Of a stretch of DNA of 64,000 bases, positions 1 to 64,000 are shown piece after piece. The notes under the pieces were generated by a model. It was not told the origin of the DNA, did no database searches, and saw nothing but the letters and a program-made list of their open reading frames with translations. A program made the translations under genes and the position numbers. Source of the stretch: Bifidobacterium saguini DSM 23967 (GTDB lineage: Bacteria; Actinomycetota; Actinomycetes; Actinomycetales; Bifidobacteriaceae); the NCBI RefSeq assembly GCF_000741715.1, contig NZ_JGZN01000008.1, forward strand, positions 248,001-312,000, written 5' to 3'. Each line of letters opens with the position of its first letter. Position 1 is the stretch's first letter.

Positions 1-670
1 TAATTTCATGAATGCGCGCATCAATATAGACTCGTGCTGATTTCTTTTTTGATAGTTCGGGAAGACATATATCTTTAAGCGAGCATGCGCGACATTCTTT
101 CCTGACTCTGACTTTTGGTGTGTGCCCACGCACATAAAAGTCATGCATCTGACGAAACATTTCCGTTACTGTATTACGTAATGGCTCATCAAATTCAACG
201 ACTTCTCTATGCCTTGTCCCCTGATAGAATAACGCCCCTTCACGTATATTACAGGCCAACATTTCCTCTAAACATATCGCCTCAGCACATAATTGCAGCC
301 TATCGGCATCCTGCGTTTTAGGCCGTCCGTGCTTATATTCAATCGGATAAGGTAACCACGAACCGCTGCGCCCTTGCAACGGCACACCATCCGAAGACCG
401 CCGAAACTCCACAACATCGCAGGCTCCGGTTACCCCTAATCGGCGTGAGAATACCTTCAAATCGCGCAGGATAAGCAAATCTCCTCGCTTTTCCGAAGCA
501 TCATAATCATGTGCCCGCTCATGTTCCAATAATCCAGCCGTGGTCAACACATTGTCTTCCCACAACTGCTCAATATGTATCAGCGCCCACTGTCGTCGGC
601 AAAATGAAAAATGCTGGATACCCGAAAGAGCCAACCAATCCTCTTCTGGATAACTTGCCGGTTCCATCAT
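1..670 (-). CDS. cas4: Cas4 exonuclease, type I-C (C-terminus cut by window edge)
   Basis: Cas4 is a RecB-like iron-sulfur nuclease that trims prespacers and checks PAMs during spacer acquisition. I translated this frame by hand: 223 residues are visible with no stop before base 1. One Cys is near residue 24 in FSFCRRQW, and three more are in CRACSLKDIC close to the C-terminus, which together make the expected 4Fe-4S set. A nuclease-type motif IEYKHGR is central. The ATG at 670 follows AAAGGGG; a second in-frame ATG is at 667. It is last of the visible cas5c-8c-7-4 run; cas1, cas2 and the array should lie just left of the window. Nearly full length for the family (about 220 aa), so little is missing. 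Confidence 0.93.
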   Translation of the reverse strand, partial: MMEPASYPEEDWLALSGIQHFSFCRRQWALIHIEQLWEDNVLTTAGLLEHERAHDYDASEKRGDLLILRDLKVFSRRLGVTGACDVVEFRRSSDGVPLQGRSGSWLPYPIEYKHGRPKTQDADRLQLCAEAICLEEMLACNIREGALFYQGTRHREVVEFDEPLRNTVTEMFRQMHDFYVRGHTPKVRVRKECRACSLKDICLPELSKKKSARVYIDARIHEI

Positions 671-779
671 GCAGACCCCTTTGTCTCATGTGTCATTACA
701 AGGTTCATCCAAAAATGCACTGTGCATATGAGCGTGGCCGAGCTGATGAAAGAACCGCCAGCTCGGCCACACCGCCTAC

Positions 780-1712
780 TTACAGTACGCCATCAACCAT
801 TTCACTTACGGCAACAGAATCTGGAATCAAGTCCTTGTTTACGTTTACTGCATAATCCCCAAAGCTACGCGCAATATCAACGCCGTCACGTTTGTGAACA
901 TCGACGCTGTCGAACAGCTTCCACGAAGGCGCATCGCCAAGCGCACTATCATGTTTGAATACGTACAGCTTGCGCACTGCCATGCTGCCTCGTGCTGCAG
1001 AACGATCAAATTCAAACATGTTCAGAATCGACTGCCACAGCAGGTTAAGGTCTTCATCGCTGAATCCGGTGACATTCTGCGCAAGCTTTGCAGACACATA
1101 ACCGTTCATGCGATACAAACCGTAAGGGATGATGAACTTGTTACCCATCGTATTATTCTTTTCCGCAGCATCCGCTTCTGTCGTCACAGCAACACGGGTG
1201 ATGGAAATCTCCTGGATACTCACCGGATCGATTGAACGGGCAAAACCAAGCTGGACGGGGCCACGAACTTGCCCACAGGCGAGACTACCTTTGACGAAAG
1301 TAGTCATTACCGCACCAAAGGTGCGAATATCGAAGAAGTTCGCACACATATAATCGCGTAGGCGACGATCCAGTTCAGGATTATCTTTTTTCAAAGCTTT
1401 AATTTCTTTTGCGAAGTCCTTGTCTTCGGGCCTTGCATCAATGTGTTCAGCCTCCAACGCCTCACTGTCAAGACGATTGAGTGTCTTCCGATTCTGAATA
1501 TAGATGCGCCACGGAGATTCTTCGCCCATAGCAGTTTGCACATAGTCACGAATCTTACGCTTGATGCACACATCGGTCACGAGTCCGTTACCAGTTTCAA
1601 GATCAACGCGCGGCATGTTACCCGAATCAGGGTCGCCATTGGGGTTACCATTCTCCACGTCAAAAAGAATCGTGAAGTCATAACGGTTTTCAATGGGTTT
1701 GCGTTCAGTCAT
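780..1712 (-). CDS. cas7: Cas7 (Csd2), type I-C Cascade backbone
   Basis: Forms the helical backbone that holds the crRNA spacer in type I-C Cascade. It is 310 aa and begins MTERKPIENRYDFTILFD, followed by the characteristic ENGNPNGDPDSGN stretch of the Csd2 family. I chose the ATG at 1712 because it follows AAGGAGCAGAC, and because the family begins just before this conserved strand. A longer in-frame start at 1841 would put 43 unrelated residues inside cas8c. It overlaps the cas8c stop by 8 bases, so the two are translationally coupled. Confidence 0.95.
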   Translation of the reverse strand: MTERKPIENRYDFTILFDVENGNPNGDPDSGNMPRVDLETGNGLVTDVCIKRKIRDYVQTAMGEESPWRIYIQNRKTLNRLDSEALEAEHIDARPEDKDFAKEIKALKKDNPELDRRLRDYMCANFFDIRTFGAVMTTFVKGSLACGQVRGPVQLGFARSIDPVSIQEISITRVAVTTEADAAEKNNTMGNKFIIPYGLYRMNGYVSAKLAQNVTGFSDEDLNLLWQSILNMFEFDRSAARGSMAVRKLYVFKHDSALGDAPSWKLFDSVDVHKRDGVDIARSFGDYAVNVNKDLIPDSVAVSEMVDGVL

Positions 1713-3501
1713 TGTCTGCTCCTTGGTTATCGTCCTCGATGGTCTTACTAGTCTTGTTGAATCGCTGTTGATTTTCGAAATAGTATCCAAGCTGGAAAGC
1801 CCCACGCTCTTCGAGCGTAAGTCTCGACGGATAGTGGTCACCCACCTTCCCAGTCAATTCGCCTAAAGCCTTTTCCAATTTGACCTTATAGCCTTGCGAC
1901 TGCCAGGTTTTGCGCATATGTTTCGCTGCGAGGTCGCCCAGAATCGGGAATATACGAGCGGGCGTCGTGGATGCGCTGGTGAAATATTTATCCTTAATCG
2001 TCGTATTGATGCCAGGAATGGCCGCCAACTGAATCTGTTCGTATATAGAGAACAATCGGCCAAGCACATATGGCACGTAATCACTGTCTCTATTAATATC
2101 CACTTGCAGTACCTCCTTGAACTGCTCGTTTGTTGTTTTTCGTGAGTAGTACGCCTTGATGATTGCTGCTTTATCAGGCGAAATATCACGTTCGGCATTA
2201 ATGCGAATCTCAATAGCATTAATCAAACTTGCCGGATATGCAGTACCGTTGAGAATCGCCTTCATAACCGCACCAGCCATTTCCGACGATACCTTCACGT
2301 TTTTGCTCTGTTGCCTGATGGTTTGATTCAGCAATCGCCATGTCGGCAGAAACACTGTCGTGTCGTAACTGGGGCGTCGTATCTCAAGGTCCCGGTAATG
2401 CTGCCATATATTTCGTGCGAATGCACCGAATGTGTTTGTCAAGTAAAAACGCACCGACAACCGTGCAGCATTCGGCGACAATGCAAGGACATGGAACTCT
2501 TCGTTTGGATTGAGACAGATTCCCTCAAAATCGTACGGTCGACCTTGGGCCAAGGCCTGCGTAGCTTTCTTGATTGTCAATTCGTCCAGACCGGCGGATT
2601 GCTTTTCCGGATTATTTGACGACCAAGCGAAAGCCATTCCGCCGAATGAATCAACGTACGCGGTCTCACCACATTGCGCCCACGAAACAATAGTGTCGTC
2701 TCCAATACGTTGAACACGATCACGATCCGCGAGTAGCGTGTTAAGCGCCGTTGTATATTCGTATGCTTCTCGTTGACTCATTGGTGCATTTTCGTTTTGT
2801 TCCGCACCATGCGAACAGAATGCCGGTGCATTGAACGAAATCAATGATGCGCCAGATGACTGAGCGCCAGCGACTCCCTTGATTTTAGGGTGAATTTTAG
2901 CCGGAATGACCGGTTCACCGGAAATCAGGCTAAATGACAAAGCACCCTCATCGTCGTCTTCCCGATCGTAATATGCGTTCCAGGCTTCTTGCACCGCGGG
3001 GCAATCACCAACGAACATGGTGTTCTTCCCATCGTTATACTGCAGAACGAAATTCAAAGTCAGCGAAGATTCCCAAGTCTTGTCCCCCATCAACTGTTGA
3101 GCAGTTTTCCACTGGGGAGCATTCTCAAAGAACGCGAGAGCGGCTATAGCGGGAGCATCAGTGACGCCTTCCAATATGCGTTGATGCAAATCAGTGCATG
3201 CCTGAAACGCCCGCAGCGCACGTTCCGGCTTACCTTTGGCATCAAACCCCAGCATGTATGCAACAGTATCGCACAGAAAGTTCGCCGCTATACCAGATGA
3301 TCTGGGGACTCGAGCTGGTATCGAAATAATATTTACCGGCTTCTTATTGGTATGGTCACCCAGTGGATGTACTGAAATCAAAGTACCTTTATCATCAATG
3401 ACCAGACCATACGGAACATTGATGTTGTCATAGCCGTAGACCGGAGCTTGTTGCTTAGACACTAATACGTTGTACTCGTTGCACAAATCACTAATAATCA
3501 T
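1705..3501 (-). CDS. cas8c: Cas8c (Csd1), type I-C Cascade large subunit
   Basis: Large subunit of type I-C Cascade; it recognises the PAM and recruits Cas3. In type I-C an internal start usually also yields the small subunit Cas11c. The protein is 598 aa, the usual size, starting MIISDLCNEYNVLV; the region around SFNAPAFCSHGAEQNENAP is typical of Csd1. The start overlaps the cas5c stop by 4 bases (ATGA) and the end overlaps cas7 by 8 bases. I did not pin down an internal cas11c start. Confidence 0.95.
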   Translation of the reverse strand: MIISDLCNEYNVLVSKQQAPVYGYDNINVPYGLVIDDKGTLISVHPLGDHTNKKPVNIISIPARVPRSSGIAANFLCDTVAYMLGFDAKGKPERALRAFQACTDLHQRILEGVTDAPAIAALAFFENAPQWKTAQQLMGDKTWESSLTLNFVLQYNDGKNTMFVGDCPAVQEAWNAYYDREDDDEGALSFSLISGEPVIPAKIHPKIKGVAGAQSSGASLISFNAPAFCSHGAEQNENAPMSQREAYEYTTALNTLLADRDRVQRIGDDTIVSWAQCGETAYVDSFGGMAFAWSSNNPEKQSAGLDELTIKKATQALAQGRPYDFEGICLNPNEEFHVLALSPNAARLSVRFYLTNTFGAFARNIWQHYRDLEIRRPSYDTTVFLPTWRLLNQTIRQQSKNVKVSSEMAGAVMKAILNGTAYPASLINAIEIRINAERDISPDKAAIIKAYYSRKTTNEQFKEVLQVDINRDSDYVPYVLGRLFSIYEQIQLAAIPGINTTIKDKYFTSASTTPARIFPILGDLAAKHMRKTWQSQGYKVKLEKALGELTGKVGDHYPSRLTLEERGAFQLGYYFENQQRFNKTSKTIEDDNQGADND

Positions 3502-4154
3502 GACTTCACCTCCGCCGATGCAACGTCAAGCACACCGTCATTCAGTGCAGCACGGAAGAATAATGGTTTTGGAGATGCGGGATTGCGGTAGTCAAAATCA
3601 AAGAACATGTATCCCAAATCACGATGCCCTTGTTCGAATCCAATCGGATCCTCATTCTTCTTCCAGAGTTGAAAATCTGCAGGAAATTCCCTCGTACCAA
3701 AATACGGGTGATGGAAATATTGACCTTTCGCAGCACGTCTCATGAACATACTTTGGAATTTCTCTGCGGAATCTTCAGGTGCCGCTTTTCTGCAATCAAT
3801 CGTGAAATGCGCATCAATCACATATCTGACATTGCGCAAAACGGTAGCTGAACGTTGCTGGATGGATTCGGATGTATAAATAGCACCACCGTCGCCTTTC
3901 CCCTCCGCCATCGATTTTATTTTGCTCACATTAATGACGCTGTCGACCTCATTACGGCGAATGCTGTCAAATCGGATAGGATTGAGTACGTAAATACGAT
4001 CTATCCGCCAGCACAATCCTGGATGCCAGAAAATAGCCTCCAGGATTCCGCGCGCCGCTGATGGTGTCATGACATCATACGTGACTCGTTCTGTCTTCAT
4101 CTCGGGACGCGAGAAAAGCGCATAGTCGCCCCAAACTTCTAAGCGAATCGGCAT
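3498..4154 (-). CDS. cas5c: Cas5c (Cas5d), crRNA-processing endonuclease of type I-C
   Basis: Type I-C lacks Cas6, and Cas5c cuts the pre-crRNA at the base of the repeat hairpin, then caps the 5' handle in Cascade. It has 218 aa starting MPIRLEVWGDYALFSRPEMK, the conserved N-terminal ferredoxin-like strand, followed by the TPSAARGILEAIFWHP helix typical of the family. It is the first gene of the cas5c-8c-7-4 operon. Its promoter lies at about 4,216-4,244, and its ATG is about 55 bases downstream of the predicted transcript start. The same promoter is the predicted target of the crRNA-like element at 4,364. Confidence 0.95.
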   Translation of the reverse strand: MPIRLEVWGDYALFSRPEMKTERVTYDVMTPSAARGILEAIFWHPGLCWRIDRIYVLNPIRFDSIRRNEVDSVINVSKIKSMAEGKGDGGAIYTSESIQQRSATVLRNVRYVIDAHFTIDCRKAAPEDSAEKFQSMFMRRAAKGQYFHHPYFGTREFPADFQLWKKNEDPIGFEQGHRDLGYMFFDFDYRNPASPKPLFFRAALNDGVLDVASAEVKS

Positions 4155-4215
4155 ATACCCTCCTTTTCATGGAGTGGCGGTTACTCCGGGAACGTCACTG
4201 TTTCCAACACAGATA

Positions 4216-4251
4216 ACTATAGTCTATTTATTAGACTAAAGCAAGTAAGAA
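4216..4251 (-). promoter_or_regulatory. cas5c operon promoter and predicted CreR target
   Basis: On the minus strand a -35 TTGCTT (4239-4244) is separated by exactly 17 bases from a -10 TATAGT (4216-4221). Immediately upstream, TTC (4249-4251) reads as a type I-C PAM. The 17 bases after it (4248 down to 4232), beginning TTACTTGCTTTAGTCTA, match the spacer-like segment at 4396-4412 except at positions 6 and 12. The match covers the whole -35 box and part of the -35/-10 spacer, so Cascade bound there would block initiation. Confidence 0.75.
4221..4237. promoter_or_regulatory. Inverted repeat between -35 and -10 of the cas promoter
   Basis: AGTCTA-TTTAT-TAGACT is a perfect 6-bp inverted repeat that fills the -35/-10 spacer of the cas5c promoter. 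It could be the operator of an unidentified protein repressor. The predicted crRNA-like target overlaps its distal half. No cognate regulator is recognisable in the window. Confidence 0.45.
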
Positions 4252-4363
4252 AAATAAATCTCTTATTAGTTTTAATCTAAAGGACCATTGATATTATGTA
4301 AGAGGTGTTCGGAACCGCTCTTGCTGAACGTAGATGAACACCTACCTGTGCTCACTTCTCACA

Positions 4364-4474
4364 GTCGTTCTCCTTCTGGAGACGTGGATTGAAATTTACT
4401 AGCTTTTGTCTAGGAGCATGGGTCTCCGGTGTGCTCGACTACCACATAAAGTCGAGCACACCAATGATGTTTTT
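4364..4474 (+). ncRNA. CreR-like crRNA-like RNA predicted to autorepress the cas operon
   Basis: A single degenerate type I-C repeat runs from 4364 to 4395, with the start GTCGTTCTCC, a small hairpin TCTCC/GGAGA and the invariant 3' end GTGGATTGAAAT. A spacer-like segment of about 32 bases (4396-4427) follows, then a 13-bp hairpin and a T-run. There is no second repeat. The first 17 spacer-like bases match the cas5c promoter beside TTC, failing only at positions 6 and 12, which are the bases flipped out of every crRNA heteroduplex; beyond position 17 the match ends. Such short seed-side pairing is known to let Cascade bind without Cas3 cleavage. Promoter not clear; best candidates TTGCTG (4321) with TACCTG (4343), or TATTAT at 4292. 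Confidence 0.8.
4428..4474 (+). terminator. Hairpin terminator shared by the crRNA-like RNA and cas3
   Basis: A perfect 13-bp stem (GGTGTGCTCGACT, 4428-4440, and its complement, 4450-4462) with a 9-base loop is followed by TTTTT at 4470-4474, reading rightward. It ends two bases before the cas3 stop codon, so it also sits directly after cas3 on the other strand and may separate cas3 from the cas5c operon. Confidence 0.7.
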
Positions 4475-4475
4475 G

Positions 4476-6953
4476 TTAAACAAAAATGCCATCAGCTGCT
4501 ACATTCTCCAGCTGCAGTCCCAGCCGAGATGAGTACAGGCTCAAATCTCGCAGAATATAGCAGTTCTCTTCTACAACCCCAGTCTCTTCCCCAACAGATA
4601 ACACCGCACCTGCTGACTGTAGCTTTTCAAGATGCTGCGGCCATACGTTAACTGCATATTTGCCCAACTTACGAAATAGCGCACGATTAATGTCACCTTG
4701 CTCCAGCTGATTACATAATCGCGCACCTTCATCTCCCAACTCATCATCAGACAGTGGAATATACACCGGCACTGTCGGCGTATCGATAAGTTTGAACAAT
4801 CGAGCAATACGCTCAAAAGACATACCCTTGTCGTGCCCATGCAGAGGAACAATTCGATGCACATCAAAAGCATCATTACCGACGATTGTATTGTGAGTAT
4901 TATCGCCCAGCATCCCCAGCAGTTCACCAAAATATGCACGAACCGCATCGTTTGAGATCAAATCCGAATACCGAGCTGCCGTCTCACGATATGCCACAAG
5001 ATTCTGCTGCAGAAATGGCGCCTGCCCACCTGTAGTGGAGAACACATACACCATACTCTCCCCTGCAGGGCGCTTACCTTCGCGATTGCATCGACCGGCC
5101 GCTTGAATAATGGAGTCCAGTCCCGTCTCTTCACGATAAGCAACCGGGAAATCCACATCTACACCAGCCTCAATCAACGAAGTAGACATCACGCGGCATG
5201 GCTCCCCTGCCGCAAGACGATCCCGAATTCTGCTGAGCAGACGCTTACGATCGGCGGCGCACTGCAGCGTTGTAAGGCAGAATGTCCCTTCTTGTGACTC
5301 ACTCCCCTGGCTAAGACGACTATACAGATACTGTGCTTTCTTACGCGTGTTCACTACGCACAGCACTTGTACATGTCTACCTAGTCGATCTGCGAGCGCG
5401 GCCAACTCGATATCACCAATACGTTCAACTGTCACGCGACGGAATTTTTCATAATCCGTATTTGTGAATGGCGATATTTCAGGAATATCAGCGTATCTTC
5501 CATCACTAAATGATTGGTCAAATAACCGTTGTAATTCCGGTTGTGTGGCGGTGCAAAGCACTGCAGTAGCGCCATAGTGCTCCACAAGTTCGGCAATCAC
5601 CTTAACGCATGGCCGCAAGTACGGCACCGGCAACGTCTGCGCTTCATCAAACACGATGACGGAGTTTGCGATGTTATGCAATTTGCGGCACCGGGAAGTC
5701 TTATTCGAGTACAGACTCTCAAAAAATTGCACTGCTGTAGTGACTACAATCGGCGCATTCCAGTTCTCTGCTGCAAGCGCACGCTTAAGATCGATTCCGT
5801 CCATATCGGACTCATCCTTAAGCTGATATGGCGCTTCCGAATAATGAGGCAACACGGAGCTCTCGCCAAAAAGCTTCTCAAATTGACCGACGGTCTGATC
5901 AATAATCGATGTGTAGGGAATTACATAAATAACCCGTTGCATGTTATTCGTGCGAGCATGCTCAAGCGCAAATGTAATTGACGCAATGGTTTTGCCACTA
6001 CCGGTAGGAGCCGTGAGAGTGTACAGGCCCGGTTTGCATGATTCGCTACGGCCTTGATCAAGACACTGCGCAAGAAGCTCACACCTCTTAACGTCAAGAG
6101 GTGTTTTGTGCGAGCTTTCAAGATACCGACGGGCAACACTTTCCACGACATCAGTCAGATGGTTTATCCGACTATGATTCTCAGCTTGATATTTAGCGGA
6201 TACTGTCAATGCTGCTTCGTGTAGGACATTCCACGCTGGGGCTTGGCACCCCGACAGTGTTTCCGAACCTAGTCGCTCTTTCAGCTGCTCCAACAACTGG
6301 TGTTCGGCACGATCTTCACGATTGGAGGTAAAGAATTCCGCATCAAGCCGGTCCCCATCTACCAATGCTGACAGCAGCATACGCGTTAACATCATGTCGG
6401 AGTAGCATTGGTCGTCTTCTGTTTGTCTGACTTGGGAGTTCTTCTCTAAAGCAGTCACTCTCTTCGCTTGTAACGCTGATTGCGGAACGCATATTTGTCT
6501 TTCCCACGCACCAGCCAGAGTAAGCGGATTATTATCGCCCGCGCTAAAAGCTCTGTTCATACGCGCGCTAAATGTTGAGCCTTCCTGATCCCCTGCGCTT
6601 CCAAAATCGGTTAATCCTGCGTGATGACCTGCCACCGCCAAGGCCGACGCAAAGCGACGGTTCTGCACCAACAGCATTGCCCCTGCAGTAGAATGATCTA
6701 CCTTGCCAGTATGCTCAGGATCTCGAATCCTTTTCTGAAAACCCTGCGAGTACTTGCCGAGATCATGAAACAGGCCAGCCAACAATCCGTCATCCAGGTG
6801 ACTGAATTGCTGTGCAAAACCACCAGTCAGACACCCGGCCATGCACAAGTGTTCAACACAAGTCTCATATCCATGATCACTCGTGCGAGCGTAAAAAGGG
6901 CTAGAGTCTGCATATTGACTCATGGAGTTTGAACGATTATTGCTTCCTTGCAT
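4476..6953 (-). CDS. cas3: Cas3 helicase-nuclease, type I-C
   Basis: Single-strand nuclease and 3'-5' helicase recruited by target-bound Cascade. An N-terminal HD nuclease domain is marked by LFHDLGK about residue 63, followed by HSTAGA. The helicase motifs are Walker A APTGSGKT, FDEAQ (motif II), CTATQP (motif III), SLIEAGVDVD (motif V) and QAAGRCNREG (motif VI). I prefer the ATG at 6953 (825 aa), which follows AGAAAGG; an ATG at 6977 has no ribosome-binding site. It is separated from cas5c by 321 bases holding the crRNA-like element, so it is probably its own transcription unit; TATAAG about 7,020 on the minus strand may be its -10. Confidence 0.95.
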   Translation of the reverse strand: MQGSNNRSNSMSQYADSSPFYARTSDHGYETCVEHLCMAGCLTGGFAQQFSHLDDGLLAGLFHDLGKYSQGFQKRIRDPEHTGKVDHSTAGAMLLVQNRRFASALAVAGHHAGLTDFGSAGDQEGSTFSARMNRAFSAGDNNPLTLAGAWERQICVPQSALQAKRVTALEKNSQVRQTEDDQCYSDMMLTRMLLSALVDGDRLDAEFFTSNREDRAEHQLLEQLKERLGSETLSGCQAPAWNVLHEAALTVSAKYQAENHSRINHLTDVVESVARRYLESSHKTPLDVKRCELLAQCLDQGRSESCKPGLYTLTAPTGSGKTIASITFALEHARTNNMQRVIYVIPYTSIIDQTVGQFEKLFGESSVLPHYSEAPYQLKDESDMDGIDLKRALAAENWNAPIVVTTAVQFFESLYSNKTSRCRKLHNIANSVIVFDEAQTLPVPYLRPCVKVIAELVEHYGATAVLCTATQPELQRLFDQSFSDGRYADIPEISPFTNTDYEKFRRVTVERIGDIELAALADRLGRHVQVLCVVNTRKKAQYLYSRLSQGSESQEGTFCLTTLQCAADRKRLLSRIRDRLAAGEPCRVMSTSLIEAGVDVDFPVAYREETGLDSIIQAAGRCNREGKRPAGESMVYVFSTTGGQAPFLQQNLVAYRETAARYSDLISNDAVRAYFGELLGMLGDNTHNTIVGNDAFDVHRIVPLHGHDKGMSFERIARLFKLIDTPTVPVYIPLSDDELGDEGARLCNQLEQGDINRALFRKLGKYAVNVWPQHLEKLQSAGAVLSVGEETGVVEENCYILRDLSLYSSRLGLQLENVAADGIFV

Positions 6954-6999
6954 TATTGGACCTTTCTGTCCATACATCTTTTTATCTAGAGTACGCTAA

Positions 7000-7460
7000 C
7001 GCAGAGCAGACTATTCTTATAAACAACCTGCCCTTATTGCAATTTGATAGATACATCAATCAAGAAAGGCAGGAACTTGGAACTCTCAAGTATTAGCTGA
7101 CGCTCACCACCAGTTTAAGGCGGCATCATCGTGACCATCCGACCGGGATTGTGCAAACACACAAAAAGAGCCGTAAGAAGTAAAACAAGGGTGCCGGCTA
7201 GCCCAAGTAGCCGGCACCCGAGTACTCATGGACCATGCACAAGGCTTCCAGAGACGATTGACCAGTGAACCGGAACCGTCCTAGCCGCGGCACCGGCGGC
7301 GGAAGACCACACAAGCATCTTAGACCGACAACAGATAGGCGAGCGGACGACGTCAGAATAGGCGCGCATTCGTTACTTGATTCCCATACCGTAAGTATGG
7401 AAATGACCAAAGTAGTTAAATACACGACAGTTATGAATCGTCAGACACCATCGATGGTTT
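7000..7460. other. Intergenic region between cas3 and a toxin-antitoxin pair
   Basis: I see no gene here. It holds the probable cas3 promoter (about 7,015-7,050, minus), a hairpin at 7189-7219, and at about 7,387-7,470 a stretch nearly identical to 39,947-40,040, downstream of the second toxin-antitoxin pair, including a small inverted repeat CCATAC-cgtaa-GTATGG. Confidence 0.6.
7189..7219 (-). terminator. Hairpin terminator, minus direction
   Basis: The 12-bp stem GGGTGCCGGCTA and its complement surround a 7-base loop. On the minus strand it is followed by TTGTTTTACTT, so it would stop leftward transcription from the toxin-antitoxin operon before cas3. Confidence 0.55.
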
Positions 7461-7745
7461 TTATGCGGCTTGGATACTGATACGACCGCCGAGCGCGTTG
7501 ATGACCTTGAGGATGGTCTGGAAGCTGGGGTTGCCATCCTTGCTGAGGCTCTTGTAGAGGCTTTCACGTCCCACGCCTGCCTCCTTGGCGATTTGGCTCA
7601 TGCCTCGTGCTTTGGCGACGTTGCCGAGCGCCATCTGCATGAGTGCGGGGTCGTTGTATTCCGCGATGGCGTTAAGGTAGGCGATGACATCCTGTTCGTC
7701 TTCCAGGTATTCGCTGGTGTCATAGTCGGTAAATTCGGCGCTCAT
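7461..7745 (-). CDS. HigA-like antitoxin (addiction module antidote family)
   Basis: 94-aa DNA-binding antitoxin with a C-terminal helix-turn-helix (AKEAGVGRESLYKSLSK). It should neutralise the upstream RelE/ParE-type toxin and repress the shared promoter. Toxin first, antitoxin second, overlapping by 4 bases (ATGA), which is the usual order of this HigBA-like family. The last 45 residues are identical to those of the prophage antitoxin at 40,028, while the N-terminal halves have diverged. Confidence 0.9.
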   Translation of the reverse strand: MSAEFTDYDTSEYLEDEQDVIAYLNAIAEYNDPALMQMALGNVAKARGMSQIAKEAGVGRESLYKSLSKDGNPSFQTILKVINALGGRISIQAA

Positions 7746-8047
7746 TGCTGCTCCTTGTAGTCGTTGAGAATATCATGGGCCCTTTTGATGTCAACTTGCT
7801 GCGTGCTTTTGTCGCCTCCTGCGAGCAGGAGCATGAGCACGTTGCCTCGCATGGTGAAGTAGACGCGATATCCGGCCCCGAGATGAAAACGCATCTCGCT
7901 TACCGCCCCGCCCGTCGGTTTGATGTCGCCAAGTGGACGACCTGCAAGCCGGCATGCGTCGAGTCGGGCCTGTATCGCCGCCTTCGCTTCATGGTTCTTG
8001 AGTTTTCTGAACCATTTGGCGAATTCGTTGGATTGTTTGATTTCCAT
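7742..8047 (-). CDS. RelE/ParE-family toxin (HigB-like, addiction module killer)
   Basis: 101-aa toxin of the small RelE/ParE fold; relatives are ribosome-dependent mRNA endonucleases. Conserved signals are the central GDIKPTGGAVSEMRFHLGAGYRVYF and the LLLAGGDKSTQQ-DIKRAH block. The ATG at 8047 is chosen because homology with the second copy at 40,303 starts there; the open frame extends upstream only through non-homologous sequence. The antitoxin follows with a 4-base overlap. Confidence 0.9.
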   Translation of the reverse strand: MEIKQSNEFAKWFRKLKNHEAKAAIQARLDACRLAGRPLGDIKPTGGAVSEMRFHLGAGYRVYFTMRGNVLMLLLAGGDKSTQQVDIKRAHDILNDYKEQQ

Positions 8048-8149
8048 ACCATTACTGTATCCCATAGAATACATCAAAACAAGTAGGGGTGGATTACACA
8101 GCTTGAGCGGAATCTCCGGATAGTAGCGCATGCCAGTGGCGGGTAAAGC

Positions 8150-8550
8150 AATTCTTGCGCAGAAGCGCGGCCCATGTGCGGCTAATGGCGATGCCGTTGA
8201 TGCCCTAGGTCTCGTTGAGCGCGTCGGTGCGGCAGATCGGTCTTCGAATTGATGACGTGGTAGATCACGTAGTCGAGGGCGCGGACGATGGCTCCGACCT
8301 GGTCCTGCCGGATGGACTGGATGATCTGGAAGCGGTTGTCCTCGTCGGCCCATTTGATTTCGGAGGTGGCTCGCGTGGTGGTCCACACCTTGAAATCCTT
8401 GCCGCTGACGTAGTTGAGCTCCCGCTCGTAGCTGGACTTGGTTTGACCTTCGGCGGTCATCGGTTTCGCTCATCTTGGATTCCTTGAGCTGTTACAGCTC
8501 ATCGCCCGCGGCCTTGTTGTCCTTGGCGCGCTTCTTCCATCCACGCCATA
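8150..8550 (-). pseudogene. Remnant of a phage scaffold-capsid gene pair
   Basis: On the minus strand, 8550-8470 is a close but degraded copy of the scaffold gene interior at about 33,600-33,680 (shared DNA includes GCCTTGTTGTCCTTGGCGCG). It runs directly into a fragment (8460-8180) whose protein resembles residues about 70-125 of the intact capsid: KWADEDNRF against QWADSDYQL, then ARALDYVIYHVIN against ARALDLGVFYRVN. After a frameshift INGIAISR matches VNGIAMSR of the capsid. Internal stops and a deletion joining the two genes mark it as debris of an older related prophage. Confidence 0.75.
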
Positions 8551-8597
8551 AAAACCATCGTATGGTTGCAACTAAACGGATGTCGTCGACACTTAAG

Positions 8598-8855
8598 CTA
8601 GAGCGACGATAGAGGTACTTCTTCCGTGTCAGGTGTCATGTAATGCCAGAAGGCATCGGTTCCCGGCGTAAGCTGATGTATGGAACCGTCTTGTTTATCC
8701 ACCGCAATCTGGGGAAGCCCTACTTCGGATGGGTGATTCTCGGCTGTCTTGAAATCGAGGCCGAAAATCCATGCGACATCATTCTGCGCTGCGCCGAATA
8801 CCCCCATGTTCGGGTACACTTGCTCGGCGAGCTTTATGGCTTCATGGATGTCCAT
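8598..8855 (-). CDS. Small immunity-like protein (YrhB/Imm35-like, tentative)
   Basis: 85-residue soluble protein beginning MDIHEAIKLAEQVYP; the ATG at 8855 follows GGGGGAG, so I prefer it to the upstream start at 8909. The pattern of a WIFGLDF strand followed by PQIAVDKQDGSIHQL resembles small immunity proteins of the YrhB/Imm35 type. No partner toxin gene is intact beside it; the next upstream sequence (8,957-9,138) is a broken frame. Assignment is by pattern only. Confidence 0.45.
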   Translation of the reverse strand: MDIHEAIKLAEQVYPNMGVFGAAQNDVAWIFGLDFKTAENHPSEVGLPQIAVDKQDGSIHQLTPGTDAFWHYMTPDTEEVPLSSL

Positions 8856-8956
8856 GTCACTCCCCCTTACAGCATCTGCGTACGAGCGCGGGCGGTTTCG
8901 CATTGTCATAGCTTATTTTGTCCAGCACCAACCGAGTTTTTCTTTTCAAGTTTCCT

Positions 8957-9138
8957 CTACATCCTTAGCGCAGCAAGCATAAGCCTTAGGTCATCGTATT
9001 CCTTGCAAGCCTTAAAATAGGCACGAATATCATCCCCACTTTCGAGTCAGTCGCATGTGCGGTGACGTTCCTGCACATACTTTCTATATCTTTCAGGAGC
9101 ATCCATATCGATTTGACATCGGACAATCCATGATTCTG
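8957..9138 (-). pseudogene. Broken small reading frame, unknown
   Basis: A minus-strand frame reads MDAPERYRKYVQERHRTCD, meets a stop at 9047-9049 and continues in the same frame for 29 codons (LESGDDIRAYFKACKEYDD...) to a stop at 8957. It may be the decayed partner of the immunity-like gene. I do not recognise the family. Confidence 0.3.
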
Positions 9139-9140
9139 TA

Positions 9141-9767
9141 TTACTTGTTGGCGGTGATTCGCGCTTGTTGCTCGTAATAATCGACGAGCGGAAGGAAGAG
9201 TTCATCGACTGTGGCGACGATGTCCGCTTCGGACAGAGGGCGCATGTCGCGCAGGATGATTGCGCGACCGAGTTCTCCGGGCATGCGCAGCAGCGATTCC
9301 GGCAACTCACAGGTGATGTCGCCGCGCGCCCTTGCGTTTTCGATGGCCATCATGATACTAGGCTGGTCGCTTATCATCGTGCGTTCGTATAGTTCATGCG
9401 CGCTCATACCAAACCAATTGGCATAGACGCCGAACTTGGCCAGCACCATCACCGCGTCGGACTGTTTGCGATTGAGCTGCACGAGGATGGAAATCACATC
9501 GCCTCTAAGCGTGCCAGTGTTCGGACGCTCGATGGCGGCGCGGTTGCGATGTTGCTTCATGGCGGCTATGAACAGTTCCGCACGATTCACCCAGCGGCGG
9601 TACAGCACAGGTTTGCTGGTATGTGCCCTGGCGGCCACGTTGTCGAAGGTGAACTCCTCGGCGCTGCGCGTGGACAATTGTTCCCATGCGGCTTCCAGAA
9701 TGGCTGCCTCTAGTGCTTTGCCACGACGACGCGTTTGCTTAGGCTCGGGCCCGGTGTTCGCTTCCAT
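9141..9767 (-). CDS. TetR/AcrR-family repressor
   Basis: 208-aa regulator with an N-terminal TetR helix-turn-helix: GKALEAAILEAAWEQL, then FDNVAARAHTSKPVLYRRW, residues about 15-60. The C-terminal ligand-binding half is variable as usual. It is divergent from the drug-efflux gene at 9,914 across 146 bases that contain two copies of an AAGAWAC-N6-GTWTCTT palindrome, so it most likely represses itself and the transporter and is released by a transported compound. Confidence 0.88.
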   Translation of the reverse strand: MEANTGPEPKQTRRRGKALEAAILEAAWEQLSTRSAEEFTFDNVAARAHTSKPVLYRRWVNRAELFIAAMKQHRNRAAIERPNTGTLRGDVISILVQLNRKQSDAVMVLAKFGVYANWFGMSAHELYERTMISDQPSIMMAIENARARGDITCELPESLLRMPGELGRAIILRDMRPLSEADIVATVDELFLPLVDYYEQQARITANK

Positions 9768-9826
9768 GAGTTCATCTCCATATGCAGCATGGTTGTTGCA
9801 ACCGATGATTATTCACAGCATTTTAC

Positions 9827-9899
9827 AAGATACCATAGCGTTTCTTATTTGCGGATATCTATAATCGTGTTCGGTCTATAAGAAACTTATTGGTATCTT
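9827..9899. promoter_or_regulatory. Twin TetR-type operators in the divergent promoter
   Basis: Two 20-bp imperfect palindromes of the form AAGAWAC-N6-GTWTCTT lie at 9827-9846 and 9880-9899; the 22-base blocks containing them (9827-9848 and 9878-9899) are inverted copies of each other. TATAAT at 9860-9865, a candidate -10 for the transporter, falls between them. The arrangement predicts cooperative repression of both divergent genes. Confidence 0.6.
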
Positions 9900-9913
9900 A
9901 AAGAGGTTGAGAC

Positions 9914-11425
9914 ATGGCTAAATCGAAAGGCGATAATCTGAATCGCTCCTTGGTCTGCCTATGTGCGGCCGAATTGGTGATGATGATTAACACCACCGCA
10001 TTCAACGTGGCACTTCCGAACATCGCCGAATCGCTTGGGACGAGCATGGCGGAGCAGCAATGGATCGTCTCCAGCTACAATCTTGTGTTCGCGGCCGTAG
10101 TGCTGCTTGCCGGATTCCTTGGCGACCGTCTCGGCCATCTGAAGACCATGCTTGCTGGATTGGGATTGTTCGTCATCGCATCCGCAATCGGCCTTATGGC
10201 CGGAAACGTGCCGATATTGCTCGTCTCGCGCTCAATCATGGGAGCCGGTGCGGGCATAGTCATTCCGATGGGACAGGCGCTGCTCGGCATCCTGTTTCGT
10301 GGCCCTGAACTATCACGCGCCATGACAGCATGGGCGATAGCGGGCACACTAGGAGTACCGTTCGGACCACTTATCGGCGGAACGCTCACCGCGACGCTGG
10401 GATGGCGCGGCATTTTTGGATTCGATGGTGTGGTATTCCTTGCTGTAATCGCGATTATCCTCATGAATGTCCCGCGGATAAACGGATCACGCAAATCCCG
10501 GTCGCTGCATGTGCCGTGGGCGTCGGTGGCGATGATGTTCGCCGGATTCACCCTGTTCTCCGCCGGTCTGGTTAACGCGCAGCACAGTATTCTAGCCGTG
10601 AACGCATGGGTCCCGATGATGGTCGGCGTAGTACTAATCACAGGATTCGTGCTGTACGATAACAATTCCCGCAATCCGCTGATGGAACTTGGGCTCATGA
10701 AGGATCCGTCATTCGCGTCCTGCGCACCGGCGTTGATGATGCTGAACTTCTCGATGTATGGCATCATCTTCATCATGCCGGCCTACTTGGAGACAGTGTT
10801 GTGCCATGATGCACTGGTGGGAGGACTGTTGCTGATGCCATTGGTCGTCGCATCTATTGTGGGCGCACGGATGAACGACTGGATTGTCTCCCGAATCGGT
10901 TCGCGTGGCACGAGTCTGTTGGCTTTGGGATGCCTGGCCACAGGCATGCTGACGATCGGCGGTGCGATGTGGTGGTCCAATGGAATGATGGAGCAATCGA
11001 CTGTTATGATCGGGCAGCTCATGGCCGGCCTTGGACTGGGCGCCGGCCAGCCGGCAATGCTGACTTGGGCTACGGGCCGGGTACCGATTGAGAAATCCGG
11101 CGCTGGTTCCAGCCTATTGACCGTGTTCCGCCAATTTGGATCCATCATCGGCGTGGGAATCTTTGGCAGCATACAGAGTGGTCTATATATGAGGGGATTC
11201 CGTGTTCTTGCGCAATCCAACGGACTAGCCTCACAGTCCGCCGGTTCAGTGACTTTGGACTTTCAGCAGGCGGCCGAATTCACGAGTCTGACGAGCGACA
11301 TGATACGTCAGACGGCTTCCCGCGCCTACGAATCCGCAATAACCGGCAGCTTCGCCGCGGCAGCTGCAATCATCGTTGTCACTCTCGGAATCGTCGCGCT
11401 CATATCCCGTAAAACGTCGCGGTGA
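9914..11425 (+). CDS. MFS drug-efflux transporter, DHA2 (14-TM) family
   Basis: 503-aa proton-driven efflux permease of the QacA/EmrB type. The predicted membrane has about 14 hydrophobic segments; motif A appears as GFLGDRLGHLKTM after TM2, and the antiporter region GAGAGIVIPMGQALL is present. ATG at 9914 follows AAAGAGG. Its divergent TetR neighbour and operators predict induction by a toxic substrate. Substrate unknown. Confidence 0.88.
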   Translation: MAKSKGDNLNRSLVCLCAAELVMMINTTAFNVALPNIAESLGTSMAEQQWIVSSYNLVFAAVVLLAGFLGDRLGHLKTMLAGLGLFVIASAIGLMAGNVPILLVSRSIMGAGAGIVIPMGQALLGILFRGPELSRAMTAWAIAGTLGVPFGPLIGGTLTATLGWRGIFGFDGVVFLAVIAIILMNVPRINGSRKSRSLHVPWASVAMMFAGFTLFSAGLVNAQHSILAVNAWVPMMVGVVLITGFVLYDNNSRNPLMELGLMKDPSFASCAPALMMLNFSMYGIIFIMPAYLETVLCHDALVGGLLLMPLVVASIVGARMNDWIVSRIGSRGTSLLALGCLATGMLTIGGAMWWSNGMMEQSTVMIGQLMAGLGLGAGQPAMLTWATGRVPIEKSGAGSSLLTVFRQFGSIIGVGIFGSIQSGLYMRGFRVLAQSNGLASQSAGSVTLDFQQAAEFTSLTSDMIRQTASRAYESAITGSFAAAAAIIVVTLGIVALISRKTSR

Positions 11426-11582
11426 GGACCGCATTTCTTTTTTTGCACGCAACGCCACCGGACCGAAACTGGACTGGCTCCAATGTCGCCATATAGCGTC
11501 GCTTCCTCATATAGTCTCTTAGCCTCGAGCAGCGGTCGGCGTTACTCTTCCATGTGACCGGTGCCTTCTACACTGGGACGTC

Positions 11583-12122
11583 ATGCAAATCATCATCCGG
11601 GAGTATCGGCCGTCGGATGCGATGGCTACGATGTGCGCGTTCCGTCGCGCCATCCTCGAAACGGCATCGCGGGATTATACGGCGGAACAAACACGCATGT
11701 GGGCCAGTCAAGCCGGTTCGGCTGCCGGGTGGAATGCCTGCCGAAGGGCGGCGCATACGTGGGTCGCCGCACCGATCGATGACACCTGCGACGGCGACTC
11801 ACCCGACTCCGCAATCGACACGCCAATCGGGTTCATCGATGTGGACGACGACGGATACATCGACATGCTGTTCGTCGACCCGGCGTACGGGCGCATGGAT
11901 GTCGCCACGTTACTACTTACACGGGTGGAACAGTTCGCCACCGACCATGGCGTCGAACGTCTCACTGTCCATGCCAGTATCACCGCACGCCCGTTCTTCA
12001 CCCGTCATGGATTCCGCACAGTCGAGACCCGGCATCCGACCATCGAAACCGTTTCGTTCATCAACTATCTGATGGCCCGTGAAATTCCATGGTCTCGGCA
12101 CTATGAAGCAATCACTTCCTAG
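11583..12122 (+). CDS. GNAT-family N-acetyltransferase
   Basis: 179 aa. It starts IIIREYRPSDAMAT, typical of GNAT strand 1, and has MLFVDPAYGRMDVATLLL as the acetyl-CoA binding segment, then ARPFFTRHGFRTVET near the C-terminus, characteristic of the family. Substrate cannot be told. The last nine codons lie inside the first copy of a 43-bp direct repeat. Confidence 0.85.
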   Translation: MQIIIREYRPSDAMATMCAFRRAILETASRDYTAEQTRMWASQAGSAAGWNACRRAAHTWVAAPIDDTCDGDSPDSAIDTPIGFIDVDDDGYIDMLFVDPAYGRMDVATLLLTRVEQFATDHGVERLTVHASITARPFFTRHGFRTVETRHPTIETVSFINYLMAREIPWSRHYEAITS

Positions 12123-12141
12123 ATGTTGGGAAGAACTTGAA
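12099..12141. repeat. 43-bp direct repeat, copy 1
   Basis: Matches 15875-15917 at 40 of 43 positions, same orientation. This copy covers the 3' end of the GNAT gene. On the minus strand the repeat could encode FKFFPTSRK-stop (copy 2: FKFSPTSKK-stop), as if the C-terminal end of some gene had been duplicated. Confidence 0.85.
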
Positions 12142-12210
12142 CTCGACGATGTCGCTATACGGCATCAGGCTGTTTCTCCAGCAACAGGCCGTTCATACGG
12201 ACAAGTCCCA

Positions 12211-13299
12211 CTATCCGACTACGGCGTCGAGCGAGTCCACTGCACGCAGGGCGATGGCCACGTCGGACGGAGTGACCTCGAACGGCATGTTGCCCATCGT
12301 GTCGTCCGGCGAGCAGGCCAGTTTGCCCACGCGCAGCAGGTCGGCGTCCGTGGCGTCTGCAATGCCGATGTCGGCCAAGGTGGTTGGTAAGCCGACCGCT
12401 CGGAAGAATCCAAACGCCTCCTCGAAATCAGCCATCGGCCGATCCTCCAGTATGAACTGCGTGAGGGTGCCGTACGCCACCTTCTCGCCGTGCAGATACT
12501 TATGGGTGCCTTCCAGCGCGGTCAGGCCGTTATGCACGGCATGCGCCGCCGCCAATCCGCTCGACTCGAAACCGATGCCGCTGAGCAGCGTGTTCGCTTC
12601 GACCACCTGTTCCAAGGCACGGGTGCGCAGACCCTTATGCGCCGCCGCCAAGGCTTTCACGCCGTCGGCGATGAGCAGATCATGGCACAGGCGTGCCATC
12701 GCTTCGGCGGCATTGGTGGCATGGCCGCCGGCCATGGTGACCGCGTTCGATTTGATGCAGGCAAGAGCCTCGAAATAGGTGGCGTAGGCGTCACCGAAGC
12801 CGGCCGTCAGGAGTCTGGCAGGTGCCTTGGCGATGACATCCGTGTCCATGATCACCTTTTCCGGGTTCTTGGGCAAGGGCAGATACCGATCGAACTGCCC
12901 GTCGTCGGTGTACAGCACCGAAAGCCGCGAACACGGCGCGTCCGAGGACGCGGCCGTCGGCACGATGATGACCGGCAGCTCGGCGAAATGCGCCACGGCT
13001 TTGGCCGTATCGAGCGACTTGCCGCCTCCGATACCGAGCACCACATCGCATTTGTCCAACAGTTTCTGATGACGGTGGACCTCGGCCATCGAGCATTCAC
13101 CGGCGAACGCCTCGTAATGATATGGAGTGTTCGAGGCATCGAAACTCGAAATGATTCGATCGTGGTACATCCGGTCGATGAACGGGTCGACGATCAGATA
13201 CGCGCCTGCTGAACCGAGTTCCACGTATTCCGAGGCGAGCGAGCCTAATGCGTCCTCCTGTTGGATGTAGCTGCCGGGTGAGCACAGCACTGTTCTCAT
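12211..13299 (-). CDS. gldA: Iron-type alcohol/glycerol dehydrogenase (GldA-like)
   Basis: 362-aa member of the iron-containing alcohol dehydrogenase superfamily, NAD-dependent oxidation of glycerol or a similar polyol. The nucleotide-binding GIGGGKSLDTAKA (about residue 90) and PTAASSDAPCS are typical of GldA. Metal ligands are expected in the D of AGFGDAYATYFEA and the His of GLAAAHAVHNGL and GTHKYLHGEKV. Downstream of an MFS gene in the same direction and near a divergent AraC regulator, it may be part of a small polyol or sugar module. Confidence 0.85.
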   Translation of the reverse strand: MRTVLCSPGSYIQQEDALGSLASEYVELGSAGAYLIVDPFIDRMYHDRIISSFDASNTPYHYEAFAGECSMAEVHRHQKLLDKCDVVLGIGGGKSLDTAKAVAHFAELPVIIVPTAASSDAPCSRLSVLYTDDGQFDRYLPLPKNPEKVIMDTDVIAKAPARLLTAGFGDAYATYFEALACIKSNAVTMAGGHATNAAEAMARLCHDLLIADGVKALAAAHKGLRTRALEQVVEANTLLSGIGFESSGLAAAHAVHNGLTALEGTHKYLHGEKVAYGTLTQFILEDRPMADFEEAFGFFRAVGLPTTLADIGIADATDADLLRVGKLACSPDDTMGNMPFEVTPSDVAIALRAVDSLDAVVG

Positions 13300-13355
13300 G
13301 GTTACTCCTTACTTCATTGTTGGGTTGAGTGTTGTTGAAACAGCAGTCAAAACCA

Positions 13356-14576
13356 TCACGAGATGTTGCGTGATTCCGTGCGCTTGAGCAGCACCAGCAC
13401 GCCGACCGAACCCAATGCCAGCACCGCGCCAAAGAGGCCGAGCCAACGCAGTCCCAGATGCGTCATGGCCAGTCCGCTGATGGTGGACCCCAAGGTTATG
13501 CCGATGTTGAATGCCATCGCGTTCATCGAAGAGGCCAATGTCATGGACTCAGGGAAACGCTCGGCGGCGATGGCGGTATGCAGTACCTGGGACGGCGAAT
13601 TCTGCAGGTACATGAGACAGGCCAGTGCGAGCAGATCCACGGCCCCGAGCGCCGGAATCATACTTGCGAACGGCAGCACGGCCAGACAGACAGCCTGCAA
13701 CAGGTACAGCGAAATCAGACCGATGATCGGCTTCGAGCCGGTGCCACGAGCCGCCAACTTGCCGCTGTACAAATTGGACCACAATGCCGCAAGACCGATT
13801 GCGGTCAACGCAAGACTCAGGTACCGCTCGGGGATGCCGATTTCCTCGGTGAGGATGGGGGAAAGATATGTGTAAAAGGAATACGTCGCCGCTGCTCCAA
13901 AAACGACCGCAAGCATGCCGTACCAGACCCGCACGTCGGTAAAGAGACGGAATTGTGGTAGGAAACGCGTGGCTCCGGTTGTATATGAGGCGCGTGGCAG
14001 GCAGCGCAGCATCGATATGATGACGAGCACGGTCAGCAGATTGATCAGATGGAATGACCATCGCCAGCCGAACTGTTGTGCGATGAATGTACCGATCGGC
14101 ACGCCGAAGACCGCGGCGATGGAGATGCCGGAGAAGATCCAGGACATGAACCGGGGCCGATCAGATGCGCCGACCAGATCCGGTGCGAATGTCATGGGCA
14201 CGGCCACGAGTGGTCCGCTCACTGTGGCGATGACGATGCGCCCCACCAGCAGCATCGGATAATTCAGGGCAAAGGCGCACAGGACATTGCCGGCCAAGAA
14301 GATGCCCGTCATCGCCATCAAGGCATGGAATCGATTGAACTTGGCGGATACGGCCGCTCCGATTGGAGTCATCGGCGCGTATACGAGCGCGAAGGCAGAA
14401 ACCAATGAACCGATGGCCGCCAACGAAACGCGCATGTCCGAGGCAATCGGCTGCATGACGCCAACCACGATGAACTCGCTCAGTCCCAGCAAAAACGTCA
14501 ATGCGATAAGCGTGATGACCGGCACGGTGAAGAACCGGGATCCACTTCGCACCCTCGTGGCATCCACTATGAGCAT
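13356..14576 (-). CDS. MFS transporter, 12-TM sugar-efflux/arabinose-efflux type
   Basis: 406 aa with about 12 hydrophobic segments; FLLGLSEFIVVGVMQPIA and the loop GAAVSAKFNRFHALM (motif A variant) point to the AraJ/SotB-like efflux family. It starts 155 bases from the divergent AraC gene. gldA follows 56 bases downstream on the same strand, so the two are probably co-transcribed. Confidence 0.82.
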   Translation of the reverse strand: MLIVDATRVRSGSRFFTVPVITLIALTFLLGLSEFIVVGVMQPIASDMRVSLAAIGSLVSAFALVYAPMTPIGAAVSAKFNRFHALMAMTGIFLAGNVLCAFALNYPMLLVGRIVIATVSGPLVAVPMTFAPDLVGASDRPRFMSWIFSGISIAAVFGVPIGTFIAQQFGWRWSFHLINLLTVLVIISMLRCLPRASYTTGATRFLPQFRLFTDVRVWYGMLAVVFGAAATYSFYTYLSPILTEEIGIPERYLSLALTAIGLAALWSNLYSGKLAARGTGSKPIIGLISLYLLQAVCLAVLPFASMIPALGAVDLLALACLMYLQNSPSQVLHTAIAAERFPESMTLASSMNAMAFNIGITLGSTISGLAMTHLGLRWLGLFGAVLALGSVGVLVLLKRTESRNIS

Positions 14577-14612
14577 CCTTTCCTGGACAACACGATTAAC
14601 TATCGAAATAAG

Positions 14613-14638
14613 GTGAACATGATGATCGATATGTTCAC
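14613..14638. promoter_or_regulatory. Inverted repeat in the MFS/AraC divergent promoter
   Basis: GTGAACAT (14613-14620) and ATGTTCAC (14631-14638) form a perfect 8-bp inverted repeat with a 10-base spacer, about 36 bases upstream of the MFS start codon. It is a candidate regulatory site; AraC proteins usually bind direct repeats, so the binding protein is uncertain. Confidence 0.4.
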
Positions 14639-14731
14639 ATCACTCACCTAGAAACTACTGTCATGATAGTGATATGAACTCGATGAGATACGAGACGAAC
14701 CATCACTATAGTTTCCATTACGATAGAAATC

Positions 14732-15754
14732 GTGACAACAATGACTGCCGATCGAACGATTGATCAGACCTTTCCGAAAAGGTCCAATCCTCTGACCATT
14801 TTCTCCGATCTTTCGGAAACCCCGCACTACAATCTGCCGGGATTGCCGATGTACGCAAGACGTGACTCCATGCATCGTTATGGCTTTCGCATGGCGTGTC
14901 ATTGGCATCGCGACTTGGAATTCATCCATGTTCTCAACGGCCATCCACGCGTATTCGTCAACGGCGCGCTCATTCCGTTGCATGCAGGCGAAGGCATCTT
15001 CATCAACTCGCGTCGCATGCACTATCTGGTATGCGACGACGGCGATGATGCCGGATTCGTCTCGGCGGTAATCGATGCTTCACTGCTAGGCGCGATGTAT
15101 GCGCCAATGGCAGCCGCCATGCTGAAGCGCATGGATGACACCGCTCCTGATTACGTCGTACTCGACTCAACCCGTGAACGGGACCGCACGTTGCTGTTCG
15201 ATATCGACGAGCTCGAACGACTGATGTCCCGGTGCGAAAGGCAACAGGAGACAGGCGACGCGCTGACGGTGCTGCCGGCAGTCGCCCAGTCTGCACGCTT
15301 GTGCTTTCTGGCATTGGAAAGAATCAACGAAGGAACCATTACCGCCGAACCAAAGACGGTGGACCAAAGAACCCCGGAATACCCAACTCCTTCATCGGCA
15401 CATGCCGCGGCAAACGATCCAGGGCCTGAGTTCAGATCTTTCCTGCTTATGATGGCCTTCATCCGCGCCAACGCATCACACAAGATCACTCTTGACGACA
15501 TCGCGCGCGCCGGCATAGTCGGCCGTCGCGTCTGCTGCGAACTGTTTCGCACATATGCCGGGCAGACGCCAATCGACTACCTCACCGATTATCGCCTTGG
15601 CAAGGCCCGTGAGTTGTTGTCCGAGGGAACCATGTCCATCAAGGAGATTTCGCAGGCCTGCGGCTTCTCGTCACCCGTTTATTTCAGTTACGTGTTCCGA
15701 CGGCACATGGACGCCACCCCACGCCAATGGCGAGACCGAGAGCTGGCAACATGA
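14732..15754 (+). CDS. AraC-family regulator with N-terminal cupin domain
   Basis: 340 aa. The N-terminal cupin (CHWHRDLEFIHVLNGHPRVFVNG, with metal-type histidines) probably senses a sugar or polyol. The C-terminal two-helix DNA-binding domain reads ITLDDIARAGIVGRRVCCELFRTY and IKEISQACGFSSPVYFSYVFRRHM-TPRQWR. GTG at 14732 and ATG at 14741 are both possible; neither has a clear ribosome-binding site. It is divergent from the MFS/gldA pair, which it probably controls. Confidence 0.87.
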   Translation: MTTMTADRTIDQTFPKRSNPLTIFSDLSETPHYNLPGLPMYARRDSMHRYGFRMACHWHRDLEFIHVLNGHPRVFVNGALIPLHAGEGIFINSRRMHYLVCDDGDDAGFVSAVIDASLLGAMYAPMAAAMLKRMDDTAPDYVVLDSTRERDRTLLFDIDELERLMSRCERQQETGDALTVLPAVAQSARLCFLALERINEGTITAEPKTVDQRTPEYPTPSSAHAAANDPGPEFRSFLLMMAFIRANASHKITLDDIARAGIVGRRVCCELFRTYAGQTPIDYLTDYRLGKARELLSEGTMSIKEISQACGFSSPVYFSYVFRRHMDATPRQWRDRELAT

Positions 15755-15839
15755 GGACGCGGAGCAGTTGCCGGCAACTGCTCCGCCATTCGCAGCGAAC
15801 GGCAGCAAAGACAACCTCAACATACAAATACACAAATAA

Positions 15840-15870
15840 GGGCCTTGGAATCACTGGAATTCCAAGGCCC
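15840..15870. terminator. 12-bp stem terminator
   Basis: GGGCCTTGGAAT and its perfect complement surround a 7-base loop. The T-rich flank (TTATTTGTGTATTTG) is on the minus side, so it best terminates leftward transcription, but it also sits 86 bases after the AraC gene. Confidence 0.6.
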
Positions 15871-15874
15871 TCGA

Positions 15875-15917
15875 CACTATGAAGCAATCACTTCTTAGAC
15901 GTTGGGGAGAACTTGAA
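15875..15917. repeat. 43-bp direct repeat, copy 2
   Basis: Second copy of the repeat at 12099, three mismatches. The two copies bracket the gldA-MFS-AraC block, and this one abuts the left end of the prophage. Confidence 0.85.
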
Positions 15918-16031
15918 TGTTCTCGTGTTTTTTCGTTTCCCTGTGTTTTCAAGGGTTTCGACGTCTCTCCTTTTGTGTGTACACACTATTGACACTCTAT
16001 TTTGTTGTATCGCTTCAATTGTATACAGGAA

Positions 16032-16095
16032 AACGCCCCGTCCGGCAAGCGGTGCGGCTCATGCGGAGCCGTCCGTGATGCCTGGGCGGGGCGTT
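16032..16095 (-). terminator. Terminator of the phage late operon
   Basis: AACGCCCCG (16032-16040) pairs with CGGGGCGTT (16087-16095) across a loop that itself contains a GGCTC-atgc-GGAGCC-like hairpin. On the minus strand the stem is followed by TTTTCC. It lies directly after the last lysis gene. Confidence 0.6.
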
Positions 16096-16101
16096 CAGTT
16101 T

Positions 16102-16203
16102 TCAGGGCATGTCACGGTCGCCGGTGATGGCGGCGTAGATCTCGAGCAGGAGCAGGACCGAGATCAGAGCGGCGCATTCGAACGCCCATCGGATCCGGCT
16201 CAT
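16102..16203 (-). CDS. 33-aa single-TM phage protein coupled to holin
   Basis: Starts MSRIRWAFECAALISV, with one hydrophobic segment (AALISVLLLLEIYAA) and a short charged tail. Its ATG overlaps the holin stop codon (ATGA), so it is probably translated by reinitiation. A role in lysis is inferred from position only. Confidence 0.5.
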   Translation of the reverse strand: MSRIRWAFECAALISVLLLLEIYAAITGDRDMP

Positions 16204-16526
16204 CGGCTGGCTGTGGCCTTGATGGCGCTGGCTCCGATGATCGCGCCGATGAACAGGGTGACGGCATTGATGCTGGTGGACAATTGGTTGGCCAATGCGC
16301 CCCAACCCCATACGGGTCCCAGTGCCGCGATGAGCACGGAGAGCGCGGGGAGCACGAGCACGGCCAGCCATTTCAGGATGTCATACATCTTGCTCGGGAT
16401 GAGCCAGTCGGGCACGTTGTCGCCGTTCAAGTCGGATTTGGTGGCCTTGTGGTCGGCGACGCCGGGAGTGTTCATCGGCTGCAGGTCGCCTTCGGTCTCA
16501 TCGAGAGTGGTCTCCTGTGCTCCCAT
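16200..16526 (-). CDS. Phage holin
   Basis: 108 aa. A polar N-terminus is followed by two hydrophobic segments (YDILKWLAVLVLPALSVLIA and VTLFIGAIIGASAI) joined by a Gly/Trp-rich turn, the topology of r1t/Dp-1-like holins that open the membrane to the endolysin. It starts two bases downstream of the endolysin stop. Confidence 0.8.
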   Translation of the reverse strand: MGAQETTLDETEGDLQPMNTPGVADHKATKSDLNGDNVPDWLIPSKMYDILKWLAVLVLPALSVLIAALGPVWGWGALANQLSTSINAVTLFIGAIIGASAIKATASR

Positions 16527-16527
16527 G

Positions 16528-17475
16528 TCAGTTTTCCTCCTTGGAATCGGTGGTGGTTTCGATGTTCTTGGCCTGGTTGGTCAGCGTGATGCTCAGGTTC
16601 GCGAGCGCGGCGTTGACCGAGGTCTTGACCGCATTGGTGATGGTTTCAGGGTCGGCTCCCGCGTTTTTGGCGATGGCCTCGAGGGCCTTGGTCTGCGCGG
16701 TCTCATAGGCGAGAGTCTTGGCCTGCACCAAATCGGTGATCTGCTGGGCGCGCATCCACCATGGGGCTCCCTTGCTGGCATGCATCAACGGCACTCCAGC
16801 GGCTTCCAATACCTTCATCTGGTCGGGATGACTCAGTCCGGTCAAACCGGTTTCCGGGCTCCAGTAGTAGACGAGTCCGGTGTCGTCGTTGCGGATCATG
16901 AGAGCGCAGCTCATATCGATATCCTCCTGTTGTGTTGTGTTGTTGGTGGTGGTTGGCGCTGACGCGCCGTTGGTCATGTGGTCGTACCATTGCTGGGCTC
17001 GGGCCATGTATGCGGCGTTCTGCGAGCCGGCCAACGAGGCCGGGCACTGGGTGGAGCTGAAACGGCTGTGCGGGAACACGTTGACCATCCACGTGGGCCT
17101 TCCCAAGCCATAGTGCTTGCAGATCGCGGCGGTCAGATGCGCACCGTTGTCCAACGTGGCGTCACTGACCATCCATGGGCTGCTGCTGATGTCGGCGTGC
17201 TCGATGCTGATGTAGTCGAGGTTCGCGTTCCAATCGCCACACGCCCACGCGGTGTCCGCATCCCACACATGTTGGCTGATTCTGCCGTCGGCGGCGACCT
17301 GATAGTGCGCGCTGGCCTGTCGGGTCTGCCACACGTTGTAGATCTGCCGTGCGTCCAGGTTGCCCGCGTTGTGATGCAGCACGACGCCCTTGACCGCATG
17401 GCCCGCTCGACCGGGCGTGTAATGAGTGGTGAGAATCAGGTTCTCGTCAGCCTCGAGGGTCTCCCAATTTTTCAT
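16528..17475 (-). CDS. Endolysin, N-acetylmuramoyl-L-alanine amidase (Amidase_2)
   Basis: 315 aa. The N-terminal amidase domain (about residues 10-165) has the zinc motif GVVLHHNAG, then ISIEHAD and a Cys/His pair around HSRFSSTQCP. A linker rich in Thr and Asn follows, then a C-terminal region (about 185-315) with a segment WSPETGLTGLSHPDQMKVLEAAG that resembles a small wall-binding module. It cuts the stem peptide from muramic acid to release phage. No signal peptide, so export depends on the holin. Confidence 0.88.
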   Translation of the reverse strand: MKNWETLEADENLILTTHYTPGRAGHAVKGVVLHHNAGNLDARQIYNVWQTRQASAHYQVAADGRISQHVWDADTAWACGDWNANLDYISIEHADISSSPWMVSDATLDNGAHLTAAICKHYGLGRPTWMVNVFPHSRFSSTQCPASLAGSQNAAYMARAQQWYDHMTNGASAPTTTNNTTQQEDIDMSCALMIRNDDTGLVYYWSPETGLTGLSHPDQMKVLEAAGVPLMHASKGAPWWMRAQQITDLVQAKTLAYETAQTKALEAIAKNAGADPETITNAVKTSVNAALANLSITLTNQAKNIETTTDSKEEN

Positions 17476-17487
17476 AAGGGTTCCTTT

Positions 17488-17910
17488 CTATCGCTGGTAG
17501 GTCCAGTCGGATGCGTTCTCGCGGCGTACGTAGTCGTGTTTCAACGCCTCGTAGCGTGCATGCCCGTATCCGTTGCCGCCCAGATCGATGTATTCCTTGC
17601 CGGCCTCCAACTGGCGTTCGTGCTGGGTTCGACTGCCGGTGTGGTTGAACAGTTCCAGCCGGAGCACGTCCAATCGCAGTTCCCTGCGGTCGCGTTCCGA
17701 CGATTCCAGCCGCTCGTAGTCGCGATCCAACTTGGACTGCAGGTCGCGTATCGTGCTCGAATCCGCCAACGCTGCGTCGAGCTCGTCGCGGGTGATGGTC
17801 ATGTCCCGCTTGCTGACTCGTTCCAGCACCCATGCGGTGATGGTTCCGGTGGCTCCACTACCTATCACGGCGGTGACTATCACCACCCATACCGGAATCG
17901 TCTCAGTCAT
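17488..17910 (-). CDS. Phage membrane-anchored coiled-coil protein
   Basis: 140 aa, one N-terminal TM segment (VWVVIVTAVIGSGATGTITAWVL), then a charged helical region about residues 35-90 (LQSKLDRDYERLESSERDRRELR). It lies between the receptor-binding module and the endolysin. Function unknown; similar small genes sit in lysis cassettes. Confidence 0.6.
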   Translation of the reverse strand: MTETIPVWVVIVTAVIGSGATGTITAWVLERVSKRDMTITRDELDAALADSSTIRDLQSKLDRDYERLESSERDRRELRLDVLRLELFNHTGSRTQHERQLEAGKEYIDLGGNGYGHARYEALKHDYVRRENASDWTYQR

Positions 17911-18008
17911 AGGCTCATGGCCTCCTCCTTCTGATTGACTCCCTTGAAACCCACACGATGTTCCGCGCGGAATGGCCGCGCGGCGTGTGGGTTTTCCAGG
18001 AGGCTGAA

Positions 18009-18872
18009 ATGTTGTTGAACGAATATTGGGCGCAGTGCTATTGGCCTACATGCCAACGCTTGCGCGAGTGCACACGAGTCGGCTATGAGAGCGCATGGCA
18101 CCGGCACATCCAACCCGCGCTCGGTGGTATCGAACTAGGCGAGTTAACGGCTCCACGCATCCAAGCGTGGCTTGATTCGATACCCACAGCCGGCGCTGCG
18201 CGCAAGGCATGGGCGGTGCTCCGTCAGATGCTGCGCTCGGCGGTCCGGCTCGCCCTGTTGGACGTTGATATCACCGGCAGGGTCACGCCACCGAGGCCCT
18301 CCGGTTATGAGCCACAGGTACTCGACATCAAACAAGTGCGTCAACTATTGCAGGGCTTCCACGGGCATGAGCTCGAGGCTTGGCTAATCTGCAGCGTCTG
18401 CCTTGGCCTACGCACCGAAGAGGCGTTGGGCCTCGAATGGGGTGATTTGAACCTCAACACCGGCAAGGTACGGATCCAACGCGGCGTGCAGTGGGTGGGC
18501 GGCCATGAGGTCATCGTGGAACCAAAGACCGAATTGAGTCGTCGTACCGTCGTATTGCCGCGCTTCGCGGTACTGCGATTGCGTGACATCAGGCCACGCG
18601 AGGGCGGCCGTCTCGTCGGCTCGTTGAATCCGGGGCAAGTGGCCAGACGATACCGGTCATGGTGTGCCGCACACGATCTACCCTATGTGCCGCGCCGTAA
18701 TCTGCGCCACAGTTGGGCCAGCACCGCGTTGGGCGCTGGAGTCGACGTGGCCGTGGTCAGCCGGGCATTGGGCCACTCCAGTATCGCGACCACGGCCCGA
18801 TACTATCTGCGCCCTGACAGCGAGGTCCTGCGCGAAGCCCAACGATTATGGGAGCGTGCGCTCATACGCTAA
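18009..18872 (+). CDS. Tyrosine recombinase of the receptor-binding shufflon (Rin-like invertase)
   Basis: 287 aa from the ATG at 18009, which follows AGGAGG; a frame from 17958 lacks such a site. SAM-like N-domain, then catalytic residues: Arg in CLGLRTEEAL, Arg/His in RRNLRHSWAS, His in LGHSSIATT and the tyrosine in ARYYL. It reads against all neighbouring late genes and its stop codon ends one base before the first of four 15-bp inversion sites. A second, larger recombinase at 53,809 is the true integrase, so this one most likely inverts the adjacent tail-fibre cassettes. Similar invertase-fibre modules are known in bifidobacterial prophages. Confidence 0.85.
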   Translation: MLLNEYWAQCYWPTCQRLRECTRVGYESAWHRHIQPALGGIELGELTAPRIQAWLDSIPTAGAARKAWAVLRQMLRSAVRLALLDVDITGRVTPPRPSGYEPQVLDIKQVRQLLQGFHGHELEAWLICSVCLGLRTEEALGLEWGDLNLNTGKVRIQRGVQWVGGHEVIVEPKTELSRRTVVLPRFAVLRLRDIRPREGGRLVGSLNPGQVARRYRSWCAAHDLPYVPRRNLRHSWASTALGAGVDVAVVSRALGHSSIATTARYYLRPDSEVLREAQRLWERALIR

Positions 18873-18873
18873 C

Positions 18874-18888
18874 GGGTTTCACTAACCC
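18874..18888 (+). repeat. Inversion site A (GGGWTTCACTAWCCC)
   Basis: GGGTTTCACTAACCC, plus orientation, directly after the recombinase stop codon. Starts cassette 1. Confidence 0.8.
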
Positions 18889-19229
18889 CGGCCGCGCCGC
18901 AGACGTTCCGATGGACCGACCTGGCCGCATCGGGTAACCCCCAGCTGGTGATCGTGGCCTGCGCCGTAGGGAAGTTCGTGTACTGCTGGTGCACGTGCAC
19001 CGGCAATCTGACCAGCCTCAGCCCCGGACGTGACGACAAGATCGGGCCTCTGCCCGAGGAACTGCGGCCCGCCGATACCTTCCCGGACATCGACGAGTGG
19101 TATCTGGTGTCCGCGCCGACGGAGTCGGTGAGCGTGAGCCGAGACGGCTACATCCACTTCCGTACGTCCAGCCAATCCAGTTCCAGCACCAGCCGGTACC
19201 CGCGCGGCCACGCCGTGTGGCTCCGATAG
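18889..19229 (+). pseudogene. Silent receptor-binding cassette 1
   Basis: From site A an open frame without its own start reads S-L-T-P-A-A-P-Q-T-F-R-W-T-D-L and continues to a TAG at 19227, just before site B. It enters the site in the same frame as the expressed gene enters site D, so an inversion between A and D would fuse it to the constant N-terminus. It is a stored alternative C-terminus, not decay. Confidence 0.75.
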
Positions 19230-19244
19230 GGGTTTCACTATCCC
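19230..19244 (+). repeat. Inversion site B
   Basis: GGGTTTCACTATCCC, plus orientation, between cassettes 1 and 2. Confidence 0.8.
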
Positions 19245-19504
19245 AGCCGTTGTTCCAGACCGGCACGGTGAACCTCGTCAAGGGCGGTGTCGGCGGCGGC
19301 AAGACCTGGTGGACGAACATCACGTTCCCCAAGCCGTACAAGATGGCGCCGATGGTATGGACCAACAGCACGGACGTGGCGTTGCTCTCTGAGGCGCAGG
19401 ACATCACCGCGATCGGCTTCCGGTTCGGCGTACGCAACGTCGACTCGAACGCCACGCAGAAGGACATGTTCCCCAGGTGGTTCGCCTACGGCGAGCTCGT
19501 CTAA
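19245..19504 (+). pseudogene. Silent receptor-binding cassette 2
   Basis: Startless frame from site B, S-L-S-Q-P-L-F-Q-T-G-T-V-N-L, ending in TAA at 19502. It ends with a segment IGFRFGVRNVDSNATQKD resembling phage fibre C-termini. It converges on cassette 3, overlapping its stop region. Confidence 0.75.
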
Positions 19505-19864
19505 CCGAACGTGACGCCGTCGGGGATGGGCAGTGTGCGCGGCGTGTGCAGGCAGCGGTCGCCATTCGACAGGCCGCCGACGACCGTGACGGTGCCGTTT
19601 GTGTTCCACGTGCCCTGCTTGCCGTAGCTGCGCCCTGGATCGCCCACAGGCACGACAGGGCGACTGCCTTGGACGGCTTCACGCCCGAAGCGTACTGGAA
19701 CACCGGATATCCGCCGCTCAGGTTGACCGTGCTCTTGAAGCCCGAGAGGTCCACGTGGAGCAGCCGGTTGCGTTCATCCACGACGATTTCCATGCCGCCG
19801 CCGTACGAGTCCGGGTTGAACGAGACCTGGTTCTGCCATGTGAACCGCGCGACCCTGAGCGACT
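19501..19864 (-). pseudogene. Silent receptor-binding cassette 3, apparently frameshifted
   Basis: From site C leftward the frame reads S-L-T-Q-S-L-R-V-A-R-F-T-W-Q-N and on to GGYPVFQYASG. A different frame then continues naturally as REAVQGSRPVVPVGDPGRS...GTWNTNGTVTVVGGLSNGD and stops at 19501. The change of frame is near 19,690. It may be a real lesion in a stored cassette or a sequencing indel. Confidence 0.6.
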
Positions 19865-19879
19865 GGGTTAGTGAATCCC
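19865..19879 (-). repeat. Inversion site C
   Basis: Minus-strand GGGATTCACTAACCC. The TAA inside this site is the stop codon of the currently expressed receptor-binding gene. Confidence 0.8.
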
Positions 19880-20713
19880 GTAGACGGCGGTCAGGGTGAG
19901 AATCTTGGTTGTGGATACGAGTTTGCTGATGCTGTCGGAATCACGTGCTCGAGGTGTGTTGATTGTGATGATTTTGTCCTCGACGGCGAACCGCACATCC
20001 TTGAACCAGGTCTTGCCGGTCGTGATGCTGGTTGCATGCCAGCTGAGCGTGGTTGTCGCCTTGCCGCCGTTGACGACTGGGACGACGAACGTCCGGTACA
20101 GGCCGTCATCGTCCTTGCTTTCAAGCAGTAGATGCCGATACCCATTGGCGGACGCGCCGAGTGTGGCCGTCCCCTCCTGCAACGCGCCCGACCATAACGT
20201 GGCCGGGGATAGTGAATCCCACACGTCAGCCATAGGCTTCAACACGTTGAACAATGGTACGAGAGTGCCGACGATGATGCCGTCCAACGGGATGCGGTAA
20301 AGAGGCATGTCATGCGTGGCGACGCCGTTAAGAATGCTATCGGTGTTGTGTGCCGGGTCTGCTGCGGTGCCTGTGGTGCTCGTGCCTTTGATGACGACGA
20401 GACGGCAGCCCTCGATGTTGGTGGCGGTGTCGCGCGTGTAGCGGAGCACGACCAGGTCGTTGCGTTTCTGTCCGGCGGTGCCAGCGGTGATCTCCACGGT
20501 GCTCGTGCCTGCGAGATGCACGTGGCGGCCGTTCAATACGGCGTCACCGGATTTCAGGGAGAACACGGTGCTGCTGGTCATGCTGCCGGCAAGCTGGTCG
20601 CCGGTTGCGAGCGCGTAGTCTCCCGGCCCGACGAGTCCGGCGTTGTATGCGCCGACCTCGTCGCTGCTGATGTGTGGGGTTCCGGCGTAGCCGGTGATGA
20701 GTTCCACTGTCAT
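19868..20713 (-). CDS. Phage receptor-binding / baseplate protein, expressed shufflon form
   Basis: 281 aa. Constant N-terminal part about residues 1-166 (MTVELITGYAGTPHISSDEVGAYNAG...), which resembles structural proteins that attach fibres to siphovirus baseplates. Inversion site D is read as W-D-S-L-S-P at residues 165-170, after which the variable C-terminal domain runs to G-I-H-stop, the stop being supplied by site C. Swapping the sequence between sites would give at least four different C-termini and hence receptor specificities. Confidence 0.82.
   Translation of the reverse strand: MTVELITGYAGTPHISSDEVGAYNAGLVGPGDYALATGDQLAGSMTSSTVFSLKSGDAVLNGRHVHLAGTSTVEITAGTAGQKRNDLVVLRYTRDTATNIEGCRLVVIKGTSTTGTAADPAHNTDSILNGVATHDMPLYRIPLDGIIVGTLVPLFNVLKPMADVWDSLSPATLWSGALQEGTATLGASANGYRHLLLESKDDDGLYRTFVVPVVNGGKATTTLSWHATSITTGKTWFKDVRFAVEDKIITINTPRARDSDSISKLVSTTKILTLTAVYGIH
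20206..20220 (-). repeat. Inversion site D, in frame within the receptor-binding gene
   Basis: Minus-strand GGGATTCACTATCCC, read in frame as part of V-W-D-S-L-S-P-A. It separates the constant and variable parts of the gene. Confidence 0.8.
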
Positions 20714-20730
20714 TGTTCAAAGCCTTTCGC

Positions 20731-20934
20731 TCAGGCGGTTCTCAGCCATGTGTAGGGGCCGAGGGATGGCATGGTCTGCCATGTTCCCCCGTAGATGGTT
20801 CCGGGGTTGGCGGATTCGGTGGTGAGGTAGATGCTGCCCACCGGGTGGGCCTGGAGGAACACGTCCTTCAGGCTTGGGGTGGGGCCTGCGGGGCCTTGCG
20901 GGCCTCGCAGGTTGGTTTTCTTGACGTATGCCAT
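20731..20934 (-). CDS. Short collagen-like/baseplate protein
   Basis: 67 aa starting MAYVKKTNLRGPQGPAG, the same start as the next upstream fibre gene, then HPVGSIYLTTESANPGTIYGGTWQ, a motif common in phage tail-collar and baseplate proteins. It starts a few bases after the upstream stop, so is probably coupled to it. Confidence 0.65.
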   Translation of the reverse strand: MAYVKKTNLRGPQGPAGPTPSLKDVFLQAHPVGSIYLTTESANPGTIYGGTWQTMPSLGPYTWLRTA

Positions 20935-20939
20935 CACGG

Positions 20940-21588
<649 letters not shown>

Positions 21589-21654
21589 GATGTGCTCCTT
21601 ACTGCTGGTTGGTTATGGCATTGATTGATTCGAATGGTTTGGATCGAGTGCAGG

Positions 21655-22497
21655 TTACTGGTCCTGCACCTGGTAGAAATCACCGTTGGACTGGTTGATG
21701 TACACATCTCCGGCGAGCGCGTCGGCTGGTGGTTCACCGGGTTCGCCGTCGCCGACGGTGATGCGGTTGCCGCGCTGGCCGGTATCGCCTTTGGCTCCGG
21801 GTGCGCCGTCGGCTCCCTTCTCACCCTGGGGGCCGGTTTCGCCTTGCGGGCCCTGTTCGCCTTGCGGGCCTGCGGGGCCTTGGATGCCCTGCGCGCCTGA
21901 GAGGTCGGTGACGAACGCGTACTGGGTGTCGTTCTTGACGAACATCTTCGCGTTGTCCGCGTCGTTCACGTCGCTGGTGCTGATGACCACGAACGAGCCG
22001 ATCGGGATGTCGGGGTTCTTGTAGTCGGCGTTCATCTCGGCCACGGAAGCGTAGGTCTTGGCCACGCTGAACGCGTCGCCCTTCTCGCCTTGAGGGCCTG
22101 CGGGGCCTTGCGGGCCGGTTTCGCCCTTGTCGCCTTTGGCTCCCTTGAGGCTCAGCGAGCCGCCTGCGTCCGCGGTCAACGCGGCGGACGGGGTGACGGT
22201 GGTGCCTTCCACGGCAGTGACGGTGTAGAAGTCGCCGTTGGCGTCAACGATGAGGTCGCCGACCGCCACCGTGCTTGGGGTGAGCTTCGAACTGTCGAAC
22301 GCGGTGTTGGAGCCGATGTTGACGGATGCGACGTGGAACGTGCCGGCATTGGTGCCGCCGGAGCCGGCCGGGATGATCTCGCCGGCCTTCAACGCGTCGA
22401 TCAATGATTTCTTGTTGTATTCGACGTCCACGGCGTCCACGAGGTAGAACGTGCCGTCGTTCTTCTGCTTGATCTTGTCGATGAGCTGGATAGGCAT
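21655..22497 (-). CDS. Collagen-like tail fibre protein
   Basis: 280 aa. N-terminal [27 protein letters not shown], two Gly-X-Y collagen-like segments (about residues 118-142 and 200-245) flanking a folded domain [20 protein letters not shown], and a C-terminal [15 protein letters not shown]. It shares domain order with the next fibre gene. It likely forms a trimeric extended fibre at the tail tip. Confidence 0.78.
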
Positions 22498-22515
22498 GAT
22501 GAATGCTCCTTTCCG

Positions 22516-23238
22516 TTAGTTGGCTTCGACGGTGGTCTGGCCGAGGCTGGCGTTGGTGGACTGGTACACGTCGTAGCTGACGGTCGCTCCGGACGCGTTG
22601 GTGTGGTCGAACGTCTTGACGAGGTTGAAACCGCCCTCGAAGCCGCCGACCTTGAACGTCGGGGTGCCGAACGAGTGCGGGATCGCATACCAGATGTACT
22701 GGCCCGCGGCGGCGTTCACCGTGAACGTCTTCGACTTGGTGTCGCCAAGCTCGGAGCCTGCGAGCGCGAGCAGGAACGCGCTGTCCACGCCGTCTGCGGG
22801 GTTCTCGCCCACGCCCCAGTAGCGTTTGTAGTGGAAGAGCACGCTGGTGGATTTCTGGGCTTTGGAGCCGCGTGCGTCGGTGGCTGCGAGCGTGTAGGTC
22901 TTGTTGGCTTTGATGCCCTGGCCGGTGAGCGGCTGGCTGGCGGGGAATTGGCCGTCCGTGCCCTTGGTGATCTCCTGGCCGTCGAGGGTGAGCGTCGTCG
23001 GGGTCTTGTTGAGCTTCCATGCGAGGTTCACGGTGTCCACGGTTTCGCCGATCTCGTGGTCGGAGCCGCCGGTGAACGAGCTGATGCTCATCGCCGTGTA
23101 GAGGCTGAGCGTGCCGTCGGCGGTGACGTCGAAATCGTTTGACGGTTTGACTATGCCGGCCTTCTCGCTGGTGGCCACGTCGGCTCCCGCTCCCGCGGGG
23201 CCTCGCAGGCTGCCCATTTTCTTCCATGCGTTCGCCAT
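22516..23238 (-). CDS. Tail fibre/baseplate protein
   Basis: 240 aa from the ATG at 23238 (MANAWKKMGSLRGPAGAGAD); the open frame upstream is not homologous to anything recognisable. The middle has an Ig-like repetitive pattern (LNKTPTTLTLDGQEITKGTDG, then NKTYTLAATDARG) and aromatic-rich strands (YIWYAIPHSFGTPTFKVGGFEGGF). Probably a baseplate upper protein with a carbohydrate-binding role, inferred from position. Confidence 0.65.
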   Translation of the reverse strand: MANAWKKMGSLRGPAGAGADVATSEKAGIVKPSNDFDVTADGTLSLYTAMSISSFTGGSDHEIGETVDTVNLAWKLNKTPTTLTLDGQEITKGTDGQFPASQPLTGQGIKANKTYTLAATDARGSKAQKSTSVLFHYKRYWGVGENPADGVDSAFLLALAGSELGDTKSKTFTVNAAAGQYIWYAIPHSFGTPTFKVGGFEGGFNLVKTFDHTNASGATVSYDVYQSTNASLGQTTVEAN

Positions 23239-23240
23239 GG

Positions 23241-23546
23241 TTATTCTCCTTGCTGGTTGGTTTCCTCGGAGCCGTCCGGTTCCGACGTGTATTTCCATAG
23301 GTCGCCGTTGTCGGCGTTCAGATATCCGTCGCCCTCGCGGGCCGTGAGCTCGCTGGTCGGGTCGCCGTGGCCGAGGCTGATGCCCTGCCCGTGCAGTGAT
23401 TCGATCCATTCGGCCTCGGTGCCCTCGTAGCCGAGTTTGACGGCGGTCTCATACGCGCTTTCGCCTTTCTGGCCCTCCGTGACGATCGCGTCGTCGATGA
23501 TGGTGACCAGGTCGTCGCAGCTGCAGCCGTTCAACGTGCGGATCAT
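23241..23546 (-). CDS. Small tail-tip protein
   Basis: 101 aa starting MIRTLNGCSCDDLVTIIDD; contains EGQKGESAYETAVKLGYEGTEAEWIESLHG, a motif found near fibres of many phages, and ends with a short segment like those of the neighbouring fibres (GDGYLNADNGDLWKYTSE). It overlaps the stop of the upstream gene by 4 bases. Confidence 0.6.
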   Translation of the reverse strand: MIRTLNGCSCDDLVTIIDDAIVTEGQKGESAYETAVKLGYEGTEAEWIESLHGQGISLGHGDPTSELTAREGDGYLNADNGDLWKYTSEPDGSEETNQQGE

Positions 23547-23935
23547 TGGTTTCCTCCTGTGGTCATGCTGACGGTGGTTTCGATGAGCGCGGATCCCGCG
23601 GCCAGTCGGATGGTCTCCCCGTCCGGGGCCTCGAGCAGCAGATCCCATGCGGCGCTGCCTTCCGGCAGGCTGCGTGTGGTCTCGTCGGGTATGGTGACGG
23701 TGATGTAGCCGTGCTCGTCCAACCGCACGTATTCGGTGAGGTCGATGACCAGGAGCCGGTCTCGGCGTATCTGCATGACCGGTTTGAAGCCGGTCAGGTC
23801 CATCGGTCTGGCGACCGTGGCACCGTGCTGGTCGGTGACGCGGCGCAGCCATCGCAGCCGGTACGTGTTGGTGATGCCGGCCACGAGGATGAGGTTCGCC
23901 TCGAGCAGGCATGTTCGACCCATTGTGTTGTTCAT
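23543..23935 (-). CDS. Phage tail-associated protein, unknown
   Basis: 130 aa from the ATG at 23935 (MNNTMGRTCLLEANLILVAG), all-beta in character (GYITVTIPDETTRSLPEGSAAWDLLL). Overlaps the stop of the upstream tail hub gene by one base and the next gene by four, so it is part of the tail-tip operon. Likely a baseplate component of the BppU type, not proven. Confidence 0.55.
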   Translation of the reverse strand: MNNTMGRTCLLEANLILVAGITNTYRLRWLRRVTDQHGATVARPMDLTGFKPVMQIRRDRLLVIDLTEYVRLDEHGYITVTIPDETTRSLPEGSAAWDLLLEAPDGETIRLAAGSALIETTVSMTTGGNQ

Positions 23936-25074
23936 CAGCTGATCCTTTCCCACATGTGAGCCGGGGTTGTTTCGATTCGCCGCCATTCGCCGCCGTAGTC
24001 CGCTGCCGGGTTCTCGCCGGTGGTGTTGATGAGCACGTATCCGACCGGCGGCGTGGCGGAGCGTGCGGAGAGCATGGCGGATTGCGCCGTGCCCGTGGCG
24101 GTGGCGTTCGTGGTTTCGGCGGCGCCGGCGAGGCTCGTGGCGTCGGTGCCGCACTCGTAGTCCACGGAGAGCGCACCTCCCGCGACCTTCGCGATCTTCT
24201 TCGTGACGGGCACCGTCAATGTGATGCCGAGCCGGTTGTCGCGGCCGGTGACGGTGTCGCCCACGTCCATGCTCAACGTGTTGTCCGTTACGGTGACCTC
24301 CACCTCGCCCTGTGATTGGAGCTCTATGAGCTTCTTGCGGGTCTCGGTGTTGAGCTCGTCGGGTTTCGCGTTGGAATAGTCGTAGATGGCCTGACGTTCC
24401 GCCAGTCCGGTGAGCGTCTGGGTCTGGCTGACGTTGCCGCCCGAATCCGCGTACCAGTGGACTACGGCGCGGTTCCTGAGCTCTCCTGTTCCCAGTCCGA
24501 TGAGATGGTTCACCGGCTGGCCGTCAAGCGATGCCTTGAATTCGATGACGTCGGAGTCGATGCTGTCGCCGTAATGCTCGATGGGCAGCGCGTACGCGTT
24601 CACGCGGCCGTCGGCCCATACGAGCCGGAGTTTCGCCTGTGCGGTGGCGAGCATCTTCCTGATGCCCGTGTACGCATCCGTATACCGGTCGAACGAGTAG
24701 CTTCCGATGGTGACCGCGTGCCGCGCGCCGGCCGCGAACAGCGAATCCAATCCGACTCGTTTGAACAACGTGTTGAGCACGTCGCCGGCGGAGCCGGAGA
24801 CCGTCAGATAGTCGGCTCCCGCATCAGGTTGGAGGATGCGGCGTGCGAGCATGCCATGCCAGGTGGGGCCCTCCACGCTGCCGTCCGTGTTGCGGACGGT
24901 GACCATGCCCCCGTATTCGGTGCCGTCGATCATGACGAGCGAGCCCACTTCGGGCTGCGGCATGCACGTGAGCTTGAACGAATTCTCATCGGACCCGTAG
25001 GCGAGGTCGAGCGTGTAATCATCCAACGCGCGCAGCGGCGTGTGGCTCGCGTCGGTGACTATGAGGCTGACCAT
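23935..25074 (-). CDS. Tail hub / endopeptidase-like protein (Gp37-like, Tal position)
   Basis: 379 aa. Sits immediately after the distal tail gene, where siphoviruses keep their tail hub. Sequence features such as EGPTWHGMLARRIL, IRKMLATAQAKLRLVW and DVGDTVTGRDNRLGITLTVPVTKK match hub proteins of the Gp37-like family of actinophages. The C-terminal tail VGYVLINTTGENPAADYGGEWRR resembles fibre-attachment segments. Confidence 0.75.
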   Translation of the reverse strand: MVSLIVTDASHTPLRALDDYTLDLAYGSDENSFKLTCMPQPEVGSLVMIDGTEYGGMVTVRNTDGSVEGPTWHGMLARRILQPDAGADYLTVSGSAGDVLNTLFKRVGLDSLFAAGARHAVTIGSYSFDRYTDAYTGIRKMLATAQAKLRLVWADGRVNAYALPIEHYGDSIDSDVIEFKASLDGQPVNHLIGLGTGELRNRAVVHWYADSGGNVSQTQTLTGLAERQAIYDYSNAKPDELNTETRKKLIELQSQGEVEVTVTDNTLSMDVGDTVTGRDNRLGITLTVPVTKKIAKVAGGALSVDYECGTDATSLAGAAETTNATATGTAQSAMLSARSATPPVGYVLINTTGENPAADYGGEWRRIETTPAHMWERIS

Positions 25075-25904
25075 GGCGGTTCGCTCCTCTCCTCGACGGG
25101 TGTCAGCTCGAACGTGAAGCCTCCAGGCCAGCTCACCTCGGTACGGCCCGCGGGCAGCGGCTGGAAGATGTACGAGCCGGAATCCATGCCACTGCCGCGT
25201 TCCGCGTTCGCGAACCAGTTGATCCGGTCGCCGGCCGCCGTCACGAAGATGACGGATCTCTCGCCTTCGACGGCGTTCACCTCGACGCTGGCACCACCGG
25301 GGATGTCACCGGTTATCCGGTACCGATTGGAACCGATGGTGACGGTGGGATCCGAACATGGCCCGAGTATGGTCATGCGGAACGCCAACGGGTCCAACCC
25401 ATCCACCGCCACCACGGGTGGTGCCGACGGGGGCCCGTAGTCGTAATCCATGTCATGCGGATAATCCAGGAACGCGTACGCATCCGGATCGCTGGGCGCG
25501 TAGACGATGGTCGGCAGGCTGCGACGCCACCGGCCGAGCTGCGTGACCGTCAATTCGATTTCAACAAGTCGCGGCGTGATGGATTGCGGTTCGCTCCTGA
25601 CGATGAGCGCCCTGCACTCCCATTCATCGTCCACACGCAGCAGACCTGACACGGTGGGGTCCGTGGCGTGCGCGAGCACGTCATGGTCCGCGAGCATGCG
25701 CAGCCGGTCCAGTTCGGTTTCGCCGGCCACGGCCTTCACGGTGAGCGTAAGCTCGCGAGCCTGCCACGCCACCCCCGACAGGGTGCGCGCGCCGAGCGAA
25801 TACGCCCACGCGCGTCCCCGCAATGACGGCATCGTCTCCCCGTAGATGGGGCCCTCGAACGAGAGGCTCTCACCCGTGGAGCAGATGTACTCACACCGTT
25901 GCAT
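25059..25904 (-). CDS. Distal tail protein (Dit-like)
   Basis: 281 aa, placed between tape measure and hub genes. The two-domain pattern, N-terminal ring-forming part with RTLSGVAWQARELTLTVKA and an all-beta C-terminal part, fits Dit. It overlaps the tape-measure stop by 14 bases and the hub start by 16. Confidence 0.72.
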   Translation of the reverse strand: MQRCEYICSTGESLSFEGPIYGETMPSLRGRAWAYSLGARTLSGVAWQARELTLTVKAVAGETELDRLRMLADHDVLAHATDPTVSGLLRVDDEWECRALIVRSEPQSITPRLVEIELTVTQLGRWRRSLPTIVYAPSDPDAYAFLDYPHDMDYDYGPPSAPPVVAVDGLDPLAFRMTILGPCSDPTVTIGSNRYRITGDIPGGASVEVNAVEGERSVIFVTAAGDRINWFANAERGSGMDSGSYIFQPLPAGRTEVSWPGGFTFELTPVEERSEPPWSAS

Positions 25905-28632
25905 ACGCGTACCTCCGTGTCAGTCTGCCGAACTCACGGCCGTCGATGCTGATGCCCATATGCTCGAGGATGATCGGCAGATCCTCGTGGAGAGCCTTCA
26001 GTTCGGCCAGCAGCTCGTCCGACGAGGCCTGACGGTTCTGATCTTCCGCACGATTGACCATCTGATAGGCGTTGGCCGGCAGGTTCATGGCGGGCATGCC
26101 GAACGTGTAGCCGTCCAATGTAAGCCCACTGGCGAGCGCTCCGAGGCTCCGGTTCACCGTGTTTTCGCTGCGTGTGATGCCTTCGGCCATGCCGCGGCCG
26201 ATCATGACGCCTACTTCGTCGCGGAACACGCGTGACGGTGATTGGATGCCGAGCTTGTCCTTGACCCAGTTGAGCGCGTCGGTCGCCGCTTTGACGGCCG
26301 CGTCCACGAGTTTGCCGGCAGCCGAGGCGAGACCGCTGGCGATGCCGGTGATGATGTTCATGCCGACATCACCCCAGTTGACCGAGCTGAACGCGTTCCA
26401 GATCGCTTTGACGATGGCCGGTATCTTGCCGAGCAGCTGGGGTATCGCGCTGGCGAGGCCGTTGGCGAGGGTGACGAGAATCTGCATGCCGGTCTGGAGT
26501 ATCTGCGGCAGGTTCGCGGCTATCGAGCTGGCGAGGTTGCCGATGATGGTCGGTGCCTGGTTGATGAGCTGCGGCAATGCGTTCACGAGGCCCTGCACGA
26601 GGCCGAGCAGCAGCTGCATGCCGCTGTTGAGCAGCTGGCCGGCGTTTGACGCGAGACCGTTGACGAGCGCCATGACCATGTTGAGCGCTGCCGGCAGCAG
26701 GGTCGGCAGTTGCGCGGCGAGACCGTTGACGAGCGTGGTGATGATGAGCATGGCGGTGTTCATCAGCTGGGGCGCGTTCGTGCTGATCGCGTTCATCAAT
26801 GCGGTGAGTATTGCGGCCCCCTGTGCGAGCATGGCAGGCAGGTTCGCGGTGATCTGCATGTTCAGGGTCTGCAGCCATCCCGGTATCTGCGCCGAGATGT
26901 TGCCGATCATGGCGAACAGTTGGCCCTGCATGCTCTGGTCGAGCATTCCCAGTCCGGCGACCAGTGCGGCGATGATGCCCGCGATGCCCATGTATTTCAT
27001 GAAATTGCCCGGCGAGAAGAAGCTGCCGAACAATGAGCCTATCTTGCCGAGACCCGCTTGGACCTTCGGGCCGACGATGTCTCCGATCCCGCCGAACACG
27101 TCGCCGACTCCGTCGAGCATGCCGCCGATGCCCGAGATGACCGGGGTCAGCGCGGTTTTCGTCTTGCCGGCGAGGGATCCCAGCCCGGATACGAGCTTGC
27201 TGTCCGACACCTTGGAGAACACGTTTCCGAAACCGTCGCCGACCTTGACGCCCAGCACCCTGATGTTCGAGTCGAACGCGCTGGTGATCTTGCCGAAGCC
27301 GACGCCGACCTTGTCGGCCATGCCCGCGACCGATTGGACGAGGTCTGAATTGCCGATCTTCGAGCCGAGCGATCGCAGCGGGCCGGTTATCTTGTCGCCG
27401 CCCTGCAGGATTCGGTTGACCGTTTCGGCGAACGGGTCGCCGTCGATGGCGAGCGCGTCGCGCAGATCCTTGTTGAAATAGGCCTTGAACTGCTGCAGGC
27501 CGGTGAGACCCGACTGCAGCTGGCCCGGCATCTGCTTCACCTTGGACGCGAGCTTGCCGATCCCACCGTCACCCAGTTTGCCGAGCGTATCGAATATTCC
27601 GGTGATCGTGTCGACGTTGCCGCCGACTCCGGCGAACAGGGCGAACGCTCCCACGAGCGAGCCGATGCTTCCCGTGATGTCCTGGATGGAGATGCTGCCA
27701 TCCTGCAGTCCCTCGGAGAATCGTTCGATGAGCTGCACGGCCCTGTCCACGTAGGGGCTGAGCTTGCCGTTCAGCTGTTCCACGAACGGGGTGAGCTGGC
27801 TGGAGAGCGCATCGACCGCGGGTATGGCCGCGTTGAACATTTTGCGCAGGGATTCGAGCGCGATCTTGCCGGGGCCTTCGCCCAATCGGCTGAGAGCGGC
27901 CTTCACGTTCGCCAATGCGCCGCTGAACGTGTCGCCGGCGGCCAATGCGGCTCCGCCGAGACCTTCCTGCATGGCGTCGGCGAACGTCTGGAAGTCGATC
28001 TTGCCTTTCGTCACCAGGTCGGAAACGTCCTCGGCTGTGGTGTTCAGATGCTTGGCGAGCATCTGCAGCACGGGCACGCCGCTGCTCATGAGCTGCAGCA
28101 TGTCATCGCCCTGCAGCTTGCCGCGCGCGGCGACGGAGCCGAAGATGGTGCCGATGTCCGTGAGCTCACGGCCGCTGATCTGCGCCGTGTCGGCCACGGT
28201 CTTCAACACCTTGGTGAGCTGTTCGCCGGATTCGACGCCGGCGGCCGACAGGGATGCGGCGACGGTGGCCGCGTCTCCCAATCCGAACGCGGTGCCCTTC
28301 ACGGAGGCGAGCGCGTTGTTCATGATCTTGGCGACGCTGGCGGAATCATGGCCGAGGCCCTTCAATTTGGCCTGCGCGTTCTCGATGTTCAGCGCGCGTT
28401 CGAAACCGCCCTTGGCGGCGAGTCCGGCGATGCCTCCGGTGATGGTGCCGATGGCTCCCAATCCGAGTTTGCCGATCGTGCCGAACGCCTTGCCGAGCGT
28501 GCCCGTGAGGTTGGTTCCGCTTTTCCTGGCGGCGTTGTCCACGCTGCCGGTGATGTCGCCTTCGAGGGTTTTGCCGAAGTCCTTGCCGGAGGGGACGACC
28601 TGCACGTATACGGTGCCGATGTCCTGTGCCAT
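25891..28632 (-). CDS. Tape measure protein
   Basis: 913 aa from the ATG at 28632, which follows AAGGAGG (the in-frame ATG at 28650 has none). The N-terminal TMP domain reads ELTDIGTIFGSVAARGKLQGDDMLQL and FDVQTFAD-like GKIDFQTFADAMQEG. The centre (about 560-760) holds repeated hydrophobic helices (LINQAPTIIGNLASSI, LLNSGMQLLLGLVQG) as in other siphoviral tape measures. Length sets the tail length, roughly 130-140 nm by the usual 1.5 angstrom per residue rule. Confidence 0.93.
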   Translation of the reverse strand: MAQDIGTVYVQVVPSGKDFGKTLEGDITGSVDNAARKSGTNLTGTLGKAFGTIGKLGLGAIGTITGGIAGLAAKGGFERALNIENAQAKLKGLGHDSASVAKIMNNALASVKGTAFGLGDAATVAASLSAAGVESGEQLTKVLKTVADTAQISGRELTDIGTIFGSVAARGKLQGDDMLQLMSSGVPVLQMLAKHLNTTAEDVSDLVTKGKIDFQTFADAMQEGLGGAALAAGDTFSGALANVKAALSRLGEGPGKIALESLRKMFNAAIPAVDALSSQLTPFVEQLNGKLSPYVDRAVQLIERFSEGLQDGSISIQDITGSIGSLVGAFALFAGVGGNVDTITGIFDTLGKLGDGGIGKLASKVKQMPGQLQSGLTGLQQFKAYFNKDLRDALAIDGDPFAETVNRILQGGDKITGPLRSLGSKIGNSDLVQSVAGMADKVGVGFGKITSAFDSNIRVLGVKVGDGFGNVFSKVSDSKLVSGLGSLAGKTKTALTPVISGIGGMLDGVGDVFGGIGDIVGPKVQAGLGKIGSLFGSFFSPGNFMKYMGIAGIIAALVAGLGMLDQSMQGQLFAMIGNISAQIPGWLQTLNMQITANLPAMLAQGAAILTALMNAISTNAPQLMNTAMLIITTLVNGLAAQLPTLLPAALNMVMALVNGLASNAGQLLNSGMQLLLGLVQGLVNALPQLINQAPTIIGNLASSIAANLPQILQTGMQILVTLANGLASAIPQLLGKIPAIVKAIWNAFSSVNWGDVGMNIITGIASGLASAAGKLVDAAVKAATDALNWVKDKLGIQSPSRVFRDEVGVMIGRGMAEGITRSENTVNRSLGALASGLTLDGYTFGMPAMNLPANAYQMVNRAEDQNRQASSDELLAELKALHEDLPIILEHMGISIDGREFGRLTRRYAYATV

Positions 28633-28685
28633 CGGGGTTGCCTCCTTCATGGAGTTGCTGGGTTTCCCCCGATGGCGGTCGGGGT

Positions 28686-29446
28686 TTAGTCGGTGATGTG
28701 GTATCGCTGTTTCAGCCGGCTGCGGCGTTCGAGCCGTCGCTCGCGGGTCTCGCGGGTCTCCACGTGGACGGGTGCGAACGGGTCGTTATGCCTGTCGGCC
28801 CATGGACGCCAGCCCCTGCGTTTCAGCCGGCCTTCGAGTTCCATGCGGTCCCAGAGCGCGATCTCGCCATCGGAGGGGATGTAGCTCCATCCGGCGAGCG
28901 CCGCATAGCTGTGGCTTCGATGGTCCTTGAGGATTTCGCGGGTGAGTCTCCACGCCTTGCCCAGGCTGATGTTGGCTTTGGGCTTCATATCAGACGGTGC
29001 GTCGAGCCATTCGTGGAGGCTGACGGGCTTCCATGTGGCGTGGTAGTGGCTGAGCCAGTCGAGGTCTAACGCTTCACGGTGGCTGGCGTGGAGATTGGTG
29101 AGGTAAACGATTTTGGGTCGAGTCCCGATTGTTCGGCCCAGGTGCGGATTGTCGCGGCGAGCCATGCCATGCCGTGCCTGCTCTTGCGCAACGCGTTCCA
29201 GTAGTCGGGGCGAAGCTGTTGGAAGTAGGCGAGGAACGCGCTCATGGCGAGCGCGTTCTGTTCGTCGGAGAGCACGGGCTGGCTTTTGACCAGGAGGATC
29301 ACGTTGACCAGGTCGATGGGCAGGTCTGCGCTGTTGAGGTTGGGCAGGTCGAGTTTGACTCCGAGCACGTCGAGGTGCACGTCGTCGTACTGTTCCTCGT
29401 CGCTGATGTCGGCTTCGACCTTCGCATAGGTGTTGCTGTTGTTCAT
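28686..29446 (-). CDS. Tail assembly chaperone GT, -1 frameshift product
   Basis: About 253 aa, made when ribosomes slip back one base at CCCAAAA (29111-29117, minus) near the end of the upstream reading frame and continue as P-K-I-V-Y-L-T-N-L-H to a stop at 28686. Placement between the major tail protein and tape measure, and the overlap of two frames, are typical of the G/GT pair that loads tail subunits onto the tape measure. The extension is basic and Arg-rich (ETRERRLERRSRLKQRY). Confidence 0.8.
29066..29446 (-). CDS. Tail assembly chaperone G
   Basis: 126 aa, the unshifted product, starting MNNSNTYAKVEADISDEEQYDDVHLD and ending shortly after the slippery site. It precedes the tape measure, as in lambda-like tail operons. 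Confidence 0.82.
   Translation of the reverse strand: MNNSNTYAKVEADISDEEQYDDVHLDVLGVKLDLPNLNSADLPIDLVNVILLVKSQPVLSDEQNALAMSAFLAYFQQLRPDYWNALRKSRHGMAWLAATIRTWAEQSGLDPKSFTSPISTPATVKR
29111..29117 (-). promoter_or_regulatory. CCCAAAA ribosomal slippery site
   Basis: Reads C-CCA-AAA in the zero frame, a canonical X-XXY-YYZ heptamer. Slippage by -1 joins the G frame to the long T frame. Confidence 0.75.
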
Positions 29447-29590
29447 GGCGGTCTCCTAAAGATTGTGATGGTTGTCGGCGGTCAATGTATGAGGTTCCCC
29501 GCGTCGGGACCGCCATCCGGGACACGGGGAAGAATAAGGATCCCCACGGGCGGAAGAGAGAACCGTGAAAACCCGTGGGGAAGAATGATG

Positions 29591-30220
29591 TCAAGCCGTA
29601 GCCTGTTGGATGGATGCCTGTTCGACGTCGGCCTGTGCGGCCGTGCCGGCAGTGGATTCCACGACCATGCCCCACGCATTCCACTGGTAGCCGTCCGAGC
29701 CCTTGAACGCCTTGAGCGTCATGTTGAACTGGAGCAGGTCCGTGGATTTGAGGGAGATGTCGTCGCGGTCGGAGACCTTGACCTTCTCCGCGTAGACGAT
29801 GACGGGGCGTTCCTTCTGGTCGAGGCCCGCGAGAACCATCGACATGGTCTTGGACGTGGACGCGTCCTTGACGTGGATGCCGCCATCCTCGTCCACAGTG
29901 GCGTTCGTGTACAGTTCGACCACGCTTTTCTTGCCTTCGAGCGCGGAGAACTGGAACGTCCAGTAGCCGGGGTCGGTCTCCGAATACACCACGTCGCCGT
30001 TATGCCCATTGATCTCGGTCTCGTCACCGGGCTCCGGGTGGATGGTGGTGCCATCCTCGCTGTTGTAGCCGATGGGCAGCTTGTTCGCCGGAGGCGTCCA
30101 ATCGACGCCAGCCGGCTTGGTGAACGTCTCGCCCTCGTCGAACAGGAACAGCGCGTAGTCCTTGATGGCGCGCACGAGGTCGGCGTTGTTGCCCGAGCTG
30201 ATGTAACTGTTGTCAGCCAT
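29591..30220 (-). CDS. Major tail protein
   Basis: 209 aa tube protein. It has the length and beta-rich pattern (GYWTFQFSALEGKKSVVELY, DLLQFNMTLKAF) of siphoviral tail tube subunits. It is first of the tail genes proper, directly before the G/GT chaperones. Confidence 0.8.
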   Translation of the reverse strand: MADNSYISSGNNADLVRAIKDYALFLFDEGETFTKPAGVDWTPPANKLPIGYNSEDGTTIHPEPGDETEINGHNGDVVYSETDPGYWTFQFSALEGKKSVVELYTNATVDEDGGIHVKDASTSKTMSMVLAGLDQKERPVIVYAEKVKVSDRDDISLKSTDLLQFNMTLKAFKGSDGYQWNAWGMVVESTAGTAAQADVEQASIQQATA

Positions 30221-30257
30221 GATATTTGCCTTTCGAAGCTTGTTTGGATGATCCGCT

Positions 30258-30656
30258 TCAGACGGTTTCGGTCTGGAGCAGGAGGATGAGATACGAGTAG
30301 TTGCAGCCGTTCTCGTCGGTCATGCGCACCGGCCCGGAATCATGCTCGATGCTGATGATCGGCGTCGGCGGCCACAATCCGGTCAGATACAGTTCGATGC
30401 GGCCGGCCAGATCATGCGACGCATCGAGGTCGCCGGTGCCGTCGTCCCTGCGCACCCACACGGAGCAGCGCAGGCGGACGTACTGGCTGATCGGCGTGAC
30501 CTTCTGCTGCGGTTCGGCCACGATCACGCATTCGAGCTCCGGATTGCCCCTGCTGCGCAGCGTGCCGAACACCACGTCCGGGAAGCGTTCGCGCAGCGGG
30601 TTCAACAGGATACGCTCCAATCGCGGGGTCCTCGTGGGAGGCTGGAACACGCTCAT
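30258..30656 (-). CDS. Tail terminator-like protein
   Basis: 132 aa from the ATG at 30656 (MSVFQPPTRTPRLERILLNPLRERFPDVVFG). Size and position just before the major tail protein fit the minor tail/terminator protein that caps the tube. Its start overlaps the previous gene by 4 bases. Confidence 0.62.
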   Translation of the reverse strand: MSVFQPPTRTPRLERILLNPLRERFPDVVFGTLRSRGNPELECVIVAEPQQKVTPISQYVRLRCSVWVRRDDGTGDLDASHDLAGRIELYLTGLWPPTPIISIEHDSGPVRMTDENGCNYSYLILLLQTETV

Positions 30657-30904
30657 GCGACCACCTTGCCGATCATCTGCGTGAGTACGCCATGCGCTCC
30701 CTCCACCGCCGCGGGTGCCGTGGCGACCACGTTGCTGCGGTCGGTGTCCTCGTTGCGGTACACCCTGATGGACGGATGCACCTGGGCCATGCCCTCCATC
30801 TGCTCCTGCACGCTGTCCATGACCGGTTTTACGACCCTGTGCAGCACCTCGGAACTGAATGCGGAGCGGTTGAGCACCACCTTGACCTTCTTCGTCATAG
30901 TCAT
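30653..30904 (-). CDS. HK97 gp10-like head-tail joining protein
   Basis: 83 aa starting MTMTKKVKVVLNRSAFSSEVL; the first ATG overlaps the preceding stop as ATGA and a second, at 30898, follows GGGAGGG. The pattern matches small HK97-gp10-like neck proteins. Confidence 0.6.
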   Translation of the reverse strand: MTMTKKVKVVLNRSAFSSEVLHRVVKPVMDSVQEQMEGMAQVHPSIRVYRNEDTDRSNVVATAPAAVEGAHGVLTQMIGKVVA

Positions 30905-31221
30905 CCCTCCCTGACGAACGCGTTGACCACGTCGCCGATATGACGCCCGTACCGCCACCATTCCAGCGGCGGCCCATCGACCATCAACGGCATGCCGCGA
31001 ACCACGAGGCAATCCGTGTCCAGGATCCCGGTGGGTTCGGAACCACGGAAATACAGGGTGTAGCGTCTGGCCACACCCTGCGAATCCGCTCCCGGAGACT
31101 GCGAAGCCTCCACCGGAGCCACGAAACCCATGAGCGTAGCGACATGCTTCATCTCGCCCTGCACCGGATTCCCGTCGGCATCGACCTCCGCAGCACCCCG
31201 ATACACGTCAACACGTTCCAT
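30901..31221 (-). CDS. Head-tail adaptor/closure protein
   Basis: 106 aa, beta-rich (MERVDVYRGAAEVDADGNP...YTLYFRG), ending in a WWRYGRHIGDVVNAFVREG tail typical of head closure proteins. It lies in the connector gene block. Confidence 0.6.
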   Translation of the reverse strand: MERVDVYRGAAEVDADGNPVQGEMKHVATLMGFVAPVEASQSPGADSQGVARRYTLYFRGSEPTGILDTDCLVVRGMPLMVDGPPLEWWRYGRHIGDVVNAFVREG

Positions 31222-31624
31222 GACGCGCTCCCGCCATATCGAAGCTGAACACCCTCTGGCCGCCCAGGCCGAGATTGCGCAGCATGTCGTCCGTGAACCG
31301 CAGATACCCGTCAGGACTCGCCCACGAATAGGTGCTGGAGAACGGGCCCGTGGTCTCGGTCGATTGGCTCACACCCGTGGGATTGCCGGACACCTGCAAT
31401 TCCATGGCGGTGCGCACCATCTGGCAGCACACCGACTCCAGGCCACGCCGATGGCCGGCCCACCACATGGGGTCACGGGTCTCTGGATACGGTCGCAGAC
31501 GGTTTCGGATGATCTCGCTCGCGTCCGCGAGCAGGATATCCGCCTGCTTCCGCTCATCGGGCTGCAGCTTGTGCCAGCGATCCTCCAGATCGGAATGCGT
31601 GGCGAACGGAGCGGAAACGTCCAT
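31208..31624 (-). CDS. Head-tail connector, Gp19/Gp15-like
   Basis: 138 aa. ATHSDLEDRWHKLQPDERKQADILLADASEIIR is the signature of the phage Gp19/Gp15/Gp42 connector family that forms the ring below the portal. The C-terminus has YSWASPDGYLRFTDDMLRNLG. Confidence 0.78.
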   Translation of the reverse strand: MDVSAPFATHSDLEDRWHKLQPDERKQADILLADASEIIRNRLRPYPETRDPMWWAGHRRGLESVCCQMVRTAMELQVSGNPTGVSQSTETTGPFSSTYSWASPDGYLRFTDDMLRNLGLGGQRVFSFDMAGARHGTC

Positions 31625-31634
31625 TTCGACCTCC

Positions 31635-31994
31635 TTATCCGATCCGGGTGAGCGCGGGCGTTATGTCCGCGTCCACGGTCGTGCCGTTGCGCACGTTGAC
31701 GCTGCACCAGTACCTGCCTGCCGGCACGTGGAACGACGCTTCCGGCGCGGCGGTCGTATGGTAGACGCCATCGACCACGATCTGCGCGTACAGGTTCCTC
31801 TGATCGCCGGAGACGGATTCGCTCAGCGTGTATTCGCCTTCCTGGAGGGTGACGTTCTCCCCGAGGCTCGACCACCACGTCGCGGTGCCCTTGGCGTGGA
31901 TGACCCCGTTGCCGGCATCCGTGTATTCGACGCCTTCAACGGTTTTGGGCAGGCCCGGGATCCGCGGCCATAGGTTGGATGCCGGCGGGGTCAC
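31635..31994 (-). CDS. Virion-associated beta-sandwich protein, unknown
   Basis: 119 aa, all-beta with ATWWSSLGENVTLQEGEYTLSE and FHVPAGRYWCSVNVRNG, a pattern seen in carbohydrate-binding or decoration modules. It sits between the head fibre and connector genes and overlaps the former by 4 bases. Confidence 0.5.
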   Translation of the reverse strand: MTPPASNLWPRIPGLPKTVEGVEYTDAGNGVIHAKGTATWWSSLGENVTLQEGEYTLSESVSGDQRNLYAQIVVDGVYHTTAAPEASFHVPAGRYWCSVNVRNGTTVDADITPALTRIG

Positions 31995-32314
31995 GCTTTT
32001 GGGGACATGAGTCCCGCGGTGACCAGAGCATCGCGCAATGCCACGTATTCGGCCTTCGTCGGCGCATCACCGGCCGGGTCGGCCACGTACGCGGCCTTCG
32101 GAACGGTCGGGATCACGCCAGCGGCGAGCTTGTCCGCGGTGATGCCGCCCGCCAGCATCGCGTTCGTCACCGAACCATCAGCCGGAGTAGCGGAGCCACC
32201 GCCGATGTCAACCGGATCGCCGTTCTCATCAACGAACTGGGTTTCGATGACCGCCTGCTTCGCGTCGTTCGTGACGCCGCTGGTCAGGTGGTGGAATTCA
32301 ACTGCCTGGCTCAT
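31991..32314 (-). CDS. Head fibre protein
   Basis: 107 aa from ATG 32314 (an in-frame GTG is at 32317); the start overlaps the capsid stop. The C-terminal PTKAEYVALRDALVTAGLM and the repeat-like GGITADKLAAGVIPTVPKA resemble head fibre proteins of phi29-like type. It likely decorates the capsid. Confidence 0.62.
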   Translation of the reverse strand: MSQAVEFHHLTSGVTNDAKQAVIETQFVDENGDPVDIGGGSATPADGSVTNAMLAGGITADKLAAGVIPTVPKAAYVADPAGDAPTKAEYVALRDALVTAGLMSPKA

Positions 32315-33255
32315 CACTTGCCCGCCTTCGTGGTGGGTGCGTCGCCTTCGACCACGGCGAAGCGGTCGGTGAACACGTACCAGGCGTACAGGATCTCCAG
32401 TCGGAGTGCGATCTGGTTGTTGCGGCGCAGATCACCCTGGCCGTCCGGATCACCGTAGGTGATGGTCTCCAACGGCAGGTTGCGCTGCACGCCCCAGTAG
32501 ATGCCGTTCTTCCAGTCGCCCACGATGGCGCCGACGTTCGGCACCGTGTAGTTCTCGCCTTCGGCGGGAGCGGTGAACTCCGGTGCGCTGACGGTGGTGG
32601 TCACGGATGCGGGGATGCCCTTGAAGCTGTTCATGGTCACGCCGTAGCCGAGCTCCGGGTAGAGCGGACGCTTCTGCGTGTCCTTCAAAGTGGCGAGGTC
32701 GAACGCGAACTGACGGCTCATGGCGATGCCGTTCACATCCCAGCCTTCCTTGTCGTTGAGGATCAGGCCGATTGCCTGCTCGACATCGACGTCCGGGCTG
32801 GCGGTGCGTGCCACGCGTTTGGTGGTGGCGTTCAGATAGTTCGTCCAGGATTCGACCGGCTTGCCGGTCAGCGGGTTGACGCGGTAGAACACTCCGAGGT
32901 CGAGCGCTCGGGCCAGCGCCTTGGAGCCCTCATCGGCGAGCTTGTTGAGGATGCCGAGCTGGTAGTCGGAATCCGCCCACTGCACCTCCTGGTCGAAGCG
33001 CATGGTGACCTGTGTCTTGTGCGGAACTGTCTTGACCACGCCGAACGAGCCGGTCGTGGAGGACTTCTGAGCGCCCTCGTCCACGAACTCGGCACGGGGA
33101 CGGTTCTCGAACGTGACGATGCTGGTCTCGCCGAAACGCATCGCCTTCTGCTGGGACAATACGCCGATGGCGCTGCCGGACTGCACCTGGTCGACGATGC
33201 CGTCCGCGATCTGGTTAGGCATCACCTTGATGCCGCCGGTACCGAAAATAGCCAT
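32314..33255 (-). CDS. Major capsid protein (HK97 fold)
   Basis: 313 aa. Downstream of the scaffold gene and upstream of the connectors. Segments such as GFGETSIVTFENRPRAEFVDEGAQKS-like (RFGETSIVTFENRPRAEFVDEG) and EGWDVNGIAMSRQFAFDLATLKD are typical of HK97-type capsids. A degraded paralogous fragment is present at 8,150-8,460. Confidence 0.88.
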   Translation of the reverse strand: MAIFGTGGIKVMPNQIADGIVDQVQSGSAIGVLSQQKAMRFGETSIVTFENRPRAEFVDEGAQKSSTTGSFGVVKTVPHKTQVTMRFDQEVQWADSDYQLGILNKLADEGSKALARALDLGVFYRVNPLTGKPVESWTNYLNATTKRVARTASPDVDVEQAIGLILNDKEGWDVNGIAMSRQFAFDLATLKDTQKRPLYPELGYGVTMNSFKGIPASVTTTVSAPEFTAPAEGENYTVPNVGAIVGDWKNGIYWGVQRNLPLETITYGDPDGQGDLRRNNQIALRLEILYAWYVFTDRFAVVEGDAPTTKAGK

Positions 33256-33294
33256 GATATGGCCTCCTTGAATAATAGGGTTATGTTGATGTGA

Positions 33295-33843
33295 TTAATT
33301 GCCGGAGAACACACTGGCCGCGAACTGCTGCAGATCGGTGGGAGCGGTATGCGGCTGCCTGGAGGGATCGGACAACCTGTATCCGCCGTCACCCGTCTTG
33401 GATTTCTCGGCCACGTATTCGTTGATGGCCTTCGCGTTCGCCTGCATCTCCTCCAACGTGGAGCCGATGACGAGATTCGCTGGAAGACCGGTCTCGGTCA
33501 TCACCTGCGAGCGCCATGCGCTGGCCTGTTTCTCGGCCTTCAATTGGTCGAGCTCCTTCTGGAGCTTCATGGTGCGGGCTTCGGCCTTCTGCTGTTCGGA
33601 CATCTGGCTTTCCTTGAGCTGTTGCAGCTCGTCGGCCGCCGCCTTGTTGTCCTTGGCGCGTTTCTCCCATTCACGCGAGTGGGCGCGTTCGGCCTCGAAC
33701 TTCGCCTTCCAGTCGATATCGCCTGCGCCGGGCTCTCTCGTTGCGGGATCACTGGTGTTGGAGCCGCCTTCGTCGGAGCCCGCGTCGATGAGACGGAGGC
33801 GGGTCTGATGGCATGGGTTCCAGGGCTGGTTCATGTTGAACAT
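33295..33843 (-). CDS. Capsid scaffold protein
   Basis: 182 aa, highly charged and helical in the middle (EWEKRAKDNKAAADELQQLKESQMSEQQKAEARTM broken into coiled-coil heptads, residues about 55-105), as in phage scaffolds of the DUF4355 type. Directly precedes the capsid gene. Related debris is at 8,470-8,550. Confidence 0.8.
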   Translation of the reverse strand: MFNMNQPWNPCHQTRLRLIDAGSDEGGSNTSDPATREPGAGDIDWKAKFEAERAHSREWEKRAKDNKAAADELQQLKESQMSEQQKAEARTMKLQKELDQLKAEKQASAWRSQVMTETGLPANLVIGSTLEEMQANAKAINEYVAEKSKTGDGGYRLSDPSRQPHTAPTDLQQFAASVFSGN

Positions 33844-33886
33844 GGGTGTTCTCCTTATGGTTTGTGGCCCGTTTCGGGCATAAAAA

Positions 33887-33906
33887 AACCACCCGTGCGG
33901 GTGGTT
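33887..33906 (-). terminator. Strong terminator after the MuF/immunity-like pair
   Basis: An 8-bp stem AACCACCC/GGGTGGTT with GTGC loop, followed on the minus strand by seven Ts. It separates the portal-MuF unit from the scaffold-capsid unit. Confidence 0.8.
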
Positions 33907-33930
33907 ATAAACAGAAAAATGGGTTATGGG

Positions 33931-34194
33931 CTAGATGACTGCGCCTTCGGGAATCTCGTCCCATGGGCGTGGCTTGCCTGCGATGAGGCATTCAATGGCC
34001 ATCTTCTTGGCCTCCTCATCGTTCTTGGGGTTCTTCGGATCGTTGAAATGATTAATCCCCTCGCCGAATTCACAATGGTAGCAGGCAAGAACATCCTCGG
34101 TAGTAAGGGCTGCGAATTCGGGAGATTCATACATTGCCTGCTTTGATGGGTAATCAGATAAGCAGGGGTAATATCCTGGGTCTCCTGGTTTCAT
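33931..34194 (-). CDS. Candidate immunity protein for the MuF toxin
   Basis: 87-aa acidic protein, MKPGDPGYYPCLSDYPSKQ, with a Cys-rich start and a Cys-x2-Cys-like ACYHCEF in the middle. Its ATG overlaps the MuF stop by 4 bases and it ends just before a terminator. In MuF polymorphic-toxin operons the gene in this position is the immunity gene; I infer the role from position alone. Confidence 0.5.
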   Translation of the reverse strand: MKPGDPGYYPCLSDYPSKQAMYESPEFAALTTEDVLACYHCEFGEGINHFNDPKNPKNDEEAKKMAIECLIAGKPRPWDEIPEGAVI

Positions 34195-35891
34195 GATGCC
34201 ATGCTCCTTATCATGTCTTGGAACATTCTATAGCTTTTCGGGAAGTAACTCACGAACAATTTCCACGTATTCTCGTTGGCGAGGTGCCCGCCGAGCATTT
34301 CGGCGAACGCCTCCGTTTCCACGGAATGGCTCTTGAAATAGCCGACCGGATGGTACATCTTGGAGTAGTCGTGCCATTGGTTTCCCAATGCGAATTCGAG
34401 AATATCGTCTACGTCGAAGTCCGCGTTCTTACCCTGGGAGTGGATTTCATCGGCGAGCGCCTTCATGGCGATTTTGTCATCGACGTATTCCTCGAACAGT
34501 GCATCGTCAATGAAGCGGAGGATTGCATTCTCGTATTTCCTTTCGCCCATATACTTGCTGATTTCGCTATGTTTGACGAGGCCCATGTCGGCGAGCCGGT
34601 GCAGGTACCGGCCTTCTGCGTATCCGCGTTTTGCGACCTCGTCGCGAATGCTTTCGAGCTGACGCTGAATAATCGGCCATGCTTTCCTCTTCGCGGCGTC
34701 GAGCGCATCGGCTCCGTCCTGCTTGAGCAGATCTTTGAAGCTGCTGCCGTTCTTGTCCCGATAGGTTTGCGAGTAGAACTGTTTCCCATTGCCTTGGAGC
34801 CAGTCAAGCATGTGACCGGTTTCATGGAAGAGAGTCTGATAAGGGGCGTGACCGTCCGGCGCGTCGGTGAGATGATCGATATCGAGGCTTATGCCGAGCC
34901 GTTTTGGATCGAAGAACGGCGTATCGCCGTTGTGCTTGTCTACGATGCGGTAGCTGTTGACGTGGTCTGCCCAGAGTCTGGCGGTTTTGACATGTTTGGT
35001 ATTGGCAAGCAGTTGGAGGATGCCGGCGATGTCTTCAGTGCTGAGGCTCTTATAAAGATCACTGTCGACACTAATGCCGAGCGGGGTGCCGTCCTTGAGG
35101 GTGCCGGCATAGATTCTTCGCATGGCGGATAACGCGTCGCCATCGTATTGACCGTTGGCACTGATTGTTTTGGCGGTCTGGTACATCTCCTGCCACTCGG
35201 CCTGTTTTTCGAGCAGGTGTGTGGTTTTGCCCCAGCTGGGTACGACGGTGCAGTGGCAGTGGCCGTCATGGAACGAGCCGCCGAGCTGCGCGGTTTCCTC
35301 GCTGAGGTAGGCGAAGCCGCGGGAGGCGAGCATGACGCAGAACGCGCATGGTTTCGCGCCGCCGCAGACTCGAGCCCAGCGGGGTTTGGTGGGGTCGGTG
35401 CGGATGTTGCGCTGCATGGTCAGACGTCCGCTGGTGTTGATCATGTCGGCGATGAACTGCTGCGCGTCATCCACGTTGTTGAATGGCGGCCATAGGTCTT
35501 CGATGGTCATGCCGGCGCGTGACTGTCCGTTTTTGACCTGCTGGTAGGTCAGGCCGTTGAAGTCGGTGTTCGAGAAGCCGCTCTGCTGCTGCCAGAGTAC
35601 GCGGTCTGGGTCGATGAGCTGCGTGTGCTCGAAGTCGGGCATGTCCGCGCCGCCGTATTCGCTCCACAGACCGCGCAACTGGTCGTAGTAGTCGTTCGCC
35701 AGCTGGGAGGCCTCCCGCGAATAATCCCTGACGAGCTCCTTGACGTCGAGGTCGCCGCGGTTCAACGCGGTCTCGATGTCCTCGGTCGCGGCGTCGGTCA
35801 GATTATCGAGATTGGTCTGATAGTCCTTCTGTGCCTGTTCCAGCAGTCTGCGCAGTTCCGGCGACGCCGGAAGCCTGTTCGTCTGAGCCAT
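34191..35891 (-). CDS. MuF minor head protein with C-terminal metallopeptidase-like toxin domain
   Basis: 566 aa, more than double a plain MuF protein. Residues 1-220 are the head morphogenesis domain, with the Cys/His cluster CGGAKPCAFC (176-185) and FHDGHCHC (208-214). After a linker the C-terminal part has HETGH at 356-360, an HExxH zinc-protease signature, and a possible third ligand in SVETEAFAEML about 527. The C-terminal half also looks AT-richer than the head part. MuF proteins of temperate phages often carry polymorphic toxins; this fits, with a small gene directly downstream as the likely immunity partner. Confidence 0.78.
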   Translation of the reverse strand: MAQTNRLPASPELRRLLEQAQKDYQTNLDNLTDAATEDIETALNRGDLDVKELVRDYSREASQLANDYYDQLRGLWSEYGGADMPDFEHTQLIDPDRVLWQQQSGFSNTDFNGLTYQQVKNGQSRAGMTIEDLWPPFNNVDDAQQFIADMINTSGRLTMQRNIRTDPTKPRWARVCGGAKPCAFCVMLASRGFAYLSEETAQLGGSFHDGHCHCTVVPSWGKTTHLLEKQAEWQEMYQTAKTISANGQYDGDALSAMRRIYAGTLKDGTPLGISVDSDLYKSLSTEDIAGILQLLANTKHVKTARLWADHVNSYRIVDKHNGDTPFFDPKRLGISLDIDHLTDAPDGHAPYQTLFHETGHMLDWLQGNGKQFYSQTYRDKNGSSFKDLLKQDGADALDAAKRKAWPIIQRQLESIRDEVAKRGYAEGRYLHRLADMGLVKHSEISKYMGERKYENAILRFIDDALFEEYVDDKIAMKALADEIHSQGKNADFDVDDILEFALGNQWHDYSKMYHPVGYFKSHSVETEAFAEMLGGHLANENTWKLFVSYFPKSYRMFQDMIRSMAS

Positions 35892-37323
35892 CGCCGTTCA
35901 CCTCCTGCCGTTGTGTTAGGGTGCGCTGTTTCAGCTGGTCGATGCTCTGCTGGGCCTTCACTCGCTGCTGGTAGGCGCGGAACGAGCGGATCTCCGCGAA
36001 CGTCAATCCGGCTTTCATCAGGCCCACGTCCGAATCCGCGAACGCGCTGTTGACTCCGGCGATTTTCGCGTAGTAGTCGGCGCGCGCCGCGTCGGAGACC
36101 TCGCGGGTGGGAGCCCATACGGGCCGCATGCCGCTGATCTCCTCTGGGAGGCTCGTCAGACCGGGGTTGGCGAGTCTGACGGCCATGCCCATGGCGTCCT
36201 TCAATGCTTCGGAGAACAGGCGGTTCTGCCGGTCGGCCTCGCGGGAGAGCTTGCGTTCGGCCGCCGCCATGGCCTCGGCGCTTGCGGGGTTGTCCATGGT
36301 GATGCCCAGATCGTTGACCGGCAGGCTCGTCTCGGAGGCGACGAGCATGGCGATGGTCTTGAGCATGTCGGAATGCGGCTGCATGCTCGCTTGTGACACC
36401 TGCTTGAGTTCGGGCTTGTTGCCGTCGATATCGGAGTCGATGCTGTTGATGACGGAGACGAGAGAGCTCCACAGGTCCTTGTCGAACGCCTGCGGGCTGA
36501 CTCCAAGGAACCAGAGCTTGGGGGCCGAATAGAATTCGGCGGTCGCCTCCATACGGGTCACGGTGCGGATGCCGATGTCCGTCAGCGCCATCAACGGGCC
36601 GCTGATACGGCTTCGGCCGAAAGGCCTGTCCAGCTGGGGGTCGTAGCAGAACGGAACCACCGTGGGTCGGTTCAACGGATTACGGGAACGTCTGGCGCTC
36701 CACACGCCACCGGTTCTGGAGCATTCGTACAGGCAGTGGGGCAGCCACACGTTGAACCCATCGACCTTGCCGTTCTCGTCGGTGTCGGTGATGGTCATGG
36801 CCGCGCCGATCCGATTGTGCAGACCATCCCAGATGGCGGCGCTCCAATCGGCGGAACGAGGGCTGACGGCCACCGTGCCATCCTCCGTGAGGGAGACGGT
36901 CAGGAACGCGCACGAATGCGTGTATGCGCTCACGATGGTCTGGCTGACCGCGGTGGTGAGCCTGTTCGTGTCGCAGATCTCCTGCACGCCATACATATCG
37001 GAGTCGGAAGGCAGCTGGAAGCCCTCGAACGCGCTCAGATCGGACAGGGTGCGCACGGCCTTGGCCGGCCAGCCGATCATCGGCGCCACCTGTCCGGCGA
37101 TGCGCGGCGGCACGCTCAACCCGAAATCCTTGTAACGCTCGTGCGCCGTGTAGTAGAGAGTGCGCAGCACGTTGCCCGGATATTTGCTGGCCCACACGTC
37201 GCGCAGCCGGTACACCATCGGCATATCCGCGTCATCTATCCCCGCGATGCGTGGTATCTGGAAATCCATGGCGCTCAGCCAGGGCTTGCCTCCCGCAGCG
37301 ATTACCACATCCTGGCTGGCCAT
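35803..37323 (-). CDS. Portal protein
   Basis: 506 aa from ATG 37323. Position between terminase and MuF and features such as MIGWPAKAVRTLSDLSAFEGFQLP and SLPVNDLGITMDNPASAEAM (late helical region) identify a SPP1/HK97-like portal that forms the DNA entry ring. The end overlaps the MuF gene by 89 bases. Confidence 0.9.
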   Translation of the reverse strand: MASQDVVIAAGGKPWLSAMDFQIPRIAGIDDADMPMVYRLRDVWASKYPGNVLRTLYYTAHERYKDFGLSVPPRIAGQVAPMIGWPAKAVRTLSDLSAFEGFQLPSDSDMYGVQEICDTNRLTTAVSQTIVSAYTHSCAFLTVSLTEDGTVAVSPRSADWSAAIWDGLHNRIGAAMTITDTDENGKVDGFNVWLPHCLYECSRTGGVWSARRSRNPLNRPTVVPFCYDPQLDRPFGRSRISGPLMALTDIGIRTVTRMEATAEFYSAPKLWFLGVSPQAFDKDLWSSLVSVINSIDSDIDGNKPELKQVSQASMQPHSDMLKTIAMLVASETSLPVNDLGITMDNPASAEAMAAAERKLSREADRQNRLFSEALKDAMGMAVRLANPGLTSLPEEISGMRPVWAPTREVSDAARADYYAKIAGVNSAFADSDVGLMKAGLTFAEIRSFRAYQQRVKAQQSIDQLKQRTLTQRQEVNGDGSDEQASGVAGTAQTAGTGTEGLSDQSR

Positions 37324-37325
37324 GT

Positions 37326-38765
37326 TCACACCATCACTTTCTGCACCCTATCAGGGTCTCGTTTGGTTATGTAGGTTCCATAGAGGGCGAGAGTTACTGC
37401 GACCAGCGGGCTGATGTCGATGTCGCTGCCCATCTTGTTCCAGCCGAACGCGCCGGAGGAGCCGATGTTGCGAGTGTTCGCGTTCGCCACGGCCTGAGCC
37501 AATGCGGGTGCTTTGGAGTCGGGCAGGTGGGTGAGCTTGCCGTCGCGCAGCATGTCAAGGAGCCGGCCGCAGGCGCGGCCCATGTCGTTGGCGTTCGTGA
37601 CGATGACCCTGACATGCCGTGACCTGAGTTCGGGCACGAGGCTCATGGCTGGGCTTTGCCCGTCGATGACCACGCTCGCGGTGCGGGGCCAATGCTTGGC
37701 GATGTAGTCCACGGCCCACATGGTGCCCTTGGACTTGGTGGCTTCGAAGCGGCGCAGTTCGACGTGCGCGGTGCCGTCACGGTGGTTAACGGCTCCTCCG
37801 ATGGCGAGACTGCTGCGGTCGGGGCTCATGTCGAGCGCGTAGCCGACCAGCCCGTTCAGATTCGGGGTATCGGTGGCGGCTTTCGCCCATTGTTCGGGGT
37901 CGATGGCGCGCGAGCTCGTGGATTCGTCCCAGATGCCGAGGGCCTCGCGGCGGAAGCTGTCATCGGACAGCAGGTTGCGCATTCTGAGAATAGCGGTTTC
38001 GGACGTTCGTTTCGGATAGCTGGGATTGGCCTTCGCCCACTGCTCGCGGTCATCCGAATCCGCGTCGGGGTCCGCGGCTAGCTCCACGTACACCATGCCG
38101 TCGATTCCAGCGAGCGCGTTGCGGCGTTTCTCCTCGAACGCCTCGCACGGGTCTCCGGGCTTCGGCGGGTTTCCCAGGAACACGACGAGAGGGTTGGGGC
38201 TCACGTTGACGATGGGGATCATGTTGTCGAGGGCGCGCACGGTGAGGATCTGCGCCTCGTCGAACACCTCCACGTCCACCGAGTGCAGGCCTCGGCCGAA
38301 ACCGTTCTCGCGAGCCCCGAACATGATGCGGCTTCCGTTGCGGAACACGATCTCCTGCTGGCCGTTCGCGCGCCTGATGCGTTCCACGTAACGGCCCAGC
38401 AGCTTGTTCTTGGCCAGGTCGCACATGTCAGCGAACGTCTCGTCGCTGGTGCGCGTGTGGTGCGCGGTCCAGATGACCTTCAATCCCTTGTGGAGTATCG
38501 CCATGATGAACATGGCCGTGCCCAGTGTGAACGTCTTGCCGATCTGGCGGCATGAGGAGACCACGGTGCCGCCCTCGCCGCACGCGTAACGTCCATCCTC
38601 ACGCTTGCCGAGCATCAGATAGAGGAGCCCCTGCTGCCACAGGTCGTAGTGGATGCCGGCCATGCACGCGACCTTGTTCACGCGCGTGAACTCGCTGGAT
38701 ATGATGCCCGAGGGTTGGGTGAGGTGGCGTGCGATCTCAGACAATCGACGCTCCGACATCCGCAC
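37326..38765 (-). CDS. Terminase large subunit
   Basis: 479 aa packaging ATPase-nuclease. The Walker A variant is SSCRQIGKTF (about residue 70), Walker B is VEVFDEAQ, and the nuclease acidic residues are in LVGYALDMSPDRSSLAIGG, about residue 310. It overlaps the small subunit by 29 bases and abuts the portal gene. Confidence 0.95.
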   Translation of the reverse strand: MRMSERRLSEIARHLTQPSGIISSEFTRVNKVACMAGIHYDLWQQGLLYLMLGKREDGRYACGEGGTVVSSCRQIGKTFTLGTAMFIMAILHKGLKVIWTAHHTRTSDETFADMCDLAKNKLLGRYVERIRRANGQQEIVFRNGSRIMFGARENGFGRGLHSVDVEVFDEAQILTVRALDNMIPIVNVSPNPLVVFLGNPPKPGDPCEAFEEKRRNALAGIDGMVYVELAADPDADSDDREQWAKANPSYPKRTSETAILRMRNLLSDDSFRREALGIWDESTSSRAIDPEQWAKAATDTPNLNGLVGYALDMSPDRSSLAIGGAVNHRDGTAHVELRRFEATKSKGTMWAVDYIAKHWPRTASVVIDGQSPAMSLVPELRSRHVRVIVTNANDMGRACGRLLDMLRDGKLTHLPDSKAPALAQAVANANTRNIGSSGAFGWNKMGSDIDISPLVAVTLALYGTYITKRDPDRVQKVMV

Positions 38766-39165
38766 TCACCTCCGTCACTTCATCTTCCAGGTCGAGCAGT
38801 GAGTCGCCGCCTGCCATGTCGTGGAGCTTCTCGCACACCATGATGTAGCGCGCGCTGATGTTCGATATCGCATTCGCCGGGGTCGCCGGATTGTCCATGT
38901 ATTTCTTCAGCCGGTCGCGCACGTAGCGCAGCTCATCCTCGATGCTGCCGTCCATCATCCGTTCGAACTCGCGGCTGCTGAGAGGCTGGGACTCCGATGG
39001 TTCGGTCGGTGCCGACGGCTTGCCGGCGTCACGCTTTCCACCGCCGGCCGCATTGGCCTTGCGGCGTTTCCGGTACGCCTTAGCGCGGCAAGCGCCGGAG
39101 CAGTATTTGCTAGGGCTGCCGCGGTGTGACGGCTCGAACTCCCTGCCGCACTCCTCGCACCTCAT
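38737..39165 (-). CDS. Terminase small subunit with N-terminal zinc finger
   Basis: 142 aa. The N-terminus CEECGREF...YCSGACRAK is a four-Cys zinc finger, followed by a charged linker and a helical region SSREFERMMDGSIEDELRYVRDRLKKYMD. It starts packaging by binding pac/cos DNA. Confidence 0.8.
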   Translation of the reverse strand: MRCEECGREFEPSHRGSPSKYCSGACRAKAYRKRRKANAAGGGKRDAGKPSAPTEPSESQPLSSREFERMMDGSIEDELRYVRDRLKKYMDNPATPANAISNISARYIMVCEKLHDMAGGDSLLDLEDEVTEVSADVGASIV

Positions 39166-39282
39166 CGCAGCCTCCTTATGCCGTCACGCTTCCATGCGTC
39201 ACGCTTTCCTAAACTCCGGGGAGATATCGGCCCTGCGCCCGAGGGGGCCGTGAGCGGGGTGGGTGGAGAGCCTCCCCGTGGG

Positions 39283-39624
39283 TCACCAGTCGCCGCTCGT
39301 GGTCAATGGCATCGATGTGGGTTTGATGTCGGTGGCGTGACCGTGTTCGATGTGTTGTCTTGCCCACTCGACGCTGTGGTTCGAGCGGATACGATTGCAC
39401 CAGCGGTGTGCGAGGTAGCAGTTGCTGAAACTGTATGGGCTGCCGCCTTTTGACACGGGTATGATCTCATCGACTTCAGGTGATCCGGGCAGTCCGGCCG
39501 GCAATGACTTATCCACGGGCCTGCCGCACAGGTGGCAGGTGTCATAGGCCGCAAGCACGCGGGCCTGTATCTGCCTGCGCCGGTGGCCGTTGGTTTTGCG
39601 TGGGTTGCTACGGTGCTGGTTCAT
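39283..39624 (-). CDS. HNH endonuclease
   Basis: 113 aa from the ATG at 39624. Zinc pair CHLCGRP, then EVDEIIPVSKGGSPYSFSNCYLAHRWCNRIRS: His and the Asn/His of the HNH core with the second Cys. HNH proteins next to terminase are required for packaging in many phages of this type. Confidence 0.88.
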   Translation of the reverse strand: MNQHRSNPRKTNGHRRRQIQARVLAAYDTCHLCGRPVDKSLPAGLPGSPEVDEIIPVSKGGSPYSFSNCYLAHRWCNRIRSNHSVEWARQHIEHGHATDIKPTSMPLTTSGDW

Positions 39625-39687
39625 GGGTGCACCGCCTTCCCGGGATATGAGTAAGCCCCACACGGTGGTGGGGCTTTGAAAGATAGG

Positions 39688-39787
39688 GTGGCTTGGGCGG
39701 GATTCGAATCCGCGATGGAGTGGCGGTGTTGCCTCCATATGACGTCATCTCGACGTCATCCTTTCGTCCTCTCAGGCACGCAAGCCA
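39688..39787 (-). tRNA. tRNA-Ser-like gene, degenerate
   Basis: Class II shape: acceptor TGGCTTG/CAAGCCA is perfect and the long variable arm TGGAG...CTCCA is present. T loop TTCGAAT is normal. The anticodon stem is 7 bp (ATGACGT/ACGTCAT) with loop CGAGATG, putting AGA (Ser) at 34-36 but G, not U, at position 33. Either phage tRNA drift or a pseudo-tRNA. Confidence 0.5.
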
Positions 39788-39789
39788 AG

Positions 39790-39863
39790 GGCCTCGGGGT
39801 GGACTCGAACCACCGACCGATAGGAACGTATCGTATTGCTCTAGCCAGCTGAGCTACCGAAGC
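39790..39863 (-). tRNA. tRNA-like gene, possible anticodon ACG (Arg)
   Basis: 74 bases: acceptor GCTTCGG/CCGAGGC (one GU), D arm GCTC/GAGC, T arm GGTGG-TTCGAGT-CCACC all pair. The anticodon arm has a C-C mismatch and loop ATACGTT, which would give ACG at 34-36 with an unusual U at 37. Follows the Ser-like tRNA by two bases. Confidence 0.55.
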
Positions 39864-40027
39864 CGTGTAGTGGATATGCGAAAGCGCCCGCATCATGTCA
39901 TCGGCCGGCGTGGAGCCGAACCTCGGTGATGTAGGCGCTTCGTCATCCCCGTACCGTAGGTATGGAAATGACCACTGTACACAGTATGTGCGTGACAGTT
40001 GCGGTTTGTCAAGTACCGTCGATGGTT

Positions 40028-40309
40028 TTATGCGGCTTGGATGCTGATTCGTCCGCCGAGCGCGTTGATGACCTTGAGGATGGTCTGGAAGCTTGGGTTG
40101 CCGTCCTTGCTGAGGCTCTTGTAGAGGCTTTCGCGCCCCACGCCGGCCTCCTTGGCGATTTGGCCCATGCCGCGGGCCTTGGCCACGTCGCCTATGGCCG
40201 CCTGCATGAGTCTGGGGTCTCCGGTCTCCGCCGCGGCGTCGAGGTAGTCGATGATGTCCTGTTCGGTAGAGAGGTATTCGCTGGCGTCCCAGTCCTTGAC
40301 GTTTACCAT
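40028..40309 (-). CDS. HigA-like antitoxin, prophage copy
   Basis: 93 aa. Residues 49-93 (with AKEAGVGRESLYKSLSKDG...ISIQAA) are identical to the chromosomal copy at 7,461, while the first half differs (VKDWDASEYLSTEQDII against FTDYDTSEYLEDEQDVI). It overlaps the toxin end by 7 bases. Confidence 0.9.
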   Translation of the reverse strand: MVNVKDWDASEYLSTEQDIIDYLDAAAETGDPRLMQAAIGDVAKARGMGQIAKEAGVGRESLYKSLSKDGNPSFQTILKVINALGGRISIQAA

Positions 40310-40614
40310 TGGTGCTCCTCCTTGAGTTTTCTGAGCAGATCGTGGGCGTGGTCGATGTCGGATTGCTGGCCTCGTTTGGTTCCTCCCGCGAGCAGGAGCA
40401 TGATGATGTCCGCCTTCTGCGCGAAGTAGACGCGGTATCCGGGGCCGAAGTGGTAGCGGAGTTCGGCGACGCCTTCACCGACCGTGTTGATGTCGCCTAC
40501 CGGCTTGCCGGCGAGCGCGCATTGTCTGATGCGCGCGATGATCCGGTTTCGGTCCTTGCCGTTCTTCAGGGCCTTGAGCCAGTCGTCGAATTCGTCGGTG
40601 GTTTTGACTTCCAT
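40303..40614 (-). CDS. RelE/ParE-family toxin, prophage copy
   Basis: 103 aa with the same motifs as the copy at 7,742: AGKPVGDINTVGEGVAELRYHFGPGYRVYFAQ and LLLAGGTKRGQQSDIDHAHDLL. It belongs to a prophage-borne addiction module placed between the packaging genes and the early region. Confidence 0.9.
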   Translation of the reverse strand: MEVKTTDEFDDWLKALKNGKDRNRIIARIRQCALAGKPVGDINTVGEGVAELRYHFGPGYRVYFAQKADIIMLLLAGGTKRGQQSDIDHAHDLLRKLKEEHQW

Positions 40615-40709
40615 GCCCCTTATTGTATCTTATGGAATACAATAAGGCAAGCCGGCGAACGCCGGTGCCGGCTCGTGCGCTATCGGAATCTATCGCGTCC
40701 TATCGCGTC

Positions 40710-41483
40710 CTATCGCTTTTTCGCCGATTGATGACGCCGGCGTGCACGGTCGTATCCGTCGAACCGGGTGTGCGCCTGCCATACGTCCCAGATCAGGTAG
40801 ACGGGCGCGTTGCCGTCATGTTCGACGGGTTGAATGATGCCGCGTTTGGCCCATTGCCGTATGGTCGCCGCCTTGATGTCGATTCCCCATGGTTCGAGCA
40901 GCCGATGCAATTGGGTGGGAGTGCCTTTGACCCCGCTCAGTCTCAGGCGCAGCATGTCGAGCTCGTGGATGGTTTTAATTTTGTGCGCGGCATGGCAGTG
41001 TGGGCATTCGATGTAGCCTCCGGCCAATTCCTGCTCGTCGGCGCGGAGCTCGTGCGAGCAGGCCGGGCACCAGCCGACCATGCGCGTATCCTCCGGAGGA
41101 TCCAACAGGTAATCCAAACGTTCCGCCAGCGTGTGCGCGTAGATGGAAAGCTCCTGTCTGGTCCATTCGTCACCGACGAGCTGGCCGATTCGTGGAAGGT
41201 TCAGGATGCCACCCTGCAATAGCGCGGGTGTGTTCATGCCGTGGTGTGCGTGCAGTCCCATGAATCGGACGAGCTTGCGGGCGAACACGTCGATGTCCTG
41301 CTCAAGCTGCCATGCGCCCATGTTCAACGGTGTAGGCGCGACGCTTTTGACTCCATGGGAGCCTCCCATGCGAACGCCTATCATGGCCTGCCTGTTCGCT
41401 ATCAGATCCAATACGGGCCAGCCGTCTTTCAGCGAGCGCAGGTCCTGTTCGAATCGGTTGATGTTGATGCTGGTTTTATCCAA
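40710..41483 (-). CDS. Phage regulator with zinc ribbon and HTH
   Basis: 257 aa. Zinc ribbon in the middle, WCPACSHEL...YIECPHCHAAHK (about residues 138-165), then a helix-turn-helix region GTPTQLHRLLEPWGIDIKAATIRQWAKRGIIQP (about 186-218). It follows the early genes and precedes the late block, so it could be a late-gene activator. Family not firmly identified. Confidence 0.55.
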   Translation of the reverse strand: MDKTSININRFEQDLRSLKDGWPVLDLIANRQAMIGVRMGGSHGVKSVAPTPLNMGAWQLEQDIDVFARKLVRFMGLHAHHGMNTPALLQGGILNLPRIGQLVGDEWTRQELSIYAHTLAERLDYLLDPPEDTRMVGWCPACSHELRADEQELAGGYIECPHCHAAHKIKTIHELDMLRLRLSGVKGTPTQLHRLLEPWGIDIKAATIRQWAKRGIIQPVEHDGNAPVYLIWDVWQAHTRFDGYDRARRRHQSAKKR

Positions 41484-41564
41484 GGTTCCTCCGCTCCGCA
41501 GGCTATGATGGCTATTGGTTCCTGTTAAGCCCTTTGCTCTCCGGAGTGGAGGGTTTTCTTTTGT

Positions 41565-41759
41565 TCAGTCGAAGAACGCGGGTGGTTCGATGAATTCGGG
41601 CCCGAAGTTCTTCTTCACGGGTTTCCTTGGCTGTGGTGGGTTGCTGATGATGGCTTTCACCTCGGCTTCGGGTATGCCGAGCAGCCTGACGATCTCGCTG
41701 TCCGGAATGTTGCGTTCATGCCAATGACGGACACGTTCCTTCTTGATCTCGCTCGTCAT
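41565..41759 (-). CDS. Small phage protein, possible HTH
   Basis: 64 aa from the ATG at 41759: MTSEIKKERVRHWHERNIPD then SEIVRLLGIPEAEVKAIIS, a helix-turn-helix-like segment. Coupled to the upstream gene by a 4-base overlap. Confidence 0.5.
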   Translation of the reverse strand: MTSEIKKERVRHWHERNIPDSEIVRLLGIPEAEVKAIISNPPQPRKPVKKNFGPEFIEPPAFFD

Positions 41760-42028
41760 TGCAGTGCCTTTCCGGTTTGAGGGTCGAGCATCGTGCAGCT
41801 CGCAGTATCCACACGGTCGCCGGTACGCCATTCGACGCACAGGTAATGCACGTCACCTTGGCTCACGGTTTCGCTCATGATGGTCTGCTGCGGTTGCGTA
41901 TCCCAGGTGAGGCTCCATAGCGGGAGGCCGATGATGAGCAGCAGCACGAGCGCCACCCCCGTGCAGACTATGAGTCCCCACAGTCCAGCGAAATTCTCCA
42001 TGGTCCAATCCTTGAATGGTTTCCTCAT
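41756..42028 (-). CDS. Small phage membrane protein
   Basis: 90 aa from ATG 42028; one strong TM segment FAGLWGLIVCTGVALVLLLI followed by a soluble C-terminal part with two Cys (YLCVEWRTGDRVDTASCTML). Unknown function, overlaps neighbours by 4 bases. Confidence 0.6.
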   Translation of the reverse strand: MRKPFKDWTMENFAGLWGLIVCTGVALVLLLIIGLPLWSLTWDTQPQQTIMSETVSQGDVHYLCVEWRTGDRVDTASCTMLDPQTGKALQ

Positions 42029-42222
42029 GATTCCCCCAATAGGCTGATGTCGGTTTCCAGGCCGTGATGCTCGTACATCCTGTCGGCGAGCGCCTGAATG
42101 TCCTCGGTGTCGGTTTCGATGCCGTTGGCCGGGATGATCGCCAGGCTGCACACGTCGAGGGCGTCGGCGAGCGCGTCGAACAGGTCCTGTCTCTCGTAGA
42201 TCTTGGCCTCGTGGTCGCTCAT
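42025..42222 (-). CDS. Small acidic phage protein
   Basis: 65 aa, MSDHEAKIYERQDLFDALADALD. No recognised family. Overlaps the next and previous genes by four bases each. Confidence 0.5.
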   Translation of the reverse strand: MSDHEAKIYERQDLFDALADALDVCSLAIIPANGIETDTEDIQALADRMYEHHGLETDISLLGES

Positions 42223-42710
42223 GATTTTTGTTCCTTTGAATCCTTCACGCAGGAGTACACGTGATTCTGCAGGTATTCGAGAACGTGGTCGCGGAGATAG
42301 TAAATGTTTCTGCCTATCTTGACGTATTTCGGGCCGATGCCCTTGACGCGCCAGTCATTCAAGGTATTGATTGAAATATTCAATTTCTGCGAAATGACCT
42401 CCGGACTGTTTAACGGGTCAAGCAGTTCGGCGATGGGAGCGAAAGCCGGATCCATTACGAATCGTTTTTTCCTTTCAGGGGTGTTCTGGGACCGTGCTGG
42501 TTCGTGGGTCTCTTGGGGGAGCTGCCAGTACCATGCGCCTTGGAATTCATGATTAACACTGGTTAGACGTAATTCCTTCTTGGCTCTCTTCAGCTGGTCC
42601 TTGCTGATGCCATGTTCGGCAGCGGCCTTGGCGATTTCGGAGAACGGAGCCGTTCCGTGTGCTTCGCGCATGTATGTTTCAAGCCAGCAGACCACATCTT
42701 TCCTGTTCAT
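42219..42710 (-). CDS. Phage DNA-binding protein (winged helix plus excisionase-like HTH)
   Basis: 163 aa. The N-terminal half (PFSEIAKAAAEHGISKDQLKRAKKEL) is a winged-helix-like segment; the C-terminal half (SPEVISQKLNISINTLNDWRVKGIGPKYVKIGRNIYYLRDHVLEYL) is a MerR-type excisionase-like domain. Probably regulates early genes or assists replication. Confidence 0.6.
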   Translation of the reverse strand: MNRKDVVCWLETYMREAHGTAPFSEIAKAAAEHGISKDQLKRAKKELRLTSVNHEFQGAWYWQLPQETHEPARSQNTPERKKRFVMDPAFAPIAELLDPLNSPEVISQKLNISINTLNDWRVKGIGPKYVKIGRNIYYLRDHVLEYLQNHVYSCVKDSKEQKS

Positions 42711-42886
42711 GATTTTTGTTCCTTTCTCGCTTTGCGTTCCTTCCGGCGCTTCCGCGTCCAGTAGTCAGGATCCTTGGCTTTGCGTTCCAAGTATTTGCGG
42801 TGGTTGGCGATGGATTCCCGGTCGGCGGCGGTCAATGGCGCGTGGCCGGCTCGGGCCTGTGCGATGAACTCGTCAAGGCTGTTCAT
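42707..42886 (-). CDS. Small basic phage protein
   Basis: 59 aa from ATG 42886, MNSLDEFIAQARAGHAPLTAA with a Lys/Arg-rich end (RKRRKERKARKEQKS) suggesting nucleic-acid contact. Unknown. Confidence 0.5.
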   Translation of the reverse strand: MNSLDEFIAQARAGHAPLTAADRESIANHRKYLERKAKDPDYWTRKRRKERKARKEQKS

Positions 42887-43083
42887 TCGGTTTCCTCCGT
42901 TTCGGCGGGTTCGAGGTCGTTGATGGCGGTCACGATGTCCTCGGTGAGACGTCTCGATGCCTGCCATGCGGTTTCGTAGCCGAGGATGAACGCCTCGGGT
43001 CTGCTCAACGTGTTGAGGTCCGCGTCCAGTTCGGTGAGCGCGCGTATGGAGCGTTCTCGCGGTGTGGGGAACACGGTGCTCAT
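42883..43083 (-). CDS. Small helical phage protein
   Basis: 66 aa, MSTVFPTPRERSIRALTELD, helical throughout with acidic end. No family recognised; overlaps both neighbours by 4 bases. Confidence 0.5.
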   Translation of the reverse strand: MSTVFPTPRERSIRALTELDADLNTLSRPEAFILGYETAWQASRRLTEDIVTAINDLEPAETEETE

Positions 43084-43247
43084 CGTTTCTCCTCCTTCTC
43101 CCGGTCTTCTCGCGCCAGCTGGAGCATGATCTCCACGAGCTGCGGGTCGGGTGGTTTCGGCTGATAGCCTCCGATGGGCTGGCCGTGCCGTTTGCGGTCG
43201 CTGCTGGTGATGCGCGTGGAATGCGTGTCATTGGGTTTGCGGGCCAT
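43080..43247 (-). CDS. Small basic phage protein
   Basis: 55 aa from ATG 43247 (MARKPNDTHSTRITSSDRKRH). Charged, no recognised family. It begins inside the end of a frameshifted gene. Confidence 0.45.
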   Translation of the reverse strand: MARKPNDTHSTRITSSDRKRHGQPIGGYQPKPPDPQLVEIMLQLAREDREKEEKR

Positions 43248-43367
43248 TGGTTTTCTCCTTCGCGAACGATTCGAACAGTTGAGGGTCGTACCGGTAGAGC
43301 GCCTGGCGGAAGCCAGGCTCCGGCAGAACAGCGTGTACAGGCGGCTCCATGCCTCGGTCTCGCTCAT
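43228..43367 (-). pseudogene. Small phage gene with apparent frameshift
   Basis: Begins MSETEAWSRLYTLF at 43367 (ATGA overlap with the gene before). A different frame then continues naturally as LPEPGFRQALYRYDPQLFES and stops at 43228. One base appears missing near 43,320. Real lesion or assembly error. Confidence 0.5.
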
Positions 43368-43621
43368 GCTGATGCTCCTCGATGCGATGCGATGATTTTT
43401 CGTTTGGTTTCCGGATCCGTGTACAGGGGCTGGGTGACGCCCTGGTTGCGGGCCTCCTGCATGACCTCGTTCAACGCGTTGCGATGCCCTTGGCCGCGAT
43501 GCTCCCAGTACGTGTGGTGCAATCGCCATTGCAGGTCCGGGTCGCCGTCGAGGCAGGGGTTCGCGATGAGGAAGTCGGTGAACAGGCCCTCCCGGCACTG
43601 CCAGTCCTCCGAAGCGCTCAT
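43364..43621 (-). CDS. Small phage protein, unknown
   Basis: 85 aa, MSASEDWQCREGLFTDFLIANPCLDG; the core WRLHHTYWEHRGQGHRNALNEVMQEARNQG looks globular. Overlaps the replisome organizer stop by 4 bases. Confidence 0.55.
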   Translation of the reverse strand: MSASEDWQCREGLFTDFLIANPCLDGDPDLQWRLHHTYWEHRGQGHRNALNEVMQEARNQGVTQPLYTDPETKRKIIASHRGASA

Positions 43622-44697
43622 GTCGTGGCCTTCTCGCGTTCACGCCGTTCGCGGCGTTTCTGGCCGCGACGGTACAGCCGGTACCAGGCGTCCGGATAGC
43701 GTGCCCTGGCCATGGCCTGCTGCTGTTCGCCGAGTTCGAGGGCCGCGTCCTGCGCCTCGACGTCATCGACGTGCGTGCATAGCCAGTCCACGTCACGCAG
43801 TCGTTTCGCCCGTTCCGCTTCGGGGTCGGGCTGGCCTGGCTTGGGTTTGGCGGGGAGCCGGTCATCGAGCCAGCATTCGCCGTTCAGCCAGTTCGCGGGC
43901 GTTTTCGTGTAGCCGGGCTCGCGGTTCGGGTCGGCGGCATACAGCGACGCTTTGGCGATGAGGAGCGTGTTGTTGGTTTTCCTGCGGGCCTTCCGCCATG
44001 CGCGGTAGGCGTCGCGTTTGCCCTCGTGGCGTGGATACGTGGCCCAGAACTGTTCGAATTCGAGCGGGTAATCCTCGTCCGGAGTCTCGCCCGGCCCCCG
44101 TGAGGGGGTTTGGGGGAGAGATTTTTCGTTAGAAAAATCTTCTTGGTTTTGGTTTTGGTTTTGGTTTAAACCAAGGAACTTCGGCGTGACTCCCGGTGTG
44201 ACATCATCGTGAGTCACGTCATTGTCACGCGTGACATTCGGTGTGACATCATCGTGAGTCACGTCATTGTCACGCGTGACATTCGGTGTGACATCATCGT
44301 GAGTCACGTCATTGTCACGCGTGACATTCGGTGTGACATCATCGTGAGTCACGTTTTCCTTCGCACGCTGCCGGCGCTTGCGGTCACGCGCATTGTCACG
44401 CGCGCTCTCCACCTCGTCACGGCTGTTCTGATGCTCGAGGTAGTCATGGATGGCGTAACGGCCGTTCTCGAGCTCGTCCAGCAATCCGAACTCCACGAGG
44501 TCCAGCAGGTCGGCCTTCTCGGCGCCGAGACGCCTGAGGGCGCGCATGGTGAGCACGCCGTCGTTGAGCTCGTCCGAGCAGTAGCTGATGGCGAGCGTCC
44601 AGATGGCGAACGCGTGCGGGTTCGCGTCGATCAGATCGTTGACCTTGTCGTTGAGCCATAATCCGTTCGACAGTTTCGCGTATCCTTGCCGGGCCAT
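43618..44697 (-). CDS. Phage replisome organizer (replication initiator)
   Basis: 359 aa from ATG 44697, which follows AGGAGG. N-terminal domain (KLSNGLWLNDKVNDLIDANPHAFAIWTLAIS, HTH-like, residues 5-75), then a low-complexity centre with tandem VTHDDVTPNVTRDND repeats and a poly Q/N stretch, then a DnaC-loader-like C-terminus (LEFEQFWATYPRHEGKRDAYRAWRKARR, then KTPANWLNGECW). It should bind the origin and recruit host helicase. The DNA repeats inside the gene look like iterons. Confidence 0.8.
   Translation of the reverse strand: MARQGYAKLSNGLWLNDKVNDLIDANPHAFAIWTLAISYCSDELNDGVLTMRALRRLGAEKADLLDLVEFGLLDELENGRYAIHDYLEHQNSRDEVESARDNARDRKRRQRAKENVTHDDVTPNVTRDNDVTHDDVTPNVTRDNDVTHDDVTPNVTRDNDVTHDDVTPGVTPKFLGLNQNQNQNQEDFSNEKSLPQTPSRGPGETPDEDYPLEFEQFWATYPRHEGKRDAYRAWRKARRKTNNTLLIAKASLYAADPNREPGYTKTPANWLNGECWLDDRLPAKPKPGQPDPEAERAKRLRDVDWLCTHVDDVEAQDAALELGEQQQAMARARYPDAWYRLYRRGQKRRERREREKATT
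44205..44355. repeat. 45-bp tandem repeat within the replication initiator, probable origin iterons
   Basis: About 3.3 copies of a 45-bp unit containing the palindrome GTCACGCGTGAC and a GTGAC-atcatcgtga-GTCAC arm pair. Position inside the initiator gene recalls lambda's origin in gene O. Confidence 0.6.
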
Positions 44698-44759
44698 CAG
44701 CGGCCTCCTATCCATGCTATGGGTATCGTGAGCAGAATCAATATGAGAGCGGGTGTCAT
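44697..44759 (-). CDS. 20-aa membrane microprotein
   Basis: MTPALILILLTIPIAWIGGR, essentially one TM helix. Its ATG overlaps the stop of the preceding gene (ATGA) and its stop overlaps the initiator's ATG, so it is doubly coupled. The initiator's AGGAGG lies within its last codons. It may be a real peptide or merely a translational relay. Confidence 0.45.
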   Translation of the reverse strand: MTPALILILLTIPIAWIGGR

Positions 44760-45250
44760 TCGGGGCCCAGGGGGAGCCCGTGGTTAAGGATCCGCGCGAA
44801 CAGTTCGAGCGGCATCCATACGAGCGTCGGGTTCTGCGGCACGGGTTTCGAGCTGGCCCGCACCAGCTCCTTGAACCGGTCGTCGGCCTTGCAGCCGGCG
44901 AGGAGCCGTTCGCAGGCGTTCACGTCCATGACGGCCATCTGGCGTGCCATGCCCTTGAGGCTTTTGACGCCGACGCCCTTGCGATGCTGCACGAGCACCC
45001 CATAGGTGGTGTCCATGTTCGCCATCTCCACCTTCAGTTCACGCCAATGCTTCCTGTATTGGGGTTGCTTCGTGTCCTTGCATTCCACGCACACCGGCAT
45101 GCCGTCGAACATGACTCCGGTCAGGTCGCCCTGATCGTGGTTGCCCTTCAACGGCATGCGGTCGATGCGCGTGTCCTGCAACGCCCATGCGAGGTAGCGC
45201 ACGGTCCACGTCTCCAACGCGGTGCCTTTCGCCTTGGCCGGGTTAGCCAT
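44756..45250 (-). CDS. PD-(D/E)XK-type nuclease, resolvase-like
   Basis: 164 aa from ATG 45250. KGTALETWTVRYLAW, then GNHDQGDLTGVMFDGMPVCVECKDTKQ: the D and E-x-K of a restriction-like nuclease core. Probably a Holliday-junction resolvase or recombination nuclease acting with RecT and the exonuclease upstream. Confidence 0.7.
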   Translation of the reverse strand: MANPAKAKGTALETWTVRYLAWALQDTRIDRMPLKGNHDQGDLTGVMFDGMPVCVECKDTKQPQYRKHWRELKVEMANMDTTYGVLVQHRKGVGVKSLKGMARQMAVMDVNACERLLAGCKADDRFKELVRASSKPVPQNPTLVWMPLELFARILNHGLPLGPE

Positions 45251-45869
45251 TGTCCGCCTCCCCGGCGTCGTGGCCCGATTCGATCTGGAGGGTTTCGAAG
45301 CTCGGCTGTTCGGTGGGGAACATGGATTCGAGCGTTGCCATCGTCTCCTTGATGCTGAACTCCGAACTGCATGCGAGGCTGTCACTGTTCGCGTATTCGA
45401 AGCGTTGCCCGCACACGCGGCACCACAGGGGGTGCGGCCTCGCCTTCAGCAGGAGGCGGGTCTCGCGCAGGTCAACGGTGCCCTCCTCGGCCCATACGGG
45501 CTTATGACAGCGGGGGCACAGCGACCACGGCGGACGCTTCACCACGGGTTTCACCGGTGCGAACAGCTTCTTCATGGCCTTCTCGGTGGCTCCGAACACC
45601 TGCGGCCACGAGTCCATGATCTGCTGGTAGCGTTCCTCCGGACGGTCCTCGAAATCATCGCGGAACCGGGTGAACTCCTCGATGCCGTGGAAGATGTGGT
45701 CGCTGGCGAGCCACAGGAGCGTGACGGCCACATAGTCCGGGTAGTAGCGGTCCGCGTGCACCTTGACCCTTACCGTGGTGTCGTAGAAGAGGCCGGCCTC
45801 CGCGTCCAACGCGGAATAGGCCACCTCCATCGAACGGGCGAGCGTGACGATACTGGTTTCAGCGTTCAA
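45243..45869 (-). CDS. Phage protein with zinc ribbon, unknown
   Basis: 208 aa. The middle has two CxxC pairs, SLCPRCHKP and LWCRVCGQR, forming a zinc ribbon after a helical N-terminal half. In the recombination/replication cluster; function not known. Confidence 0.6.
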   Translation of the reverse strand: MNAETSIVTLARSMEVAYSALDAEAGLFYDTTVRVKVHADRYYPDYVAVTLLWLASDHIFHGIEEFTRFRDDFEDRPEERYQQIMDSWPQVFGATEKAMKKLFAPVKPVVKRPPWSLCPRCHKPVWAEEGTVDLRETRLLLKARPHPLWCRVCGQRFEYANSDSLACSSEFSIKETMATLESMFPTEQPSFETLQIESGHDAGEADNG

Positions 45870-46008
45870 TGTTGTATTCCTCCAAGGTTTCCTCTTCGCA
45901 TTCCGGGCATGGGATGGGCCTCAACGGGTAGAGGCCGCACCCGTGTATCGGGCAGATATCCTCCACGTCCGGTGGCGTCTCATCGTGGTACAAGTGCAGG
46001 CCCGGCAT
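45859..46008 (-). CDS. 49-aa zinc-finger-like protein
   Basis: Read by hand: MPGLHLYHDETPPDVEDICP, then IHGCGLYPLRPIPCPECEEE: a C-x2-H-x2-C and a CPEC pair. It overlaps the upstream SSB stop and the downstream gene by a few bases. Too short to be listed by most gene finders. Confidence 0.55.
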   Translation of the reverse strand: MPGLHLYHDETPPDVEDICPIHGCGLYPLRPIPCPECEEETLEEYNIER

Positions 46009-46475
46009 CAGAATTCAGGCTCCTGAGTCGGGCTGGCCCACGGGTCGGACGCCGGCTGCTGCGATTGCTGCGCGTATCCCTGCGGTGGGTTGGCGTTGAA
46101 TCCTCCACGCTGCTGCTGGCCGCCCTTCTGCCTGACGTTCGTGACGGCTATGGCGCTGGCGTTGACGTTGCAGCTCGCGGCCAGCTGGCCCTGCTTGTTC
46201 TGGTAGCCGTGAAACGCGTTGACCTCGCCGACGACGGTGACCTCCACGATGTTGCTCTGGTCGGCGCGCAATTGGCTGATCTGGTCGAACACGGGGTTGA
46301 GGTTCGCGTAGCCGGCAGGCCACACGCTGTAGCTCTGCTCCGGCTGGCTCACCCACTGGCCGTTGCGGTCACGGTAGCCCGGCGTGACGGAGACGCGCAG
46401 ATACCGTTTGCCGTTGCTGGTCTCCTGCACGCCCCACGCGGTGCCCTGGATGATGATCATGGTCCTGCCCGCCAT
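46008..46475 (-). CDS. Phage single-stranded DNA-binding protein-like
   Basis: 155 aa. The N-terminal OB-fold-like part (MIIIQGTAWGVQETSNGKRYLRVSV...NIVEVTVVGEVNAFHGYQNKQG) and a Gln/Gly-rich tail ending DPWASPTQEPEF resemble bacterial SSB tails. Lies directly after RecT. Confidence 0.7.
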   Translation of the reverse strand: MAGRTMIIIQGTAWGVQETSNGKRYLRVSVTPGYRDRNGQWVSQPEQSYSVWPAGYANLNPVFDQISQLRADQSNIVEVTVVGEVNAFHGYQNKQGQLAASCNVNASAIAVTNVRQKGGQQQRGGFNANPPQGYAQQSQQPASDPWASPTQEPEF

Positions 46476-46478
46476 CGG

Positions 46479-47507
46479 TCACTCGCCTTCCTTCACGCTG
46501 GCCTTCAACTGGCCGAGCACCTTGTCCAATTCCGCTTCGGAGAGGTCGGAGGTCTTGACCACCGTGCGTTCGAGGATCTTCGAGATCGTCTCGCACGCCT
46601 CCCCGTCCGATGCCACGCCCAACGCCTGGAAGCGACGGATCATCTCCGCGCGCTTCGTTTCGACCGGGGAGGTTTCAGGCTGCGCTTCCGGCTGCCGCTC
46701 CGACTCCTCGACTTCCTCGTCCACGCCCACCTCAACCGGCGCTTCATCGACCGTGGCGTCGGGCAGCGGGTTGAACACGTCGGAATAGTCGGGGGTGCGT
46801 TCGTCCGAGGATGCGGCGTCACGGGCCTCCACGCTCACCGGAAGGAACGGGAACGCGCGACGGATCACGGTCTTCTTCGCCATCGCCTCGTAGTCGGACT
46901 TCCACGGGCTGACCGACTTGCCGTAGCTCGGGCTGCGCTTCGCGGCGGCCTCGATCTCGTCGGCGTTCATCACCTGGAAGTAATGGCCTCCGTCCTTGAA
47001 GTTCGCGATCATGTACACGTGGGTGAGCCTGCCGGGCTTGGCGCACGGCACATGGCGCAGATCCTCGTTCAACCCGTAGTTGTAGGAGAAATCATCGCCC
47101 TCGTGCACGGCACGCGCGCTGATGTCCCTGATCTGGCCGGAACGGCGTGCGAGATCGATCATGCCCTTGTATCCGATGATGAGCGTGGCCTCCTTCTGCC
47201 GGTGCGCATGTTCTTGTTCCCGTAGCAGGATGTACGCGCGGCCCAAACCGTCCACGTTCGACGGTTCCAGACCCAATGCGGCGCACTTCATGAAGCAGGA
47301 GAGCACGCTTTCGACCGAGCAGCTGGCGAGCTGAGGCTCCCGGTTGATGGTGCTCACGTACATCTGGTAGAGGCGCTGCGGGCTGAGGTTGTTGCCGATG
47401 ACCGCCATGATGCGCGGCCAGCTTTTCTCCAGCAGGTGCCTCATGTTCTGCTGCGGGTTCATCGTCTGCAATTGACGGTTCTGCGCCTGTGCTGCCAACT
47501 GTCCCAT
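46479..47507 (-). CDS. recT: RecT-family single-strand annealing protein
   Basis: 342 aa. Diagnostic RecT segment: ALGLEPSNVDGLGRAYILL...ATLIIGYKGMIDLARRSGQI with GDDFSYNYG following. The C-terminal third is acidic and variable. With the YqaJ exonuclease just upstream it makes a RecE/RecT-type recombination pair. Confidence 0.92.
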   Translation of the reverse strand: MGQLAAQAQNRQLQTMNPQQNMRHLLEKSWPRIMAVIGNNLSPQRLYQMYVSTINREPQLASCSVESVLSCFMKCAALGLEPSNVDGLGRAYILLREQEHAHRQKEATLIIGYKGMIDLARRSGQIRDISARAVHEGDDFSYNYGLNEDLRHVPCAKPGRLTHVYMIANFKDGGHYFQVMNADEIEAAAKRSPSYGKSVSPWKSDYEAMAKKTVIRRAFPFLPVSVEARDAASSDERTPDYSDVFNPLPDATVDEAPVEVGVDEEVEESERQPEAQPETSPVETKRAEMIRRFQALGVASDGEACETISKILERTVVKTSDLSEAELDKVLGQLKASVKEGE

Positions 47508-47512
47508 AATCT

Positions 47513-48499
47513 CTAGTTCCTTTCCTTCAACTGTTTGAATCTGAACGTCCTGCCCGAACTGGGCTTGACCTCGCGCACATAGCCCTTACGGTGGAACGGC
47601 TTGTACGTGGCCTCGAATCCCCGGCATCTGACGCCCGCATGGTCGCCGATGCGGACTATCAATGCCTCCTGCAGGAGTTTCACGTCATCGGCTGCCGCAT
47701 CGGCGGCCTGCCTCGCATGCTCGTATTCACGCATCAGGCCGGCGAGATCATCGTCATCGTCGGCGACCTCCACGCCTTCCGTGGGCTCCGGATACGCCTT
47801 CACGACATCCACGGCCTTCAACCGGGGCATCTCGTCGCGGGTCACGAACCCCCAGAACTCCTCGGCGGCCCTGACCACGGCCCCGATATCGTCCTCGTCA
47901 CGTTCGAACCTGATCTCGACCGGCTCCGTTTCGCCTATATCCGCGTAGAAGTATCCCCACTGGAAGCCGGTGACGGCCATGTAGTGCGTGACCTGCGCCA
48001 TGTAATAGTCGGGTGCCTTCAATTCGCCGGTCGCCTCGTCATGCCAGTCGGTGCGGCCACGGTTCGCGTTCGCGGTCTTGATCTCGAGAATTCCCCACGA
48101 GTCGGTCGCCTCGTCGTAGATGAAACCGTCAAGCGATGCGTGCATCAGCGGATGCTCCCTCGACACCAGGCTGATGTCGGTGCCGTCCCTCACCACCCAT
48201 TCCGGGTGGAGTCGGCGGAACCTCTTGCGCAGCTCGCCCTCCAACGCGTTGCCCTTGACGATCGCCCACTTGTCCGAAATATCCTCGGGCGTTTGACGGT
48301 TCGTCTTCTCCAGCCACAGCCGGAACGGCGTCGCATACGGGTTGAGGCCGAGAATCGTGCTCATATCGCTGCCGCCGACCCCGAGCGCGCGGAACGCATG
48401 CCACGCCCTTTCGCGTTCCTTCCTGGTACGCTGTTTGAACCGGTGTATGTCGAAGCGGCCGGTGGCCTTCGCCGCCATGTCGATGGTCACCTTGTTCAT
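47513..48499 (-). CDS. YqaJ-family exonuclease (RecE-like)
   Basis: 328 aa. Core motifs of YqaJ: LGVGGSDMSTILGLNPYATPFRLWLEK, NALEGELRKRF, HASLDGFIYDEATDSWGILEIKTANAN (catalytic D...ExK). It makes 3' overhangs for RecT. Confidence 0.92.
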   Translation of the reverse strand: MNKVTIDMAAKATGRFDIHRFKQRTRKERERAWHAFRALGVGGSDMSTILGLNPYATPFRLWLEKTNRQTPEDISDKWAIVKGNALEGELRKRFRRLHPEWVVRDGTDISLVSREHPLMHASLDGFIYDEATDSWGILEIKTANANRGRTDWHDEATGELKAPDYYMAQVTHYMAVTGFQWGYFYADIGETEPVEIRFERDEDDIGAVVRAAEEFWGFVTRDEMPRLKAVDVVKAYPEPTEGVEVADDDDDLAGLMREYEHARQAADAAADDVKLLQEALIVRIGDHAGVRCRGFEATYKPFHRKGYVREVKPSSGRTFRFKQLKERN

Positions 48500-48660
48500 T
48501 CCACGTCCTCCCCACCGGCTTCCGCCAGTTCCGTGAGACTCTCCTCCAACGCCTGCATGAGCAGGCTCTCCAACGCGAGCACGCTCGGCGTGACCCGCAG
48601 CAGCTCCAGCTTCGGCTGCAGACGAGTAGCCAACCGTTGAACCAGTTCGATATCGCTCAT
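48496..48660 (-). CDS. Small acidic helical phage protein
   Basis: 54 aa from ATG 48660 (MSDIELVQRLATRLQPKLEL). Starts inside the upstream gene's last codons and overlaps the exonuclease by 4 bases. Unknown function. Confidence 0.5.
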   Translation of the reverse strand: MSDIELVQRLATRLQPKLELLRVTPSVLALESLLMQALEESLTELAEAGGEDVE

Positions 48661-48905
48661 TTCCCCGCCTCCCCGTTCAGGTATTCGAGACGGCTGCACC
48701 GGTTGCGTTTGTCCGTCTCCTCGATGTCCTCGCGCCGCCAGCCCACGATCCTGCCGAACTGGCGCACCGGCTCCGGATACGGGCTCTTCATATGCCCGGA
48801 GGACCATTTGCTCACCGTCGAATACGACCTATGGCAGTGTTCCGCCAATTCACTGATCGACATCAATGGGGGTAGCGGCGTCGTGGCGGTGCTTCCGCTT
48901 GCCAT
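48657..48905 (-). CDS. Excisionase-like DNA-binding protein
   Basis: 82 aa (ATG 48905; an in-frame GTG is 3 bases upstream). MSISELAEHCHRSYSTVSKWSSGHMKSPYPEPVRQFGRIVGWRREDIEE is a winged HTH of the excisionase/MerR type. Could direct excision with the integrase or control early genes. Confidence 0.65.
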   Translation of the reverse strand: MASGSTATTPLPPLMSISELAEHCHRSYSTVSKWSSGHMKSPYPEPVRQFGRIVGWRREDIEETDKRNRCSRLEYLNGEAGK

Positions 48906-49288
48906 CACGCCACTTCGCTTTCATCGGCTGGAATATGTTCCCTGTCTTCAATGAGGTCCGGGTCTTCGTCGCTCTCGCAGAACACGTTTCGGATGAAGCC
49001 GACGACCAGCACATCGTCTCTGAGTCGATAAACGATGCTGAAGTCTTCGCGAAAAGGTTCAAGATCGATGCAGCCGACCTCGGTGCATATGCGCACGGTG
49101 CCGTTGGCCAGCATCCTCATGTGGCATACGTTCACGAGGTCAGTCGCCAGCAGCGAAAAATCGTTCCGTTTGGCAACGACCATGTAGGCCGGGCATTCAG
49201 GGCGGGCGGATGAAGCCGCCTCGAAGATGTCATCGAAGCCCATCGGCTCCCAATTGCGGGAATAGGTCGTTATCGTGCTTGGCGTCAT
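48905..49288 (-). CDS. Phage early protein, unknown
   Basis: 127 aa, MTPSTITTYSRNWEPMGFDDIF; beta-rich with acidic end. Preceded by AAGGAGG. First gene of the leftward early recombination operon. No family recognised. Confidence 0.55.
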   Translation of the reverse strand: MTPSTITTYSRNWEPMGFDDIFEAASSARPECPAYMVVAKRNDFSLLATDLVNVCHMRMLANGTVRICTEVGCIDLEPFREDFSIVYRLRDDVLVVGFIRNVFCESDEDPDLIEDREHIPADESEVA

Positions 49289-49320
49289 GGTATCCTCCTT
49301 GTTGAAACCTGTTTTGTTTC

Positions 49321-49344
49321 AGCCCCGTGCCAGCGGGGCTTTTC
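49321..49344 (+). terminator. Hairpin with T-run upstream of the early operon
   Basis: AGCCCCG-tgccag-CGGGGCT then TTTTC, rightward. No plus-strand gene precedes it in this area, so it may stop stray or antisense transcription or shape the leader of the leftward operon. Confidence 0.45.
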
Positions 49345-49367
49345 TGTTTGTTGAACCTTGCGATTCG

Positions 49368-49457
49368 TGGACGGCGAGGGAATCGCACCCTCTCCCGACG
49401 TTTGCCACGCGTCATGACCCGCGTGATCTGCGTACCGGGGGCAACTTGCTACCGCCC
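49368..49457 (-). tRNA. tRNA-like element, possible anticodon CAT, weak
   Basis: Stems pair for acceptor (GGGCGGT/GCCGTCC, two GU), D (TTGC/GCAG) and T arm (GAGGG/CCCTC), and a 5-bp anticodon stem ACGCG/CGCGT encloses an 8-base loop GGTCATGA. The distance from acceptor to D stem is too long, and T55 is G. The whole gap 49,289-49,602 holds no other gene that I can see. Confidence 0.3.
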
Positions 49458-49602
49458 TTAGCGGCGGGAACGGAACACAACCGACCCGAAATGCGTTCCC
49501 GCCATTGATATGGACTGTTCAGTTATCACGAGGGTTTATACGGTTTCCCTTCCGCCGCCCGCCATGAGGAAAGTAAGGAAAAGACATGGCGGGCAAGACT
49601 GT

Positions 49603-49854
49603 TTATTCGTCATCGTCCAGCGCGTCGGCCGTGAACAGGCAGACCAGGCGCAATGGGACGAAACCCAAACCCACCAATGCAGCCAGACCGTTGCCGAGCG
49701 GGTGAGCGCAACCGTCATGCGACAGCAGCCAGATGACGCACACCGCCAGCACGATCAGCCACAGCACCAGCCGGGGCATGAAGCCGTGCGGCAGCTCGTC
49801 CGGCCCGGGCCTTCTGAATCCACTGGCGTGACGCCCGTAATCAAACGTGTTCAT
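49603..49854 (-). CDS. Small phage membrane protein (two TM)
   Basis: 83 aa from ATG 49854; hydrophobic segments LVLWLIVLAVCVIWLL and GLAALVGLGFVPLRLVCLF. Early-region gene of unknown role. Confidence 0.55.
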   Translation of the reverse strand: MNTFDYGRHASGFRRPGPDELPHGFMPRLVLWLIVLAVCVIWLLSHDGCAHPLGNGLAALVGLGFVPLRLVCLFTADALDDDE

Positions 49855-50041
49855 AAGTCGCTTTCTCCGCGTAGGTCGCCCCTGGGTCTGTACTCCCTGT
49901 CCGGTCTCGTTGTGAGGGGTTTTGAAACCTTCTCGCCACACGGCCGACCTCGCGATTGAAGTCCTTTAATTCGTTGACGACCCCCGCGACGCCCGAACCA
50001 CCAATCGGCGTCGCGGCATTAATATTTCGACCACTCATCAT
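49841..50041 (-). CDS. Small early phage protein
   Basis: 65-66 aa (ATGs at 50041 and 50038), MSGRNINAATPIGGSGVAG; no family recognised. It overlaps the next gene by 14 bases and lies nearest to the plus-strand gene at 50,092. Confidence 0.45.
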   Translation of the reverse strand: MMSGRNINAATPIGGSGVAGVVNELKDFNREVGRVARRFQNPSQRDRTGSTDPGATYAEKATYEHV

Positions 50042-50091
50042 TCCGTCTCCTTGGCGAGCGCCGTATTGCCTGCGCGGCTAGAATCCGTGTT

Positions 50092-50715
50092 ATGGATTGG
50101 AGTATCTTCTGGACCGCTTTCGGTGCCATCGGCGGTGCGGTCGGTGCCATCGGCGGGGTAACCGGCATCGTCGCCCTGTTCCAGACGCGCGAAGCCAACC
50201 AGCTCATGAAGGATGCGAACGACACTGCGGAAGAAGCAAACCGCGTCGCCGCCGAATCCCTCAAGACCGCGCAGACCGCCAACCAGTTGGCAGGTCATGC
50301 GAACCAGATAGGAGAACAAGCGAACCTTATCGCCCAACGGGCGCTCACGGCTGGCTTGGATCAGACCGTCTACCATTGGACGGCTCAATACGATGCCGAA
50401 GGTTCCGTTCTCCGTGTCGTCAATGATTGCGGACTCGACGCACGTGACGTTCATGTCATAGTCCATCATGAGGGCGAGGTCGTAGCGGAAGGGCATGCCG
50501 CCCTGATATCCGCAGTCGGCGTACTCGAGCTCGATGCGCCGCTCATGCTCGACGAGTTGCGTAAGGACGCCCGTGGGTACGGCGATGGGTTTTACGGCAC
50601 TCCGAGGGTCAAGGTGTCCATCAGTGTCACATGGGTCAGTGAGTTCGGGGTGCACCGCAGCCTGGAAAGCGAGCAGGGCTTCGGCTATACGAAGCGAACG
50701 AAAATCCTCTCTTAA
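50092..50715 (+). CDS. Membrane-anchored coiled-coil phage protein, only rightward gene of its block
   Basis: 207 aa. N-terminal TM segment (FWTAFGAIGGAVGAIGGVTGIVALF), then Ala/Gln-rich heptads (about 33-88: ANQLMKDANDTAEEANRVAA), then a beta-rich C-terminal domain (VNDCGLDARDVHVIVHHEGEVV). It sits beside the repressor region reading opposite to its neighbours, as lysogeny-expressed exclusion genes often do. Exclusion is my inference. Confidence 0.65.
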   Translation: MDWSIFWTAFGAIGGAVGAIGGVTGIVALFQTREANQLMKDANDTAEEANRVAAESLKTAQTANQLAGHANQIGEQANLIAQRALTAGLDQTVYHWTAQYDAEGSVLRVVNDCGLDARDVHVIVHHEGEVVAEGHAALISAVGVLELDAPLMLDELRKDARGYGDGFYGTPRVKVSISVTWVSEFGVHRSLESEQGFGYTKRTKILS

Positions 50716-50717
50716 CA

Positions 50718-50993
50718 TCACTCCACCCCCTCACCGGCGAGCGCCGGAGATTTCACTCGAACGAGGCTGCTCACGGTTTTTCTAGTCAGCTTTGCAATTC
50801 GGCTGAGTTCGATGACGTCAAAAGGTGCCGTCTCGGGGTGATTGAGATGGCGAGAGAGCGTGGTTCGAGGGATACCTGTTCTTTCAGCCACAGTCGAAAT
50901 GCTCAGATTTGCCCCATCAAGCGCCTTCGCGACATTCTCGGCAACGCTCTTGCTGTATTCCAAAGTGTTCATATGGTTCATAGTACTGACCAT
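50718..50993 (-). CDS. Phage HTH repressor (Cro-like side of switch)
   Basis: Up to 91 aa; ATGs at 50993, 50981 and 50972. The HTH (ISTVAERTGIPRTTLSRHLNHPETAPFDVIELSRIAKLT) is Cro/CI-type. Divergent from the CI-like gene at 51,068 over a 74-base region holding repeated CCATATGG boxes. Confidence 0.75.
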   Translation of the reverse strand: MVSTMNHMNTLEYSKSVAENVAKALDGANLSISTVAERTGIPRTTLSRHLNHPETAPFDVIELSRIAKLTRKTVSSLVRVKSPALAGEGVE

Positions 50994-51073
50994 ATAGTCA
51001 CTGTCAAGAACAACACGCCGACCATATGGTCAGTGCTGCATTTCCAAAAGTGGTATAAACTGCCCATATGGAC
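50967..51073. promoter_or_regulatory. Lysogeny-switch operators (CCATATGG boxes)
   Basis: Four related boxes: GTTCATATGGTTC (50967-50979), GACCATATAGTC (50988-50999), the perfect palindrome GACCATATGGTC (51020-51031), and GCCCATATGGAC (51062-51073), which overlaps the CI-like start codon. Spacing and symmetry suit a divergent repressor switch. Confidence 0.7.
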
Positions 51074-51454
51074 ATGAATGAAGCAACATCTAAAGCCATT
51101 GCCGCAGAACGGTCTGCCGCGCATTTGACCATCAAAGAGCTTGCCAAAAAAGCAAACCTGAATGAACGCACATTGATTCGTCTGCTTCAAAATGAACGCA
51201 ATATTAATGTCATTCAGCTTGCCCAGCTTGCGGAAGTCTTTGGAGTCTACCCGCATGAATTAATTGAATCCGCCGAAAGATTTATCGAACGTTCCGAACG
51301 CGGCCCGGTCTCATTAGATACGGATTCCGGCGAGCGCCCCTCCGTTGATATCGATGATCTTTCCGACCGTATCGCGGCGCACCCCGAACAGTTTGATCTC
51401 GCGTCGAACATCGACCCCCATAAGGAGGACGAGATGAACACGCCAAGGGAGTAG
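51068..51454 (+). CDS. CI-like repressor
   Basis: 128 aa. N-terminal HTH: HLTIKELAKKANLNERTLIRLLQNERNINVIQLAQLAEVFG. An acidic C-terminal tail follows instead of a LexA-type protease domain. Next gene is an ImmA-like peptidase, so induction is probably by regulated cleavage as in ICEBs1 ImmR/ImmA. Confidence 0.82.
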   Translation: MDMNEATSKAIAAERSAAHLTIKELAKKANLNERTLIRLLQNERNINVIQLAQLAEVFGVYPHELIESAERFIERSERGPVSLDTDSGERPSVDIDDLSDRIAAHPEQFDLASNIDPHKEDEMNTPRE

Positions 51455-51457
51455 GCC

Positions 51458-51841
51458 ATGGATTATTGGACACTCGAGCATGAGGCGCGTTCCCTCGGCA
51501 TCCACGTAAGGGAACGCCAGCTCCAACCCAACGTGTGCGGCCGCTATTACGAGGCTGCGCGGCTCATCCTCATAGATGAGGAGCTGCCCGACTACGGGAA
51601 GACGTGCACGCTCGCCCATGAGCTCGTGCACGCCAGGCATCACGACCCCGGTTGCGGGGCAGGCTACCGGAAGGCCGAATCGCGGGCGAGGAGGGAGACC
51701 GCGCTGATGCTCGTCAACCCGGTCGAATACGCGTTGGCCGAACGGCTTTACGACGGCGACTCCTATCTCATCGCCTGCGAACTCGGCCTCACCGTCCAGG
51801 TCGTCAACGATTACAAGAAACTACTGCACGACTCACTTTAG
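51458..51841 (+). CDS. ImmA/IrrE-family metallopeptidase
   Basis: 127 aa. HELVHARHH gives the zinc HExxH motif, with further acidic residue likely in ESRARRETALMLVNP. Directly follows the CI-like gene; family members cleave phage or ICE repressors after DNA damage or signal. Confidence 0.88.
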   Translation: MDYWTLEHEARSLGIHVRERQLQPNVCGRYYEAARLILIDEELPDYGKTCTLAHELVHARHHDPGCGAGYRKAESRARRETALMLVNPVEYALAERLYDGDSYLIACELGLTVQVVNDYKKLLHDSL

Positions 51842-51887
51842 TAAACACCTCTTGACTTGAATTAGTAAATAGGTATAGACTATAACT

Positions 51888-52082
51888 ATGAAGAGAAAAG
51901 ACCTCGAAAAGCGAATCCACCGACTCGCCAAGGACAACGGACTCACCGACATCTGGGAGGAAGGCGGCAACCACAGCAAGGTCACCGTCGGCAACGCCCA
52001 GGCCACCGTGCCACGCCACGGCGAGATCAACGAGCTCACCGCCAAAGGCATCCTGCGACACATCGAAAGGAACATGAAATGA
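51888..52082 (+). CDS. hicA: HicA toxin, module 1
   Basis: 64 aa mRNA interferase, double-stranded-RNA-binding fold: EEGGNHSKVTV with the catalytic His, and VPRHGEINELTAKGILRHI. Overlaps hicB by 4 bases. Confidence 0.85.
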   Translation: MKRKDLEKRIHRLAKDNGLTDIWEEGGNHSKVTVGNAQATVPRHGEINELTAKGILRHIERNMK

Positions 52083-52459
52083 GCAGCCAACCCGTCAACG
52101 CCACCGCCGTCTGCACCCGCAGCGGCGGCTGGTGGGCCGTCGAAGTACCGGAAATCCCCGGCCTGTTCACCCAGGCCCGCCGCCTCGACCAGGTCGAGGA
52201 ACAGGTACGCGACGCAGCCGAAATGCTCGACGTCACAATCGGCACCGTGACCATCGACCCCCAACTGGACGAGACCACCCGACGCATGGTCGAACTCCTC
52301 TACACCAAACGCGACGAAGCCCGCAAGGCGCAGGACGATGCGTCGAAGCTCGCACGCAGCACCGTCGCCACGCTCCGCTCCGAAGGCCTCACCGTCCGCG
52401 ACGTGGCCATGGTCACCGGAGTCAGCCCCCAACGGGTCAGCGCACTCCAGGACGCCTGA
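52079..52459 (+). CDS. hicB: HicB antitoxin, module 1
   Basis: 126 aa. N-terminal HicB fold (GGWWAVEVPEIPGLFTQARRLDQVEEQVRDAAEM), then a C-terminal HTH (LRSEGLTVRDVAMVTGVSPQRVSALQ). Confidence 0.85.
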   Translation: MSSQPVNATAVCTRSGGWWAVEVPEIPGLFTQARRLDQVEEQVRDAAEMLDVTIGTVTIDPQLDETTRRMVELLYTKRDEARKAQDDASKLARSTVATLRSEGLTVRDVAMVTGVSPQRVSALQDA

Positions 52460-52469
52460 AAACGAAAAA

Positions 52470-52503
52470 CGTCCTGTACTCCGCGCCAACGGAGCACAGG
52501 ACG
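52470..52503 (-). terminator. Terminator between convergent toxin-antitoxin operons
   Basis: A stem of CGTCCTGT and ACAGGACG plus an inner CTCCG/CGGAG, with the T-run (TTTTTCGTTTT) on the minus side. It ends the leftward HicAB operon and faces the rightward one. Confidence 0.7.
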
Positions 52504-52641
52504 AGCCGGGAAGTGCGCCAACACTCAGCTCCGGCAGTTGAAGAATCCGCAAAGTTCAAAGAAAGGAGGATGCTTCGCGTCTCATCATACCGTGGGAATC
52601 GCGGCGGTGCGGGCGAAGCACACCCGAAAATGGCCACCGTT

Positions 52642-53127
52642 TTAACCGACTACAGGATTCGGTGCCTGTTCTGGTACGCAGAAATTGACGGACGAGGCAT
52701 GAGCATCGTCGCCGTCGATGGTGACTCTGAATTGGTAGTCGCCGGGGGAAAGCGGCATACCGTTGGCGAAGTCGAGCGTATTCATAGAACGTCCGCCGAC
52801 ATGGTTCTTCTGTTCGAGATTCAGCCCGGTCACACTTTCGACGGTAATGATATTAGCGACGCGGACCGGTTGCGGAACAGGCCCCGCCAGTTCAACAACA
52901 GCGCCAGAAGCGTCACGCAGCGAATATTCCACGGTCATCTCGCACGGGCACAGACCGCCGGGTATACGAATTTCAGCGAATACGGAGAACCGGGTGGTGA
53001 GGCCGTTCGGAGTCAGAGGTATAATTCCACCGCCTACGCCGACAAGGTTGGCCTTGCCTCCATTGTCCACATTCGCATAATCGGCGATGGTCAGATTGAT
53101 TACAGCCTGTTCGGATACATCGCTCAT
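52642..53127 (-). CDS. Third gene of the second hicAB operon, beta-rich, unknown
   Basis: 161 aa, beta-strand pattern (AVINLTIADYANVDNGGKAN...TTRFSVFAEIRIPGGL). Family resembles DUF6941-type proteins. It begins 3 bases after hicB on the same strand, so is part of that operon. Confidence 0.55.
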   Translation of the reverse strand: MSDVSEQAVINLTIADYANVDNGGKANLVGVGGGIIPLTPNGLTTRFSVFAEIRIPGGLCPCEMTVEYSLRDASGAVVELAGPVPQPVRVANIITVESVTGLNLEQKNHVGGRSMNTLDFANGMPLSPGDYQFRVTIDGDDAHASSVNFCVPEQAPNPVVG

Positions 53128-53130
53128 AAT

Positions 53131-53457
53131 TTACGCAGCCACGACCTTCCGGGTCTTCGTTTCGACGGACGCAACACGCGTGGAAAGAGGCCGCTGCGTC
53201 GGAATAGTCACATCAGCTTTAGGCCCTGGATTGAACAGCACGATATTGTCGGAAAGAATCTTGGCCCCATCGTCGGTGTATTCGATGATACTGGTCGGCT
53301 GATTATCGTTGAAATAGAAATCCACGCCTTCCCAAACGTTTTTGCGGGTTTCGGCGAACGTGTCGCCGGCGGCGGAGAATCCGGGCATGTCATCAGATTC
53401 GGCCCACCATACGCCGTCTTCCCTGTGATAGGTGATGTTCACCTGTCGTGTATCCAT
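53131..53457 (-). CDS. hicB: HicB-like antitoxin, module 2
   Basis: 108 aa from ATG 53457 (GAAGAGG upstream; an alternative ATG at 53472 overlaps hicA). HREDGVWWAESDDMPGFSAAGDTFAETRKNVWEGVDFYF is the HicB core. No clear C-terminal HTH. Confidence 0.85.
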   Translation of the reverse strand: MDTRQVNITYHREDGVWWAESDDMPGFSAAGDTFAETRKNVWEGVDFYFNDNQPTSIIEYTDDGAKILSDNIVLFNPGPKADVTIPTQRPLSTRVASVETKTRKVVAA

Positions 53458-53468
53458 GTTACGCCTCT

Positions 53469-53708
53469 TCATTTCTGCCCGAGGATACTACGAATCTCCT
53501 CTTCGGATAATCCGACGTCCTTCACCAGTGTCTTCTTCACCAATCCTGGCGGAACGGTCTGCCCGTCATGGAAGGCAAAGGTCAACGGTGGACGACCCTC
53601 CGCCTTCATTCTTTTATGCGAACCACTCGCGCGGTCGATCCCGTATCCCAGACCGCGAAGGATACGGAACAGGTCCGAGGCCTTCATCGATGGGTAGACG
53701 ATCGGCAT
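53469..53708 (-). CDS. hicA: HicA toxin, module 2
   Basis: 79 aa, with GIDRASGSHKRMKAEGRPPLTFAFHDG containing the catalytic His and VPPGLVKKTLVKDVGLSEEEI. Convergent with module 1, separated by the DUF gene and terminator. Confidence 0.88.
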   Translation of the reverse strand: MPIVYPSMKASDLFRILRGLGYGIDRASGSHKRMKAEGRPPLTFAFHDGQTVPPGLVKKTLVKDVGLSEEEIRSILGQK

Positions 53709-53808
53709 GCGCGATTGCCTTTCGGTTGGGTCAATTCAGCAACAGTCCCATTAAATCACATTAAAACCGGTTAAAACGTGAATCTTTCATAATAAGCAGG
53801 TGAAAATC

Positions 53809-55002
53809 ATGGCCACCATAGTCAAATACCAGACCAGCAATGGCGAAACCAGATACATGGTGCGCTACCGGAAGCCGGACGGCTCGCAGACCAAACAGCG
53901 TGGTTTCAAAAGGAAAATCGACGCCACCAACTGGGCGGCCGAACACGTGACCACCGCCAAGGCCAAAGGCATATACATCGACCCGCAGGCCGGCAAAATC
54001 ACGGTCGGCGAACTGGCCGACGCGTGGCTGGCCAAAAAGAAGCTCGGCACCAAACCCAGCTACTACGACGATCTTGAAGACTCATGGAACAAGTGGGTGA
54101 AACCAGAATGGGGAAGCATCCCAGTCGCGGCGGTCACCCGCGAGAAGGCACAGCAATGGGCGGCGAAGATAAGCCAAGGCACCAAGGGCGTGGGCGAGAA
54201 CGGCCATGAGATATGGGTGGAGAAGCCGAAAAGCGCGAGCGTCGTGCTCCGGGCGCACGGCATACTAGCCGGGATACTCGATGATGCGAAAGCCGACCGG
54301 CGTATCCCCGACAACCCGGTGCGAGGCATCGAACTGCCACGCAAGGCCAGATCCAAACACACGTATCTGACCGTCGAGCAATTGTATGCGCTGGCCGCCG
54401 CATGCACCACGCTCCAACGCAGCATCCTCGTATTGACGTTGGGGCTCACAGGTCTCAGATGGGGTGAATGCGTAGGGCTCACGGTCGCGGACATCGATTT
54501 CACCGCGCATCGCATCGACGTGAACAAGAGCGCCACCCAAGTACGACGCCGCATGATAATCGGAACCCCGAAGACCTGGGAGATGCGCAGGATCATGTAC
54601 CCCGACGCGTTGGAACCGCTGCTGCGCCAACTCTGCGAGGGGAAACGTCCGGAGAATCTGCTGTTCCCGGATCCAACCACCAAGGACGGTTACACGCATC
54701 AGCCGCATTCGCCGAAATCGGACGACCGCAGCTGGTACGCGAAGGCGTGCATCAGAGCCGAGGTGCCGCGTCTCACCGTGCATGATCTAAGGCATACGGC
54801 GGCGAGCCTCATGGTCAAGTCCGGCGCGAACGTGAAGGCCGTGCAGCATCAGCTCGGCCATAAGAGCGCGGCCATGACGTTGGACGTGTACGCCGACCTG
54901 TTCGCCGATGACCTGGACGAACTGTCGGAGCGCATGGGGGAGCTGCTGCTACGTGAAGGTGTGCCCAAAATGTGCCCAAACGATGTTTCCGAAGCTGCGT
55001 AA
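53809..55002 (+). CDS. int: Phage integrase (tyrosine recombinase)
   Basis: 397 aa; ATG 53809 follows AGGTGA (a GTG at 53800 is in frame). N-terminal arm-binding domain (SNGETRYMVRYRKPDGSQTKQRGFKRK), core-binding region about 60-160, catalytic domain with Arg in LTGLRWGECVGL, HDLRHTAASLM, LGHKSAAMTLDVYADL (Tyr). It lies right beside a tRNA 3' fragment, the expected attachment site. Confidence 0.93.
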   Translation: MATIVKYQTSNGETRYMVRYRKPDGSQTKQRGFKRKIDATNWAAEHVTTAKAKGIYIDPQAGKITVGELADAWLAKKKLGTKPSYYDDLEDSWNKWVKPEWGSIPVAAVTREKAQQWAAKISQGTKGVGENGHEIWVEKPKSASVVLRAHGILAGILDDAKADRRIPDNPVRGIELPRKARSKHTYLTVEQLYALAAACTTLQRSILVLTLGLTGLRWGECVGLTVADIDFTAHRIDVNKSATQVRRRMIIGTPKTWEMRRIMYPDALEPLLRQLCEGKRPENLLFPDPTTKDGYTHQPHSPKSDDRSWYAKACIRAEVPRLTVHDLRHTAASLMVKSGANVKAVQHQLGHKSAAMTLDVYADLFADDLDELSERMGELLLREGVPKMCPNDVSEAA

Positions 55003-55021
55003 TTCAAGCGGCAGTAGGACT

Positions 55022-55062
55022 CTCGGGTTTTACCGTCGCGGGTTCAAATCCCGCTGGTCCGA
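55022..55062 (+). other. tRNA 3' fragment, prophage attR
   Basis: Variable-arm-like CGGGttttaCCG, T arm GCGGG-TTCAAAT-CCCGC (55038-55054), acceptor half TGGTCCG and discriminator A. No 5' half lies upstream, so this is the 3' end of a class II tRNA left at the integration site. The matching 5' copy is not visible in the window. Confidence 0.7.
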
Positions 55063-55069
55063 CGATTTA

Positions 55070-55099
55070 GCTCGGAATATCAACGATTCCGAGCTTTTT
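55070..55099 (+). terminator. tRNA terminator
   Basis: GCTCGGAAT and ATTCCGAGC around a 7-base loop, followed by TTTTTC; ends the truncated tRNA transcription unit. Confidence 0.75.
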
Positions 55100-55319
55100 C
55101 TTTTTGTCCTGCCAGGCATGATTTCAATGGCCTTAGGCCACAGGTAATGTGCGTTCTAGGGTTCCGTACCCCCCTATATATGAGGAACTATCACCCCGAT
55201 AAACGCATCAATCACCCTATGTTCACCATAAAACCACCTCTTTATTAGGCTTGTTGCGCCACATTCCATCGATTCAAGCGATAGACTTGTGCCTTGTAGT
55301 TTTGATGAAAGGGACCTGA

Positions 55320-56852
55320 ATGACCGAACAGAACGATGGCACTCAGCTCAGTAACGGGGGAGTGGACTCCAACACTGACATCACTGCCGCTACTTCCGTC
55401 AATCCCTCAGCTGTCAAGAATACCGATGAAGCAATTTTCGAGCATTCGGCAGCCAAGATGCGTGAACAGGGCATGACCGAAACAGCCATCAACCAATTCC
55501 ACCATCTATTCGATGTTTGGCGTCGGGAAGAAGCCTCCAGTTGGATTCGCGAGGATGATGTCGAACCGCTGGAACGGGTACCCAGCTTCCACGATGTTTA
55601 TGAGACCATCAACCATGATAAGGCCGTGGATGCTTTCGCAAAGACAGCGTTCCTGAAGCTCAACGGTGGCCTTGGCACCTCGATGGGTCTCGAATGTGCC
55701 AAGTCGTTGCTCCCCGTACGTCGTCATAAGGCCAAGCAGATGCGATTTATCGACATCATCATCGGCCAGGTGCTTACCGCACGCACCCGTTTGAATGTCG
55801 AACTTCCATTGACCTTCATGAATTCCTTCCGCACCTCAGCGGATACCATGAAGGTGCTGAAGCATAATCGCAAGTTCGAGCAGACCGAAATTCCGATGGA
55901 AATCATCCAGCATCAGGAGCCAAAGCTTGTGGCCGCGACCGGTGAGCCGGTGAGCTTCCCTGAGAATCCCGATTTGGAATGGTGCCCACCCGGACACGGT
56001 GACCTGTTCTCCACCATTTGGGAATCAGGCCTTCTGGATGTGTTGGAAGAGCATGGCTTCGAGTACCTGTTCATCTCCAACTCGGATAACCTTGGTGCTC
56101 GTCCTTCACGCACGTTGGCGCAGCACTTCGAAAACACTGGAGCACCATTCATGGCCGAGGTGGCCATACGCACTCCAGCAGACCGTAAGGGCGGCCATAT
56201 CGTACGCGATAAGAAGACCGGCCGCTTAATGTTGCGTGAAATGAGCCAGGTGCACCCGGACGATAAGGCTGCGGCACAGGACATCACCAAGCATCCGTAT
56301 TTCAATACGAATTCGATTTGGATTCGTATCGATGCGCTGAAAGCCAAGCTCGCTGAATACAATGGCGTGTTGCCGTTGCCAGTTATTCGCAACAAGAAGA
56401 CCGTCGATCCCACCAACTCGGATTCGGAACAGGTTATCCAGTTGGAAACTGCTATGGGAGCGGCAATTGGACTGTTCAACGGTGCCATTTGCGTACAGGT
56501 TGATCGTATGCGCTTCCTGCCTGTAAAGACCACTAATGATTTGTTCATTATGCGTTCCGATCGCTTCCATCTGACCGATAGCTATGAGATGGAGGACGGT
56601 AATTACATCTTCCCGAATGTCGAGCTGGACCCGCGCTTCTACAAGAACATCCATGATTTCGACGAGCGTTTCCCCTATGCAGTACCATCATTGGCTGCTG
56701 CAAATTCGGTAACAATCAAGGGCGACTGGACATTCGGCCGTGATGTGATCATGTTCGCTGATGCCAAACTTGAAGATAAGGAAGAGCCGAGCTACGTGCC
56801 GAACGGTGAATATGTTGGCCCGCAAGGCATCGAACCGGATGATTGGGTGTGA
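55320..56852 (+). CDS. ugpA: UTP-glucose-1-phosphate uridylyltransferase, UDPGP family
   Basis: 510 aa, eukaryote-like type, makes UDP-glucose from UTP and glucose-1-phosphate. Motifs: KLNGGLGTSMG (nucleotide loop, about residue 100), KSLLPVR, FISNSDNLGA with the catalytic acidic residues, and NTNSIWI. ATG 55320 follows AAAGGGACC. It feeds galactose and cell-envelope sugar pathways of bifidobacteria. First conserved host gene right of the prophage. Confidence 0.9.
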   Translation: MTEQNDGTQLSNGGVDSNTDITAATSVNPSAVKNTDEAIFEHSAAKMREQGMTETAINQFHHLFDVWRREEASSWIREDDVEPLERVPSFHDVYETINHDKAVDAFAKTAFLKLNGGLGTSMGLECAKSLLPVRRHKAKQMRFIDIIIGQVLTARTRLNVELPLTFMNSFRTSADTMKVLKHNRKFEQTEIPMEIIQHQEPKLVAATGEPVSFPENPDLEWCPPGHGDLFSTIWESGLLDVLEEHGFEYLFISNSDNLGARPSRTLAQHFENTGAPFMAEVAIRTPADRKGGHIVRDKKTGRLMLREMSQVHPDDKAAAQDITKHPYFNTNSIWIRIDALKAKLAEYNGVLPLPVIRNKKTVDPTNSDSEQVIQLETAMGAAIGLFNGAICVQVDRMRFLPVKTTNDLFIMRSDRFHLTDSYEMEDGNYIFPNVELDPRFYKNIHDFDERFPYAVPSLAAANSVTIKGDWTFGRDVIMFADAKLEDKEEPSYVPNGEYVGPQGIEPDDWV

Positions 56853-56872
56853 TTTCACCGCAAAATTTCAAG

Positions 56873-56911
56873 AAATTTAACGGCCCCGACAAAAAAGGGC
56901 CGTTAAATTTT
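56873..56911 (+). terminator. Terminator of ugpA
   Basis: 14-bp stem AAATTTAACGGCCC with GGGCCGTTAAATTT, 10-base loop, ending in TTTT. Likely bidirectional. Confidence 0.85.
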
Positions 56912-57010
56912 GCGAAATGACGCATATCATGGAAAAAAGCCTCTAAGATAGAGGAAGTGCGAATAACAATCGCACACTTATAAAGAAACAATAACTATAC
57001 GTGAGGACTA

Positions 57011-58924
57011 ATGGCAGAAGGTACAAGCGGGCGTCGGCGTTTTTCCGACAAGTGGGGCAAGCACGAGCTAGACGTACTGGCTGTGTTGTCATCCGCATTC
57101 CCGCAATGGCTGACTTCTCGCCAAATTGCGCAGCGAGTCAAGGCATATGCGGACTCCTATGGGGAGCTTGCCGATCAGGCAGCCAAGGCTGCATTTGCCA
57201 AGCAATTCCAGCGTGATCGCGCCAAGCTTGCGGCTATGGGAATCGCCATTGAATCAAGGCAACCTGAATATTCTTCCAAGTCTGAAGGTCAGGATTTCGC
57301 ATCCTATCGCCTTCAACTAGGTGATGAACCTCGTATCCGGCTCATGTTTGAACCAGAAGACATGCCCGTGCTTGCTGCAGCCAATTATTTGGCTCGCTCT
57401 ATGGCCATCTCTTCTGAACCTGACCAGTCGCAGGTCGCACAGCGCGCATCACGTACTACACCTCGTGTGCCGCAAACGCCGATCCCAGGACTGGGCTTGG
57501 ATTCCATTGCACCCGGCTTAGGAACGCAGCATATTCCTGACTCTTTGGTCAAGGTCATTGATTCGCGTCGTTTCGCGGCCACTGTAGACGTGGATGGCGA
57601 ACATCTGAATGTGGCATACACGGATTCCGATGATTTGGCCATGTATGTGCTTGAACATCCGGGCGCCACTATCGTCAGCCCGCAGGAAGCTGTGGATGCC
57701 TACCATCGTCGTCTGCATGCCGCCAGCCAGTTCACGCTTGCGGATGAATCCGCTGGCCCTGTCAGCGCTTCCGTGGTATCGCCTTCCATTAGCCGTGATG
57801 TCAGCGAACCCGGTGATCCTGAATCGATTAAGGCTCAGAACAAGAAGAACGGCTCTGCATTCCAGACCGGCAGTGAAGTGGACCGCCGTCTGAGGTTGAT
57901 GCTGTTCCTTTCCGCTCACCTCGGGGAAGAATTCTCGATGAGCGAACTGGCTGTACGATTTATCGGCAAGCCGAAGAATGATGATGAGCTGAAGAAATTC
58001 GTCAACATCATTCATAAGGACATCAACACTCTCACCACGGTGTCTGACGACGGCGAAATGGCCGGTAGCCAGTTCTTTGATATCGATTGGCCACTGCTGG
58101 ATGCCGAAGGCATTGTTTCCGCCACGAATTCGCTGGGATTGGAACGTCTGGCTGGCATCTCGCCGCAGTATCTCAGTATGCTGACCGCTTCAGTCAGCTA
58201 CTTGGCTCACTCACCATTGCTGCCTGATAAGCAGCGTGCACAGGCCGAATCATTGTGCACGCGCCTCCGCCGCCATGTCAGCCCCGGTCAGACCCCGTGG
58301 CTGAGCTTGACCGGTTATGAATTGGAACCGCGTAGCTTCTCCGTAGTCAAGCGTGCAATCAACACTGATTCGCTGCTTGATATGGAATACACCGATGGTA
58401 CTGGTCGTACACGCCGCAAGCTCGTTGCTCCTGCCAAGATTTTTATCGATGAAGGCGTCTACTACGCGGCCGTCTATACTGACGTTGGCGCGGCAGCTCC
58501 TAAGGAGAAGAAGGCTTACGTCTCTAAGGACAAGACCATCGATAAGGCGAATGGCAAGCCTCGCACATGGCAGGTCTTGCGTCTGGCACGCATCGAAAAG
58601 GCCGAAGTGGTGAAACCCACAAAGACCATCGATGTGCCGAACATGCCTGTCAGTGAATTGCGCAAATGGAGTTTCGATAATGGTACCGAAGCGGTATTCA
58701 TTACCGATCAAACGGATTTGCCATTTATTAAGACTCTGCCGGGAGCCACTGTAGAGCAGTGCGGAGCAGGGGAGAAGGTGCATCTGACTGTATCTTCTGA
58801 TTCCTGGTTCGTGGCATTCTGCATCGCTCATGCGCGCCATATCACGGCGGTCGCACCAGATACGCTTCGTACGATGATTATCGCTCGAGCGGAGCGAGAA
58901 CTCAGCTTGAGCGCAGATAAGTAA
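57011..58924 (+). CDS. Double WYL-domain regulator (PafBC-like fusion)
   Basis: 637 aa. Two winged-helix plus WYL modules in one chain, a fusion of the actinobacterial pafB and pafC genes. The first module has HTH-like DVLAVLSSAFPQWLTSRQIAQRVKAY; the second, LMLFLSAHLGEEFSMSELAVRFIGKP, and its WYL region carries YTDGTGRTRRKLVAPAKIFIDEGVYYAAVYT. PafBC controls DNA-damage responses in mycobacteria; here it is followed by HelY and RbpA genes. Confidence 0.85.
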   Translation: MAEGTSGRRRFSDKWGKHELDVLAVLSSAFPQWLTSRQIAQRVKAYADSYGELADQAAKAAFAKQFQRDRAKLAAMGIAIESRQPEYSSKSEGQDFASYRLQLGDEPRIRLMFEPEDMPVLAAANYLARSMAISSEPDQSQVAQRASRTTPRVPQTPIPGLGLDSIAPGLGTQHIPDSLVKVIDSRRFAATVDVDGEHLNVAYTDSDDLAMYVLEHPGATIVSPQEAVDAYHRRLHAASQFTLADESAGPVSASVVSPSISRDVSEPGDPESIKAQNKKNGSAFQTGSEVDRRLRLMLFLSAHLGEEFSMSELAVRFIGKPKNDDELKKFVNIIHKDINTLTTVSDDGEMAGSQFFDIDWPLLDAEGIVSATNSLGLERLAGISPQYLSMLTASVSYLAHSPLLPDKQRAQAESLCTRLRRHVSPGQTPWLSLTGYELEPRSFSVVKRAINTDSLLDMEYTDGTGRTRRKLVAPAKIFIDEGVYYAAVYTDVGAAAPKEKKAYVSKDKTIDKANGKPRTWQVLRLARIEKAEVVKPTKTIDVPNMPVSELRKWSFDNGTEAVFITDQTDLPFIKTLPGATVEQCGAGEKVHLTVSSDSWFVAFCIAHARHITAVAPDTLRTMIIARAERELSLSADK

Positions 58925-58933
58925 GGAGCTTCC

Positions 58934-59251
58934 ATGCCTTGGTGGATATGGCTGGTGCTGGCGTTGTTCATGCTGGCCATGATCATCGCCGGACTAGTGT
59001 ATGCCGGAGTGCATGGCATGCATGCATTACGAGATGTGAGTGAAATCGGCGGACAACTCGGAGAGAAGTTCGCCGAAATGAACGATACGGACGGTGATGA
59101 TTGTGTTATGGCGCCCGTATCGTTCACACAACCTTTGAGCGCGGCGCAGGATCGATATGCGGACGCTCATGCGGAGGTCATCAAGCGTAAGGCAGCCAAG
59201 CGGGAACGCCATATCCAGGCGTGGAATAGGTGGAAGCGGTTCAACAACTAG
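58934..59251 (+). CDS. Small membrane protein
   Basis: 105 aa. One N-terminal TM helix (MPWWIWLVLALFMLAMIIAGLVYAG) and a soluble charged tail (RKAAKRERHIQAWNRWKRF). ATG follows AAGGAG. It is between two conserved genes and probably in their operon. Unknown function. Confidence 0.75.
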   Translation: MPWWIWLVLALFMLAMIIAGLVYAGVHGMHALRDVSEIGGQLGEKFAEMNDTDGDDCVMAPVSFTQPLSAAQDRYADAHAEVIKRKAAKRERHIQAWNRWKRFNN

Positions 59252-59274
59252 TCAACTACTAGGCGGAAGACATT

Positions 59275-61851
59275 ATGGCACGTCACCATCATCAGAAGAA
59301 TGAAGCATCAACAACGCTGAGTCCTTCGCAACGGTACGCATCATTCCAAAAGGTCAAGCAGCGCAGAGCATCGATTGCAGCACGGTTTGCCGCAACGCTG
59401 CCCTTTGATTTAGACGATTTCCAAACCGAAGCCAATGAGGCATTGGAACAAGGCAGCAATGTACTGGTTGCAGCGCCTACCGGTGCCGGTAAAACAGTGG
59501 TAGCTGACTTTGCCATATATCTTGCTCAGGAACGTAATGTCAAAGCGTTCTACACCACTCCCATTAAGGCGCTAAGCAACCAGAAATACCATGATTTGGT
59601 GGAGATTTATGGCCAGGATAAGGTAGGCCTGCTCACTGGAGATACCTCTATCAATTCCGAAGCGGATATCGTGGTGATGACCACTGAAGTGCTCCGCAAC
59701 ATGATTTATGAGCGTTCAACAACCTTGACGGCATTGCGCTATGTGATTTTGGATGAGGTGCATTATCTCGCCGACCGCTTCCGTGGGCCGGTTTGGGAAG
59801 AGGTTATCATCCATTTGCCGCAAACGGTGAGAATCGTTGGCCTATCGGCCACCGTATCCAATGTGGAAGATTTCTCGAACTGGATTTCCTCGGTTCGCGG
59901 AGACACCAAACTGGTTATCAGCGAGCATCGTCCGGTGCCGCTTGAACAGCATGTTATTGTGCAGGCTGATGATCATACCGAACCTGAGGTCCTTGATTTA
60001 TACCGCAGGGATGGCAACGGTCAGCAGACCACCAAGCTCAATCCGGAACTCATCAATACGCTGGATAGATTTGACCGCAAGGCGGCACGACGCCGCGGTG
60101 AACAGCGTCCAGACAAGCGTAAAGGGTTCAAGGGGAAAGGCCCGAAAGGCCATATGCCCAAACCGCAGCGTCATACGCCTCGCCGCTGGGCGGTAGTCGA
60201 TGAGTTGAATTTCCTCGGCATGCTTCCAGGTATTTACTTCATCTTCTCTCGTAATGGCTGCGATCAAGCTGTGGAACAGTGCATCAATGCTGGTCTGGAG
60301 CTCACCACCGATGAGGAAGCGGTTAAGATTCGCCGCATCGTAGATGAAATGGTGTCTGGGCAACTGAGTCAAGAGGATTTGAAGGCCCTTCATTTCTCGA
60401 GGTTCCGTTTTGCTCTGGAAGAAGGTTTTGCCTCACATCATGCCGGTATGATTGCTTTATTCCGCCAGATTGTCGAACGGCTCTTTGAAGAGGGGCTCGT
60501 CAAAATGGTGTTCGCCACTGAGACACTGGCTTTGGGTATCAATATGCCAGCGCGTTGCGTGGTGGTGGAAAAGCTCGAGAAGTTCAATGGAACCGGCCAT
60601 GTGGCACTTACGCCAGGAGAGTTCACTCAGCTCACTGGCCGTGCTGGCAGACGTGGCATCGATACGATTGGCCATGCCATTGTGGTTGATCATCAGGACT
60701 TCGTACCTGCTACTGCAGCAGCACTGTCATCCAAGCGTGTTTACCCGTTGCACTCCAGTTTCCGGCCAACATTCAATATGGCTGTGAATCTGCTGAACAC
60801 CAGCGATTATGAGACCGCACGCGTCACGTTGGATCAATCATTCGCGCAATGGGAAGCCAACGAATCGGCATGGCAGCTCGAATCGCAAATCACCACATTG
60901 AAGAACGCTTTGGAAGGCTATGAACAGGCGTTCCAATGCAATCATGGTGATTTCAAGGAATTCATGACCATTCGCATGCAGTTAAGCGAGGTTGAAAAAG
61001 AAGGACGCCGCAAACTCAAGCATGAAATATTCCTCACCGAGCAGGATCGTACCCATGCGTTCCAACAACTCGATGAGAAAATCAGTACGCTGCGCAAAGC
61101 CGAACGTGAGCATCCTTGCCGTAATTGCCCGGACCTTCAGCAGCATCTCAAGTGGGGTCATCGGTGGGCGCGAGAGACACGAGAACTCGCACGAGTACAG
61201 AATCGTTATGATTCACGCACCGGTTCCGTGGCAAGACAATTCGATCATATATGCGATATCCTGTGCCAGCTTGGTTATTTGGATAAGCATGAGCATGATT
61301 CAGGCCATATCGATATGACGCTTACGGATAAAGGCCGACTGCTGCGTCGAATCTACAGTGAGCATGACCTCGAATTATGCGAAGCGTTGTTGGCGGGAAC
61401 GTTCAACAAACTCGACGCTCGAGGATTCGCCGCCGTACTGTCCAGTCTTGTCTATGAATCACGCCGAGGTTCACAAGGGGAACCCCGCCATTATCCAGGT
61501 GGCATTTCCGGTAGGATTGCGATCGCCTCGTCACAACTTAAAGGCATATGCGCTGACATCGATATGTTGTGCGAGGATCACGGTCTTGATGAAATGCAGC
61601 AACCTGACTGCGGCATCGTCGATATCATGTACGAGTGGGCAGATGGTGGATCACTGGCATCCTGCTTGTACGGCACCGACATGACCGGCGGTGATTTTGT
61701 GCGTACCGCAAAACGTCTGGCTGATGTACTTCAACAGGTTGCCGTTGCAGGATCGTTGCCTATGGATGGGGGAGATGCACTGCAAGACATCGCCCATGAG
61801 GCAGCGGACCGTGTCAATCGAGGAATTGTCTCCTATTCCGGAGTTGAATAA
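59275..61851 (+). CDS. helY: HelY-like DEAD/DEAH RNA helicase (Ski2/Mtr4 type)
   Basis: 858 aa. Motif I PTGAGKT, motif II DEVHYLADRFRGPVWEE, motif III SATVSN, motif VI QLTGRAGRRGIDT; a long helical/beta region and C-terminal DSHCT-like module (YEWADGGSLASC...GDFVRTAKRLADVLQQVA) complete the actinobacterial HelY architecture. It belongs to RNA metabolism rather than to the prophage. Confidence 0.92.
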   Translation: MARHHHQKNEASTTLSPSQRYASFQKVKQRRASIAARFAATLPFDLDDFQTEANEALEQGSNVLVAAPTGAGKTVVADFAIYLAQERNVKAFYTTPIKALSNQKYHDLVEIYGQDKVGLLTGDTSINSEADIVVMTTEVLRNMIYERSTTLTALRYVILDEVHYLADRFRGPVWEEVIIHLPQTVRIVGLSATVSNVEDFSNWISSVRGDTKLVISEHRPVPLEQHVIVQADDHTEPEVLDLYRRDGNGQQTTKLNPELINTLDRFDRKAARRRGEQRPDKRKGFKGKGPKGHMPKPQRHTPRRWAVVDELNFLGMLPGIYFIFSRNGCDQAVEQCINAGLELTTDEEAVKIRRIVDEMVSGQLSQEDLKALHFSRFRFALEEGFASHHAGMIALFRQIVERLFEEGLVKMVFATETLALGINMPARCVVVEKLEKFNGTGHVALTPGEFTQLTGRAGRRGIDTIGHAIVVDHQDFVPATAAALSSKRVYPLHSSFRPTFNMAVNLLNTSDYETARVTLDQSFAQWEANESAWQLESQITTLKNALEGYEQAFQCNHGDFKEFMTIRMQLSEVEKEGRRKLKHEIFLTEQDRTHAFQQLDEKISTLRKAEREHPCRNCPDLQQHLKWGHRWARETRELARVQNRYDSRTGSVARQFDHICDILCQLGYLDKHEHDSGHIDMTLTDKGRLLRRIYSEHDLELCEALLAGTFNKLDARGFAAVLSSLVYESRRGSQGEPRHYPGGISGRIAIASSQLKGICADIDMLCEDHGLDEMQQPDCGIVDIMYEWADGGSLASCLYGTDMTGGDFVRTAKRLADVLQQVAVAGSLPMDGGDALQDIAHEAADRVNRGIVSYSGVE

Positions 61852-61941
61852 TCAGCTGAATCATCGGTACGGGAATAGGTACCAAGTCCGAACTGTTGCG
61901 TACAGTAGTACGGTTACTGAAATTGCAAGGAGGATGCCAAT

Positions 61942-62289
61942 ATGGCAGAACGTAGCCTTAGGGGTATGAGCATCGGAGCGAAGTCGCTGGAATCCGACGA
62001 TAATGTGGATTTCGCCGCAAGGAACGATGTGGCATACGTGTGCCCGAAGGGTCACCGTACCATCTTGCCGTTCGCTGAAGGCGCTGAAGTGCCGGATGAG
62101 TGGGAATGCCGTTGTGGTTCCGTGGCACATCGCGAAGGCGATGATGACCGTGAAGCTGACGAGATCAGCAAGCCGAGCCGTACGCATTGGGATATGCTGC
62201 TGGAACGCCGCAGTGAGGAAGAACTTGCCAAGCTGCTCGAGAAGCGTCTGCAAATGCACCGTGACGGTTGGATTCCTGATTACGAGTGA
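61942..62289 (+). CDS. rbpA: RNA polymerase-binding protein RbpA
   Basis: 115 aa, actinobacteria-specific transcription factor. N-terminal RSLRGMSIGAKSLESD, zinc-like core YVCPKGH and WECRCGS, C-terminal sigma-binding SKPSRTHWDMLLERRSEEELAKLLEKRL. AAGGAGG precedes ATG. Confidence 0.96.
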   Translation: MAERSLRGMSIGAKSLESDDNVDFAARNDVAYVCPKGHRTILPFAEGAEVPDEWECRCGSVAHREGDDDREADEISKPSRTHWDMLLERRSEEELAKLLEKRLQMHRDGWIPDYE

Positions 62290-62334
62290 TGATTTGCTCC
62301 TAATTTCACGGAGCAAGTTGAACAACACGTAAAC

Positions 62335-62363
62335 TTATGCCCAGTCAAAGCGACTGGGCATAA
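62335..62363 (+). terminator. Terminator of rbpA
   Basis: TTATGCCCAGTC and GACTGGGCATAA around a 5-base loop; a smaller TTGCTCC/GGAGCAA hairpin lies just before it. Confidence 0.7.
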
Positions 62364-62445
62364 TCATTGCTGGACATGTTGCTCATACTGCTGGATACAG
62401 CATCGGCAACGCACATCTCAAGAAAGAAAACAGGGGAGTACCTTC

Positions 62446-63165
62446 ATGGCACAGCATCCGAGGAATGTGGTTCTGCTTGATCTCGATGGCACGCTGACTA
62501 AGTCTGATGGCGGTATCATCGCATCCGTTGTTAAGACGTTTGAAGCGCTGGGTCGCCCTGTACCGGACGACGCTGAGCTGAAGCGATTCATCGGACCTGC
62601 CATTATCGAATCCCTGGCACGTAACCATGTGCCGGCCGACGAGCTCGACCATGCAGTCGACATCTACCGCAGCTATTACGCGGATAAAGCCGTATTCGAC
62701 GATCCGAATGAGCCTGGCAACAAGGTGCCCGGCCGCTTGGTGAATGTGGTATTCCCAGGTATCCGCGAGCAGCTTCTGAAGCTTCGCGAGGACGGCTATT
62801 ATCTAGCATTGGCCAGCTGCAAGCCTGAATACCAGTGCATTCCGATTTGCGAGCATTTCCACCTGACCGAATTGCTCGATGGCATTTACGGCGCGTCCAA
62901 AGACAACACTCGTCTCGACAAGGATCAGGTTATCCGTTATTGCTTCGACAAGATTGGCTTTGACCCGGCACAGGGGGATAAAGCCGTGATGATCGGCGAC
63001 CGTTATACCGATATCGATGGTGCCCGTGCTTGTGGGTTGGACACTATTGGATGCCGTTGGGGTTATGCGCCGGAAGGTGAAATGGAAGAACACGGCGTCT
63101 ACGAAATCATTGAGACGACTGATCAGCTCGAAGATGCAGTGAACCGTTACTTCGCTTCACACTGA
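62446..63165 (+). CDS. HAD-superfamily phosphatase (phosphoglycolate phosphatase-like)
   Basis: 239 aa. Motif I LLDLDGTLTKS, cap domain about 20-80, motif II LALASCK, motif III Lys about 155, motif IV VMIGDRYTDIDGARACGLDTIG. Substrate unknown. Confidence 0.88.
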   Translation: MAQHPRNVVLLDLDGTLTKSDGGIIASVVKTFEALGRPVPDDAELKRFIGPAIIESLARNHVPADELDHAVDIYRSYYADKAVFDDPNEPGNKVPGRLVNVVFPGIREQLLKLREDGYYLALASCKPEYQCIPICEHFHLTELLDGIYGASKDNTRLDKDQVIRYCFDKIGFDPAQGDKAVMIGDRYTDIDGARACGLDTIGCRWGYAPEGEMEEHGVYEIIETTDQLEDAVNRYFASH

Positions 63166-63186
63166 TTGACCTTATTGGAATTTGAC

Positions 63187-63226
63187 GCTGGAGGGTATTG
63201 TATCTGCAGATACAATACCCTCCAGC
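63187..63226. repeat. 40-bp perfect palindrome
   Basis: GCTGGAGGGTATTGTATC followed by TGCA and its full complement, symmetric over all 40 bases. No T-run follows on the plus strand; it may end the HAD and the opposing gene's transcripts. Confidence 0.75.
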
Positions 63227-63312
63227 TACTTGTGAAGTAAGTCCGATACGGGAGTGACTCTCATCTCAGAAGATAAAAGTACAATCCAATCTGACATAAC
63301 GTACATTATCGG

Positions 63313-63714
63313 CTATTTTGCCATATCGTCATTCTTATGGACGGCAACGCCAAGTTGCCGATCCATTTCGGTTTCCATCGCATTATGTGCTTGCACATAC
63401 ATGACCACAATCTCAAGCATCACCAAAACAATAATGATGATAGCCGCGGCCAAAGCATTCATTTCATAGAAATCGCGAACATCAACATCCATATAACCAG
63501 CGGTCAACGCATATACGGGAAACGGCACAATTGCCATAACAAACGACACAACATGCAGCATCACCATGTTCCAGCTGACCGGATATACAGGCGGACGTTT
63601 GCTACGTGGCATAAATAAATGACCTCGCATAATGGTCACGCAAATGATGTTGAATGCTAGTACGGCTGCGATAATCCACAGCAATGCCGGCAGTAATTCG
63701 ACAAACATCGTCAT
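63313..63714 (-). CDS. Membrane protein, unknown
   Basis: 133 aa with about three TM segments (LLPALLWIIAAVLAFNIICV, VMLHVVSFVMAIVPFPVYAL, LAAAIIIIVLVMLEIVVMYV). No recognised family. Confidence 0.65.
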   Translation of the reverse strand: MTMFVELLPALLWIIAAVLAFNIICVTIMRGHLFMPRSKRPPVYPVSWNMVMLHVVSFVMAIVPFPVYALTAGYMDVDVRDFYEMNALAAAIIIIVLVMLEIVVMYVQAHNAMETEMDRQLGVAVHKNDDMAK

Positions 63715-63828
63715 ATCGTCTCCATGTTGTCTAGTTCAGTCAGTTCATATTGGTACATCAGTTTTGCGCGGATAAAGAAAGACGATTTGCTGATATGCTC
63801 AACAAATCGTCCAAATAATTTTCGACGG

Positions 63829-64000
63829 CTAAGCCATTTCGCGTTGCAGTCTGCGCGCTTCAAGTTTTTTGCGCATACGCATTGCGGTCAGCTCATCAAT
63901 CGGCCGATTAGTGCTGATTTTCACCGACTGCGCTTCCAAATCGACATAATCCTCGTGCTCTAATGCGGCCTCAATCTGATGCCACAGCGAGCCTACAGAC
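63829..64000 (-). CDS. C-terminus of an unidentified protein, cut by window edge
   Basis: 57 residues, reading ...LWHQIEAALEHEDYVDLEAQ and ending KISTNRPIDELTAMRMRKK then LEARRLQREMA, stop at 63829. Helical, basic end. Family not recognised. Confidence 0.6.
   Translation of the reverse strand, partial: SVGSLWHQIEAALEHEDYVDLEAQSVKISTNRPIDELTAMRMRKKLEARRLQREMA

Follow-up and report, generated by a model that had tools for sequence, protein, structure and literature searches.

Type I-C is a common CRISPR subtype. Standalone repeats and mini-arrays lying by cas genes, with spacers that match cas promoters, were reportedly surveyed by Shmakov et al. (2023), and tracr-L, a natural single guide of type II-A, is said to be an RNA that lets the effector repress its own promoter; Liu (2023) is said to be the paper on the crRNA-like RNA CreR. 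According to the available text of PMC13131331 and PMC12737573, CreR is partly complementary to a cas promoter and the effector uses it to repress its own genes. Autorepression of this kind is listed for types I-B, I-E and V-A in the available part of PMC13131331, while in that of PMC12737573 array crRNAs are described as competing and anti-CRISPR proteins as relieving the repression. CreA, the guide of the haloarchaeal I-B CreTA modules, has a partial match behind 5'-TTC-3', pairs at positions 1-5 and 7-11 and keeps a toxin RNA repressed; positions 6 and 12 lie outside the crRNA-target pairing of type I-B, changes of the CreA guide at these positions are without effect, and in H. hispanica CreA has a one-repeat form that ends in a T-rich terminator (PMC8501985, available text). 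Finally, Racr are solitary-repeat anti-CRISPR RNAs, described in the available text of PMC10651486 as repeat mimics encoded by viruses or plasmids, and a type I-C Racr exists that comes from Bifidobacterium prophage DNA.

The locus described here lies in Bifidobacterium saguini, at the left end of the window, that is, the whole 64,000-nt stretch of DNA that was analysed. It shares with CreR a predicted crRNA-like RNA partly complementary to a cas promoter, with CreA the partial match behind TTC and the unread positions 6 and 12, and with Racr the solitary I-C repeat in Bifidobacterium DNA. It differs from CreR as described in the available text of PMC13131331 and PMC12737573, where type I-C is not named, in that one repeat is followed by a hairpin, the unit is divergent to cas5c, pairing covers positions 1-5, 7-11 and 13-17, and cas3 lies outside the unit predicted to be repressed. 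Compared with CreA, there is a third paired block at positions 13-17 and the target is cas5c. The elements ascribed to Shmakov et al. resemble it in having a standalone repeat by cas genes and a spacer matching a cas promoter, whereas tracr-L works with Cas9 and a tracrRNA in place of Cascade and a repeat. No CreR of type I-C was found in our literature search, although the survey of Shmakov et al. may include I-C loci. The principle of autoregulation is already known, as is the one-repeat form with a terminator (I-B CreA, available text of PMC8501985); as far as the literature search goes, the occurrence in type I-C is new, and so are pairing in a third block, the constant position of the element between cas3 and cas5c and the extent to which it is conserved. 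The best explanation of the locus, to which we give a probability of roughly 0.88, is that it encodes a CreR-type guide with which the I-C Cascade would repress cas5c-cas8c-cas7-cas4-cas1-cas2, cas3 staying outside. Such autorepression by Cascade had been proposed from the window alone (the original prediction), and it gains support from comparative evidence, namely a recurring layout and the covariation of guide and promoter.

The type I-C cas operon, recognised by NCBIfam profile hits, occupies the minus strand in the order cas3, a gap of 321 nt, cas5c, cas8c, cas7 and cas4, with cas1 and cas2 beyond the left edge (Table 1). The CRISPR array is also left of the window (stretch L003, 6242-8301) and contains 31 repeats of GTCACCCTCCTCACGGAGGGTGCGGATTGAAAT. 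Upstream of cas3, at 7461-8473, there is a toxin-antitoxin pair of the HI1419/HI1420 type; the toxin frame has 243 aa, of which the toxin domain takes up no more than the C-terminal 95, and the start of the frame may therefore be wrongly assigned.

Table 1. Features of the type I-C locus and of the element in the cas3-cas5c gap (window coordinates unless stated otherwise).
Feature	Position	Strand	Remarks
cas2	left of window, stretch L003 8627-8932		NCBIfam
cas1	left of window, stretch L003 8923-9954		NCBIfam
cas4	2-670	-	TIGR00372; cut by window edge
cas7 (Csd2)	780-1712	-	TIGR02589
cas8c	1705-3501	-	TIGR01863
cas5c	3498-4154	-	TIGR01876; first gene of predicted repressed unit
Predicted cas5c -10, TATAGT	4216-4221	-	17 nt from -35
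Protospacer TTACTTGCTTTAGTCTA	4232-4248	-	in predicted cas5c promoter; 4251-4232 reads TTC+TTACTTGCTTTAGTCTA
Predicted cas5c -35, TTGCTT	4239-4244	-	weak consensus match, inside protospacer
PAM, TTC	4249-4251	-	directly precedes protospacer
Possible guide-RNA promoter (TTTTAA, 16 nt, TATTAT)	4270-4297	+	tentative; weak score, 8.7
Lone degenerate type I-C repeat	4364-4395	+	identity to array repeat of the genome, 23/33 aligned positions
crRNA 5' handle TGGATTGAAAT	4385-4395	+	last 11 nt of lone repeat; 10/11 vs array handle CGGATTGAAAT
Guide TTACTAGCTTTTGTCTA, 17 nt	4396-4412	+	positions 1-5, 7-11 and 13-17 match target
Unpaired spacer-like tract	4413-4427	+	between guide and hairpin; 10/15 identical to B. 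colobi
Strong hairpin GGTGTGCTCGACT..AGTCGAGCACACC	4428-4462	+	predicted RNA 3' end, replacing second repeat
T run	4470-4474	+	7 nt past hairpin stem
cas3	4476-6977	-	TIGR01587, TIGR01596; upstream of element, outside predicted repressed unit

The lone degenerate repeat that had been reported between cas3 and cas5c is present on the plus strand, and its comparison with the true array repeat shows that the two are related, the handle being well kept. As in CreR, we find a CRISPR repeat outside the array and within the cas locus, with its crRNA handle kept, followed by a spacer-like tract partly complementary to the predicted cas promoter, at a site flanked by the PAM. The terminator of the original prediction stood only in part: a strong hairpin does follow the tract (z = -5.1 for the stretch holding it, folding against shuffles), but the T run is set apart from its stem, and the hairpin was rejected as an intrinsic terminator both by the terminator scan and by a separate intrinsic-terminator rule. 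The -10 of the possible guide-RNA promoter is kept in Bifidobacterium colobi, whose Cas5c is 96% identical to that of the window.

Of the 17 guide positions, 15 match the minus-strand target, the sole exceptions being 6 and 12. The earlier alignment, made by eye, was thus reproduced to the base, including the TTC that precedes the protospacer. None of 100,000 shuffled guides reached 15/15 at the 20 sites of the intergenic region preceded by TTC or TTT. By pattern search, the protospacer is the only exact PAM-plus-guide fit in the 2.79 Mb genome; with up to two mismatches allowed, the sole other match is the guide itself, which carries AAT at the PAM place, and a backward control pattern gave one match in the genome within the same limit. 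A CreTA toxin-antitoxin module was considered and rejected, since no toxin promoter was found as a guide target: the sole genomic target within two mismatches is the one upstream of cas5c. A weaker second guide match (12/15, CTC) is seen on the other strand, near the likely promoter of the guide RNA, both in the window (plus strand, about 4264-4280) and in B. colobi (L004).

The degeneracy of the lone repeat (23 of 33 positions kept) would also be expected of a functionless remnant of a CRISPR array, a stray repeat with an old spacer whose match is due to chance or is the trace of past self-targeting. We give this next to no probability: shuffled guides never match as well, guide and target change together across loci (see below), and B. 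colobi shares with the window all 15 paired guide positions and all 20 positions of the PAM plus protospacer, compared with 173/217 in the rest of the gap. At guide position 6 the two species differ.

The element was searched for in other I-C loci. The first set comprised 83 loci, that is, the best 80 of 212 Cas5c relatives, the Bifidobacterium loci L087 and L089, and the window; L084, L085, L086 and L088 were dropped before counting as duplicates of the same genomes, and L063, with only 137-140 nt of upstream sequence, was scored as having no element. A scan without a PAM rule, in which only near-perfect handles on the opposite strand from cas5c were accepted, gave 31 elements in this set, all with sites behind TTC or TTT. 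When up to three handle mismatches were tolerated and TTC or TTT was required, the element was found in 32 of the 83 loci, and the scores fell into two classes, 32 at 11-15 and 51 at 4-9, with none between. Scoring all 17 positions equally and without a PAM rule returned the same site in 32/32 cases, 23 of them behind TTC and 9 behind TTT; TTC precedes 2.2% of the positions in the regions scanned. The weakest element is that of L089, whose 11/15 is reached by 9% of shuffled guides. A candidate in L059 (11/15 at -99, behind CTT) was discarded as a chance match, its handle-like word not being a repeat.

For the second set, 291 Clostridia genomes were drawn evenly, 45 of which had a Cas5c match, and the best 30 of these 45 loci were taken; none is shared with the first set, and 29 were assessable after L135, with 30 nt of upstream sequence, had been left out. 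Five of the 29 carry the element (scores 13-15, all with TTC, under the PAM rule) and the other 24 score 9 or less; these include L148, with 558 nt upstream and a gap of 70. Among 112 Bifidobacterium genomes, some Cas5 match was obtained in 18 and a close match in six, five of which carry the element (weakly in L089). The sixth, Bifidobacterium aerophilum (L005), has an intact cas5c frame and a short cas3-cas5c gap without the element; it represents either natural loss or ancestral absence and is a useful comparison strain.

The presence of the element follows the width of the gap. It occurs in 35 of the 41 cas3-cas5c gaps of 200 nt or more (31/37 in the first set, 4/4 in the second) and in none of 60 gaps under 100 nt (0/37 and 0/23), the intermediate gaps of 100-200 nt holding it in 1/8 and 1/1 cases; for these counts the upstream frame was the longest open one, unannotated, and L063, L147 and L135 were left out. 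The six wide-gap loci of the first set that lack the element (L019, L020, L043, L044, L055 and L075) were re-scanned without the handle rule, together with L060 and L080, which have gaps of 175 nt. Matches at 12 or more came up in L019, L020 and L044 only; judged by eye, these are terminator stems or simple repeats and were rejected.

The anatomy recurs as well. A strong hairpin lies 3' of the guide in 33 of the 37 elements (z below -3, single-base shuffles, positions 18-85), and in folds begun at guide position 1 the start of the largest stem falls at 19-34 in 34/37; it starts inside or at the end of the guide in L141 and L152 (position 17) and in L016 (position 15). The intrinsic-terminator rule failed by the window is passed by 23 of the 37. 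An array is found in the same stretch for 22 of the elements, and in 20 of these the lone and the array handle are 0-2 of 11 positions apart; in the other two, L053 and L066, the handle was cut one base out of register, and the unusual TAGAAA of the lone repeat is also present in their arrays. A second repeat 3' of the spacer, as in a mini-CRISPR, is not visible by eye in the 37 sequences, where a very degenerate one could be missed.

A simple rule describes the pairing. Over the 37 elements, the target is matched at positions 1-5, 7-11 and 13-17 in 530 of 555 cells, a rate that is partly built in because the scan by which the sites were picked scored just those 15 positions. On the other hand, the chance-level match at the remaining positions is not built in, and the equal scoring of 17 positions gives the same sites: position 6 matches in 12/37 elements (11.5 expected from base composition) and position 12 in 9/37 (9.9 expected), while positions 18 onward match at about chance in the 32 first-set loci. 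The end of pairing at position 17, as originally claimed, is seen both in the window sequence and in these loci. The third block is weaker than the others (27-30 matches out of 32 at positions 13-17, first set). As in type I-B (PMC8501985, available text), positions 6 and 12 are likely not read by the CRISPR complexes. At two places where the guide base is free, the target base is biased in the first-set elements: base 6 is T in 24/32 and base 18 is A in 25/32.

The guides themselves are diverse, forming about 20 groups among the 32 first-set elements. Bifidobacterium stellenboschense and many Clostridia have wholly different guides, each matching its own promoter region behind TTC or TTT. When guides were swapped between loci, 915 of 992 combinations scored 7-10 of 15, and only 14 reached 13 or more, 12 of them between related loci (the exceptions being L040 on L010 and L065 on L073); in this test L048 scored 8 on its own locus, its target lying beyond the 300 nt used. 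Among related loci, 39 joint changes of guide and target were counted at the paired positions, as against 9 confined to the target and none confined to the guide, in 16 pairwise comparisons among 14 loci that are not independent of each other. Drift of the spacer without a matching change in the promoter, which was to be looked for in homologous loci, was thus not seen, and the alignments indicate that guide and promoter coevolve across many loci.

These data bear on two further explanations. According to the first, the lone repeat would be a Racr that occupies Cas5c or Cas7 and whose guide is irrelevant. The known type I-C Racr from Bifidobacterium prophage DNA (PMC10651486, available text) lends some colour to this idea, which we nevertheless regard as extremely improbable: Racr are described there as encoded by viruses or plasmids, but the element is located inside the cas operon, and its paired guide positions, which covary with the target, are its most constrained part. 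On the same grounds its membership in the Racr class was rejected. According to the second, guide and target would be two copies of a DNA operator for a protein repressor, which would bind the palindrome TAGTCTA-TTTAT-TAGACTA and the related site at 4396-4412. In the window this palindrome does sit between the -35 and -10 of cas5c, overlapping the end of the match; it is not kept in B. colobi, however, where the guide match is intact, and in other loci guide and target have very different sequences, with PAM and 5+1+5+1+5 match nevertheless retained. We consider a shared operator highly improbable.

Repression by a guide-directed Cascade also depends on where the site lies relative to the promoter. 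The predicted cas5c promoter has weak hexamers; it was ranked best by a weighted scan, and a strict promoter scan of the window found no cas5c promoter. The protospacer overlaps the predicted -35, in agreement with the claim that it covers this box, whose resemblance to the consensus is weak, and the paired site covers the predicted -35 in B. colobi and B. stellenboschense, too. Relative to the best cas promoter of each of the 37 loci, 7 sites overlap or touch it, 21 lie 1-15 nt upstream of the -35, 7 follow the -10 by up to 20 nt, and 2 are elsewhere. Strict overlap with the promoter core occurs in only 6/37, below the 12.2 expected at random, which speaks against a simple -35 block. In loci from outside Bifidobacterium, pairing mostly falls next to the hexamers. 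Since strict overlap is below chance and sites are found both upstream and downstream, the mode by which transcription is blocked may differ between species, and Cascade binding may even have a positive effect on cas transcription. Cascade covers more than 17 bp of DNA, which leaves a block of the polymerase as the likeliest effect, in a geometry that is itself inferred.

The guide-directed Cascade could instead act mainly on the guide's own divergent promoter, or on both promoters, and so brake the guide and not cas5c. Several Clostridia protospacers are indeed located between back-to-back predicted promoters (e.g., L010, L057 and L065), and the weaker second site of the window and B. colobi is near the likely promoter of the guide. 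However, the target overlaps the best guide promoter in 12/37 elements, close to the 10.6 expected at random, whereas a position on or next to the best cas promoter is found in 35/37, with 20.6 expected for random placement, the limits of "near" having been chosen after the strict-overlap result was seen. We judge such a brake on the guide to be a long shot.

The autorepression of the cas5c unit that we favour can be outlined from the parts that are read directly in the DNA, i.e., handle, PAM, match at positions 1-5, 7-11 and 13-17, hairpin, unique genomic target and guide-promoter coevolution. Transcription would start on the plus strand from the possible promoter at about 4270-4297 and yield a short crRNA-like RNA with repeat handle, 17-nt guide and 3' hairpin. 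Cas5c would cut at the repeat stem and leave the 11-nt handle, and the I-C Cascade would assemble on the resulting guide RNA. Held on the cas5c promoter, Cascade would sterically block RNA polymerase. In other type I Cascades, an R-loop that stops short of the PAM-distal end is not known to trigger Cas3 cleavage. Since no more than 17 of about 35 positions can pair here, the R-loop would stop short in the same way, and Cas3 is not expected to be licensed. With the predicted cas5c promoter placed downstream of cas3, Cascade levels would be set by the loop, as would probably those of the adaptation genes if they share one transcript, and cas3 would remain outside. By analogy with CreR, an excess of array crRNAs competing for Cascade, or anti-CRISPR proteins that disable it, may relieve the repression.

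A similar unit with the opposite orientation occurs in another actinobacterial family. Three of its six I-C loci (L118, L119 and L121) carry it on the cas5c strand, 128-133 nt downstream of a TTC-flanked target that is matched at 14/15 in each. L122 has the same sense layout and spacing at 11/15, a value reached by chance in L117 and L120 under the same loose scan. The handles of these sense-oriented units are less closely similar, so we treat the units as a lead and not as a result of equal strength. A sense-oriented guide would be made from the very promoter that it targets.

Taken more broadly, we think it probable that type I-C possesses an ancient guide of its own for autoregulation, namely an RNA with one repeat and a hairpin cap that lies between cas3 and cas5c, has been repeatedly rewritten and still pairs with its own promoter in three five-base blocks. 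The wide gap would then exist to house this guide, control of Cascade would be split from that of the Cas3 nuclease, and a second, sense form, made from the promoter that it represses, would be present in the cas leader of the other actinobacterial family. Type I-C would thereby gain a predicted RNA-guided thermostat, and the loci would provide dozens of natural experiments on the positions that Cascade reads: 15 are read, every sixth is ignored, and none counts past 17. How bacteria limit their Cascade levels and respond to anti-CRISPR attack could then be tested directly in Bifidobacterium strains, which are harmless. For deletion or cloning of I-C cas operons, a wide cas3-cas5c gap should be regarded as likely to carry a regulator.

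Mobile DNA was searched as well. None of 13 plasmid I-C loci of other groups (from 52 matching records) reached 11, the best scores being those of Phocaeicola (10) and Zymomonas (9), and scans of viral_contigs with two guide patterns found no copies of the guide. By blastn against phages, the region gave short matches in four records, the best being MT838487.1 (L153). Positions 1-470 of this record, which was deposited as "Bacteriophage sp.", contain seven I-C repeats close to the lone repeat of the window; given these repeats and the lack of annotation, it seems to be a bacterial array submitted under a phage name.
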